Source of the DNA: Puniceicoccales bacterium
GTDB taxonomy: Bacteria > Verrucomicrobiota > Verrucomicrobiia > Opitutales > UBA953
Direction of reading: 5' to 3'
NCBI GenBank assembly: GCA_031285745.1
Contig: JAITVQ010000180.1
Coordinates: 1-40,235, forward strand
Length of the DNA: 40,235 bases
Under the pieces are notes generated by a model. It searched no databases and was not told the origin of the DNA. It was given only the letters and a program-made list of their open reading frames with translations. The translations under genes were made by a program, and so were the position numbers. The stretch's first letter is position 1. Each line of letters opens with the position of its first letter. This document shows, one piece after another, positions 1 to 40,235 of this stretch.

Positions 1-335
1 ACCTGAGTCAACGGGTGCAGGGAGCCTGCATAATCATCGGGCGAAGGCAGGGTCGGATCAATCGGCGCACCAAGGCGTCCGGCGATTTCGTTATTCTCAA
101 TGCGAACAAGGGTTTCCGCAAAAAGCTTTTCGATCTCGCCCTTGGTCTGGTTGAGCAGCTTGCCTGCGGCAGGTTTTTCCTCCTTGGGCACCGAGGCCAT
201 CCCCTTCATCGCAGCGGTAAAAGAGCCGTTGGGACCGACAATCCGCGCCTTGAATGCTTCAAATTCCGGACGGGTGGATATGGCGGGCGCGGCGGCGGCG
301 GCCTCGGAAAGAATAGTGGCGAGCTGTTGTTGCAT
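1..335 (-). CDS. pheS: Phenylalanine-tRNA ligase alpha subunit, N-terminal part (cut by window edge)
   Basis: This is the first 111 codons of a gene that runs off the left edge on the minus strand. The ATG is the complement of 333-335. The product begins MQQQLATILSEAAAAAP and continues with a GPNGSFTAAMKGM stretch, then VPKEEKPAAGKLLNQTKGEI. This is the usual helical arm of PheS, which binds tRNA and precedes the catalytic domain. It ends with GAPIDPTLPSPDDYAGSLHP followed by LTQ, matching the family's highly conserved entry to the catalytic core (D-x-T-L-P, then G-S-L-H-P-L-T-Q). PheS pairs with PheT to charge tRNA-Phe in the cytoplasm. The frame is open throughout the visible part. Only the N-terminus is present, so catalytic motifs 2 and 3 cannot be checked. 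Confidence 0.93.
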   Translation of the reverse strand, partial: MQQQLATILSEAAAAAPAISTRPEFEAFKARIVGPNGSFTAAMKGMASVPKEEKPAAGKLLNQTKGEIEKLFAETLVRIENNEIAGRLGAPIDPTLPSPDDYAGSLHPLTQ

Positions 336-692
336 TAGCGTAGGACTGTTCTCCTTAAAACAAGAGGCGTTGTTTTTGGAAACAGAGGCCAGCGGCGCAA
401 TGAGAAAATGGATTTTTGTGACATAAACCGTCTTGGAGTCTCTCAAATGAGATTACAATTGATTCCGATTACCCCAGTAAGAGGATATAATTACGATAAC
501 AGCGGGCCAATAGCCCAGCGACACCACTTAAGAGAAAGAATAAAATACCATGCCTCCAACAGGGAACAAACGAATTCCTTTACCAAGAGATCCGTCATCG
601 CAAGGACGTGTTTTAGTAGCGACTATATTTTTATTCTTAAGTACTCTAAATAAAACAAATTTTAACTAAATTATATACAACCTAGATTATAC
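336..692. other. AT-rich intergenic stretch upstream of pheS
   Basis: Between the pheS start and the end of the lipoprotein gene there is no convincing protein gene. The stretch from about 430 to 690 is visibly richer in A and T than pheS or glgC, as is the lipoprotein gene beside it. It must contain the pheS promoter, but I could not assign -35 and -10 boxes with confidence. One short open frame at 550-669 is listed separately. Confidence 0.5.
550..669 (+). CDS. Possible 39-residue membrane peptide (weak)
   Basis: A short open frame starts at ATG 550 and ends at TAA 667-669. The start is preceded by a purine-rich run (AAGAGAAAG) about ten bases upstream that could serve as a ribosome binding site. 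The peptide begins MPPTGNKRIPLPRDPSSQGR and continues with a hydrophobic stretch (VLVATIFLFL) that could span or insert into a membrane, ending in a polar tail. I recognise no family. It lies in AT-rich DNA where short frames open by chance less often than in GC-rich DNA, but a length of 39 codons is still compatible with chance. Confidence 0.2.
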   Translation: MPPTGNKRIPLPRDPSSQGRVLVATIFLFLSTLNKTNFN

Positions 693-1181
693 TCATCTCC
701 CATGCGTAACGGAAATTATTTTCCCATCGACAGCAGAAAACTTTATCTCAAGCACCCCACCAACTTTGTTTGGATCGATAGCTCCACGAACAGTCCAAAT
801 CCCATCTTTTAATTCTGACTTTAAGGGTAGTTGCTCCTTTATTTGAATATCTCCATATTTATTCGCAACATTGTTAAATCCAAACTGAATTGCAGCCCTA
901 GCGTCTTGAATTGGAAATTCAATATCTCGCTTGTTATCGCTGATAGCTGTCGCTGATGATTTTGATAACATTTGGTATATAATATCACGCAGCAATTCAT
1001 TTTGCTCCTGAATAAGTTGGTTTTGCTTTTTCAACTGCTCCGTCTGAGCCCTCATATCCGCATCCAATACCTCACGAAGCATCTTCATGTCATGCGCGGA
1101 AGAAATACCCAAAACATCAGCAACGCATCCTGTAATAAACACAGGAAGCGTTGCCAACATGCAACAGATGAGCAGTCTCAT
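693..1181 (-). CDS. Lipoprotein with coiled coil and NTF2-fold immunity-like C-terminal domain
   Basis: The 162-residue product starts MRLLICCMLATLPVFITGCV, a lipoprotein signal peptide with a lipobox (ITGC) whose Cys19 would be lipidated. Residues about 36-75 are rich in K, Q, E and L with heptad-like spacing (EQLKKQNQLIQEQNELLRDI), which suggests a coiled coil. The C-terminal half reads AIQFGFNNVANKYGDIQIKE, then LPLKSELKDGIWTVRGAI, then GGVLEIKFSAVDGKIISVTH. That order (a short helix, a YG..I..E.P strand, K-x-x-L-x-D-G-x-W-x-V-x-G and GGV...I...DG+I...THG+) is what I know from the NTF2-fold immunity family (Imm-NTF2-2 type). Its start lies 13 bp after the glgC stop, so it may be read from the glgC transcript. 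No toxin gene is adjacent. Its base composition is more AT-rich than glgC. The family assignment is from memory of the motif and is moderately sure; the actual role is unknown. Confidence 0.65.
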   Translation of the reverse strand: MRLLICCMLATLPVFITGCVADVLGISSAHDMKMLREVLDADMRAQTEQLKKQNQLIQEQNELLRDIIYQMLSKSSATAISDNKRDIEFPIQDARAAIQFGFNNVANKYGDIQIKEQLPLKSELKDGIWTVRGAIDPNKVGGVLEIKFSAVDGKIISVTHGR

Positions 1182-1194
1182 CGCTCAACTGGAT

Positions 1195-2490
1195 TCAGCA
1201 AATCGTCCCGACCACCGTGCCGTCCGGGATAATCGCATTCTTTTTGATAATCAGCACCCCGTCGCGCACATACATGGCCTCGGTTTCCCATTTCTCCTCC
1301 ACGCCAAACGGAGAAAGACGCACATCGTTGCCAATGCGGGCGTTTTTGTCGATGATGGCGTTATGGATGATTGAGCCGAACCCTACGCCAAGGTTGGGAC
1401 GGCCAAGGCGTTTGTTCTCCTCAAGCTCTTCAAGTTCCTCGTAAAAGTCCGCGCCCATCATAACCACTTCGTGCATGCGCGAACCCTCGCGAACCACGGA
1501 ACGCACCCCGACCACGCAACGGCGCAACTCGGCATCCGTGACAATGCAACCCTCGGAGAGGACGACGTTCTTGACACAACCGCTGTTCAGCTTGGCAGGC
1601 GGCAAGAAGCGGGCATGGGTGTAAATGGGGTGCTCGCTGTCGAAGAAGTTGAAGGGAGGAACCGGGTCAGTCAGGGCCAGATTGGTTTCCCAGAAAGAAC
1701 CCACGGTCCCGATATCTTCCCAATAGCCGTCGAACACATAGGAGAATATCTTCTTGTCGCCGAGCAGTGCAGGAATGACCTCCTTGCCGAAATCCTTCAT
1801 GTTGTTTTTCAGCGCTTCCTTCAGGACTTTTCCGCTAAAAACATAGATACCCATGGAGGCCAGGCAGTATTGGGTGTCACTGGGATCCTTGATACTGGCG
1901 CGAATTTCACCCCCGACCACGAGAGAATCAACGACCTTGGGATCCGTCGGTTTCTCGACAAACTCAATGATACTGCTGTCAGGATTGACTCGCATAACTC
2001 CCAGCCCGGCCACTTGGTCGCGCGGCATGGCCTTGGCCGAAATGGTCAGGTCGGCGCCGGTCCTGCGGTGCTGGTCGACGAATTGGCTCAAGTCCATCCG
2101 GTAGAGTTGGTCACCGGAGAGAATGATGATCAGGGAGTCGTCTTCCAAATTAAAGTGGTGCATGTTCTGGCGAACCGCATCGGCAGTCCCCTGATACCAG
2201 GCATCCTTTTCCATCGTCTGCTCAGCAGCAAGGATGTCCACAAAACCCCGGCTGAATGGGTCAAATCCGTATGCCTGCTGGATATGCTTGTGCAGCGAGG
2301 CAGTGTTGAACTGGGTCAACACGTATATCTGGTTATAACCCGAATTAAGACAGTTGCTGATGGGGATATCTACCAGCCGGTAACTCCCCCCCAATGGCAC
2401 AGCAGGTTTGCAACGATCCACTGTTAAAGGGTGCAGGCGTGTACCACGTCCGCCTCCCATGATAACACATTTTACTTTGGGGTTACTCAT
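1195..2490 (-). CDS. glgC: Glucose-1-phosphate adenylyltransferase (ADP-glucose pyrophosphorylase)
   Basis: The 431-residue product makes ADP-glucose from ATP and glucose-1-phosphate, the committed step of bacterial glycogen synthesis in the cytoplasm. The N-terminus carries the nucleotidyltransferase signature GGGRGTRLHPLTVDRCKPAV (residues 12-31). It is followed by the family's YRLVDIPISNCLNSG block near residue 40, ILSGDQLYRMD near residue 125 (the catalytic Asp region), and FVEKP near residue 177, the sugar-phosphate-binding region. YWEDIGT near residue 256 is also typical. The C-terminal third forms the left-handed beta-helix, with repeats such as IIHNAIIDKNARIGNDVRLS, where allosteric effectors bind. 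The length is normal for the family (about 420-440). The start at 2490 agrees with the usual short lead before the glycine-rich loop. The lipoprotein gene follows after 13 bp. No other glg gene is in the window. Confidence 0.97.
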   Translation of the reverse strand: MSNPKVKCVIMGGGRGTRLHPLTVDRCKPAVPLGGSYRLVDIPISNCLNSGYNQIYVLTQFNTASLHKHIQQAYGFDPFSRGFVDILAAEQTMEKDAWYQGTADAVRQNMHHFNLEDDSLIIILSGDQLYRMDLSQFVDQHRRTGADLTISAKAMPRDQVAGLGVMRVNPDSSIIEFVEKPTDPKVVDSLVVGGEIRASIKDPSDTQYCLASMGIYVFSGKVLKEALKNNMKDFGKEVIPALLGDKKIFSYVFDGYWEDIGTVGSFWETNLALTDPVPPFNFFDSEHPIYTHARFLPPAKLNSGCVKNVVLSEGCIVTDAELRRCVVGVRSVVREGSRMHEVVMMGADFYEELEELEENKRLGRPNLGVGFGSIIHNAIIDKNARIGNDVRLSPFGVEEKWETEAMYVRDGVLIIKKNAIIPDGTVVGTIC

Positions 2491-2990
2491 GATTAAAGAT
2501 TGTTAGGGTAGATTGGCTTTATGCAGGGCTAAAGGAACAGCCCCACTAAAGACATAACAAAGACGGTAATTGCTTCGAGCAAGCTGAAAGTAATAATGTA
2601 GCTCGTGCAATGATATGAGGAGGCTCGGCAAAATTTCTTTCACCATTCGCCAGAAGAAAAAGCGAAGACCCCTTCATGGCAAATTTCCTTGCAACCCCTT
2701 TTCTTCACAGCGCCCAATTTTGGTATCCAATGTCAATCTCGCTTCATGCATAGCTATGTTGATTATAAAATGCCTCAAAACCGATGCGTATTACAGGTAG
2801 CCCTTTCTTTCCATCCTGTGATCCCAAGCTCACCTTTCCTGTCCTTACCTTTATATACTAGAAAATCCCTTGGATAAAACGTCCAAATAGCCGCTGGCCT
2901 CATTGGAGGATCTTCACACGTAGCCATTAACAAGCTGATATTTACCAGCATACAATTCATGTCTCAGCAAACACCGTCAAGCAAGCCTCT
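2491..2990. other. Intergenic stretch upstream of glgC, no gene seen
   Basis: No open frame in this 500-base stretch looks like a real protein. The glgC promoter must lie here on the minus strand, but I could not assign it. A small hairpin (GGGCT, eight-base loop, AGCCC) sits at 2526-2543, about 36 bases before the glgC start. It might lie in the leader of the mRNA, or mean nothing. The first copy of the palindrome array begins at 2991. Confidence 0.5.
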
Positions 2991-3296
2991 TTCCCGAGCT
3001 GGGAAACAATGAAGCAGATAGCGCGCTAACCTTCCCGTTCCGGGATGAGAGGAGACACATCTGCATGGTGAGTTTCCCGTTTCGGGAAAGTAACAATGCA
3101 CTTTGCACCGGAATTTTCCCGAAACGGGAAAACGGCTGTGCAGAAGTTTTCATACGTTCCCGGATCGGGAGGAAAACTATGCAACCGGGTTTGGCACTTT
3201 CCTGAATCGGGAAGATATCCGCGTCAATTGCATGGCGTTGTCCTGAACCGGGAATACGACCTCGCCAGTCGCATTGGTTGTTTTCCAGCAGAGGAA
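2991..3296. repeat. Phased array 1: about eight palindromes TTCCCGnnnCGGGAA every 41-42 bp
   Basis: Seven clear 15-bp inverted repeats and a weaker eighth lie in one intergenic region. Their centres are at 2998, 3039, 3081, 3123, 3164, 3206, 3247 and about 3289.5, so the spacing is always 41 or 42 bp, or four turns of B-DNA. Each copy is two five-base arms (TTCCC and GGGAA) around a five-base core that is usually G, three variable bases, then C. Copies 5 to 7 each have one arm base changed. The eighth keeps only TTCC and GGAA. The DNA between palindromes differs from copy to copy, but TGCA or a small palindrome recurs near several midpoints (TGCA-CTT-TGCA at 3098-3108, CAATTG at 3225-3230). 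Because 41-bp steps occur, no reading frame is kept across the array, so it is not coding. The array lies between divergent glgC and the DUF192 gene. Function is unknown. Confidence 0.9.
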
Positions 3297-3360
3297 GAGT
3301 ATTAGATTTCTTCGAAAAACACACCCCACCAGATTTTTGGATTCTGCCCGAGTTGACAAA

Positions 3361-3382
3361 CTGGGATCGTCGGCGATCCCAG
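3361..3382. other. Perfect 9-bp stem hairpin after array 1
   Basis: CTGGGATCG (3361-3369) and CGATCCCAG (3374-3382) form a perfect nine-base-pair stem with a TCGG loop. It lies 65 bp beyond the last array copy and 94 bp before the DUF192 start. It is not followed directly by a T run on either strand, so a classical Rho-independent terminator is not supported. It could be an RNA structure in the leader of the DUF192 gene or a protein-binding palindrome. Confidence 0.5.
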
Positions 3383-3476
3383 TGAAGAACTACCAGCTTT
3401 TTTCAACTTTCTCCTATTGTCCACAAGTCGTGCTTTTTCATTGAGCACACCTTGCTCCATCGGTAAGTCGGTTTCC

Positions 3477-4013
3477 ATGTTACAGGCATATTACCGGCTG
3501 TTTCTTTTTGCGGCAGTGTTCGTGGTTGGATGTAAACCGTCCTCCGAAAAAACCTATGCCGACGCCCATGCGCCTGTTGCCACGGTCACGTTCGAGCACC
3601 GTTTTCCGATCCAGTTTGGCGGAAAGGAAATTCACGTCCAGCTAGCGCTCACCGAATTGGAAAAGGCCCGGGGGCTCATGGGGCGCACGTCATTGCAGGA
3701 GAATGAAGGCATGTTCTTCGTTTTCCCATCCAACCAGGAACGCAGTTTCTGGATGCGCGATGTTCCCATCAACATTTCTCTGGGCTATCTTACCGAGGAC
3801 GGGAAACTGGATGAAATCAAGGCGCTCTATGCCAACGATCCGTCCTCGGTGCCGTCACGATCACGGGAGATACGCTATGTTTTGGAAATGCCGGAAGGCT
3901 GGTTTGAAAAGGCAGGCATCAAGCCCGGCGCACAGATAGATATTGAGGCTGTACGCGCCGGAATCACGGCCAGAGGATTCAAGCCAGGCAGTTTTTTACC
4001 GGAAAAGCGTTGA
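3477..4013 (+). CDS. DUF192 family lipoprotein
   Basis: I start this gene at ATG 3477 rather than at an upstream ATG at 3417. From 3477 the product opens with a lipoprotein signal peptide (MLQAYYRLFLFAAVFVVGC, with lipobox VVGC), whereas the longer form would bury it. The mature 178-residue protein is a single DUF192 domain. Visible hallmarks are LALTELEKARGLMGRT, then MFFVFPSNQERSFWMRDVPI, then ISLGYLTEDGKLDEIKALY, and VLEMPEGWFEKAGIKPGAQI near the end. The W-M-R-D/N-V/T motif and the E-x-P-x-G-W-F turn are family signatures. DUF192 proteins are small beta-barrel-like proteins of unknown biochemical function, often exported. The downstream antiporter is on the same strand 126 bp away, so co-transcription is possible but not shown. 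Confidence 0.9.
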   Translation: MLQAYYRLFLFAAVFVVGCKPSSEKTYADAHAPVATVTFEHRFPIQFGGKEIHVQLALTELEKARGLMGRTSLQENEGMFFVFPSNQERSFWMRDVPINISLGYLTEDGKLDEIKALYANDPSSVPSRSREIRYVLEMPEGWFEKAGIKPGAQIDIEAVRAGITARGFKPGSFLPEKR

Positions 4014-4139
4014 TGTTTTTCGACCGTTTTTTTGATCTAGAAAAATATTCTGGGTAAAAAACTTATCTCTTTTTAGTAAATTTCCAGAAAAATTACCTGA
4101 GCACTTGTGCATGGCGGAAATTTTCCGTATACATGTGCC

Positions 4140-5873
4140 ATGCACGATATTAGCTTGATCACCACCATTGCGTTTGGCCTGACTGCTGCATTGTTTTTGG
4201 GATTACTCGCAAAGAAAATCGGCCTCTCGCCCATCGTGGGCTATCTGCTGGCCGGAATTGTCGTCGGTCCCTACTCTCCCGGCTTCGTCGGTGATGTAGA
4301 ACTGGCCAAGCAGCTCGCGGAAATCGGGGTGATATTGCTCATGTTCGGCGTAGGATTGCACTTTCATCTGAAAGACTTGCTGGCGGTGCGGTCCATCGCG
4401 ATACCCGGAGCTTTGGGACAAAGCACGGCCGCCACCCTCTGCGGCTTATTGGTGGTGCTGGCCGCAGGCTGGAGCATCCAATCAGGATTGGTCCTGGGGG
4501 TGGCATTATCCGTAGCCAGTACCGTCGTGCTCCTGCGGGTCTTGATGGATCATAATATGGTGGAAACAATCGAGGGCAAGGTAGCCGTGGGCTGGCTCGT
4601 GGTGGAGGATATTATTACGGTGGTGGTCCTCGTCCTGCTACCGGCACTGGCAGTCGATCAGGCCGTCGTCGAGGCCGGAGCGGAAGGAGCCGGAGGGAGC
4701 TGGATGAAACTGGCAATCGCCGCCGGGATCGCCGTGGCAAAAATGGGAATCCTCGGCGCGATTGTCGTTGTCGCAGGCGCAAAACTGGTCCCATGGTTCC
4801 TGTTGAAAATAGCCCGGTCAAGATCCCGTGAATTATTTACGCTGGCAGTCCTCGTCATGGCCCTGGCAGTGGCGACACTGGGCTATACTGTCTTTGGCGC
4901 ATCCATGGCGCTCGGAGCATTTCTCGCCGGGATGGTCGTCGGACAATCCAAGGTCAGCCACCAGGCGGCGGCGGACGCGCTCCCCATGCGTGATGCCTTT
5001 GCCGTGCTCTTCTTTGTCTCCGTGGGGATGTTGTTTGATTGGCGAACCATTCTTCACAACCCGTGGCTGGTAGTGGGGCTGACGGGCGTTATCATCATTG
5101 TGAAACCTGTGGTGGCGTTCGTCATTGTCCTGATTAGCGGACACACGCTGCGCACCGGGCTTACTGTCGCAGCGGGATTGGCGCAAATAGGAGAATTTTC
5201 CTTCATCGTAGCGGAGACCGCTAAAAATCTAGGCATCATCGAAGACACCGGACATCATGCCTTGGTCGCCAGCGCCATCATCTCCATCAGCATAAATCCA
5301 TGGCTGTTTAAACGAATGATGGCACTGGAGCCTTGGATCCAAAAGCATCCCAGACTCAACCGATTCCTGAACCGAAATGCCACGGCACGCGGAAACAAGG
5401 AGAACATAACAGAAATCAGTCACCACCCCAAGCCCGGTGCCATCATCGTCGGCTATGGTCCCGTCGGACGCACCTTGGCCCGGCAGGTAGAGAAATGGAA
5501 TATCGAGCCGATGATCGTGGATATGAACGTGGACACGGTACTGGCCCTGCATGCGGAGAAGAAACATGCCTTGTTTGGCGATGCCACCCATGCCGATATC
5601 CTCGAACAGGCCAACATCAAGACCGCCGCCTACCTGATCATCAGCCTCCCCGATTCCACGATAGGCATGGCCGTGCTAACCAAGGCCAAGGAGCTAAATC
5701 CGAACATCACTGCGTTCGTCCGGGTCCGCTATATCGGCGAAGGAGAGATGTTGCAGGAAGCCGGAGCCGACGTCGTCTGCTATGATGAAGTCGGCGCCGC
5801 CACAACTTTGGCAAACGCCCTTGATTCCTATGAGGAAAAAGCCAGCGAATCAACCCTAGCCTCCCCAATTTGA
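4140..5873 (+). CDS. ybaL: Cation/proton antiporter of the CPA2 family, YbaL type, with TrkA-N domain
   Basis: The product (577 residues from ATG 4140) begins MHDISLITTIAFGLTAALFL. An in-frame ATG at 4107 adds eleven residues that do not look like the family's N-terminus. Residues about 5-400 form a twelve- to thirteen-helix inner-membrane antiporter domain. They include GLSPIVGYLLAGIVVGPYSP and LAEIGVILLMFGVGLHFHLK, which are close to the YbaL/KefB signature. A cytosolic Rossmann domain follows. Its GYGPVGRTLARQVEK loop near residue 438 and VDMN end of strand 2 are the NAD-binding features of TrkA-N, and DATHADILEQANI is the usual second half. CPA2 proteins of this type exchange K+ or Na+ for protons, gated by nucleotide binding. 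It ends 14 bp from the convergent Deg protease gene. The family is certain; ion specificity and the ybaL name rest on similarity only. Confidence 0.92.
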   Translation: MHDISLITTIAFGLTAALFLGLLAKKIGLSPIVGYLLAGIVVGPYSPGFVGDVELAKQLAEIGVILLMFGVGLHFHLKDLLAVRSIAIPGALGQSTAATLCGLLVVLAAGWSIQSGLVLGVALSVASTVVLLRVLMDHNMVETIEGKVAVGWLVVEDIITVVVLVLLPALAVDQAVVEAGAEGAGGSWMKLAIAAGIAVAKMGILGAIVVVAGAKLVPWFLLKIARSRSRELFTLAVLVMALAVATLGYTVFGASMALGAFLAGMVVGQSKVSHQAAADALPMRDAFAVLFFVSVGMLFDWRTILHNPWLVVGLTGVIIIVKPVVAFVIVLISGHTLRTGLTVAAGLAQIGEFSFIVAETAKNLGIIEDTGHHALVASAIISISINPWLFKRMMALEPWIQKHPRLNRFLNRNATARGNKENITEISHHPKPGAIIVGYGPVGRTLARQVEKWNIEPMIVDMNVDTVLALHAEKKHALFGDATHADILEQANIKTAAYLIISLPDSTIGMAVLTKAKELNPNITAFVRVRYIGEGEMLQEAGADVVCYDEVGAATTLANALDSYEEKASESTLASPI

Positions 5874-5887
5874 GCACGCCTGAAGTC

Positions 5888-7429
5888 TTATTTCTTGGCG
5901 TTCCAGATTTCCATCAACTCGGGCGAACCTTGGCTGCGAATGCCATTATCGCCCAAAACTTCCTCGGTTGCGCTCTCGATTTCCTTGCGCTCAAACACAA
6001 TGTTTTCCGCACCCTTTCCGCGAAACTCAAAGAGAACAAATTTTTCCTTATTATCGCGCAACAGCTCGACCAGATGCCGGAGATTTTTGACAGAGATCCC
6101 GTTGACACTCTTGAGCACAGAGGGGGCGACATTGCTATAGCCTTTGGTAATGCGATGAGGAAAATAAGGCGACGAAACCACCACCATCTCTTCTCCAGGA
6201 AAGGCCTGCTTGTCACCGAGCCGGGTAAAGAGCGGACTATTGGCATAATAAAGCATATTGATGATCTGTTCTCCATATTCGCGATATGGATTGGTAAAAT
6301 TACCCGTTACCTTTGAGAAGACAATGGGACCATAAATGAAATATGAAGGATATTCCCCTTCAAGATGTGTAACCAAACGCGCCTGCGCCCGGGATAAAGG
6401 GTATTCGACATGAATTTCCTTTTGATTCCGGATAACAGTAAGCGGAAGTTTGCCATCTTTCTCGGTGTTCTGAACCAAATACCAGGATCTTACCCGAAGT
6501 TCGTCATTGATCTTCACCATTCCGTCCTCGTCGATGGGAGTATCGCCGATGTGGGTGATGATATCCCATTCTTTTAGTGGGTTATTTTCAATTTCACTAT
6601 TCAGTGTTTGTACAACCAGGCCCTTGACATTTTTGTCCACTTTAAGAAACGCCCGCAGCGCAGGATTTTCCAGGGTTTGCATGGATTCGAACATCTGGTA
6701 TTTCCCGTCATAACGTCCATCGGCAATATCCTTGAGAAAGAATTCGATTTCCTCGCAAGGGATAATGTAACCGATATTTTCCCCGGCACCCCGACTGTAG
6801 GCCAGCCCGATCATAGTATCGCCGCTAACCGCCGGACCACCACTATTCCCGGGATTGATGGCCGCGTCAATCTGGATGCGCATACCGGATGTATTGGAAC
6901 TGTAAGCCACAAATTCTATCCGGGAAACAATCCCCTTGGTGATGGACATGGTGGAACCTCCGGTCGGAAACCCGTAGGCCATGACGGAATCCTTGATGTG
7001 GGGCAGTGAACTGGAGCGAGGCAATGGTTTGTGTTTCTCGAAAAACTCCGGCTCATCCAATTTTAGGACCGCCAGATCAATGCCTGGTGCCGCATATTCA
7101 ACCGACGCCAGTATCTTGTCCCCCGATTGATTCGCCTGCACCTGAATCTGGCTCGCGTATAAAACCACATGCGCATTCGTCAAAATCCTGTTGCCCTCGA
7201 TCACGACACCCGTTCCCGTGGATTCACGGGGCGACTGCTTGGTCCACGGCTTGTAAGGATCGGGATAGCGCATGGTCGAAAACACCTTGACCACTGAGTT
7301 TCCTATTGATGACGGAGTTTCTTTGGCCTCAGGTGAGTTGGATACTTCTTGGGCCGGGAGCGCCATAGAAAATCCAAGGATGAGCAGCAATGACCCCATT
7401 GCGCGAGAGCAACGAAAGAAGTTCATCAT
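5888..7429 (-). CDS. Exported Deg/HtrA-type serine protease with C-terminal PDZ domains
   Basis: Of several in-frame starts I prefer ATG 7429 or the adjoining ATG 7426. These place a basic region and hydrophobic segment (AMGSLLLILGFSMALPAQ) as an N-terminal signal peptide. The S1C protease domain shows the full triad: TNAHVV (His87), IDLAVL (Asp118) and NPGNSGGP (Ser196). A first PDZ-like domain follows around residues 255-340 (KGLVVQTLNS, EWDIITHIGDTPID). The C-terminal part has a second one (SVLKSVNGISVKNLRHLVEL), ending with an IESATEEVLGDNGI segment. This resembles the second PDZ of the plant DEG2/DEG9 group and its bacterial relatives more than E. coli DegP. At 514 residues it is longer than DegP. 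It would act in the periplasm on misfolded or specific proteins. It follows the large secreted-protein gene on the same strand, separated by a terminator-like hairpin. Confidence 0.92.
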   Translation of the reverse strand: MMNFFRCSRAMGSLLLILGFSMALPAQEVSNSPEAKETPSSIGNSVVKVFSTMRYPDPYKPWTKQSPRESTGTGVVIEGNRILTNAHVVLYASQIQVQANQSGDKILASVEYAAPGIDLAVLKLDEPEFFEKHKPLPRSSSLPHIKDSVMAYGFPTGGSTMSITKGIVSRIEFVAYSSNTSGMRIQIDAAINPGNSGGPAVSGDTMIGLAYSRGAGENIGYIIPCEEIEFFLKDIADGRYDGKYQMFESMQTLENPALRAFLKVDKNVKGLVVQTLNSEIENNPLKEWDIITHIGDTPIDEDGMVKINDELRVRSWYLVQNTEKDGKLPLTVIRNQKEIHVEYPLSRAQARLVTHLEGEYPSYFIYGPIVFSKVTGNFTNPYREYGEQIINMLYYANSPLFTRLGDKQAFPGEEMVVVSSPYFPHRITKGYSNVAPSVLKSVNGISVKNLRHLVELLRDNKEKFVLFEFRGKGAENIVFERKEIESATEEVLGDNGIRSQGSPELMEIWNAKK

Positions 7430-7480
7430 AAAAGTTATGATATATGTTATTCCAAACAAGAAACAAGAACGATTATGCGG

Positions 7481-7510
7481 TCATGGCTGGGCGAACACCC
7501 AGCCATGACA
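7481..7510 (-). terminator. Terminator-like hairpin between the secreted-protein gene and the Deg protease
   Basis: GTCATGGCTGGG (7481-7492) and CCCAGCCATGAC (7499-7510) pair perfectly over twelve bases with a six-base loop. It begins five bases after the stop codon of the upstream minus-strand gene. Read on the minus strand, it is followed within about ten bases by a T-rich stretch (TCGTTCTTGTTTCTTG). This fits an intrinsic terminator or attenuator that would lower transcription into the protease gene. Confidence 0.7.
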
Positions 7511-7514
7511 CACC

Positions 7515-10286
7515 CTAGTTTTGCGGCGAAAACTCCGCACTTGTCCTCAGCCCGTCGTCTTCGAAACGCAGCCAGAGGTTTACATTCTGAATGCCACGCA
7601 AGATGCCGGTATCCTCAACCTTGGAATTCTTCATCCCCTGGTAAGTCCACGATCCGTAGGGTTTGACATAGGTGCCATCCTTGGCGGAAAGCGTTACCTC
7701 CTTGGGAACCGGTGTCATCCGGCCCAATGCCTTGCCCTGTATTTTCAATGCGGCATCAGCATCGACTCCATATGCCTGCATCCAGGGCAATAATTCAGAA
7801 GCCGAGGCATATACCGAAGTACGATAGGCAGATTGGGCTATGGAAAGCGCCTGCGGTAATCCCAGTTTCAATTCGGAAGGCGTGAGAACGACCCGGGCAT
7901 GACTTGATGCTCCTGATGATTGAGTCCCGACTATCGGAGTCGGAGTCCAAGGATGATTAGTAATATGCAACCAGCCATTTTCAACGGTGGCACCAAACTC
8001 CAGGCGAAGCACCCCTTCCACAGTCCACGCAAAAATCAATTTATTCTCGTCTTCGATAAACACAGCCTCTCTCGCCGACCATGATTCGCGCTGACTATAG
8101 AGACTTCGCAAAATGCCCAGTGCCGCCTTTTCGTCGGAAACACGAACCGCCAGATCGCAGGGTCTCGTAATCATAGCAGCAAACACGGGAACCACCAACA
8201 TCTCCTCACCTCGCATCCCTATCAGGGAACTACGGACACCAAAACTGGAGATCCCCGGAAAATTCGCCTGCACCACCGGGGCAGAATCCCGCACCGAGAG
8301 CACAACCGTATCATCCAATAGCGAAAGCAAGGCGGTATGATTAAGAAAATCGACATCACGCAACATCCGCGAGGTATTTTTGTCCTTGGGAATCTTGAAC
8401 GCCAGCGTGGCTATCGCCGGGTCGCGGTATTCGGGAAGTTTCAACTCTGTCGGTGATATGGCCCCGATTGATTCCTTAATACCGGTATAAAGACTGTTAT
8501 CGATAAGCGGGAGAATGAATGTCTCGAGGGCGATCTTGCCATCCTGCTTCAAATCGAGCCTCACTGCGATGGGATCAAAATACTGACGCCAGAATTGGGT
8601 ATAGCGTTCGCGATATTCATTATAGGCAGTCTGCTCATCGGAAGTCGCAAGCTTGGCCGGATTTTGCGTAAGCGTCTTGATTTGCTCCAAGGTCCCCCAC
8701 TCCTTCGACACAACCCGGCATCCTTTTTCCAGGGTAAGGTCGCTTTCCTTGATCTCCCCTTCCTCCAGATAACCACGTGCCTTGAGCTCAGCCACATCGG
8801 CGGCATCAACACCGTGGTCGAGCCGGTAAAGCAATGCCACTGCCGCAAGATGCTCCATATCGCCACGTGCCGTAGCCCTGCGGAATTGTCCGATCTTGAT
8901 TTCCGGCCCGGTCAATCTCCGGATAAACGGATCGGAAAAATAAACATACACTCCGGTGTTATCGCCTTGGGGCAATTTATGCGTCATGACGCAAAACTCA
9001 TCAGAGCGTCCCAAACTTCCTGCACCGTTTTTTCCGGCGAGGGCCAGCACTCCATCCAGCTCGGCCTTATTCGTCGAAAGGAAAAGCAGATTATCCCTGC
9101 TGGCGAGGTGAAATGCAGACCCATCCGGCAGCGGAACCGACAGCACACCGGGAATTTTCTTCGCCAATTTAAATGGTGTCGTTGCGTTCGGTTTCAACCG
9201 GATGACAAATGTCAGGTCAGTATTGTCGCGGAAAAACACATCCGGGGTAATCAAGGCAAGCTCGGCTACATTTCCGCCGGAAAACCAAGTACGCGCTTGA
9301 TCAGGCGTCAGGCCAAACTTGGCCGTATAGCGAGCCAGCAAGGCATAATCGGCAAAACCTTCGCCCAATAATGGAGTCAACCGGGCTGCGGTATCATCGG
9401 CCCCATCCAGCAGTGCCGCTACCTTGCGAGGTTCGCGAACAGATAGGAAAAATCGGTCGATGGGGGCATAGTCAGCCAGTGAGAACGTTGGCTCACCAGG
9501 ATTCAATGACGCCAGCATCTCGGCATAGGGATGCGCCTCGACCTCTACACCGGCAATGGAAGAAACATCCACCAATGACGTATCCTTATCGGCCTTCTTG
9601 GTCCGGCTATTCCGTGCTCGGATAACCTGTGTCTGTAATGTCTCGCGAATGGCCGCTTGCCCCCCGAATACAGCCAAAGATCCCATGCGATCTGCACTAT
9701 TGTCACGATTCCGTCGTCCCCAACCTCCTCGTTCAGGCCGGAAAAACGTTTCTGCACCGTAAATGGACTTCAACTTGCTCTCCCATAAATCCACAAGCAG
9801 ATTTGAAGCATCCGGAGGTGTAAGAGCCGCCCATTGGTAAGCCCGTATCTCAGCCCATTGATGAAACAAATCTGCATTATCGGTTGGGTTCTTTTTGGCA
9901 TCAGCAAGATTCCAGCGCACCGTCTCGCTTGCGCCCCCCATGGAGTCGGGTCGACGCAGGGTAAATGTTGCCTCGTCGGCAGAATCATCACGAAGCAATG
10001 CAACAAAACGGCGAGGCTTCTTTTGGTCTGACGGTACAATAGATGGTATATCCTCGTCATCATCTTTTGCCCGATCAAAGGGAATCCAGACCACTTGCCG
10101 GATCGGAGCTGTTGCCGGAGGCTCCTCCGTGTGCCACCTTGCGTCCAGCTCATCAATCTCGCCAACTGCGAGAACCAATCCGGTTTTCTTGTCACGATAG
10201 ACCGACGTGCCACGGGCGGCAATATCGGCAAACAATGCCGAGGAAGAGAAGAGTGCTGCGGCAAGCAACAACGGGAGTTTTTTCAT
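7515..10286 (-). CDS. Large secreted protein of unknown function
   Basis: I start at ATG 10286 because the product then opens with a clear signal peptide (MKKLPLLLAAALFSSSALFA, cleavage probably after ALFA). The longer form from 10364 adds 26 residues before it. The mature protein is about 900 residues, mixed alpha/beta, without membrane helices after the signal. Some segments look like the repeated folds of DUF3352-type proteins, such as FFLSVREPRKVAALLDGADD, LTFVIRLKPNATTPFKLAKK, SAFHLASRDNLLFLSTNKAE and ELDGVLALAGKNG. They suggest a protein that measures or stores something per subunit rather than an enzyme, but I see no catalytic motif. The Deg protease gene follows on the same strand. 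The start faces the cbb3 cluster across a 213-bp divergent region. I do not recognise the family with confidence. Confidence 0.85.
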   Translation of the reverse strand: MKKLPLLLAAALFSSSALFADIAARGTSVYRDKKTGLVLAVGEIDELDARWHTEEPPATAPIRQVVWIPFDRAKDDDEDIPSIVPSDQKKPRRFVALLRDDSADEATFTLRRPDSMGGASETVRWNLADAKKNPTDNADLFHQWAEIRAYQWAALTPPDASNLLVDLWESKLKSIYGAETFFRPERGGWGRRNRDNSADRMGSLAVFGGQAAIRETLQTQVIRARNSRTKKADKDTSLVDVSSIAGVEVEAHPYAEMLASLNPGEPTFSLADYAPIDRFFLSVREPRKVAALLDGADDTAARLTPLLGEGFADYALLARYTAKFGLTPDQARTWFSGGNVAELALITPDVFFRDNTDLTFVIRLKPNATTPFKLAKKIPGVLSVPLPDGSAFHLASRDNLLFLSTNKAELDGVLALAGKNGAGSLGRSDEFCVMTHKLPQGDNTGVYVYFSDPFIRRLTGPEIKIGQFRRATARGDMEHLAAVALLYRLDHGVDAADVAELKARGYLEEGEIKESDLTLEKGCRVVSKEWGTLEQIKTLTQNPAKLATSDEQTAYNEYRERYTQFWRQYFDPIAVRLDLKQDGKIALETFILPLIDNSLYTGIKESIGAISPTELKLPEYRDPAIATLAFKIPKDKNTSRMLRDVDFLNHTALLSLLDDTVVLSVRDSAPVVQANFPGISSFGVRSSLIGMRGEEMLVVPVFAAMITRPCDLAVRVSDEKAALGILRSLYSQRESWSAREAVFIEDENKLIFAWTVEGVLRLEFGATVENGWLHITNHPWTPTPIVGTQSSGASSHARVVLTPSELKLGLPQALSIAQSAYRTSVYASASELLPWMQAYGVDADAALKIQGKALGRMTPVPKEVTLSAKDGTYVKPYGSWTYQGMKNSKVEDTGILRGIQNVNLWLRFEDDGLRTSAEFSPQN

Positions 10287-10499
10287 AGAATACAGGATTT
10301 GAGTGAGCACGCCGGAAACAACTTTGCCTACGGACGCAATGATTCTATCACAAATCATAACCAAGTGTATATTGATAAATTTTTAAGTAACATTAACTAA
10401 ATCGATAATTTATTAGCGCATGAATCATTCTTCTAATAACGCCGATTAGCATTCTTTGAAACCGAGTTAAAAATTGCTGCTTGTTCCTTAAGAGATTTA

Positions 10500-10688
10500 A
10501 TGAGGTGTTTCGTTGTTTCCGTGACCGCTCTCTTAGTGACGATCCCTCTATCCGTCCTACTAGCTCTGTTTTTTATCATAGGCTATTGGAAGGATGTTCA
10601 TTGGCGCAAAGACAGCAGTCTGGAACAGGAATCCTTACTCCCTCTCGCCGACGATACTGATGAAAAGACTGTAACGCGGAAAAACTAA
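10500..10688 (+). CDS. CcoS-like small membrane protein (cbb3 oxidase maturation)
   Basis: The 62-residue product has one transmembrane helix (VTALLVTIPLSVLLALFFII), followed by a tryptophan, a short basic stretch and an acidic tail. CcoS proteins have the layout I/L-P-L-S-L-L-L-A...F-W-A-V-x-S-G-Q-F-D-D-L-E-x-P...L-x-D-D. Here IPLSVLLALFF, a W, SSLEQES and PLADD occupy the matching places, but the SGQFDD core is not conserved. In known systems CcoS helps insert heme and copper cofactors into CcoN in the inner membrane. The position, 63 bp before ccoNO on the same strand, supports the call. No copper ATPase gene (ccoI) is present. The upstream region (10365-10499) is AT-rich and contains a TTGAT half-site at 10373-10377, but no complete FNR box that I can defend. 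Confidence 0.5.
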   Translation: MRCFVVSVTALLVTIPLSVLLALFFIIGYWKDVHWRKDSSLEQESLLPLADDTDEKTVTRKN

Positions 10689-10706
10689 ATCCGGAACCAC
10701 TATCCA

Positions 10707-10736
10707 TTTCAGTTTTTCAGCATTTCAGCCTTTCAG
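10707..10736. repeat. Four TTTCAG repeats at exact 8-bp spacing upstream of ccoNO
   Basis: TTTCAG occurs at 10707, 10715, 10723 and 10731, an exact 8-bp period, in a pyrimidine-rich stretch that ends 15 bases before the ccoNO start. There is no Shine-Dalgarno sequence in front of that start. The repeat could be a low-complexity remnant of a dispersed repeat, or could influence translation or binding. No function is established. Confidence 0.75.
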
Positions 10737-10751
10737 TTTTTCTTTCCCTCA

Positions 10752-13133
10752 ATGAGCGCCCACAAAGTCACGGTCGAATACGACGATAAAACCGTCCGGT
10801 ATTTCTTTCTCGCTGCTGTTATCTGGGGGGCTGTCGCCCTCGCCGCTGGAGTGCTGATCGCTCTGCAAATGGCTTGGTGGCCCGCCAATCTTGGCCTGCC
10901 ATGGACGACCTTCGGCAGATTGCGCCCCCTGCACACGAATGCCGCGATCTTCGCCTTCGTGGGCAACATGATGTTCACGGGGATATATTACTCCATGCAG
11001 CGGCTGCTCAAGACGCGCACGGCATCGGATTTTCTAAGTAAGGTCCACTTCTGGGGCTGGCAGTTGATTATTGTTTGCGCCGCCATCACCCTGCCGCTCG
11101 GGTTAACCCGCGGCAAAGAATACGCCGAGCTGATCTGGCCCATCAACATCATGGTTGCCGTGATCTGGATTGTTTTCGGCGCAAACATGTTCTGGACCAT
11201 TGCCCGCCGCCGCGAAAAAAGCCTCTACGTCGCCATCTGGTTCTACATTGCGACTGTCATCACGGTGGCGATGCTCTACGTCGTCAACCACCTCTCGTTG
11301 CCGACCAGTCTGCTGCACAGCTATCCGATCTTCAGCGGCGTACAGGATGCACTGGTTCAGTGGTGGTATGGGCACAACGCCGTGGCGTTCTTTCTGACGA
11401 CCCCGATTCTGGGAATCATGTATTACTATATGCCCAAGGCCTGCGGGCGGCCGGTGTATTCCTATCGACTTTCGATCATCCACTTTTGGGCGCTGATTTT
11501 CGTCTATATCTGGGCTGGGCCGCACCACTTGCTCAACACCGCCCTCCCCGCCTGGGTTCAGGGGTTGGGAATGATCTTTAGCTTGGTGCTCTGGGCTCCC
11601 TCGTGGGGTGGTATGTTAAACGGCCTTCTCACATTACGCGGCGCATGGGATAAACTGCGAACCGACCCCGTACTGAAGTTTTTCGCGGCAGGCGTTACCT
11701 TTTACGGCATGGCCACCTTTGAAGGGCCGTTGCTTTCCATCCGATCTGTCAACGCCATCGGTCACTATACCGACTGGATCATCGGCCACGTTCACGGCGG
11801 GACGCTCGGCTGGAACGGCCTGATGGCAGCAGGCATGTTTTACTGGCTGGCTCCGCGTCTCTGGGGAAAACCGCTCCGCTCCGTCAATGCCGCCAACATT
11901 CACTTCTGGCTCTCCTTCGTCGGCATCCTGCTCTACGTCGGCTCCATGTGGGCATCGGGCATCGGCCAGGCCCTGTCGCTAAATGAACTTACGCCAGATG
12001 GAAATGCTGCTGCCAACAGCTTCATCGAGACCGTCAAGGCTATCAAACCCATGCTCTTTACCCGCTTCCTAGGCGGAGCGCTGTATTTGGTCGGCTTTAT
12101 TCTGATGATTTGGAATCTCTGGGCAACCATTCGAGCCGGAGCGCCGACCACCACCACCATTGAGGTGGTCGATGAGGATAAACCCCAAACACCATCCCGC
12201 TTCCCTGCCTTTCTTAATGCTCCGGTGCTCTACACCGTTGGCGTTCTCTTCTTCTGTATCGTTTGGATTTTGGCATCGGTCAGCAATTCGTCGTTAGGCG
12301 GAGTCTTCGTCATCATCGGCCTCATCGGTACCGGAGCACTTACTCTCGGAGCCATCGCCCACTTCGAGGTCGCCGGGAAAACCTGGGCAGAGTGGTATGA
12401 TAAACTGCTGGAGCACTCCCTCGCTTTTTCGCTGCTTTCCCTGCTTGCCGTTGTGATTGGCGGCGCAGTCCAAATCATTCCTGTCGTCGCGCAATCCGAT
12501 CCCAAGTCCCTAGGGCCTTATCTTGAAGGACGCCTCCAGAAAGTTTATACACCGTTGGAACTGGCCGGACGGGAAATCTATGTCCGCGAAGGTTGCTACA
12601 CCTGCCACTCGCAAATGATCCGCACCCTGGTACCGGAGGTACTCCGTTATGGCGCAAAGTCAGATCAAGGTTATTCTCGATTGGGCGAGAGTATTTACGA
12701 TCATCCTTTCCAATGGGGCTCCAAGCGAACCGGGCCCGATTTGGCACGAGAAGGAACCGTGGCGGGCCGAGGCAATGATTGGCATGCTCAGCACTTGTTT
12801 GACCCTCGCCTGTTGGAACCCGAATCCATCATGCCCGCCTACCCCTGGCTCTTTAAGCAAAACTTCGACAAGTCTGTTCTCTATGCGCGCATCAATGCAT
12901 TGAGACTGCTAGGTGTCCCCTTTGCCCAAATGTCACCTGCGGAAATTGAAACCCGTTACGACACCCAGGCCAAAGAAATCGCGGAAAGCATCAAGAAGGA
13001 CTATCCGCTCATCACTCCCGACAAGGACATCATCGCCCTCATCGCCTACCTCCAGCAACTCGGCCATTACGAAAAAACAGAAGACGTAAAAAAATCCCGC
13101 GAGGAGGAAACCCGGCATCTGGATCTTCCCTAA
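10752..13133 (+). CDS. ccoNO: cbb3-type cytochrome c oxidase, fused subunits I and II
   Basis: This 793-residue inner-membrane protein joins the catalytic heme-copper subunit CcoN (about residues 1-475) to the cytochrome c subunit CcoO (about 490-793). In the CcoN part, His61 (RPLHTNAAIF) is a low-spin heme ligand. WWYGHNAVAFF and GPHHLLNTALP supply the copper-B histidines, and IIGHVHGGTLGWNG supplies the ligands of heme b3 and the low-spin heme. In the CcoO part, two further hydrophobic segments precede REGCYTCHSQMIRTL, whose C615-x-x-C618-H619 binds one heme c. GPDLAREG and ESIMPAYPWLF follow, the latter with the axial Met. The enzyme reduces oxygen to water with high affinity and pumps protons. 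The fusion is known from several phyla outside Proteobacteria. ccoQ and ccoP follow after an inserted GxxExxY gene. Confidence 0.97.
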   Translation: MSAHKVTVEYDDKTVRYFFLAAVIWGAVALAAGVLIALQMAWWPANLGLPWTTFGRLRPLHTNAAIFAFVGNMMFTGIYYSMQRLLKTRTASDFLSKVHFWGWQLIIVCAAITLPLGLTRGKEYAELIWPINIMVAVIWIVFGANMFWTIARRREKSLYVAIWFYIATVITVAMLYVVNHLSLPTSLLHSYPIFSGVQDALVQWWYGHNAVAFFLTTPILGIMYYYMPKACGRPVYSYRLSIIHFWALIFVYIWAGPHHLLNTALPAWVQGLGMIFSLVLWAPSWGGMLNGLLTLRGAWDKLRTDPVLKFFAAGVTFYGMATFEGPLLSIRSVNAIGHYTDWIIGHVHGGTLGWNGLMAAGMFYWLAPRLWGKPLRSVNAANIHFWLSFVGILLYVGSMWASGIGQALSLNELTPDGNAAANSFIETVKAIKPMLFTRFLGGALYLVGFILMIWNLWATIRAGAPTTTTIEVVDEDKPQTPSRFPAFLNAPVLYTVGVLFFCIVWILASVSNSSLGGVFVIIGLIGTGALTLGAIAHFEVAGKTWAEWYDKLLEHSLAFSLLSLLAVVIGGAVQIIPVVAQSDPKSLGPYLEGRLQKVYTPLELAGREIYVREGCYTCHSQMIRTLVPEVLRYGAKSDQGYSRLGESIYDHPFQWGSKRTGPDLAREGTVAGRGNDWHAQHLFDPRLLEPESIMPAYPWLFKQNFDKSVLYARINALRLLGVPFAQMSPAEIETRYDTQAKEIAESIKKDYPLITPDKDIIALIAYLQQLGHYEKTEDVKKSREEETRHLDLP

Positions 13134-13157
13134 GAAAACTATTCAAGAATCAATATA

Positions 13158-13700
13158 ATGCACATGTCCTCACACGAAGACACGAAGACGCAAAGAGATT
13201 CATCAACACAAGAGTTGGTGCCCAATGCTTTTTCTTTTCATTCCTCTAACAGGAAAGACAAAGAAGATATCGCGCGAATCGTTGTAGATTGCAGTTATCA
13301 GCTCCACATTGAATTAGGGCCAGGACTCTTGGAAAGTGTTTATGAAAAAGTTCTAGCCAAGATGCTAGTAGACCGTGGACTGATCGTCCGACAGCAAATC
13401 CCTGTTCCTATTTCCGTAATGGGAATGAATTTTGATGAAGGGTTCCGGGCCGATATTCTTGTAAATGACATTCTCTTGCTTGAGTTAAAATCGGTCGAAA
13501 ACCTAGCCCCGGTTCATGCGAAACAATTGCTAACCTATCTTCGCCTAATGAAACTACCATTAGGACTTCTCATCAACTTCGGTGCAGCAACTTTCAAAGA
13601 AGGGATAAAGCGCATCGTCAACGGGCCACAAACCTTTGCGTCTTCGTGTCTTCGTGTGAACCAAAATTGTTCGCAGACCGAAGACAAGCATTCGCACTAA
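13158..13700 (+). CDS. GxxExxY family protein
   Basis: The 180-residue product contains the family's diagnostic core: ELGPGLLESVYEKVLAKML, with G-x-x-E-x-x-Y at its centre. It continues with QQIPVPISVMGMNFDEGFRA, DILVNDILLLELKSVENLAP and HAKQLLTYLRLMKLPLGLLI, then INFGA. The spaced acidic residues and ELK motif recall PD-(D/E)XK nucleases, but activity has not been established for the family as far as I know. Its first residues (HEDTKTQRD) and near-last residues (FASSCLRVNQ) are the translation of a 25-bp inverted repeat that brackets the gene. The start at 13158 lies 24 bp after the ccoNO stop, and the gene separates ccoNO from ccoQ. It looks like a mobile or recently inserted passenger rather than an oxidase component. 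Confidence 0.88.
   Translation: MHMSSHEDTKTQRDSSTQELVPNAFSFHSSNRKDKEDIARIVVDCSYQLHIELGPGLLESVYEKVLAKMLVDRGLIVRQQIPVPISVMGMNFDEGFRADILVNDILLLELKSVENLAPVHAKQLLTYLRLMKLPLGLLINFGAATFKEGIKRIVNGPQTFASSCLRVNQNCSQTEDKHSH
13171..13658. repeat. Element bounded by perfect 25-bp inverted repeats around the GxxExxY gene
   Basis: The left arm (13171-13195) begins CACACGAAGACACGAAGACG and ends CAAAG. The right arm (13634-13658) is its exact reverse complement. Within each arm an eight-base unit (ACACGAAG) is repeated. The arms lie inside the coding ends of the GxxExxY gene. I see no target-site duplication and no transposase, so if the element moved it did so by other means. From memory, similar CGAAGACACGAAG-type sequences often border GxxExxY genes in other genomes. 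Confidence 0.9.
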
Positions 13701-13717
13701 TTGACGCCGACCTCCCC

Positions 13718-13906
13718 ATGTTTAAGCGACTTCCATTAGACGAGCTGATTCCGATCCTGAAAATAGCCATCCTGCTCGGGTCGGTTGTCTTGTTTGCATT
13801 CATTTGCTGGAAGGTGTTTCGCATGCGTAAAAAAGATGCCGACCGAATGGCCGCCATGCCAATGGATGACGGTGACACCGATACAACCGAGGAAACAAAA
13901 AAATAG
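13718..13906 (+). CDS. ccoQ: CcoQ-like small subunit of cbb3 oxidase
   Basis: I start at ATG 13718, giving 62 residues. The longer frame from 13646 would read back through the right arm of the inverted repeat beside the GxxExxY gene. The product is MFKRLPLDELIPILKIAILL, followed by a transmembrane helix continuing to FAFICWKVFRMRKK and an acidic tail (MDDGDTDTTEETKK). One helix followed by a basic then acidic tail, at 55-65 residues and between ccoNO and ccoP, is what CcoQ looks like. CcoQ stabilises the association of CcoP with CcoNO in the inner membrane. CcoQ sequences are poorly conserved, so the call relies on position and layout. Confidence 0.7.
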   Translation: MFKRLPLDELIPILKIAILLGSVVLFAFICWKVFRMRKKDADRMAAMPMDDGDTDTTEETKK

Positions 13907-13959
13907 GCTAAACAAACTGCATTCTTTCGGACAAACGCCCTCCATTCGCCCTCTCCACA

Positions 13960-14556
13960 ATGTCTTCACCCCAACAGAATCCTTCCAATCAATCCGTTGC
14001 CGATGGTCCCGTGCTCAGACCGCACGAATACGACGGCATTCAGGAATTCGACCAGAAGCTTCCCAACTGGTGGCTCTTCACACTCTATAGCGCTATCATT
14101 TTCGCATTCGGCTACTGGTTCTACTATTTCCAGTCTAATATCCCCGTCTCCGACCGTGACGCCATCTCCGCCATGGTTCAGGCCAAGGAAGCCAAGGAGC
14201 TTGAATCCCTAAAAGAAATCAACGACGAGACGCTCTGGAAGATGAGTCGCAATCCGCAATTCGTCGAAGCAGGGCGCGCCGTCTTCATGGGTACATGCAA
14301 AGCCTGTCACGGTGAAAATCTCGAAGGCGGCATCGGCTTCAATCTCGCCGACGATGCCTGGGTGCACGGCTCCAAGCCCTCCCAAATCTTCCACAACGCG
14401 CTCAATGGTATTCCTGACACCGGCATGGCAGCCCAGGGCGGAGCGCAACTCGGCACCCAGAAAATCATTCAGGCCGTTGCGTTCATCCTCAGCAAACATG
14501 ATCCCCAGCACATGCGGGATATTCCGCGTGAACAGGAACCGACCTTAAAGAAATAA
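13960..14556 (+). CDS. ccoP: cbb3 oxidase subunit III, one-heme cytochrome c
   Basis: The 198-residue protein has the CcoP N-terminal domain: HEYDGIQEFDQKLPNWWLFT (residues 22-41), leading into one transmembrane helix ending near FGYWFYYF. A single cytochrome c domain follows, with C113-K-A-C116-H117 and a Met ligand in DTGMAAQGG. It lies on the outer face of the membrane and passes electrons from soluble cytochrome c to CcoO. Proteobacterial CcoP has two heme c domains and about 300 residues. Here only one CxxCH is present, and the frame continues cleanly to the stop, so this is a short natural form and not a truncation. The start at 13960 is 53 bp after ccoQ. Confidence 0.95.
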   Translation: MSSPQQNPSNQSVADGPVLRPHEYDGIQEFDQKLPNWWLFTLYSAIIFAFGYWFYYFQSNIPVSDRDAISAMVQAKEAKELESLKEINDETLWKMSRNPQFVEAGRAVFMGTCKACHGENLEGGIGFNLADDAWVHGSKPSQIFHNALNGIPDTGMAAQGGAQLGTQKIIQAVAFILSKHDPQHMRDIPREQEPTLKK

Positions 14557-14576
14557 ACGCAGAGACAGTAAGAGAA

Positions 14577-15047
14577 ATGCCGAAAAAAATCCGAATTGAT
14601 TCTACGACTCATCCACGCTTTGCCGAGTTCTGGAGTATCTACGAACATTCATTCCCCCTTTGTGAGAGACGTGACCTCTCGCACCAGAAAACCATTTTTC
14701 AAAACCAGACCTATTGCTTGGAGGCTTGGCTGAAGGATGATCAATTTATCGGCTTTATCGGCTGGTGGTCACACCCTCATTTTGCCTATGTCGAACATTA
14801 TGCCATCAATCCCAATCTGAAATCCAAGGGATACGGCACCCGTCTTCTGCAAGACTGGATGAAAACCGCGCCGACTCCCATTGTCCTGGAAATCGAGCCC
14901 CTCACAGATGAAACGACCCGGCGGCGGTTTAAGTTTTACCAAAAACTCTCTTTCGTAAAAACGCCCTTCCAGCACCAACACCCCTCCTATCATCCCGGGT
15001 TACCTCCGGTTGATCTCAATCTATTGTCTTACACGGTAGAAATATAG
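14577..15047 (+). CDS. GNAT family N-acetyltransferase
   Basis: The 156-residue product is a single GNAT domain. AWLKDDQFIGFIGWW is the paired strand 2-3 region, and VEHYAINPNLKSKGYGTRLL is strand 4 with the acetyl-CoA pyrophosphate loop (K-S-K-G-Y-G-T in place of the usual Q/R-x-x-G-x-G/A). RRRFKFYQKLSFVKTPF is the C-terminal 'FY...GF' segment. The substrate cannot be read from the sequence. It starts 20 bp after the ccoP stop and sits between ccoP and ccoG, so it is probably transcribed with the oxidase genes, though it has no known part in their assembly. Confidence 0.85.
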   Translation: MPKKIRIDSTTHPRFAEFWSIYEHSFPLCERRDLSHQKTIFQNQTYCLEAWLKDDQFIGFIGWWSHPHFAYVEHYAINPNLKSKGYGTRLLQDWMKTAPTPIVLEIEPLTDETTRRRFKFYQKLSFVKTPFQHQHPSYHPGLPPVDLNLLSYTVEI

Positions 15048-15126
15048 GAGGCGATTTACCGGGAATTTGTTGATAAACAAAAGACCGAGATCATGCCCCC
15101 TTTCACCGCCTAAGAACTTTCGTCCC

Positions 15127-16521
<1,395 letters not shown>

Positions 16522-16566
16522 CAATACCGACACTTGCCCATTCGCCGTTACTTTAGTTTGCTCCGC

Positions 16567-16719
16567 ATGTTTTCTAAAAAACCCTGGCTCTGGTTTATCC
16601 TCGCGTGGATTCTTTTTATCGGAATGACCGTCGCCACACTCGTCATTGCCCAGAAAAACAAACCCGCCACGGTGCCATTGGACTCCGACAAGCCCGCCCA
16701 TCCTCTTTATTCAACCTGA
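16567..16719 (+). CDS. Short membrane protein at the end of the cbb3 cluster
   Basis: From ATG 16567 the product has 50 residues: MFSKKPWLWFILAWILFIGM, the rest of one transmembrane helix (TVATLVIAQ) and a short polar tail. A longer frame from 16534 is possible but its first 11 residues add nothing recognisable. The KPW-start followed by one helix resembles the N-terminus of FixH/CcoH proteins, but the periplasmic FixH domain (about 100 residues) is absent. It may be a minimal FixH relative or an unrelated small subunit. It starts 45 bp after ccoG and ends the cluster. Confidence 0.55.
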   Translation: MFSKKPWLWFILAWILFIGMTVATLVIAQKNKPATVPLDSDKPAHPLYST

Positions 16720-17060
16720 TTGCGCTCATACCATCACAGATTCACGCAGATACTCAGGAAAAAGCTTCTACTTATTGGCTAGCTATTTTCAGGGCAACGC
16801 ATGCGAGCGAGGCGCATTTCTGTGATTTTTATCTGCGTTACCTTGTGTCCAGGTATGGTTTCTTCGTCTTTAAATAAACCCTGTTTTCTGTGCTATTTTA
16901 TACCCGAGCAACAGCCTCCCCCTCTCACAATCAACTCAATGTTGTTAGGTGCTGTGACTCGCCTGCCTTGAAGCTGTCATACTTGAAGTCACATTGGCCT
17001 GTTTGTATCTTTTTGCGATTATTCATTGTTTTATAGTAGCTAACGCACTTGGTCACGTCT
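16720..17060. other. Intergenic stretch with a degenerate inverted-repeat pair
   Basis: No gene is seen. The left part contains ATCACAGA (16733-16740) and ACGCAGATA (16744-16752). About 85 bp further on, TCTGTGAT (16819-16826) and TATCTGCGT (16830-16838) are their respective reverse complements. The order of the two words is kept rather than reversed, so this is two interleaved inverted pairs and not one clean terminal repeat. The words resemble a short dispersed repeat of the CACAGATTACGCAGAT type that I recall from many environmental genomes. From about 16840 to 17060 I see nothing further. Confidence 0.55.
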
Positions 17061-17062
17061 CT

Positions 17063-17391
17063 CTTGCGTTTTAGCAATAGTACTGCGTAGCACTGCGAGG
17101 TACTCTTGCGGAACCGCAAGAACGTTGCGCAGCGCTGCAAGGTACCTCCGTTAATCCACAAGGATACTGCGCAGGCCTGCGCAGTATGATTGCTAAAGCG
17201 CAAGAGAGGTGCGCAGCCCTACCAAGTACCCTTGCGCAAACACAAGACCATTGCGTAACGCTGCGCAATACCCTTGCGGAACAGCAAGACCGCTTGGCAG
17301 CGCTGCGCAGCCCTTTTGTGGAATGACAAGAGTATGTAGCAGCGCTACGCAGTACCTCCGCGCAAACGCAAGACCCCTTCGCAGCACTGCG
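17063..17391. repeat. Phased array 2: two alternating palindrome families, 16 sites at exact 21-bp spacing
   Basis: Family A has the form CTTGCGnnnnCGCAAG, with centres at 17070.5, 17112.5, 17154.5, 17196.5, 17238.5, 17280.5, 17322.5 and 17364.5. Family B has the form TGCGCAGCGCTGCGCA, with centres at 17091.5, 17133.5, 17175.5, 17217.5, 17259.5, 17301.5, 17343.5 and 17385.5. Each family repeats at 42 bp without a single indel, and B sits exactly 21 bp from A, so palindromes alternate every two helical turns. Sequence between copies varies a lot. The third B copy is a perfect 24-bp palindrome (17164-17187). Several changes keep pairing: the seventh A copy has TTGT...ACAA instead of TTGC...GCAA, and the seventh B copy has GTAG...CTAC. 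Because 42 is divisible by three, open frames with 14-residue repeats run through the array on both strands. The array lies in a convergent region between the cbb3 cluster and the MFS gene. Confidence 0.95.
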
Positions 17392-17447
17392 CAGAGTCGT
17401 CCCGACCCGATTTTTCCGATGCAGCCTATTGAAAATCGGCACAAAGC

Positions 17448-17476
17448 AAACGGGGCTTCACTTGGAAGCCCCGTTT
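17448..17476 (-). terminator. Intrinsic terminator downstream of the MFS gene
   Basis: AAACGGGGCTTC (17448-17459) and GAAGCCCCGTTT (17465-17476) form a perfect 12-bp, GC-rich stem with a five-base loop, 18 bp beyond the MFS stop codon. The stem ends in A/T pairs, so both strands show a short T run (TTTGTTT on plus, TTTGCTTTG on minus). It may therefore work in both directions and also stop transcripts that cross array 2 from the left. Confidence 0.85.
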
Positions 17477-17494
17477 GTTTATCGAAATAAGTAC

Positions 17495-19126
17495 TTATAG
17501 ATCGGTGATTGGTTTGTACTTGGGGACAAGGATTTTCATGATTACCCAGCCGATCAGGTAGGCAACCGCACAAACCGAAAAGATGATCATATAGCCGGAA
17601 TTGATTCCATCCACCACGGTTGCGCCGCTATCGCGGAGCGCCCTCAATAATTGCTCAATACTGGCAATACGCTCCTGCCCCTCAGCCAGACTGCTTTTCA
17701 ACACGACACTCTGTTGTTCAAACAGTGCCTTGGTCTTTTCAGCACCTTCCAGTAGTTGCGGGTATTGCTCAACCAGCGGCTGGCCATTCACGGTGCTCCA
17801 GAATTTCTGGGTATGGTCGAAAAGCCGACCCGACGCCTTGTTGATCAAGAAAGCGCCGACCCCACCGGCCATACCGCCAATGCCCGTGATCGTAGCAATG
17901 GCTTTCTTGGGAAACATGTCGCCGACAGTGGAAAAGATATTGGCTGACCAGGATTGGTGCGCAGCACCGGCAATACCGATAATGATCACCGGGAACCAGA
18001 AGGAATACCCACCCAACGGTTGGGCACAAAGGGCCAGCAACGGGAAGAAGGCAAAGATCAACATCGCCTTCATGCGCCCGGCATAGGGATCCATGCCTTT
18101 TTTCCCGATAAAGTAAGACGGCAGCCAACCACCGACAATGGAAAGCAAGGTAATGGTATAGAGAACAAATATCGCAACCTTCCCCATGGTATCCGAAGAC
18201 TTGATACCGTAAACTGCACTCAAATAGGCGGGAGCCCAGAACAGGAAGAACCACCAGACCCCGTCGGTCATGAATTTGCCAATGGCAAATGCCCAAGTCT
18301 GCCTGTATTGCAAACAGCGCAGGAAGGAAACTTTCTCCCCGGCTTTCTCCTCTACTACCGCACCGATCTTGGCATCAGCTATCTTGTCCTGTTGGATATA
18401 TGCCAACTCCGCCGCATTCACCTTGGGATGAACCTCCGGCTTCTTATACATGAACACCCAGAATCCCATCCAGACAAAGCCAAGCGCACCGATGATGATA
18501 AAGGCCATTTCCCAGCCCCATATTTCTGCCAGGGAAGGAATGGTCAGGGGAGCCGCCAAGGCCCCCACCGTAGCCCCGGCATTAAAAATGCTGGTGGAAA
18601 AAGCCCGGTCCCGCTTCGGGAAATATTCAGCCGTCGCCTTGATTGCCGCAGGAAAATTCCCGGCCTCCCCGATCGCCAGAATCAAACGGGCAAAAATGAA
18701 CAGAGTGACACTGGTGGAGGCAATGGCGCCTGCCTTGCCGGTTTTCATCAAAATCTCCCGGGCGCCCTCAAATCCAACAAACCACTCTCCGGCAACAAAG
18801 CCCGACGTTGCAATACCGCAAAAGGCATGCAAACAGGCGCCAATCGACCAAATGCCGATTGCCCAGAGAAATCCCTTCTTGGTATCCATCCAGTCCACAA
18901 ATCGTCCGGCCAGCAACATGCTGATCGCATAGAAAATCGAGAACAACGAGGTGATGTTACCATAGTCGTCATTGGTCCAATAAAACTCAGGAACAATAAA
19001 GTCCTTCCAGGTAAGCGACAATACCTGCCGGTCCATATAGTTGATGGTCGTCGCAAAGAAAAGCAGAGCACAGATCGACCATCGATAGTGTGTCATTTTT
19101 TGGCCGGGCGGGAGAGTCTGGGTCAT
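17495..19126 (-). CDS. MFS transporter, hexuronate/aldonate (ExuT-like) type
   Basis: I start at ATG 19126 (MTQTLPPGQKMTHYRWSICA), since the longer frame from 19234 reads back over the kduD end. An alternative start is the Met at 19096. The 543-residue product has twelve predicted helices. LLFFATTINYMDRQVLSLTW near the N-terminus and ILAIGEAGNFPAAIKATAEY with YFPKRDRAFSTSIFNAGATV are strong signatures of the anion:cation symporter family that carries hexuronates and related sugar acids. A loop after helix 10-11 (about residues 440-500) is longer than usual and looks helical (KTKALFEQQSVVLKSSLAEG), making the protein larger than the usual 430 residues. It follows kduD by 92 bp on the same strand, so it would import galacturonate, glucuronate or unsaturated uronates for the Kdu pathway. 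Confidence 0.88.
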   Translation of the reverse strand: MTQTLPPGQKMTHYRWSICALLFFATTINYMDRQVLSLTWKDFIVPEFYWTNDDYGNITSLFSIFYAISMLLAGRFVDWMDTKKGFLWAIGIWSIGACLHAFCGIATSGFVAGEWFVGFEGAREILMKTGKAGAIASTSVTLFIFARLILAIGEAGNFPAAIKATAEYFPKRDRAFSTSIFNAGATVGALAAPLTIPSLAEIWGWEMAFIIIGALGFVWMGFWVFMYKKPEVHPKVNAAELAYIQQDKIADAKIGAVVEEKAGEKVSFLRCLQYRQTWAFAIGKFMTDGVWWFFLFWAPAYLSAVYGIKSSDTMGKVAIFVLYTITLLSIVGGWLPSYFIGKKGMDPYAGRMKAMLIFAFFPLLALCAQPLGGYSFWFPVIIIGIAGAAHQSWSANIFSTVGDMFPKKAIATITGIGGMAGGVGAFLINKASGRLFDHTQKFWSTVNGQPLVEQYPQLLEGAEKTKALFEQQSVVLKSSLAEGQERIASIEQLLRALRDSGATVVDGINSGYMIIFSVCAVAYLIGWVIMKILVPKYKPITDL

Positions 19127-19177
19127 TAGGCAGAGGGGTTGGGTTAAGTGAGAGGAAAAACTTTTTGGGATAACGAC

Positions 19178-19205
19178 ACCACCGGAATTTTTCCGTTCCG
19201 GTGGT
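19178..19205 (-). other. Intercistronic hairpin between kduD and the transporter gene
   Basis: ACCACCGGAA (19178-19187) and TTCCGGTGGT (19196-19205) form a perfect 10-bp stem with an eight-base loop, starting 14 bp after the kduD stop on the minus strand. There is no T run just after it, so it is more likely to stabilise or process the kdu mRNA, or to attenuate read-through, than to stop transcription fully. Confidence 0.55.
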
Positions 19206-19218
19206 ATCGGAAAACGGA

Positions 19219-19992
19219 TTACCGGGCCAACCAACCGCCATCAACCGCCAAGGTGTGGCCGTTGATGTAGTCGGATGCAGGCGAAGCCAGAAAGACGACG
19301 GTCGTCATCAAGTCATCCGGAGTACCCCAGCGGCCTGCCGGAATACGATCGAGGATGGCCTTGTTGCGCTCGGGATTTTCCCGGATGGGGCGTGTGTTTT
19401 CCGTCGCGATGTAGCCAGGCGCAATGGCATTGGTGCAAATGCGATGCGGGGCGAGTTCATTGGCCATGAGCATCGTCAGGCTCTTGATCCCGCCTTTCGA
19501 CGCAGCGTAGCCCGGCACAAAGATACCACCCTGGAAGGATAGCATCGAGGCAATGTTGATGATTTTCCCGCCGCGGCCCTGGGCGACCATCTGCTTTGCA
19601 ACAGCCTGGCTGAGGAAGAAAGGGGTCGAGAGGTTGATGCTGATAACGTCGTTCCAGTTCTTCGCACTGTGCTCGGTAAAGGGCTCACGACGAATGATGC
19701 CGGCGTTATTGACGAGGATATCCACGCCACCGAGTTGCTTGACGACTTCGGCTACAATGCCGGGGGCGGTTTCTTCACCCTTGGAAAGGTCGGCGGTGAT
19801 GGAAACGGTCTTGCGACCAAGCGCAGTGATCTTCGCGGCAGTTTCCTCCATGGGGATCACGTCGACAAGGGCTACATCCGCGCCAGCCTCGGCGAGTGCG
19901 AGTGCATAGCCCTGCCCGATGCCGCGCCCGGCGCCGGTGACAATGGCAATTTTTCCGTCAAGTTTGAAGAGATCGAGAAGTTTGTTGGACAT
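19219..19992 (-). CDS. kduD: 2-deoxy-D-gluconate 3-dehydrogenase / 2-keto-3-deoxygluconate oxidoreductase (SDR)
   Basis: The 257-residue product is a classical short-chain dehydrogenase. TGAGRGIGQGYALALAEAGA (residues 19-38) is the Rossmann loop for NAD(P), NNAG is at about 96-99, the catalytic Ser lies in IASMLSF, and YAASKGG supplies Tyr and Lys. The N-terminus (LLDLFKLDGKIAIVTG) and C-terminus (YINGHTLAVDGGWLAR) match KduD in particular. KduD reduces 2,5-diketo-3-deoxygluconate, the product of KduI, to 2-keto-3-deoxygluconate in the cytoplasm. The neighbours kduI (upstream by 81 bp), a uronate-type MFS carrier (downstream) and kdgA (divergent) agree with this role. The length is normal. 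Confidence 0.93.
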   Translation of the reverse strand: MSNKLLDLFKLDGKIAIVTGAGRGIGQGYALALAEAGADVALVDVIPMEETAAKITALGRKTVSITADLSKGEETAPGIVAEVVKQLGGVDILVNNAGIIRREPFTEHSAKNWNDVISINLSTPFFLSQAVAKQMVAQGRGGKIINIASMLSFQGGIFVPGYAASKGGIKSLTMLMANELAPHRICTNAIAPGYIATENTRPIRENPERNKAILDRIPAGRWGTPDDLMTTVVFLASPASDYINGHTLAVDGGWLAR

Positions 19993-20073
19993 TGGTAATG
20001 TATGTTTTTCGATTTAGTAAGTTGTGAAGCGAGAGGACGATCCCCCTGCCTCTTTAAAACAGCATCTTTTATA

Positions 20074-20919
20074 TTAGCGCAAAACGGACGGTGGCGCAGG
20101 GTCCATGTCATCGTAGGTGAGATTCTCACCAGCCATTGCCCAGATAAACCGGTAATTACCGGTTCCACAGCCAAAGTGGACCGACCAGGGAGGTGAAATC
20201 ACCGCCTGCTCGTTGCGGACGAAGATGTGGCGCGTTGCGGTTGGTTGCCCGGCAAAGTGGGATACAATACGATCCTCGGGCATGTCGAAATACATGTAGA
20301 TTTCCGACCGGCGGGTATGGGTATGCGTCGGATAGGAATTCCATACGCTCCCCTCAGCCAGCGAGGTGTAGCCCATGACCAACTGGCAACTCTGTACACC
20401 GTCGGCAAAAATACACTTGCGGATGACACGATCATTCGAGGTGGCGTTCGCCCCCAAATGAACCGGCTTGATGTCCTGCTCCCGGACCAGTGTCGTGGGA
20501 TAAGCCTTATGCGCAGGCGCGCTGAAAAGGGCAAACCGGGCAGGCTTGGCCGGATCCTGGCTGCCGAATTTTACGACCTTGCTGCCTTGGCTGACATATA
20601 GACATTCACGCTATCCAACGTCGTAGCGTTTGCCATCGACATCCACCCATCCGGGAGCCCCGATGTTCAACGTCCCCAGTTCCCGGCGAGCCAGAAAATA
20701 ATCGCAGCCCGTTTCCTTGCTGTTCTTGAGTTCAAGAGGCTCCTTGGTCGGAACCGCGCCCCCGACAGCCAGCCGGTCAACGGCAGTAAATTGCATCTTG
20801 AGAGAGCCTTCGGCAAAAAGCTTCTCGATGAGAAACTGCTCGCGGACCTCGGAAGGGGTTAGTTTTTCAAATTCCTGCGGTGATGGCGGGAATATGATAG
20901 GAGTACTTTCTGCAATCAT
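20074..20919 (-). pseudogene. kduI: 5-keto-4-deoxyuronate isomerase interrupted by an in-frame amber codon
   Basis: Reading from ATG 20919 on the minus strand, one frame gives the whole KduI protein (281 codons; E. coli has 278 residues) except that codon 103 (20611-20613) is TAG. Before it: FEKLTPSEVREQFLIEKLF, LAVGGAVPTKEPLEL, FLARRELGTLNIGAPGWVDV, DGKRYDVG. After the stop, in the same frame: RECLYVSQGSKVVKFGS, ARFALFSAPAHKAYPT, CQLVMGYTSLAEGSVWNSYP, THTHTRRSEIYMYFDM, NEQAVISPPWSVHFGCGTGN. The metal-binding HxH, the Glu six residues on, and the later His are all intact. No frameshift is needed, and a single base change (for example from AAG) would explain it. KduI converts 5-keto-4-deoxyuronate, from pectin lyase products, to 2,5-diketo-3-deoxygluconate. 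The rest is so well kept that the stop is recent, a sequencing error, or read through. Confidence 0.9.
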
Positions 20920-21236
20920 GATACTTTTTGAAGAAAACGTTTTGGGTAGGTTATCGCAAGAGGGCTTGTCGTCGATAGCGTTTAACAGTTTACTTAAAAT
21001 ATAAAACCCAGCCTCCAAGGAAGTCTTTAATGTCCCGTTTCCACACACCCGTCCCGGTAGAAGCTCTGCGCAAATCCGCTAAGTTATCATATCGCCAAGC
21101 CGGTTGAAAGATTGCTGACATAATACTTCTATTAAGTACCAACTGATCTCAATACATCTGACCAAAGCAGGATTGTTCTGCAACCCCCAGTAAAAAAACT
21201 CGCTGTAAACAAGCCCTTTGCTTTCCTTGTTTAAAT
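20920..21236. other. Divergent control region between kduI and kdgA
   Basis: This 317-bp region must drive kduI-kduD-MFS to the left and kdgA to the right. It is AT-rich in parts, with no open frame I would call a gene. The frame that continues upstream of the kduI ATG (to 21048) does not resemble KduI. One palindromic operator candidate close to kduI is listed separately. I could not assign promoter boxes for kdgA with confidence. Confidence 0.5.
20934..20943. promoter_or_regulatory. Possible LacI-type operator upstream of kduI
   Basis: AAAACGTTTT is a perfect 10-bp palindrome with a central CG, 15 bp before the kduI start. Operators of LacI/GalR-family repressors typically centre on such a CG and often sit over or downstream of a promoter of sugar genes. 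No regulator gene is in the window and no second copy was found near the other sugar genes, so this is only a candidate. Confidence 0.35.
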
Positions 21237-21887
21237 ATGTCCAACGCAACTGTTATTCTCGAACAACTCGGACGCTATCGTCTGCTGCCCATCCTCACAG
21301 TAGAAGACCCTGCCCAAGTCGAGCCGCTCGCCAAGGCGCTGATTGCCGGAGGACTTCCCTGCGTAGAGCTAACCTTGCGCACCCCCAAGGCCCTTGAATG
21401 CGTCAAATTACTGGCCGCCCGTGGCGATCTTCTGGTCGGGGCAGGAACCATCCGGAGTGTTGACCAAGCCAAGGCTGCGGTCGCCGCCGGAGCCAAATTC
21501 CTGGTTTCTCCCGCATGTAATCCTGATGTCTTGAGCTGGTGCCGCGATAACAACGTGCCAATTACCCCCGGATGTGTCACCCCGTCTGAAATCGAACTCG
21601 CACTTTCCCATGGTTGCCATGCCGTGAAGTTCTTTCCTGCTTCCAACTTCGGCGGAGCCAAAACCCTCAAGGCATATTCCGCCCCCATGCCCGATGTGAA
21701 ATTTATTCCTACCGGCGGCATCACCCAGGAAACATTGGCTGACTATCTGGCGCTTAAGACAGTGGTTGCCTGCGGTGGCGGCTGGTTTGCCACAGCCGAT
21801 GACCTGAAGAATAACCGCTTTGCCGAGATTGAGCAACGGGTGCGCGAGGCCGTCGCCTTGGTCGCCTCACTTGCCGCAAAAAAGTAA
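21237..21887 (+). CDS. kdgA: 2-keto-3-deoxy-6-phosphogluconate (KDPG) aldolase
   Basis: The 216-residue product is a class I aldolase of the KDPG/KHG family. Glu44 in PCVELTLRTP and Lys131 in HAVKFFPASNFGG, which forms the Schiff base, are both present. LVGAGTIRSVDQAKAAVAAG, FLVSPACNPDVLSWC and FIPTGGITQETLADYL are the expected phosphate-binding and barrel motifs. It cleaves KDPG to pyruvate and glyceraldehyde-3-phosphate, the last step of the uronate route that begins with KduI and KduD. The Entner-Doudoroff name eda applies to the same reaction. It is divergent from kduI. The kinase that makes KDPG is not in the window. The HAD-like gene follows after 27 bp. Confidence 0.95.
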   Translation: MSNATVILEQLGRYRLLPILTVEDPAQVEPLAKALIAGGLPCVELTLRTPKALECVKLLAARGDLLVGAGTIRSVDQAKAAVAAGAKFLVSPACNPDVLSWCRDNNVPITPGCVTPSEIELALSHGCHAVKFFPASNFGGAKTLKAYSAPMPDVKFIPTGGITQETLADYLALKTVVACGGGWFATADDLKNNRFAEIEQRVREAVALVASLAAKK

Positions 21888-21914
21888 ATTGTTCCTGCCA
21901 CCTCGTTCGTACTC

Positions 21915-22451
21915 GTGGGATTATTAAAAAAATTGTTTTCCAAAAAATCTCCGGTTGCGGATGAAGCTGCGCCATCGGAACGCCAGCCCGAATCCAAGCC
22001 CACCGACACGGCGGGAACCCCTTGGATCGGTGTCGATCTCGACGGAACCCTGGCCGAGGATGGTCCTTGGCGCGGGTTTGAGCATATCGGACGTCCGGTG
22101 CCATTAATGCTGGAGCGAGTGAAGAACTGGCTGGCAAAGGGCATGACCGTAAAAATCCTCACTGCCCGGGCGACCCGTCCAGAAGCATCTGACCCGATAA
22201 AGAAGTGGCTGGTAGCCCAAGGGCTGCCAGAACTGGAAATTACCAATGCCAAAGATTTCGACATGATCGAGCTCTGGGATGACCGGGCCGTGCAAGTCGT
22301 GCAAAACACCGGACGTCCCTTCCTGAGCCCTTCCATTTTTGGACGTCCCCGCGTGCCGATCCTGCCTGACGAAGCAGCAAACAAGACATTTTATACGCTG
22401 CCAACCGTCACCACCCAGCAGGACAAAAAAGCAGGGGGAGAGGTTGTTTAG
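21915..22451 (+). CDS. HAD-like protein of unknown substrate
   Basis: The 178-residue product starts at GTG 21915, 27 bp after kdgA, with no clear ribosome binding site. The first 35 residues are charged and probably disordered. IGVDLDGTLAEDGPW near residues 38-52 is HAD motif I with the nucleophile and acid/base Asp pair. VKILTARATRP carries the motif II Thr, and FDMIELWDDRAVQVVQNTGR is a motif IV-like segment with its acidic pair. No large cap domain is present. This layout, with IELWDDRAV after an LTAR strand, is typical of small phage-like or housekeeping HAD phosphatases. The C-terminal 40 residues are proline- and threonine-rich. Translational coupling to kdgA is possible, but a role in the Kdu pathway cannot be shown. 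Confidence 0.75.
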   Translation: MGLLKKLFSKKSPVADEAAPSERQPESKPTDTAGTPWIGVDLDGTLAEDGPWRGFEHIGRPVPLMLERVKNWLAKGMTVKILTARATRPEASDPIKKWLVAQGLPELEITNAKDFDMIELWDDRAVQVVQNTGRPFLSPSIFGRPRVPILPDEAANKTFYTLPTVTTQQDKKAGGEVV

Positions 22452-22475
22452 AAAAGGATTAAAAAGTGACATTCG

Positions 22476-24410
22476 TCAGTAAGTCGCCATTGGCTTAAAT
22501 ACCAAGCATGCACCACCACCGGCGGCTAATTTAAGGCGAAGAGTCTCATTTTTTCGCACCTGTCTTGTTGTCACCTTGATCGACTCCCGGTTGCGCAAGT
22601 AATGAGCATCGTCGCCATCTTCAACGATGCTTGCTGCATATGTGCGACTATCCAAAAAAGTAAGCGGCAACTCGATGATCCTATCCGATTCATTGGTTGC
22701 GGCGGCAACCAGGATCGCGTCCTTGGTCTGTCGCATCATCACAATATATTCCCCGATTTCACCAGCCAAGGTCTTGCTTTCAAGCCAAGGCATTTTTTGT
22801 GCAGAAAGAAAACTCAAGAGAGCTGGATATTTTCGATAATACTCCGGTATATCCGGCAGAATAGTTACACCCGAAAAAACAATCAGGGTTCGCGCCGCTT
22901 CCGAGGCCAGGGTGGAAGGCACGGGCTGGCTCTCGTCGACCCTTGTTGTCCTGCCCTGCCGAAGGTCAAACATGCCGTTGTTCATATCAAGGGGGCCTGC
23001 CACCATGTTGACAAAAACTGCTGTCGTAAAAGTGCGGGGGACAAAAACCCGATGGGCATCCAACTGGGCGTGGCAATATTCGCGCGTGACAGCATTGGGC
23101 CATGTACGCATTTGACCATAGGGATGAACGGGCCCGTCGTGAAAATCAACCAACAGACGGTTTTGCGCACAGAGGGAGGTTATCTTTTGGGTTCGTAGAT
23201 TTTTTTCCCCGGGTGAGCCATTCATGAATCCGTATTTTACGCCCGCGGCACCCCAGTCGCCGTATTGCTGCAAAGTTTTTTTCAGCGGAAATTTTCTACC
23301 GCCGACGTCATTCAGATAAAGCCAGATTCCAACATTTTTCGATTTGGCGTATTTGATCAAATTTTGGACATCTTTCGCTTTGTCACCGGCCACAGGGTCA
23401 GATTTGTCGGAAAATTCGGGACCGTACCAATCGGCATCCAATACCAAATAGCGGAATCCCTGTTGAGCGGCAAAATCAACCATGCGAACCCACGAGGGAT
23501 ATGACATGGTGTATGTAAATCCATCCCACGTGGCACCATTAATGCGCCAATCCCACACGGCGACGCCCGGCTCCACCCAGGAAAAATCGACTCCAGCATC
23601 GGGAGCAGGGTTCAATAGCTCAATGGTATGTGAATCAACCAAGACACCAGGACAGTTGCCATACAATATGACACGCCATGCCGACTCGTAGCCTGGGTAT
23701 ATCTCTTGCGGATGGGAAGTAACCGAGAATGTCGTCGATCCTTTTTCGGACCCCAGTACCAAAGGCTGGCCAACGGCAAGATTTGCCTCGTGGATTGCCA
23801 TGTAGCTGTCATTGCCCGCCTTCACAGTCATCACCGGCAAGCGCTTTCCTGCGCTTGCAGACAGTTTCTCCGGTCCGATATTTGCATTTTCGCCGTTGTA
23901 AAACCACGCGGTGAAATCCCCTGCAAAATTGTATGTTGTTACTTCTGCTTCAACGGTGGTTTTGCCGGATTCGGTTGCAGGGATTTCATATTTGAAGGCG
24001 ACTCCATCGTTATAGGCGCGGGCAATAATCCGAAACTGTCGAGGCCCGGCACCTGAGGGGGCGTGCAGATCCAATACCAGTTCATTGTAATTATCGGCCA
24101 CGCTGCTTCTTTTTCCCCAAAGTGGTTTCCAAATATCATTTATGCTTTGTCGGGTGGTTTTTCCAATCCGCCAAGATGGAGACGGTATTAGATCCCCAGT
24201 GCCTGTCTTGAAACCTAACAATGACTCTGAAATGAGTTTTGTGTCATTCGCAGTAAAAGAATATACGTAGCCTTCGGGAGAATTTCTTATTTCCAGCAAA
24301 AGCTTTCCATCAGGTGATGTGACTTGATCGGACTGCCCCATCGCCTGAATACTGAAGATGGAAAGGAAAAGGCATAATGCCATAAACACGCTGGGGGATG
24401 TCGGTTTCAT
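22476..24410 (-). CDS. Glycoside hydrolase family 97, secreted (alpha-glucosidase or alpha-galactosidase type)
   Basis: The 644-residue product starts with a signal peptide (MKPTSPSVFMALCLFLSIFS, then IQAMGQ). The GH97 N-terminal beta-sandwich follows (SPDGKLLLEI, YSFTANDTKLISESLLGFKT). The (beta/alpha)8 barrel begins about residue 280 (AVWDWRINGATWDGFTYTMS, FRYLVLDADWYGPEFSD, VGIWLYLND, GAAGVKYGFMNGS), and a C-terminal beta domain ends the protein. The loop LLVDFHDGPVHP supplies an Asp where retaining members (alpha-galactosidase type, such as BT1871) have their nucleophile, while inverting alpha-glucosidases (SusB type) use Glu residues elsewhere. I therefore lean to the retaining type but cannot fix the substrate. 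It would act in the periplasm or outside the cell. It converges with the HAD gene 24 bp away and diverges from the GH105 gene. Confidence 0.9.
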   Translation of the reverse strand: MKPTSPSVFMALCLFLSIFSIQAMGQSDQVTSPDGKLLLEIRNSPEGYVYSFTANDTKLISESLLGFKTGTGDLIPSPSWRIGKTTRQSINDIWKPLWGKRSSVADNYNELVLDLHAPSGAGPRQFRIIARAYNDGVAFKYEIPATESGKTTVEAEVTTYNFAGDFTAWFYNGENANIGPEKLSASAGKRLPVMTVKAGNDSYMAIHEANLAVGQPLVLGSEKGSTTFSVTSHPQEIYPGYESAWRVILYGNCPGVLVDSHTIELLNPAPDAGVDFSWVEPGVAVWDWRINGATWDGFTYTMSYPSWVRMVDFAAQQGFRYLVLDADWYGPEFSDKSDPVAGDKAKDVQNLIKYAKSKNVGIWLYLNDVGGRKFPLKKTLQQYGDWGAAGVKYGFMNGSPGEKNLRTQKITSLCAQNRLLVDFHDGPVHPYGQMRTWPNAVTREYCHAQLDAHRVFVPRTFTTAVFVNMVAGPLDMNNGMFDLRQGRTTRVDESQPVPSTLASEAARTLIVFSGVTILPDIPEYYRKYPALLSFLSAQKMPWLESKTLAGEIGEYIVMMRQTKDAILVAAATNESDRIIELPLTFLDSRTYAASIVEDGDDAHYLRNRESIKVTTRQVRKNETLRLKLAAGGGACLVFKPMATY

Positions 24411-24703
24411 ATTCTATGGAAATATGATGGATTGATATTTTCCCGACTTGTTCCTAATTTCAGCAGCGAAGAATGTATTTCAGTAAAGGCAGCCTTCGGC
24501 TCTCATCTTCGAGCAAGGATAAAATAAGTAATGCACATCGACGTGTTCCTCACCAGGCATTGTCTAGGCAACAACGACTTCAACACAGCGATCTTCCCGA
24601 ATCCCAAGGGGCGGCAAGTTAACAGTTCACTGTTTCCGGGCACTCCCTGGTTCGCATTGTCCTTTTCATCCCCTTGCATGTAAACAAACCTTTTCAACCA
24701 ACT
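24411..24703. other. Divergent region between GH97 and GH105 genes
   Basis: This 293-bp stretch lies between two divergent secreted-enzyme genes and must hold both promoters. I saw no gene, no clear operator palindrome shared with the kduI region, and no further copy of the phased palindrome arrays. Confidence 0.4.
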
Positions 24704-27031
24704 ATGAAATCATCCCTGCTTCGCTCCCCTTCCCTCATCATTCTGGCCGCGCTGGCACTGGCGCCTCTTGCATTTAATCAAGACTGCTTCGCCCAGTCTG
24801 CCTCCGTAACCTCCACGGCAGCCTCAACCAAACTGGACCCCAAGGAACTTGATATTGCCAAAATCGTCACCGATATGCAGCGGGTGGCTGACTGGCAACT
24901 TGCCAACATGCCTGCCAAACGCCAGCAGATCGACTGGACTTTTGCCGCCTATTACACTGGACACATGGCCTTGGCCGATATTTCCCCCGACTCCCAAAAG
25001 TATCTCGATAAAGTTGTTGAAGCAGGAAAGAAATACAAATGGGGCATGTCCCCGCGCGGCAGTACCAAATACCACGCCGATGACCATGCCATCGGGCAAG
25101 TCTATATCGAACTCGCGCAGCGTCTGCATAACCCCAAATATATCGAAGGTACCCAAAAGTTTTTCGACTTCCTGCTGGAGAATCCGCCCAAGAATCCGGA
25201 CGATCTCGATTTCTCCAAAAAGGGTAATATCGAAAAATGGTCGTGGTGCGACGCCCTTTTCATGGCACCACCCACAATGGCGAGGCTCTCAGTGGTTACC
25301 GGGGATCAACGTTATCTCGACTACATGAATAATCGTTGGTGGCACACGACTGACCACCTCTACGATAAAGAGGAAAGTCTCTACTATCGCGACGATCGCT
25401 TCGTTGGCAAAAAAGAAGCCAACGGGAAGAAAGTTTTCTGGAGCCGGGGCAATGGCTGGGTACTCGCCGGAATCGCCCGCGTCCTCCAATATATGCCAGC
25501 GGACTATCCCGAGCGTCCACGCTATGAGAAACTATTCAAGGACATGGCGGCAAAACTGATTACCCTGCAGGACAAGGATGGGTGCTGGCGCACCAGCCTG
25601 CTTGACCCCGGCAGCTTCCCTGCTCCGGAAACCAGCGGCACCGGCTTTATTTCCTACGCCTTCACCTGGGGTGTAAATACCGGACTGCTTGACCGCGCTA
25701 CCTACTGGCCATCCATCAGCAGGGCTTGGTACGGCATAAACTCTCACGTCACAGCCGATGGAAAGCTCGGCTCCTGCCAGCCCATCGGACACGATCCGAA
25801 GAAGATCAAGGAATCCGATAGTGAAAATTACGGCGCTGGAGCCTACCTGTTGTTTGCGTCGGAAATGTACAAGGCAGCCATCCTCGCCAAGTCTCAACAT
25901 GGTACCGTGACAATCAAGAACCCGGGAGATGAGCTTCGCAACTGGGAAACAGTGGAAATCCCCTCCGCCCAGCTCAAGGAACTCACCGGCACCACCGACC
26001 CTGCCGAAGTTCTCGTATTTGACGCGCTCTCCGCCCGTCTGGCAGACACCCAGGCGTTTGACAGCAACAATGACGGCACCGCAGATACCCTGCTTTATCA
26101 GGCCACCATCGGCGGCAAGGATACCAAGCGTTATACACTGGTCCGCAAGCCCGCCGAATTCAAGGGACCGGAGCCGATCAAGCTTGTCCATGCGCGGTTC
26201 GTCCCGGAACGCATGGATGACTATGCGTGGGAAAGCGACCGGATCGCCCATCGCATGTATGGTCCCGCGCTTATCAAGGGAGAAGGGACGCTCTGCAGTG
26301 GTGTGGATATCTGGTTGAAGTCAACCTCTGCCATGATCGTGGATAAGTTCTACAAGGGAAAAGATTATCACAAAGACCATGGTGAAGGTCTGGATTGTTA
26401 CGACGTAGGGCAAAGCCGTGGTATCGGCGGTAGTGTTGTCCATGGTGATGGGAAATGGTATCCTTCCGACAACTTTGTCACCAACAAGACACTGGCCAAT
26501 GGTCCGATTCGTGCGGTATTCGAACTCACCTATGCGCCATGGAATGCTGGGTCACGCAAAATTTCCGAAACAAAGCGTTTCACAGTCGAGGGAGGCAAGG
26601 ATTTCACCAAAGTTGTCAGTACCTATTCCGCAGATGGCGATGCACCATTGCAAGTGGGGATTGGAGCCGTGCGAGTTGATTGGAAGGGAAGAAAAAAACA
26701 CGCCACCAAGGCCTACATCATGGACGACACCGCCGATAGTGATACCAAGCCCGCCGCCGAGGGTAAGAACTGGTTCGCCGACTGGCAGACCAATACCGGC
26801 AAGAACGGTACCACTGGAGTCGGGATATATGTCCCCGGAGGAACTTCCGTAAAGGCTGTCGAAGGACACTGGATCGTCGTTGGCGAAGTCAAGCCCGGCG
26901 TTCCTCAAACCTACTACCTCGGGGCAGGATGGGATAAAGGCTGGTATCCCACCAAGGAGTCCTGGACCAAGGCCGTGGAGACCTTTGCCAAAACCGAAGC
27001 AACCCCCTTGCAAGTTTCTGTAGGAAAATAA
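24704..27031 (+). CDS. Secreted GH105 unsaturated uronyl hydrolase fused to a DUF4861 domain
   Basis: I start at ATG 24704, so that the product opens with a signal peptide (MKSSLLRSPSLIILAALALA, ending near DCFAQS). The alternative ATG at 24674 adds ten residues. Residues about 45-390 are a GH105 (alpha/alpha)6 barrel: QIDWTFAAYYTGHMALAD, TKYHADDHAIGQVYIELAQR, then WSWCDALFMAPPTMARLS with the catalytic Asp, VFWSRGNGWVLAGIARVL, and ENYGAGAYLLFASEMYKAAI at the end. These enzymes hydrate and open the unsaturated uronic acid left by pectate or rhamnogalacturonan lyases, releasing 5-keto-4-deoxyuronate, which is the KduI substrate. From about residue 395 a DUF4861 domain follows (ELRNWETVEIPS, RMDDYAWESDRIAHRMYGPA, GLDCYDVGQSRGIGG), a domain often linked to pectin use. 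The 775-residue two-domain form makes sense as a periplasmic finishing enzyme. Confidence 0.93.
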   Translation: MKSSLLRSPSLIILAALALAPLAFNQDCFAQSASVTSTAASTKLDPKELDIAKIVTDMQRVADWQLANMPAKRQQIDWTFAAYYTGHMALADISPDSQKYLDKVVEAGKKYKWGMSPRGSTKYHADDHAIGQVYIELAQRLHNPKYIEGTQKFFDFLLENPPKNPDDLDFSKKGNIEKWSWCDALFMAPPTMARLSVVTGDQRYLDYMNNRWWHTTDHLYDKEESLYYRDDRFVGKKEANGKKVFWSRGNGWVLAGIARVLQYMPADYPERPRYEKLFKDMAAKLITLQDKDGCWRTSLLDPGSFPAPETSGTGFISYAFTWGVNTGLLDRATYWPSISRAWYGINSHVTADGKLGSCQPIGHDPKKIKESDSENYGAGAYLLFASEMYKAAILAKSQHGTVTIKNPGDELRNWETVEIPSAQLKELTGTTDPAEVLVFDALSARLADTQAFDSNNDGTADTLLYQATIGGKDTKRYTLVRKPAEFKGPEPIKLVHARFVPERMDDYAWESDRIAHRMYGPALIKGEGTLCSGVDIWLKSTSAMIVDKFYKGKDYHKDHGEGLDCYDVGQSRGIGGSVVHGDGKWYPSDNFVTNKTLANGPIRAVFELTYAPWNAGSRKISETKRFTVEGGKDFTKVVSTYSADGDAPLQVGIGAVRVDWKGRKKHATKAYIMDDTADSDTKPAAEGKNWFADWQTNTGKNGTTGVGIYVPGGTSVKAVEGHWIVVGEVKPGVPQTYYLGAGWDKGWYPTKESWTKAVETFAKTEATPLQVSVGK

Positions 27032-27054
27032 CCTTTCCGAAAAACACAAAACCA

Positions 27055-27092
27055 CAAATGCCACCCTGTTTACACACGGTGGCATTTGTTTT
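27055..27092 (+). terminator. Intrinsic terminator after the GH105 gene
   Basis: CAAATGCCACC (27055-27065) and GGTGGCATTTG (27078-27088) pair perfectly over eleven bases with a 12-base loop, 24 bp after the stop codon, followed by TTTT. The T run is short. It would separate the GH105 transcript from the M60 peptidase gene. Confidence 0.8.
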
Positions 27093-27221
27093 GCACATAT
27101 TGCATCCACGATACCAGAAATGAGTATTCAGCCGTTTCTATCGGAAGGACTCGACCCCTTTTGCCAAAGAAACCTGTCTTTTGTGGAACAAAATCTTTCC
27201 TAAACGGTGTTACTATTCGTC

Positions 27222-28715
27222 ATGAAAAAGACAATCTGTGCCCTGCTCTTTACTACTGCCCTTTTGCCGTTTGCCCTTAATGGTGCTGTCGAGTCCGAAG
27301 CCATCATCCGAATTTTGTCCATAGACAAAAAGAATCCCGCTACTCCGGAAGAAAAATCGCGAATCCTTGCTGAAACCAAGGCCCTGTTTGCACTGGAACC
27401 CGCCTTGATGCCGGCACATCCCTCCGCGGCCGCCTATCCCGGAGCGCCTGCTGCAACTGCAAAAGCCGTCACCCAGGAGTTCACTCTGGAGCATAAGCAA
27501 GCATCGGAACAATGGCAGAAATTGTCCAGACGACACAATTACTCGGGAGAGTCCCGTCCGACCTGGTATTCAACAGGATTCTATGCAGCACCCGGAACCG
27601 TGGTGACCATTTCCTCCACCGAACTCGCGGACAAGAATGCCACCATCCGGATTGGTTGCCATTCAGATTCCTTGGAACGCTCACAAGCCAAAAACTGGAA
27701 ACGCATTCCCATCATTTCCAATACCACAAAAATCACCGGTGACACTACCAAGATAGCGAATCCATTTGGAGGTTTGATCTATGTTATGATCCCCATTGCT
27801 GAAAAAGATTTCTCTGCAAAAATAAAAATTGGAAATGCCATCCCGGCCCCACTCTACCAGCTTGGAAAAACAACGCCGGAAGAATGGGAGGCCATGAAAA
27901 ACAGCGAATCCCCCTGGGGGGAGATCGGCAGCGACCGGGTCGTGCTATCCATGCCAACCAGCGCATTGAAAACCATCAAAGATCCTGTCGAATGCCTCAA
28001 GGTCTGGAATAAGATTCTCGATACGGAGCGTGAGCTAGCCAACCATCCCGGAGACAGATATCGCCCGTTCCGCATTGTGCCGGACATTCAACCATCCGCT
28101 GGGTATATGCACAGTTCCTATCCAATTGTGGCCAGTGACAACGGAGGCGCAACCGGGGCCATCGCCGTAATGTGCGATCCCTCGCTTCTGACCAAACCCA
28201 GTAATGGCGGCGCCAATTGGGGATACTTCCATGAAATTGGCCATAATTACCAGAACATCGACTGGGTCTGGGGAGGGACAACCGAGGTATCCGTGAATTT
28301 CTTCTCCCTCTATTGTTTCGACAAAGTCGTCGGCACCCGGGATGGCGCACACTACGGGGTATCGCCTAAGGAAACCAAGCGCATGATGACCGAGTATTTC
28401 AAGGATCCGGATTACAAAAAATGGACCTCGTCACCATTTCTGGCACTTTGCACCTTCCGCCAATTACAGGATGAATTCGGCTGGGATGTTTTCAAAAAAG
28501 TCTTTGCCGAATACCTCAAACTTGAGGAGTCCGAACGTCCCAAAGGGGACCAGGCCAAGCGTGACATGTTTGTGGTGAAATTCTCAAATGCCGCAGGCAA
28601 GAACATTGCCCCCTTCTTCAAGGCCTGGCATATTCCGGTCAGTGACACGGCCAGCGAATCCGTTAAGGATCTGCCCGAATGGATGCCCAAGGATTTTCCA
28701 CCTGTGGTGGAATAA
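27222..28715 (+). CDS. Secreted M60-like (enhancin/mucinase-type) zinc metallopeptidase
   Basis: I start at ATG 27222, giving a signal peptide (MKKTICALLFTTALLPFALN, then GAVES). An upstream in-frame ATG at 27207 adds five residues. The 497-residue product has an N-terminal beta-rich part (TWYSTGFYAAPGTVVTIS, typical of the M60 carbohydrate-binding-like segment). The catalytic domain follows, with GGANWGYFHEIGHNYQNIDW, whose H337-E338-x-x-H341 binds zinc, and Glu355 in GGTTEVSVNFFSLY. This matches the M60 motif HExxHx(8,28)E. Family members cut O-glycosylated mucin-like proteins. The gene lies just after the GH105 gene but has its own leader. Its presence beside polysaccharide enzymes suggests that glycoproteins are also attacked. 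The substrate is unproven. Confidence 0.92.
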   Translation: MKKTICALLFTTALLPFALNGAVESEAIIRILSIDKKNPATPEEKSRILAETKALFALEPALMPAHPSAAAYPGAPAATAKAVTQEFTLEHKQASEQWQKLSRRHNYSGESRPTWYSTGFYAAPGTVVTISSTELADKNATIRIGCHSDSLERSQAKNWKRIPIISNTTKITGDTTKIANPFGGLIYVMIPIAEKDFSAKIKIGNAIPAPLYQLGKTTPEEWEAMKNSESPWGEIGSDRVVLSMPTSALKTIKDPVECLKVWNKILDTERELANHPGDRYRPFRIVPDIQPSAGYMHSSYPIVASDNGGATGAIAVMCDPSLLTKPSNGGANWGYFHEIGHNYQNIDWVWGGTTEVSVNFFSLYCFDKVVGTRDGAHYGVSPKETKRMMTEYFKDPDYKKWTSSPFLALCTFRQLQDEFGWDVFKKVFAEYLKLEESERPKGDQAKRDMFVVKFSNAAGKNIAPFFKAWHIPVSDTASESVKDLPEWMPKDFPPVVE

Positions 28716-28847
28716 TCCAGCGTAAGGCGACGGCATTAGAGCCGCCCAAGCCGTTTTCCTGATCCAATTCGCTCGTCTGACACGGGCTACCGATCCATAC
28801 AGGCAGGGATTGCATTTGGATTCATTTGCATTGAGAGTTATTCGGTC

Positions 28848-29306
28848 GTGGAGAAACCGGATCCTACATCAACACCTACTCTCGCAGAATGGAAACAAGG
28901 AATTGTCAGCCGTTCGCCCGAAGAGACCGCATGGCTGGCAGCAGGTCTGGCGGGACTTTTACCGGAAAATACAGCCCTCGCCCTGCATGGTGACCTTGGC
29001 GCTGGAAAAACAACCTTTGTCAGAGGATTTGCCCGGGCGTTGGGCATTCAAAGCCCGGTTACCAGTCCGACTTATTCGATTTTCACCATTTATGAATCAC
29101 CAACCCGTCAGTTGGTGCATATGGATGCCTTCCGGCTGGCAACACCCCAGGATGCAGATACCCTCGTATTGTGGGATCTGCTGCGTACGCCATGGACACT
29201 CGCTGTAGAGTGGCCGGATAAACTCGGCGACCGATTACCCGAAAACGCATGGCATCTTGAATTCGCCATTAAATCCGCAGACAGGCATTTTATCCGCCTG
29301 CGTTGA
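28848..29306 (+). CDS. tsaE: tRNA threonylcarbamoyladenosine biosynthesis ATPase TsaE
   Basis: The 152-residue product, starting at GTG 28848, is the small P-loop ATPase of the t6A tRNA modification complex. HGDLGAGKTTFVRGFARALG (residues 47-66) is the Walker A loop and following helix. SPTYSIFTIYE, LVHMDAFRLATPQDADTL and AVEWPDKLGDRLPENAW are the family's conserved segments. TsaE works with TsaB and TsaD in the cytoplasm to place threonylcarbamoyl on A37 of tRNAs reading ANN codons. The length is normal. The start has no obvious Shine-Dalgarno sequence. It converges with the VC0807-family gene. Confidence 0.93.
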   Translation: MEKPDPTSTPTLAEWKQGIVSRSPEETAWLAAGLAGLLPENTALALHGDLGAGKTTFVRGFARALGIQSPVTSPTYSIFTIYESPTRQLVHMDAFRLATPQDADTLVLWDLLRTPWTLAVEWPDKLGDRLPENAWHLEFAIKSADRHFIRLR

Positions 29307-29341
29307 AGAGAAATTTGCCCTGAAAAATTCCCAATATGGGA

Positions 29342-30058
29342 TCAGGTTGCTTTTTGTTTAAAGAGTTCCTCTTCCTTCAACCCCGACAAACGCTGGATGG
29401 ATTTTAACAGGCGCATCAGGGCAAACACAAAAACCACCATGGTCGGCAGCACGATCACCGGCCAACTCCAAAGTGTCATCTGTCCCAATTCCTGATTAAA
29501 TACCGCCGCATCAATCTCGGGATGGGTTTTGATAATCAAACGCGCAAGGAGGAAATTAAGTGCCCCGGAAAACACAAAGGTCCCGGAAAGCAATGTCCCC
29601 GCTTTCCCAATGCTTTTTTCGAACTCGGTCCGGGTTCCGCGCTCGTCTATCGCCGTGTTAATGCGGGGCATGTTGATAATAGTCTCATTCAACAACAGAG
29701 AGCGCAGGATCGGACGGCCCATCCGATCTGCCACAAAAACGACCATGCCGATAATAAGCGGAACCGAGGCCTCCTTTACCGCCACCCACAAGGGATCCAT
29801 CTTGAGAAGCCCCAAGCCCCCGCTGGCCAGCGTGCCAAGGAATCCAATGATCGATAGCATATTGGCCTGGCGTCGTCGGAAAAAATCGAAGCAAAAATAC
29901 CCCACCGGAAATAACAATGCCACTACAAGCACCATTCCCGGTTGCAGCCACTTCCCCAGCCATGCGTCCCCCTTGCTAAGCAATATCGCCGGAATGGCGA
30001 CATTACATGCCAAGCTAAGCCATATGTTTTCGGTACGAGGTTTCGTCGCTTCAGGCAT
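29342..30058 (-). CDS. VC0807 family membrane protein
   Basis: The 238-residue product has about six transmembrane segments. IWLSLACNVAIPAILLSKGD, VALLFPVGYFCFDFFRRRQA, NMLSIIGFLGTLASGGLGLL and AVKEASVPLIIGMVVFVADR follow one another as in the VC0807 family. That family's proteins share distant likeness to septation protein A. The second half (FSGALNFLLARLIIKTHP, LIIKTHPEI, LWSWPVIVLPTMVVFVFALM) also agrees. Function is unknown. It is followed upstream on the same strand by the pseudopilin J gene, 81 bp away, which may or may not share a transcript. Confidence 0.75.
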   Translation of the reverse strand: MPEATKPRTENIWLSLACNVAIPAILLSKGDAWLGKWLQPGMVLVVALLFPVGYFCFDFFRRRQANMLSIIGFLGTLASGGLGLLKMDPLWVAVKEASVPLIIGMVVFVADRMGRPILRSLLLNETIINMPRINTAIDERGTRTEFEKSIGKAGTLLSGTFVFSGALNFLLARLIIKTHPEIDAAVFNQELGQMTLWSWPVIVLPTMVVFVFALMRLLKSIQRLSGLKEEELFKQKAT

Positions 30059-30139
30059 AATTAATGACAGAAAAAGATCAGCCTATCATTCCTTGTGGAG
30101 GTGTCATCCTCAACAAGGGATATCTTGGCATGATCCCGA

Positions 30140-31162
30140 TTATAAATTAATCGGAACACTAATTGAGAAAGCTTTCCCGTATTCCTCGGCAATCTTATCA
30201 AATCCGGTTTGGGAAATTTTACTATTCCCCTCTGCCGCCTGTATAGCCCGCAATTCAGCAGCACCATCGGGGGACAAAATGATCGTGGAAACATCAATAC
30301 GCCTTAACGTTCCCTTGAGAGGGACAGCGTCATTATTGTCTATGATGATTTCCCCTGATTTTATTTTCAGCCCATTGTTATATGAATTCACCACCACATC
30401 TACCTGACTCTGATTATAGGCATCCCTGACTTTTTGGGAAAGACTTTGGTGAACCAGCGCTTCCATTTTTTTGGTATTCGGATTATAATACCAAAACACC
30501 ATGGTAATATTGACCACATTTGAAGCTTGAAAATTTTGCGGCCCTGTCGCCCATGTGTTCATGGATTGGCTGGTACGCGAACCGTTAATATCCAACACTT
30601 CACCTGTTCCATTCCAATAGTTTAACGGATCCTGCCCTGCGCCTGTCAGCGAACCTGTAACGAGGGGGATCGCCACGTCAAACGTGCCCTTGGCATCCAC
30701 AATTGCCCGATAGAATCCATAGATTTGTTGAATCAATTCTCCTGGATTATCGAAAGGCGATCGCTGTCCCAACTGGTAGCACACAGCACAGACGTCGCCT
30801 CCAATTTTCGTCTTGGTCCCGCTCTCCCTTTTTTGTCGATCAGGAACAATGGAAAACAACATCAATTTCGGAGCAGCACCTTTTATTATATTCCCAACAT
30901 CATTGGGATGCTCAATCTGCATCCAAATATGCCCATCATTTCGGATGATTGCCGACTGCAAATCCTGCTCCAACGGGCCAAGAACAGCGCGTGATTCCGA
31001 AGTCGTCGATAGATTGGCAATAGCACTGTCATACGCATTGAATGTCTGCGTTGCGACGGTCAGCACAATCATGATCAAGACAACCATGATTGCCGTGGCC
31101 GTAAGAATTTCAATCAGAGTAAAAGCCGGCCGGAACACAAATGCTGTTTTTCGTCGTAGCAT
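30140..31162 (-). CDS. Type II secretion-type minor pseudopilin (GspJ position)
   Basis: I start at ATG 31162. A TTG at 31174 would overlap the previous gene by four bases (TTGA) and is also plausible. The product of about 340 residues begins MLRRKTAFVFRPAFTLIEIL, a prepilin leader. The mature helix AFTLIEILTATAIMVVLIMI has Glu at position +5, but the residue before Phe is Ala, where nearly all prepilins have Gly. The rest is a globular domain with no further membrane helix. By position it is the fourth of four pseudopilin genes, the place of GspJ, and its size and late WYYNPNTKKMEALVHQSL segment are compatible. In verrucomicrobia such genes form cassettes of uncertain role. It would sit at the tip of a pseudopilus in the periplasm. 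Confidence 0.8.
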   Translation of the reverse strand: MLRRKTAFVFRPAFTLIEILTATAIMVVLIMIVLTVATQTFNAYDSAIANLSTTSESRAVLGPLEQDLQSAIIRNDGHIWMQIEHPNDVGNIIKGAAPKLMLFSIVPDRQKRESGTKTKIGGDVCAVCYQLGQRSPFDNPGELIQQIYGFYRAIVDAKGTFDVAIPLVTGSLTGAGQDPLNYWNGTGEVLDINGSRTSQSMNTWATGPQNFQASNVVNITMVFWYYNPNTKKMEALVHQSLSQKVRDAYNQSQVDVVVNSYNNGLKIKSGEIIIDNNDAVPLKGTLRRIDVSTIILSPDGAAELRAIQAAEGNSKISQTGFDKIAEEYGKAFSISVPINL

Positions 31163-31170
31163 GGGATAAA

Positions 31171-31851
31171 TCAACGGTTAACGATTATATTCTGGCTTAA
31201 AACCGGAAGAATGTCCTGTTCATTTGTAACCGAAATATCCACAAAATCATGGGGATATATCTCCAAAAGCAACGGTATATACGCAAGCCCATACTGATCT
31301 ACACTCGAAGGCAAGGGCCCTCCAGAATAGGTTGTATCACGAACTTCCATCGTAGAGGGATCCAAATTAATTTGTTGCTCTTCCAATATGTTAGAAATTG
31401 ATATTTCCACACGATAGACTGGCCCAACTCCTCTTTGGTCATCATATGTCGATGTATTAAAATTATCACCAGATGCTTTATAAACAACAGCTATCGTCCC
31501 TCCTGAGCCAGGATTGGTAGAATCAATTTCTCGATTAAAACAATAAAGCACCACCTTGTTTTTATCCACGGCGCTTTTTACGAAATCATAAACGACCTCG
31601 AAGGATGATTTACTGGTATCGGAAGCCCCCGCCAACCGCTCTCCACCTACGAGCTGGGGATTATCCAGGGCAGCACTAACCGCACTTACCACACTGACTG
31701 CCCGGTTTGTCTGCACCACATCATCAACCTGCTGAAATGTGGTTCCGAGCAAACCGACCAAGGCTAATATTGCCATGGCAATCACACCAACAGCAAGAAT
31801 CACCTCAACCAAACTAAAGCCTTTTCGGCAAGATATACGGAATGTTTGCAT
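31171..31851 (-). CDS. Type II secretion-type pseudopilin (GspI position)
   Basis: The 226-residue product begins MQTFRISCRKGFSLVEVILA. The prepilin peptidase site lies between Gly11 and Phe12, with Glu16 at +5 of the mature protein, and the hydrophobic helix extends to about residue 35 (VGVIAMAILALVGLLG). The form FSLVEVILAVGVIAMAILAL is close to those of verrucomicrobial cassette pseudopilins and GspI proteins. The remainder is a short soluble domain with Ser/Thr/Asn-rich strands. It ends at 31171, overlapping or abutting the next gene, and starts 11 bp after the GspH-like gene, which makes an operon very likely. Confidence 0.85.
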   Translation of the reverse strand: MQTFRISCRKGFSLVEVILAVGVIAMAILALVGLLGTTFQQVDDVVQTNRAVSVVSAVSAALDNPQLVGGERLAGASDTSKSSFEVVYDFVKSAVDKNKVVLYCFNREIDSTNPGSGGTIAVVYKASGDNFNTSTYDDQRGVGPVYRVEISISNILEEQQINLDPSTMEVRDTTYSGGPLPSSVDQYGLAYIPLLLEIYPHDFVDISVTNEQDILPVLSQNIIVNR

Positions 31852-31862
31852 GGGTGTTTTGT

Positions 31863-32615
31863 TTACGTGTTCCCTTTGTCCATCTCGTCCGGATCATTAT
31901 AGGGTACAATTGCCCCCGATGGCACAATGGCGAACCCTGTAACATTATTTTTGTTACGAAATATGGGCTTTTTTAGTGAAGGATCCCAATCACCTTCTGA
32001 AACCATGAATGTTGCCATATTCATATTGCTGGTACCATCTTGGTTGAATTCGTAAAAATACCATTCCGTGTCTCCTGATCCTTCTGCCTGTCCAACCAAA
32101 CTTGCTTCGTAATTAAACCGCATGGTCGTTCCTGAGGCATCCTTGTTATTAACACGGCTTTTCCTGTTCGTACCCAAACTACCTTCGTCAGGTGAAATAA
32201 AATAGACATTCTTGGGCAGCATTTCATCGGCAGCCACCGTGTACCAATAATAATCAGATGGCTCACTACTATTAACATTTCGAGTGCCACCGATAATCAC
32301 CCGAATCATTCTCAAATGTTGATCCTCATTGGTAGAGTCATTGAGAACCAGCACACGACTACGGATATTGTAGAGCGGATTGGTCTCGGGGTTTCGATCC
32401 GGATTTTGTGCCTGCATCGCCTGATAACGTGCCGTCCGAAAAACTCCCATCGAGATACGCTGCGCACTGCTCAATCCTTCCGGGTTTCCCGGTTGAATGG
32501 CAATGATTACCGCCGCAAGAATCATGACTATCGCCATCACAGCAAGCAGTTCTACCAGCGTAAATCCTGCGCGCAGTTTTTTATTTTTAAAGAGTTGCGA
32601 CATGGAACAGGACAA
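31863..32615 (-). CDS. Type II secretion-type pseudopilin (GspH position)
   Basis: The 250-residue product (a Met four codons on, at 32603, is an alternative start) has a prepilin leader with Gly17-Phe18 at the cleavage site: KLRAGFTLVELLAVMAIVMI. Mature Glu5 is present and the helix runs to about residue 42. The rest contains MGVFRTARYQAMQAQ, which resembles the conserved segment after the helix in GspH (…L…AR..A), and a beta-rich domain (MIRVIIGGTRNV, YYWYTVAADEMLPKNVYFIS, EWYFYEFNQDGTSNM). It lies between the GspG-like and GspI-like genes with gaps of 19 and 11 bp. Confidence 0.85.
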   Translation of the reverse strand: MSCSMSQLFKNKKLRAGFTLVELLAVMAIVMILAAVIIAIQPGNPEGLSSAQRISMGVFRTARYQAMQAQNPDRNPETNPLYNIRSRVLVLNDSTNEDQHLRMIRVIIGGTRNVNSSEPSDYYWYTVAADEMLPKNVYFISPDEGSLGTNRKSRVNNKDASGTTMRFNYEASLVGQAEGSGDTEWYFYEFNQDGTSNMNMATFMVSEGDWDPSLKKPIFRNKNNVTGFAIVPSGAIVPYNDPDEMDKGNT

Positions 32616-32634
32616 GTGTGGATCAAATCCGCCG

Positions 32635-33261
32635 TTATTGTTGCACGATGATGTCTTCGTATCCAGATCCGTCCGATTTTAGAGTATATATTACGATTTT
32701 CGCATTGAGCTTATTGCCACTCTGAAGACCCAAATCCGCCGTATTGGTTGGCAATTCCTTCAAGACAACATCTCCGGTATTATCAGTATCCAGTACAATT
32801 CTGATACGAGAGTTTCCAAGGGCATCTACCAATTTCTTGGTGGTAGGCTTTCCATCTTCATAACAATCAGGACCAAATGTATAAAACTCACGAGCTTTCC
32901 GATTGTATTGCTTGCGCTCAGTATCACTCAAAGCAGTATTATCCATGCCTTTTGCTTGCAAGGACTTTACAAAATTCTCCCCGATTGATCCTTCCGATAA
33001 GGTATAATAAGTATCCGCTGATGAAGAATACCCCGATCCCAAATTAGGATACGTTCGATATTCCCCCTTGTAATTGTTGAGTGCAACGGCCCACTGCTGA
33101 AACATAGCCTGACTGGCGGCCTTTTTCGCATGTTTTTGAGCAGCACTGATGGCAGGAACAAGGACTGCTGCCAATATACCGATGATCGCAACAACCGTGA
33201 GCAATTCGATCAGCGTAAAGCCCCGGCGTTGAAAACGAGAATAGAAGCGTGTTTTTTGCAT
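32635..33261 (-). CDS. Type II secretion-type major pseudopilin (GspG position)
   Basis: I start at ATG 33261 (MQKTRFYSRFQRRGFTLIEL); the longer frame to 33474 adds 71 residues that are not prepilin-like. The 208-residue product has the cleavage site Gly14-Phe15, Glu at +5, and the helix LLTVVAIIGILAAVLVPAIS, the most typical major-pilin sequence of the four. The body (AVALNNYKGEYRTYPNLGSG) is the usual pilin segment in which the helix is followed by a Y-x-x-x-x-G-x-Y/P stretch. It would form the shaft of a short pseudopilus. It is first of four, and the gene order G-H-I-J is that of classical type II systems. No ATPase, platform or secretin gene is nearby. Confidence 0.88.
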   Translation of the reverse strand: MQKTRFYSRFQRRGFTLIELLTVVAIIGILAAVLVPAISAAQKHAKKAASQAMFQQWAVALNNYKGEYRTYPNLGSGYSSSADTYYTLSEGSIGENFVKSLQAKGMDNTALSDTERKQYNRKAREFYTFGPDCYEDGKPTTKKLVDALGNSRIRIVLDTDNTGDVVLKELPTNTADLGLQSGNKLNAKIVIYTLKSDGSGYEDIIVQQ

Positions 33262-33496
33262 GGGAAAAGAGCGAGAGAAAGGGGGTGTTAGACGTTTCAC
33301 AATATGAGCCATCCATCCATGGAGTGTCAATCGAAAGAAACATATTTGCGCATGGTTGCGACGGATATCTTGTAAAAAAAATGCAACGCTCCCTATACAA
33401 AAAACCAATGCAGCCTTAAATTTTATCAATGGCACAAGGCAGAGATCATTCTTGTTCCTTTGGTTGCAATACATTCCCTAGACACCAACAACTACC

Positions 33497-33503
33497 AAAG
33501 GAG
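33497..33503 (+). promoter_or_regulatory. Strong ribosome binding site fixing the start at 33510
   Basis: AAAGGAG lies six bases before ATG 33510. It is one of the few clear Shine-Dalgarno sequences in the window and decides against the upstream ATG at 33429. Confidence 0.85.
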
Positions 33504-33509
33504 CGTAAC

Positions 33510-35336
33510 ATGATCACTTCCCCTCAAAACCTTCGCTTGATCGACCTATCCCGGGAAATTTCTTATTCCCTACCCCGCACGTTATTTCAAGTCGTAGCAA
33601 AACCCTTGAACAGACTTCTGGGGATAACGGCTCTAAATACATGTTATGAGGCGCTTTTGCAGGCCCCCGAAAGTGAAGATTTCTTTTCTGCGGCCATGCG
33701 AATACTGGGGCTGAGCTATACGATATCGGATGAAGACTTGGCGCGGATACCTCAAGATGGGCCCCTGTTTGTTGTGGCAAATCATCCTTTTGGCGGTGCC
33801 GATGGCATTATACTGGGCTCCATCCTCAGCCAGTTACGGCCTGATTTCCGATTTCTAGCCAACTCGCTCCTATGCCGGGTGGACGGTATCAAGCCTTGGA
33901 TATACCCGGTTAACCCTTTTGGTGGGCCTCATGCCCAACAGGCAAATCTGCGAGCCATGCATGATTCATTGCAACATCTCAAGGAAGGCGGATGTCTGGC
34001 CACATTCCCAGCGGGAGAGGTTTCCAGCTTCAAATTCCGGGAAAAACAGGTTTCCGATCCACAGTGGAGCCCCCATATCGCCCGCATGGTTCGTCAATCC
34101 AAGGCCACTGTGTTACCCGTCTTCTTTCATGGTCGTAATAGCCTGCTCTTTCAACTTGCCGGGCTAATCCACCCTCGTGCTCGAACCGCCTTGCTCATGC
34201 GAGAACTGGTCAACAAACGTAATACTGCCATCAATCTGCGAATTGGAAACCCGATTCCGTTCCACAGGCTCGAAACCCTCGCTACCGATGAAGCCATGAT
34301 AAACTTCCTTCGGTTGAGTACCTATTCCCTCAATAGCGCCACAACATCAAAGCCTGTTGCGTTTCCCCAATCACCATTTTCGGAAAAACCCGAAACTCCC
34401 ATAATTCCCGCCGTTCCCGCCTCCCTCATCAAGGCCGAACTGGAGACATTGCCGCCTGAAGCACTCATCACCGAAAGCAATGCCCTTCGCGTCTATTGTT
34501 TTCATGGCAATGAACTCCCGCACACGCTCCGGGAAATAGGACGCCTGCGTGAGATTACTTTTCGGGCGGTCTCAGAAGGCACAGGCAAGAACTGTGACCT
34601 CGACGACTTCGACCACCATTACGAGCACCTCGTCCTCTATGATTCCGCAGCCAATACCATCGCAGGAGCCTACCGATTAGGCCTTACCGACGTGATACTC
34701 GAAAAACTCGGCAAGGAAGGCCTCTATACATCAACCCTCTTTAACTTTCGCGCGGAATTTTTCATGAAACTCAACCCTGCCATTGAACTCGGCAGATCAT
34801 TTATTCGTCCGGAGTACCAGCGTAAGCCTACCTGCATGCCCACCCTCTGGAGAGGCATCACGGGATTTGTCGCCCGCAATCCGCGTTACACCCGGCTGTT
34901 TGGGCCTGTCAGTATCAACCCCGAATATAACGACATTTCCCGACAGCTCATCCTTGGGTTTCTCAAGCAAAACAATATCGCCACCGACCTGGCCCCTCTG
35001 GTTCAGGCAAAAAATCCCCCTCGGCGCAGACATATTCGCGGAGCCGATCTTAAAAAACTTCTTCATACCACGATCGATATTGACGGAGTTTCCACCATCG
35101 TCTCGGAAATCGAAGACGACAAAAAACCTGTCCCCGTACTCCTCAAACATTACCTCAAGTTAAACGGGCAGCTGATCTCCTTCAACATCGACCCTGACTT
35201 CGGCGAATGCCTCGACGGGCTCATCGTCGTAGATGCGCTCAAGATCGAACCCAAACTTCTCAAGGCCTACATGGGAGACAAAGGCGCAAAATACTTCACC
35301 GCCTTCCACGGAGAAGAATTTCCCGAGCTAAACTAA
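33510..35336 (+). CDS. Two-domain lysophospholipid acyltransferase / N-acyltransferase (OlsF-like)
   Basis: From ATG 33510 the product has 608 residues. The N-terminal half is an acyltransferase of the lysophospholipid type: VVANHPFGGADGIIL near residue 92 carries the catalytic His and Asp, and CLATFPAGEVSSFKFRE near residue 165 is the second motif. The C-terminal half (from about residue 335) is a GNAT-fold N-acyltransferase: RVYCFHGNELPHTLREIGRL, REITFRAVSEGTGKN, DDFDHHYEHLVLYD, AAN-TIAGAYRLGLTDVI and ELGRSFIRPEYQRKPTCMP. This is the signature of hemolysin/OlsB-type enzymes that acylate the amino group of ornithine or a like amino acid. OlsF proteins combine both activities to make ornithine lipids, with the C-terminal domain acting first. 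Substrate is inferred. The gene converges with clpP. Confidence 0.85.
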   Translation: MITSPQNLRLIDLSREISYSLPRTLFQVVAKPLNRLLGITALNTCYEALLQAPESEDFFSAAMRILGLSYTISDEDLARIPQDGPLFVVANHPFGGADGIILGSILSQLRPDFRFLANSLLCRVDGIKPWIYPVNPFGGPHAQQANLRAMHDSLQHLKEGGCLATFPAGEVSSFKFREKQVSDPQWSPHIARMVRQSKATVLPVFFHGRNSLLFQLAGLIHPRARTALLMRELVNKRNTAINLRIGNPIPFHRLETLATDEAMINFLRLSTYSLNSATTSKPVAFPQSPFSEKPETPIIPAVPASLIKAELETLPPEALITESNALRVYCFHGNELPHTLREIGRLREITFRAVSEGTGKNCDLDDFDHHYEHLVLYDSAANTIAGAYRLGLTDVILEKLGKEGLYTSTLFNFRAEFFMKLNPAIELGRSFIRPEYQRKPTCMPTLWRGITGFVARNPRYTRLFGPVSINPEYNDISRQLILGFLKQNNIATDLAPLVQAKNPPRRRHIRGADLKKLLHTTIDIDGVSTIVSEIEDDKKPVPVLLKHYLKLNGQLISFNIDPDFGECLDGLIVVDALKIEPKLLKAYMGDKGAKYFTAFHGEEFPELN

Positions 35337-35343
35337 ACCTGGG

Positions 35344-35940
35344 TTACGCCTTGTTCGGCTTGTTGACAATAACGTGGTCAACCAAACCGTATTTGCAGGC
35401 CTCATCCGCCGTCATGTAATAATCACGGTCGGAATCCTTCTGCACCTGTTCCAGTGATTTTCCACTGTGCTTGGCAATTGTCCGGTTCAACACATCACGC
35501 CAGCGAATAATCTCCTTGGCCGCGATGGAAATATCCGAGGTCTGCCCTGTCGCTCCGCCCGTCGGCTGATGGATCATCACCCGGCTGTTGGGCAAGGCAT
35601 AGCGTTTTCCTTTTGTCCCGGCAGCCAGCAATACTGTCGCCATGCTCGCCGACATGCCCACGCAATATGTTACAATATCACAACTCAGGAAATTCATCGT
35701 ATCATAAACAGCCATTCCGGCAGTCACACTGCCACCGGGCGAATTGATATAGAGGTGAATATCCTTCTTCGAATCCTCCATCTGCAGAAAAAGCATCTGC
35801 GCAATCACGGCGTTGGCCACCTCATCATAAATCGGCGCACCCAGGAAAATAATCCGGTCCTTCAGCAGCCGTGAATAAATATCCCACGAGCGCTCGCCGC
35901 GCGCGTCACGTTCAACAACACTGGGAATGATATAGCTCAT
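35344..35940 (-). CDS. clpP: ATP-dependent Clp protease proteolytic subunit
   Basis: The 198-residue product has the ClpP fold and triad: Ser99 in [11 protein letters not shown], His124 in [12 protein letters not shown] and Asp173 in [20 protein letters not shown]. The N-terminus ([20 protein letters not shown]) is typical, as is [35 protein letters not shown] is the conserved glycine loop. ClpP forms a 14-mer that degrades unfolded proteins fed by ClpX or ClpA. The usual GQAASM around the serine is here GMSASM, a form also seen in secondary ClpP copies. clpX and tig are not next to it, so this may be a second clpP of the genome. Confidence 0.95.
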
Positions 35941-36038
35941 TGAAAACTTCTTGGTCTTAGTTTGGCAGATTTCAGTAAAACATCCCTAAGGTTTATCCCT
36001 TCTGCGAATTCGCAAATAGAAAATCATCAAAAACACCT

Positions 36039-39000
36039 CTATTCCGCTTTTTCCCGCACCAGGAATTTTTGATAGAGCACCGATGCCGCAATGGCAATGA
36101 GCGCCGTACCAATCAGCGCGATGACCCGGTATATCTGTTCCAATCCGGCCAGATCGAATAAAAACAATTTGAGCAATGTTATCCCGAGCAATCCCAGCGC
36201 CACCCAACGCAGCAAGGGTAACCGCCGCCAAATGCCATATCCGATCATGCCGAGCGCAAATAATCCCCAGGCCAGCGTAAAACTCATCCCGCGCGCCCAA
36301 CCTGCATCGGCGCTATCCATCCAGCGCCCGGTTACACTCAAATTCATTTTCGCGGCACCGACTTCGGTGAAATAATCAGCCACTTCGATATTTATCAAAA
36401 GAAATATCAGAACAACCCCGATGCCTTTTAGCATCGCCAGCAAACTTCGGCCGCTAAACAACGGCAATGATTGCTTCTCCAACTGCCAGGCAGCGGCAAG
36501 GAAGCAGACAGCAGCAACCCCATAAGTATAAAGATATACGTTAAATACCGGCATTCCCTTTACATAAGCTCCATGCAAGATCTCTGACCCCAGGGTTAGC
36601 CTCCAAAGCACAATCACCAGCAGCCCCAAGGCTGTAAGGCCCAGCCCCCGATGTGGAATCCGGCGCACGAGCCAGCATAATGCCACCGCCTCCAAGGCCC
36701 ATCCCAATGTCAACCATTGCCGGTCAAACTGCACCGGAATAATCAATGTCGCAAATCCCAACGCCACCCCGGCAAACCAGGCTAGTTGACTAAGCCGAGC
36801 TGCATTGTCTTTCGGACTGATTTTTTTTAGAAAAAGAAATCCTGCCAGTGCAGGCAATACCAGCAAAGCAGGCAACAATCCCTTCAGGGATTCCGGGACA
36901 AACCATCCCGAAGTTTCCCGTAACAAAAGGTAATGCAACGGAAACGACAGTGCAGCCAACGCCCAAGGAGATTTCCGTTCAATCAACCGCTGCCAACTGA
37001 CAAAAGGTGCAATGGTGAACAAGGCAGCGAAACCGGCAAACCAGGCGAAATAGATGGCGCATCCTTCCAAGGGAGCATCAGTGTCCAGGGACATCCACCC
37101 ATTCGCAGATATATTCTGGGAAGTCCACACCGCCTCCACCAACAGGGTCCCGCCCAGACCCACTGCCAGCAACACGGGAAGTCGAAGCCAGTTCGATGTC
37201 CACGCCAGCAAACATCCCATCACAAACATGGCACAAAATGGCGCGGTGGGGTCCGGCAATTCACCCTTGGCCACCACCAGGAAGATCAAGGCAAACGGCA
37301 TCACACACGACCCGATACTTAACGTCCGACGCTGCAACGCTTCATCATTTGCGTCATCTTTATCTGTCTGGAACATCCACCAGCCCAGCGAGGCAAACCC
37401 CAAGGAGAACAAACAAACAAATGCCAGCAACATTCCCACACCTGACTGCGATTCGCTTCCAATCCGGGCCAGCGCCACCCCTAAGCAGACCAAGCTCAAA
37501 ACGAGCGAGACAACCATGACCGCCACATCCCGCGATGATATTGTCAACGCCACGGCCAGCAAGGTTAACGCCAATACCAGTATCCCTGAAACAAACGGCG
37601 CCAACGGAGCCGACAGCAAGGATATCATTGCCAGCAACAATCCCGCCAGACCCGCAAGCGGCGCACTAATCCGGGGAATCTCCAAGATCCGGAACTTCTG
37701 CAAAATAACCGGCCCTATTCCATGCAAGAGAACATAAGTCACAAATAATCCCATAACCGGCCAGAGCCAATTGGTTTCAAAACATCGCACAGTCCATACC
37801 GCCATGGACAGCGCCGTTATTCCCGATATCAGCGGCATCGACCAGCCCACCCGTTTCTCCCGCAACGACAGCAAAAGCGGGATAAGCGCCATGATAAACA
37901 TATAGCCAAACGGCACCCAAGGTGACCGGGAAACGGAGAGTTTTACGTCATTGGTAAACAGACTGATTTCCAGTCCGAAAAAGTAACCCGGAATCACCAA
38001 AAGCAGCGACGCGATTGCTGCCGAAATCCGCAATCCCGTATCGTTCTTCATACGCCAAACCACGATCAACAACGCCACAGGGAACGCCAATAAAAGTCCC
38101 ATCGGCTCCAACACGCCGGGCCATGAATACCTACCTAAACCATTCTGGATAACCCATCCCAGAAGCACCAGCGAGATGGAGCCTCCGGCAACGGGTAATG
38201 TCGTGGAAAATCCTTTTACCCGCAGCCCGATTAACATCGGGATTGTGCCCAGTATCGCCAAATAGCCGAATGGAACCCACGGCATTGCCGCAAACTTATC
38301 TTCCAAGGTGCAAATCGCGCCAAACAGGAACCCGGGAAACAACAACGCCAGCGTAGTCAACAACAGTACAGTCCGGCTTACTCCGCCGACTCCTTCGCCA
38401 AGTGAGCGCAAAGCCAATAGTAAATAGAAAGAAGGGAAGATCAGCAGCAAGATCATTGGCATCAGGATTCCTGGCCAAACAAAACTCCCGACATCAACCA
38501 AACATACCCACAGCGTTAGTAGCAGAGCCCAAGCTACGCCTCCGAATGGCAGTGACATCGACAAATTCCGTTCCCGCAAGGATACCGCCAACGGGATCAA
38601 CCCCGTCAGGAAAATAAAACCAAATGGAATCCAGAGACGGTCACTTAATTCTCCACCGATCATATAATATGACCCCAGGAAAAATGCCACCACCGACAAT
38701 CCCAACGCCGTCAGAGACATATTCACACGCGCACGGGTGGGCTCTCTGATCAACCATGAAGCAACAAGATACAAACAAGGGAAAAGCAACGCCACCCCCA
38801 TGGGGATCAATGCCCCCGGCCAAAGATGATAAACCTGTACTCCCGTATCGGGGTCTATCTTGTTGAAAAACTTTGCCGCCCATCCAACAAACAACCCGGC
38901 AAATCCCAACCCTGAAAGCGGTGGCAACAAGGGCCAGGAAAAACGCCAGCTTGTCGCCAATACCCCGACACTCAGCAGCCCCAAATAGCTAAACAAGGCA

Positions 39001-40091
39001 ATTGGTGAATCATGTCCTGTGCTGATCAGAATCGGGGTTAAAAAACCGGCCAGCAACCCCAGCACGGCAACCACTTGCGCCCGCATCAATCCCGCCAGGA
39101 AAAACGCCCCGATGGTAATCCCGATCATCAGTCCGAACGTCAGCGGCGCGGTAAATACAGGGAATCGATAATAGGCTTTGCAGGCAAAAACCACCGCATA
39201 CAGCGTTACCACGCCAGTGCCTGTCAATGTCTGTGCCGTAACCCGGTAAACGCTCTTGCGAAACCACACACCTGCGCCGATCAATCCCAGAGAGATCATC
39301 GCACCCATCGTTACCCGCAGCCACTCTGGAATCCAGCCACGCTGGAATGATTCCTTGATGAGAAAAACCAAACCCAGAAACAATGCCAGCCCCCCTACCC
39401 AGGCAATAAGCTTGGCCCCAAAAAACTGCTCCCAATTAACAGGTTTCTTTTCCACCAAGGGGGATGCGGGCGGAGGCGCTGCCCGTACCGTTTCAACAAC
39501 GGAAGAGGCTGGCAGCGGAGGTGGAGCAACTGGCTGGGAAATTGATTTCTGCGGTACGGCAGCCTGCTTTGCCCACGTTTCAGGGGTTGCCGGTTCCAAC
39601 ACTGCCTGCCTCGGTTGTTCTCCGCCCACAGGAGGAGTCTCTGGTGCCGGGCTAACAATAGCCCGTTTCTCTTCCTGCTTGGATAATGTCTCTGCAGCGG
39701 CGGTTGATTCCACGACAGGCAAAGGAGGAGGCAGCGGCGCTGGCGTTGGAGAAATACTCTGCTTGGGCTGGTTTTCACTGGGTGCAGCAACCTTTTCTCC
39801 GTCCGCAAACGATGAAATCGGGGGGCTTTCATCTTTTACAGCAGTTACATGCTGCACAGCAGGCTGGACAGAAGACACTCCCGCTTTGGGTCGCGCCACA
39901 CTATCCTGCTCGATCGGGCCAGCCTGACTCAATTTTTTCAGGTCACGCTCCAATTGCCCCACCCTATACCTCAGCATATTCACCTCTTCCGCAATTCTCA
40001 TCGCCTTGGATGCCCTGGCCATGGCCCATATCGGCATAACAAAGATAAAAAGGATCAACAAGGCAGCCAGCCCAAGGATAAGAGATTCCAT
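36039..40091 (-). CDS. Giant DUF2339 family membrane protein
   Basis: The 1350-residue product is mostly membrane helices. Residues 1-25 are a first transmembrane segment (LILGLAALLILFIFVMPIWA). Residues about 30-60 form a short coiled coil (VNMLRYRVGQLERDLKKLSQ), and residues 65-215 are Pro/Ala/Val-rich and probably disordered. The DUF2339 block begins at VNWEQFFGAKLIAWVGGLAL (about residue 220), with GLVFLIKESFQRGWIPEWLR next, which is the hallmark start of this family. About 25-30 hydrophobic segments follow to near the C-terminus, which ends in YQKFLVREKAE. The length exceeds that of most family members (about 800-1000), so the helical section may have been extended. Function is unknown. 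The gene is transcribed toward clpP with a 98-bp gap holding a perfect TGCGAATTCGCA palindrome at 36003-36014. Confidence 0.85.
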   Translation of the reverse strand: MESLILGLAALLILFIFVMPIWAMARASKAMRIAEEVNMLRYRVGQLERDLKKLSQAGPIEQDSVARPKAGVSSVQPAVQHVTAVKDESPPISSFADGEKVAAPSENQPKQSISPTPAPLPPPLPVVESTAAAETLSKQEEKRAIVSPAPETPPVGGEQPRQAVLEPATPETWAKQAAVPQKSISQPVAPPPLPASSVVETVRAAPPPASPLVEKKPVNWEQFFGAKLIAWVGGLALFLGLVFLIKESFQRGWIPEWLRVTMGAMISLGLIGAGVWFRKSVYRVTAQTLTGTGVVTLYAVVFACKAYYRFPVFTAPLTFGLMIGITIGAFFLAGLMRAQVVAVLGLLAGFLTPILISTGHDSPIALFSYLGLLSVGVLATSWRFSWPLLPPLSGLGFAGLFVGWAAKFFNKIDPDTGVQVYHLWPGALIPMGVALLFPCLYLVASWLIREPTRARVNMSLTALGLSVVAFFLGSYYMIGGELSDRLWIPFGFIFLTGLIPLAVSLRERNLSMSLPFGGVAWALLLTLWVCLVDVGSFVWPGILMPMILLLIFPSFYLLLALRSLGEGVGGVSRTVLLLTTLALLFPGFLFGAICTLEDKFAAMPWVPFGYLAILGTIPMLIGLRVKGFSTTLPVAGGSISLVLLGWVIQNGLGRYSWPGVLEPMGLLLAFPVALLIVVWRMKNDTGLRISAAIASLLLVIPGYFFGLEISLFTNDVKLSVSRSPWVPFGYMFIMALIPLLLSLREKRVGWSMPLISGITALSMAVWTVRCFETNWLWPVMGLFVTYVLLHGIGPVILQKFRILEIPRISAPLAGLAGLLLAMISLLSAPLAPFVSGILVLALTLLAVALTISSRDVAVMVVSLVLSLVCLGVALARIGSESQSGVGMLLAFVCLFSLGFASLGWWMFQTDKDDANDEALQRRTLSIGSCVMPFALIFLVVAKGELPDPTAPFCAMFVMGCLLAWTSNWLRLPVLLAVGLGGTLLVEAVWTSQNISANGWMSLDTDAPLEGCAIYFAWFAGFAALFTIAPFVSWQRLIERKSPWALAALSFPLHYLLLRETSGWFVPESLKGLLPALLVLPALAGFLFLKKISPKDNAARLSQLAWFAGVALGFATLIIPVQFDRQWLTLGWALEAVALCWLVRRIPHRGLGLTALGLLVIVLWRLTLGSEILHGAYVKGMPVFNVYLYTYGVAAVCFLAAAWQLEKQSLPLFSGRSLLAMLKGIGVVLIFLLINIEVADYFTEVGAAKMNLSVTGRWMDSADAGWARGMSFTLAWGLFALGMIGYGIWRRLPLLRWVALGLLGITLLKLFLFDLAGLEQIYRVIALIGTALIAIAASVLYQKFLVREKAE

Positions 40092-40235
40092 GACAAAAAA
40101 GTTTCGAGGAACTATAGCAGAACCCTCGCAACCTGCCTAATTGATAAAATCAATACTCAGATTGGCAGCATTAAATGTAGTTTTACCATATTTTCACTGA
40201 TGTCCGTAAACAATTATCCCGGAGAGTGTCTTTAA
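40092..40235. other. Right edge, upstream of the DUF2339 gene
   Basis: These 144 bases contain the upstream region of the DUF2339 gene. I see no gene or repeat; any neighbour to the right is outside the window. Confidence 0.4.

Follow-up and report, generated by a model that had tools for sequence, protein, structure and literature searches.

Here we describe an array of eight palindromic sites at positions 2991–3296 of a 40,235-bp stretch of DNA (hereafter the window) from a Puniceicoccales bacterium, which belongs to a widespread, apparently undescribed class of phased-dyad arrays whose home is upstream of genes of the DUF6261 family (PF19775). No description of this class was found in the literature searched. 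At slightly better than even confidence, we regard the window array as an orphan: a multivalent docking element, in phase with the DNA helix, that would be bound by a putative DUF6261-type protein and would, in its home position upstream of DUF6261 genes, serve in autoregulation.

The window array consists of eight TTCCCGnnnCGGGAA sites (P1) that start at positions 2991, 3032, 3074, 3116, 3157, 3199, 3240 and 3282, with steps of 41, 42, 42, 41, 42, 41 and 42 bp (mean 41.57 bp); within the window, sites of this type form no other run. Perfect copies are located at 3074–3088 (TTCCCGTTTCGGGAA) and 3116–3130 (TTCCCGAAACGGGAA). The other sites are TTCCCGAGCTGGGAA (2991–3005), TTCCCGTTCCGGGAT (3032–3046), TTCCCGGATCGGGAG (3157–3171), TTCCTGAATCGGGAA (3199–3213), GTCCTGAACCGGGAA (3240–3254) and TTTCCAGCAGAGGAA (3282–3296), the last of which is a weak copy with four mismatches. 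The seven clear copies and one weak copy at 41- or 42-bp steps that an earlier note had read from this sequence are thus confirmed. A second dyad, P2 (TGCAnnnTGCA), lies at the half period and is clearest at 3097–3107 (TGCACTTTGCA); its relatives occur at further midpoints and also in paralogous arrays. Because of P2, a two-fold axis recurs on one face of the DNA every ~20.8 bp (two turns), and the self-complementarity profile has its maxima at centres ~20.8 bp apart. The TGCA words that the earlier note had seen near several midpoints are present, but they are an integral second dyad kept in paralogs and not the decayed site family it had proposed. The window array has the two alternating dyads, the period of 41–43 bp and the minimum of five units by which we propose to define the class, and it shares with ParABS centromeres the tandem palindromes at fixed helical spacing. 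It sits between the divergent 5' ends of genes for a GlgC-type nucleotidyl transferase (1195–2490, minus strand) and a DUF192 protein (3417–4013, plus strand). The window contains no DUF6261 gene upstream of which an array could lie; both of its arrays are orphans. An immunity protein gene of the NTF2 fold (Imm-NTF2-2) is located at 693–1181, with no obvious toxin gene adjoining it.

The second element of the same class (17063–17398) comprises eight units with a nearly constant 42-bp step and the dyads P1' (CTTGCGnaanCGCAAG) and P2' (TGCGCAGCGCTGCGCA). It is probably the other array to which the earlier note had referred in describing the same geometry with an unrelated palindrome, and the two arrays indeed belong to different word families. 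Pattern searches covering the genome (2.96 Mb, 299 contigs) recovered seven more copies of the second array, whose word family includes a DUF6261-linked array on contig C20, and co-linear paralogs of the window array on contigs C51, C106, C144 and C231; homology to the elements on C51, C106 and C231 spans positions 2960–3287 at 74–76% identity. A remnant of the TTCCCG family with two sites is present on contig C50 (L160, positions 1120–1175), upstream of a gene that by eye resembles plsY. When palindromes recurring every 25–70 bp were sought irrespective of word, many more word families emerged, nearly all at 41–42 bp, among them TTGCCG, TTGCTA, TTCCGC, TCCGTC, TTCGTT, TCCGTA, CGACAA and TCTGAC. 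The genome contains at least ten word families, or about 15 by our own count, as compared with 16 DUF6261 genes. The words CTTGCG, TTCCGC, TCCGTC and TCTGACA are common to dispersed and DUF6261-linked arrays; for the TTCCCG word, no cognate DUF6261 was identified among the genes of this genome. Arrays are located at the ends of contigs C51, C106, C121, C185, C193 and C280, where the repeats have probably interrupted the assembly, so that the draft understates their copy numbers. One array (L203) adjoins a tandem duplication of ~1 kb (1260–3513; 91% identity).

A scan of ~650 kb of sequence selected without regard to arrays yielded 27 palindrome clusters, 18 of them spaced at 40–44 bp, whereas three Markov shuffles produced one cluster altogether and none at 40–44 bp, by which a pure chance origin is rejected. 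A coding repeat is likewise rejected, as TTGCTA arrays contain stop codons in all six frames and show no 3-periodic substitutions, which together with the mixed 41- and 42-bp steps supports the earlier assignment as non-coding. Rfam covariance models identified no structured-RNA family in the arrays (the single match was a tRNA), and BLASTP searches with the immediate neighbours of the first arrays revealed no common flanking gene.

The DUF6261 gene family was reached via DNA matches near arrays of the same genome and was assigned to PF19775 with E values of 3e-28 to 2e-32. The 16 copies in this genome compare with none in seven of eight genus mates and none in five genomes of the same family; the remaining genus mate (G194) has a single DUF6261 gene with an array of its own. 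Of 289 genomes sampled over the phylum, only three pass the cut-off for the family, whereas 40 of 60 genomes in the taxonomic family of a Parabacteroides (G190) encode DUF6261, the maximum being at least 51 copies in one genome. A scan of the regions flanking 46 DUF6261 loci from several phyla, in which neither word nor spacing was preset, revealed arrays at 30 of them, in every case with a spacing of 41–44 bp, and the other spacings in the range covered (22–89 bp) yielded none. Arrays lie nearly always upstream of DUF6261, in 31 of 32 cases, and are 20–560 bp away from the start codon; the sole exception is a weak match at a locus with just 112 bp of upstream DNA. A word-free comb score placed the best period at 40.5–43.5 bp in 32 of 41 upstream regions (range of periods 30–55.5 bp). 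Because many of the genomes with the 46 loci had been picked via their TTCCC arrays, the test was redone on genomes not selected in this manner. Here, 15 of the 24 DUF6261 loci with enough DNA had an upstream array at 42–43 bp, one had a downstream array, and no upstream array was found at any other spacing; about 38% of the unselected genes were without a detectable array. As a background, 2.8% of 1.3-kb windows drawn at random from the same genome contained an array. A replicon of Prevotella nigrescens carries DUF6261 and an array in agreement with the upstream 42-bp pattern. An unverified 4.2-kb 'phage' record from human faeces (L366; accession number MT839608.1), possibly a bacterial fragment, likewise encodes DUF6261 downstream of a 42-bp array.

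Arrays were absent from the 285 kb sampled in three genus mates, although the array density of this genome predicts about eight for that length, and the array scan of same-family genomes yielded only noise independent of spacing. In public genomes, a scan with the TTCCC word alone detected arrays that comprise five or more sites, among others in Bacteroidales, Kordia, Cloacimonadota and a deltaproteobacterium. The arrays of Parabacteroides have the word pair TTCCCGnnnCGGGAA and TGCAAAATTGCA, which is identical to that of the window array. A deltaproteobacterial (G182) and a Cloacimonadota (G188) genome possess arrays and have no DUF6261 match. In the deltaproteobacterium Loclat_bin-17204, whose genome is without a DUF6261 match, four loci (L099, L100, L107, L109) carry TTCCCGCnGCGGGAA arrays with the mixed 41- and 42-bp steps of the window array, and this geometry is perhaps employed there by a different protein family. 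TTCCC pairs in Vibrio, Shewanella and similar genomes were rejected as arrays; they are promoter-like operators (L051, L062, L064, L108, L146 and similar) in which two TTCCC..GGGAA sites 41–42 bp apart surround a TTGACT box and precede a conserved small gene, i.e., a two-site version of the four-turn spacing. Pairs in Victivallaceae and Planctomycetes, which resemble other local inverted repeats, were also set aside.

While the period is constant, the word changes, and it has done so in concert throughout entire arrays. The TTGCCG arrays (C17, C159) and the TTGCTA arrays (C115, C22) are co-linear homologs in which the outer TTGC is 95% identical and the linkers are 71–77% identical, whereas the inner dinucleotide (CG to TA) is only 9–16% identical between the subfamilies and 94–97% identical within each of them, so that ~28 of 32 positions were switched together across eight units. 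In the family of the window array, identity is highest in the arms (85%), followed by P2 (73%) and the linkers (67%), and lowest at the loop centre (54%). These values support the proposal of the earlier note that arms and spacing are under selection, but not its statement that the linkers have almost fully diverged, since the paralogous linkers on other contigs are still 67% identical and the copies co-linear. As a neutral repeat would be expected to diverge evenly, the switch of the word in otherwise retained linkers speaks for selection on sequence-specific recognition; judged from these alignments, the concerted switch points to a shared recognition word as its target.

The 29 gene-linked arrays analysed, which come from several phyla, have a mean period of 41.71 ± 0.57 bp, or 4 × 10.43 bp per turn, and show dyad signals only at 0, ~21 and ~41 bp; the four-turn spacing suggested earlier for the window array is thus recovered with unrelated palindromes and in distant taxa. 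It is quite improbable that the arrays act as transcribed 5' leaders, whose chains of RNA hairpins would control the DUF6261 mRNA by attenuation or by binding a protein. Such leaders would agree with the short distance to the start codon and with strong RNA folding, in which a complete element forms a single long hairpin (z = −6.5 to −14.9), although single-strand folding of this strength is expected of any palindrome array. Mismatches in gene sense, however, are balanced between G.T and A.C (206 versus 218, p = 0.59), which gives no sign of selection on the RNA of one strand and favours double-stranded DNA over RNA hairpins. The helical repeat fits B-DNA and not A-form RNA, orphans occur in divergent and other contexts, and the Rfam search, too, speaks against an RNA element.

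The main rival, to which we assign a low but appreciable probability, is a non-autonomous mobile repeat of the ERIC, MITE or foldback type, i.e., an imperfect long hairpin that spreads without a role of its own and whose palindromes serve transposase binding or folding. The copies are dispersed and co-linear, with homology that ends just outside the array (element boundaries are approximate), and 28-bp terminal inverted repeats are clear in the L181/L209 subfamily only; dispersed copies with such repeats are a feature of MITE and foldback elements. The folding of whole elements into a single hairpin, the absence of arrays from the sampled genus mates and their frequent position at contig ends are also in line with mobility, which may explain the spread of copies in any case. 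Such a repeat does not account for arms that are far better kept than linkers, for a word switched in concert in every unit, for the near-constant placement upstream of DUF6261 in distant taxa or for one period shared by unrelated words in several phyla, and the RAYT transposases of this genome carry a different, classic REP. We consider it unlikely, though slightly less so than the RNA leader, that the arrays are centromere-like or chromosome-organizing sites which resemble sopC of the F plasmid and are recognized by some other protein, with DUF6261 as a co-controlled neighbour. The design is very close to that of parS-F, there are many dispersed copies, and the G182 and G188 arrays exist without DUF6261. 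Against this stand the home upstream of DUF6261 in many taxa and the similar numbers of words (about 15) and DUF6261 genes (16) in this genome; moreover, a copy number as high as that in the relatives of Parabacteroides would be more typical of a gene family than of a segregation site.

The proposed docking of DUF6261 proteins, with control of their own genes, is moderately supported. An alignment of 36 sequences and a predicted model (pLDDT 93.8) describe DUF6261 as an all-helical bundle of eight helices. The model had no match to the PDB or to viral folds at E ≤ 0.001, and searches returned no recognized DNA-binding motif and no sequence relatives with known function; a role as array binder is suggested by linkage, copy number and word diversity. 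The aligned proteins also terminate in a low-complexity tail whose last residues recur as xAG (such as GLAG/MAG) or as DVV/EVV, which is possibly a sorting or degradation signal. Under the docking model, each DUF6261 paralog, or a partner encoded with it, would bind the arrays that share the word of its own upstream array. The bound proteins would be dimers lined up along one face of the DNA; the paralog would control its own gene via the upstream array and would act at dispersed orphans with the same word, such as the array between glgC and the DUF192 gene.

The earlier reading of this locus is thus partly supported, and was incomplete with respect to the tie to DUF6261 and the number of word families. 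DUF6261, to which no function has so far been assigned and which the papers searched do not report in association with arrays, is tied to a precise DNA architecture, which provides a first testable function for this high-copy family. The arrays beside DUF6261 genes suggest a DNA–protein system with an ever-changing recognition word. Tentatively, and at somewhat less than even confidence, DUF6261 proteins may represent new sequence-specific, polymerizing DNA binders, each of the many paralogs having its own array and co-evolving rapidly with its word. If this is true, helix-phased dyads would constitute an address system for gene control, chromosome organization or genetic conflict. The constancy of the 41.7-bp period, whichever word is used, would amount to a natural experiment on the constraints that helical phase sets for nucleoprotein assembly, and the concerted switch would allow the evolution of DNA recognition specificity to be watched.

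The closest known design is parS-F (sopC) of the F plasmid, which consists of twelve 43-bp repeats with 16-bp inverted repeats (PMC6238139). There, too, tandem palindromes of ~16 bp bound by SopB/ParB are spaced at about four turns, but parS-F has one palindrome per repeat, a single word and a place in a plasmid partition locus with ParA/ParB, whereas the arrays described here alternate two dyads, use many words in one genome, occur as copies dispersed in the chromosome and have DUF6261 as a neighbour. No parA or parB gene was linked to the arrays; DUF6261 is the sole flanking gene found in common and had no ParB-like fold match. REP/BIME elements and their RAYT proteins likewise combine dispersed intergenic palindromes with a partner gene family whose members lie beside a repeat of their own. 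REPs carry a GTAG foot and are not known to be helically phased. An identity of the arrays with REP/RAYT was rejected, as the Y1/RAYT loci of this genome carry a different REP and lie apart from the arrays; two of its three Y1/RAYT-type genes (L162, L163) are flanked by classic REPs (GTAGCGCAGGCT..AGCCTGC). Unlike RAYT, DUF6261 has no transposase match by sequence or fold. ERIC, Correia (NEMIS) and YPAL elements are dispersed intergenic repeats of a few hundred base pairs or less that form long hairpins, some with terminal inverted repeats; to these properties the arrays add two-dyad phasing at 42 bp, word families, a concerted switch of the word and linkage to a protein-coding gene.
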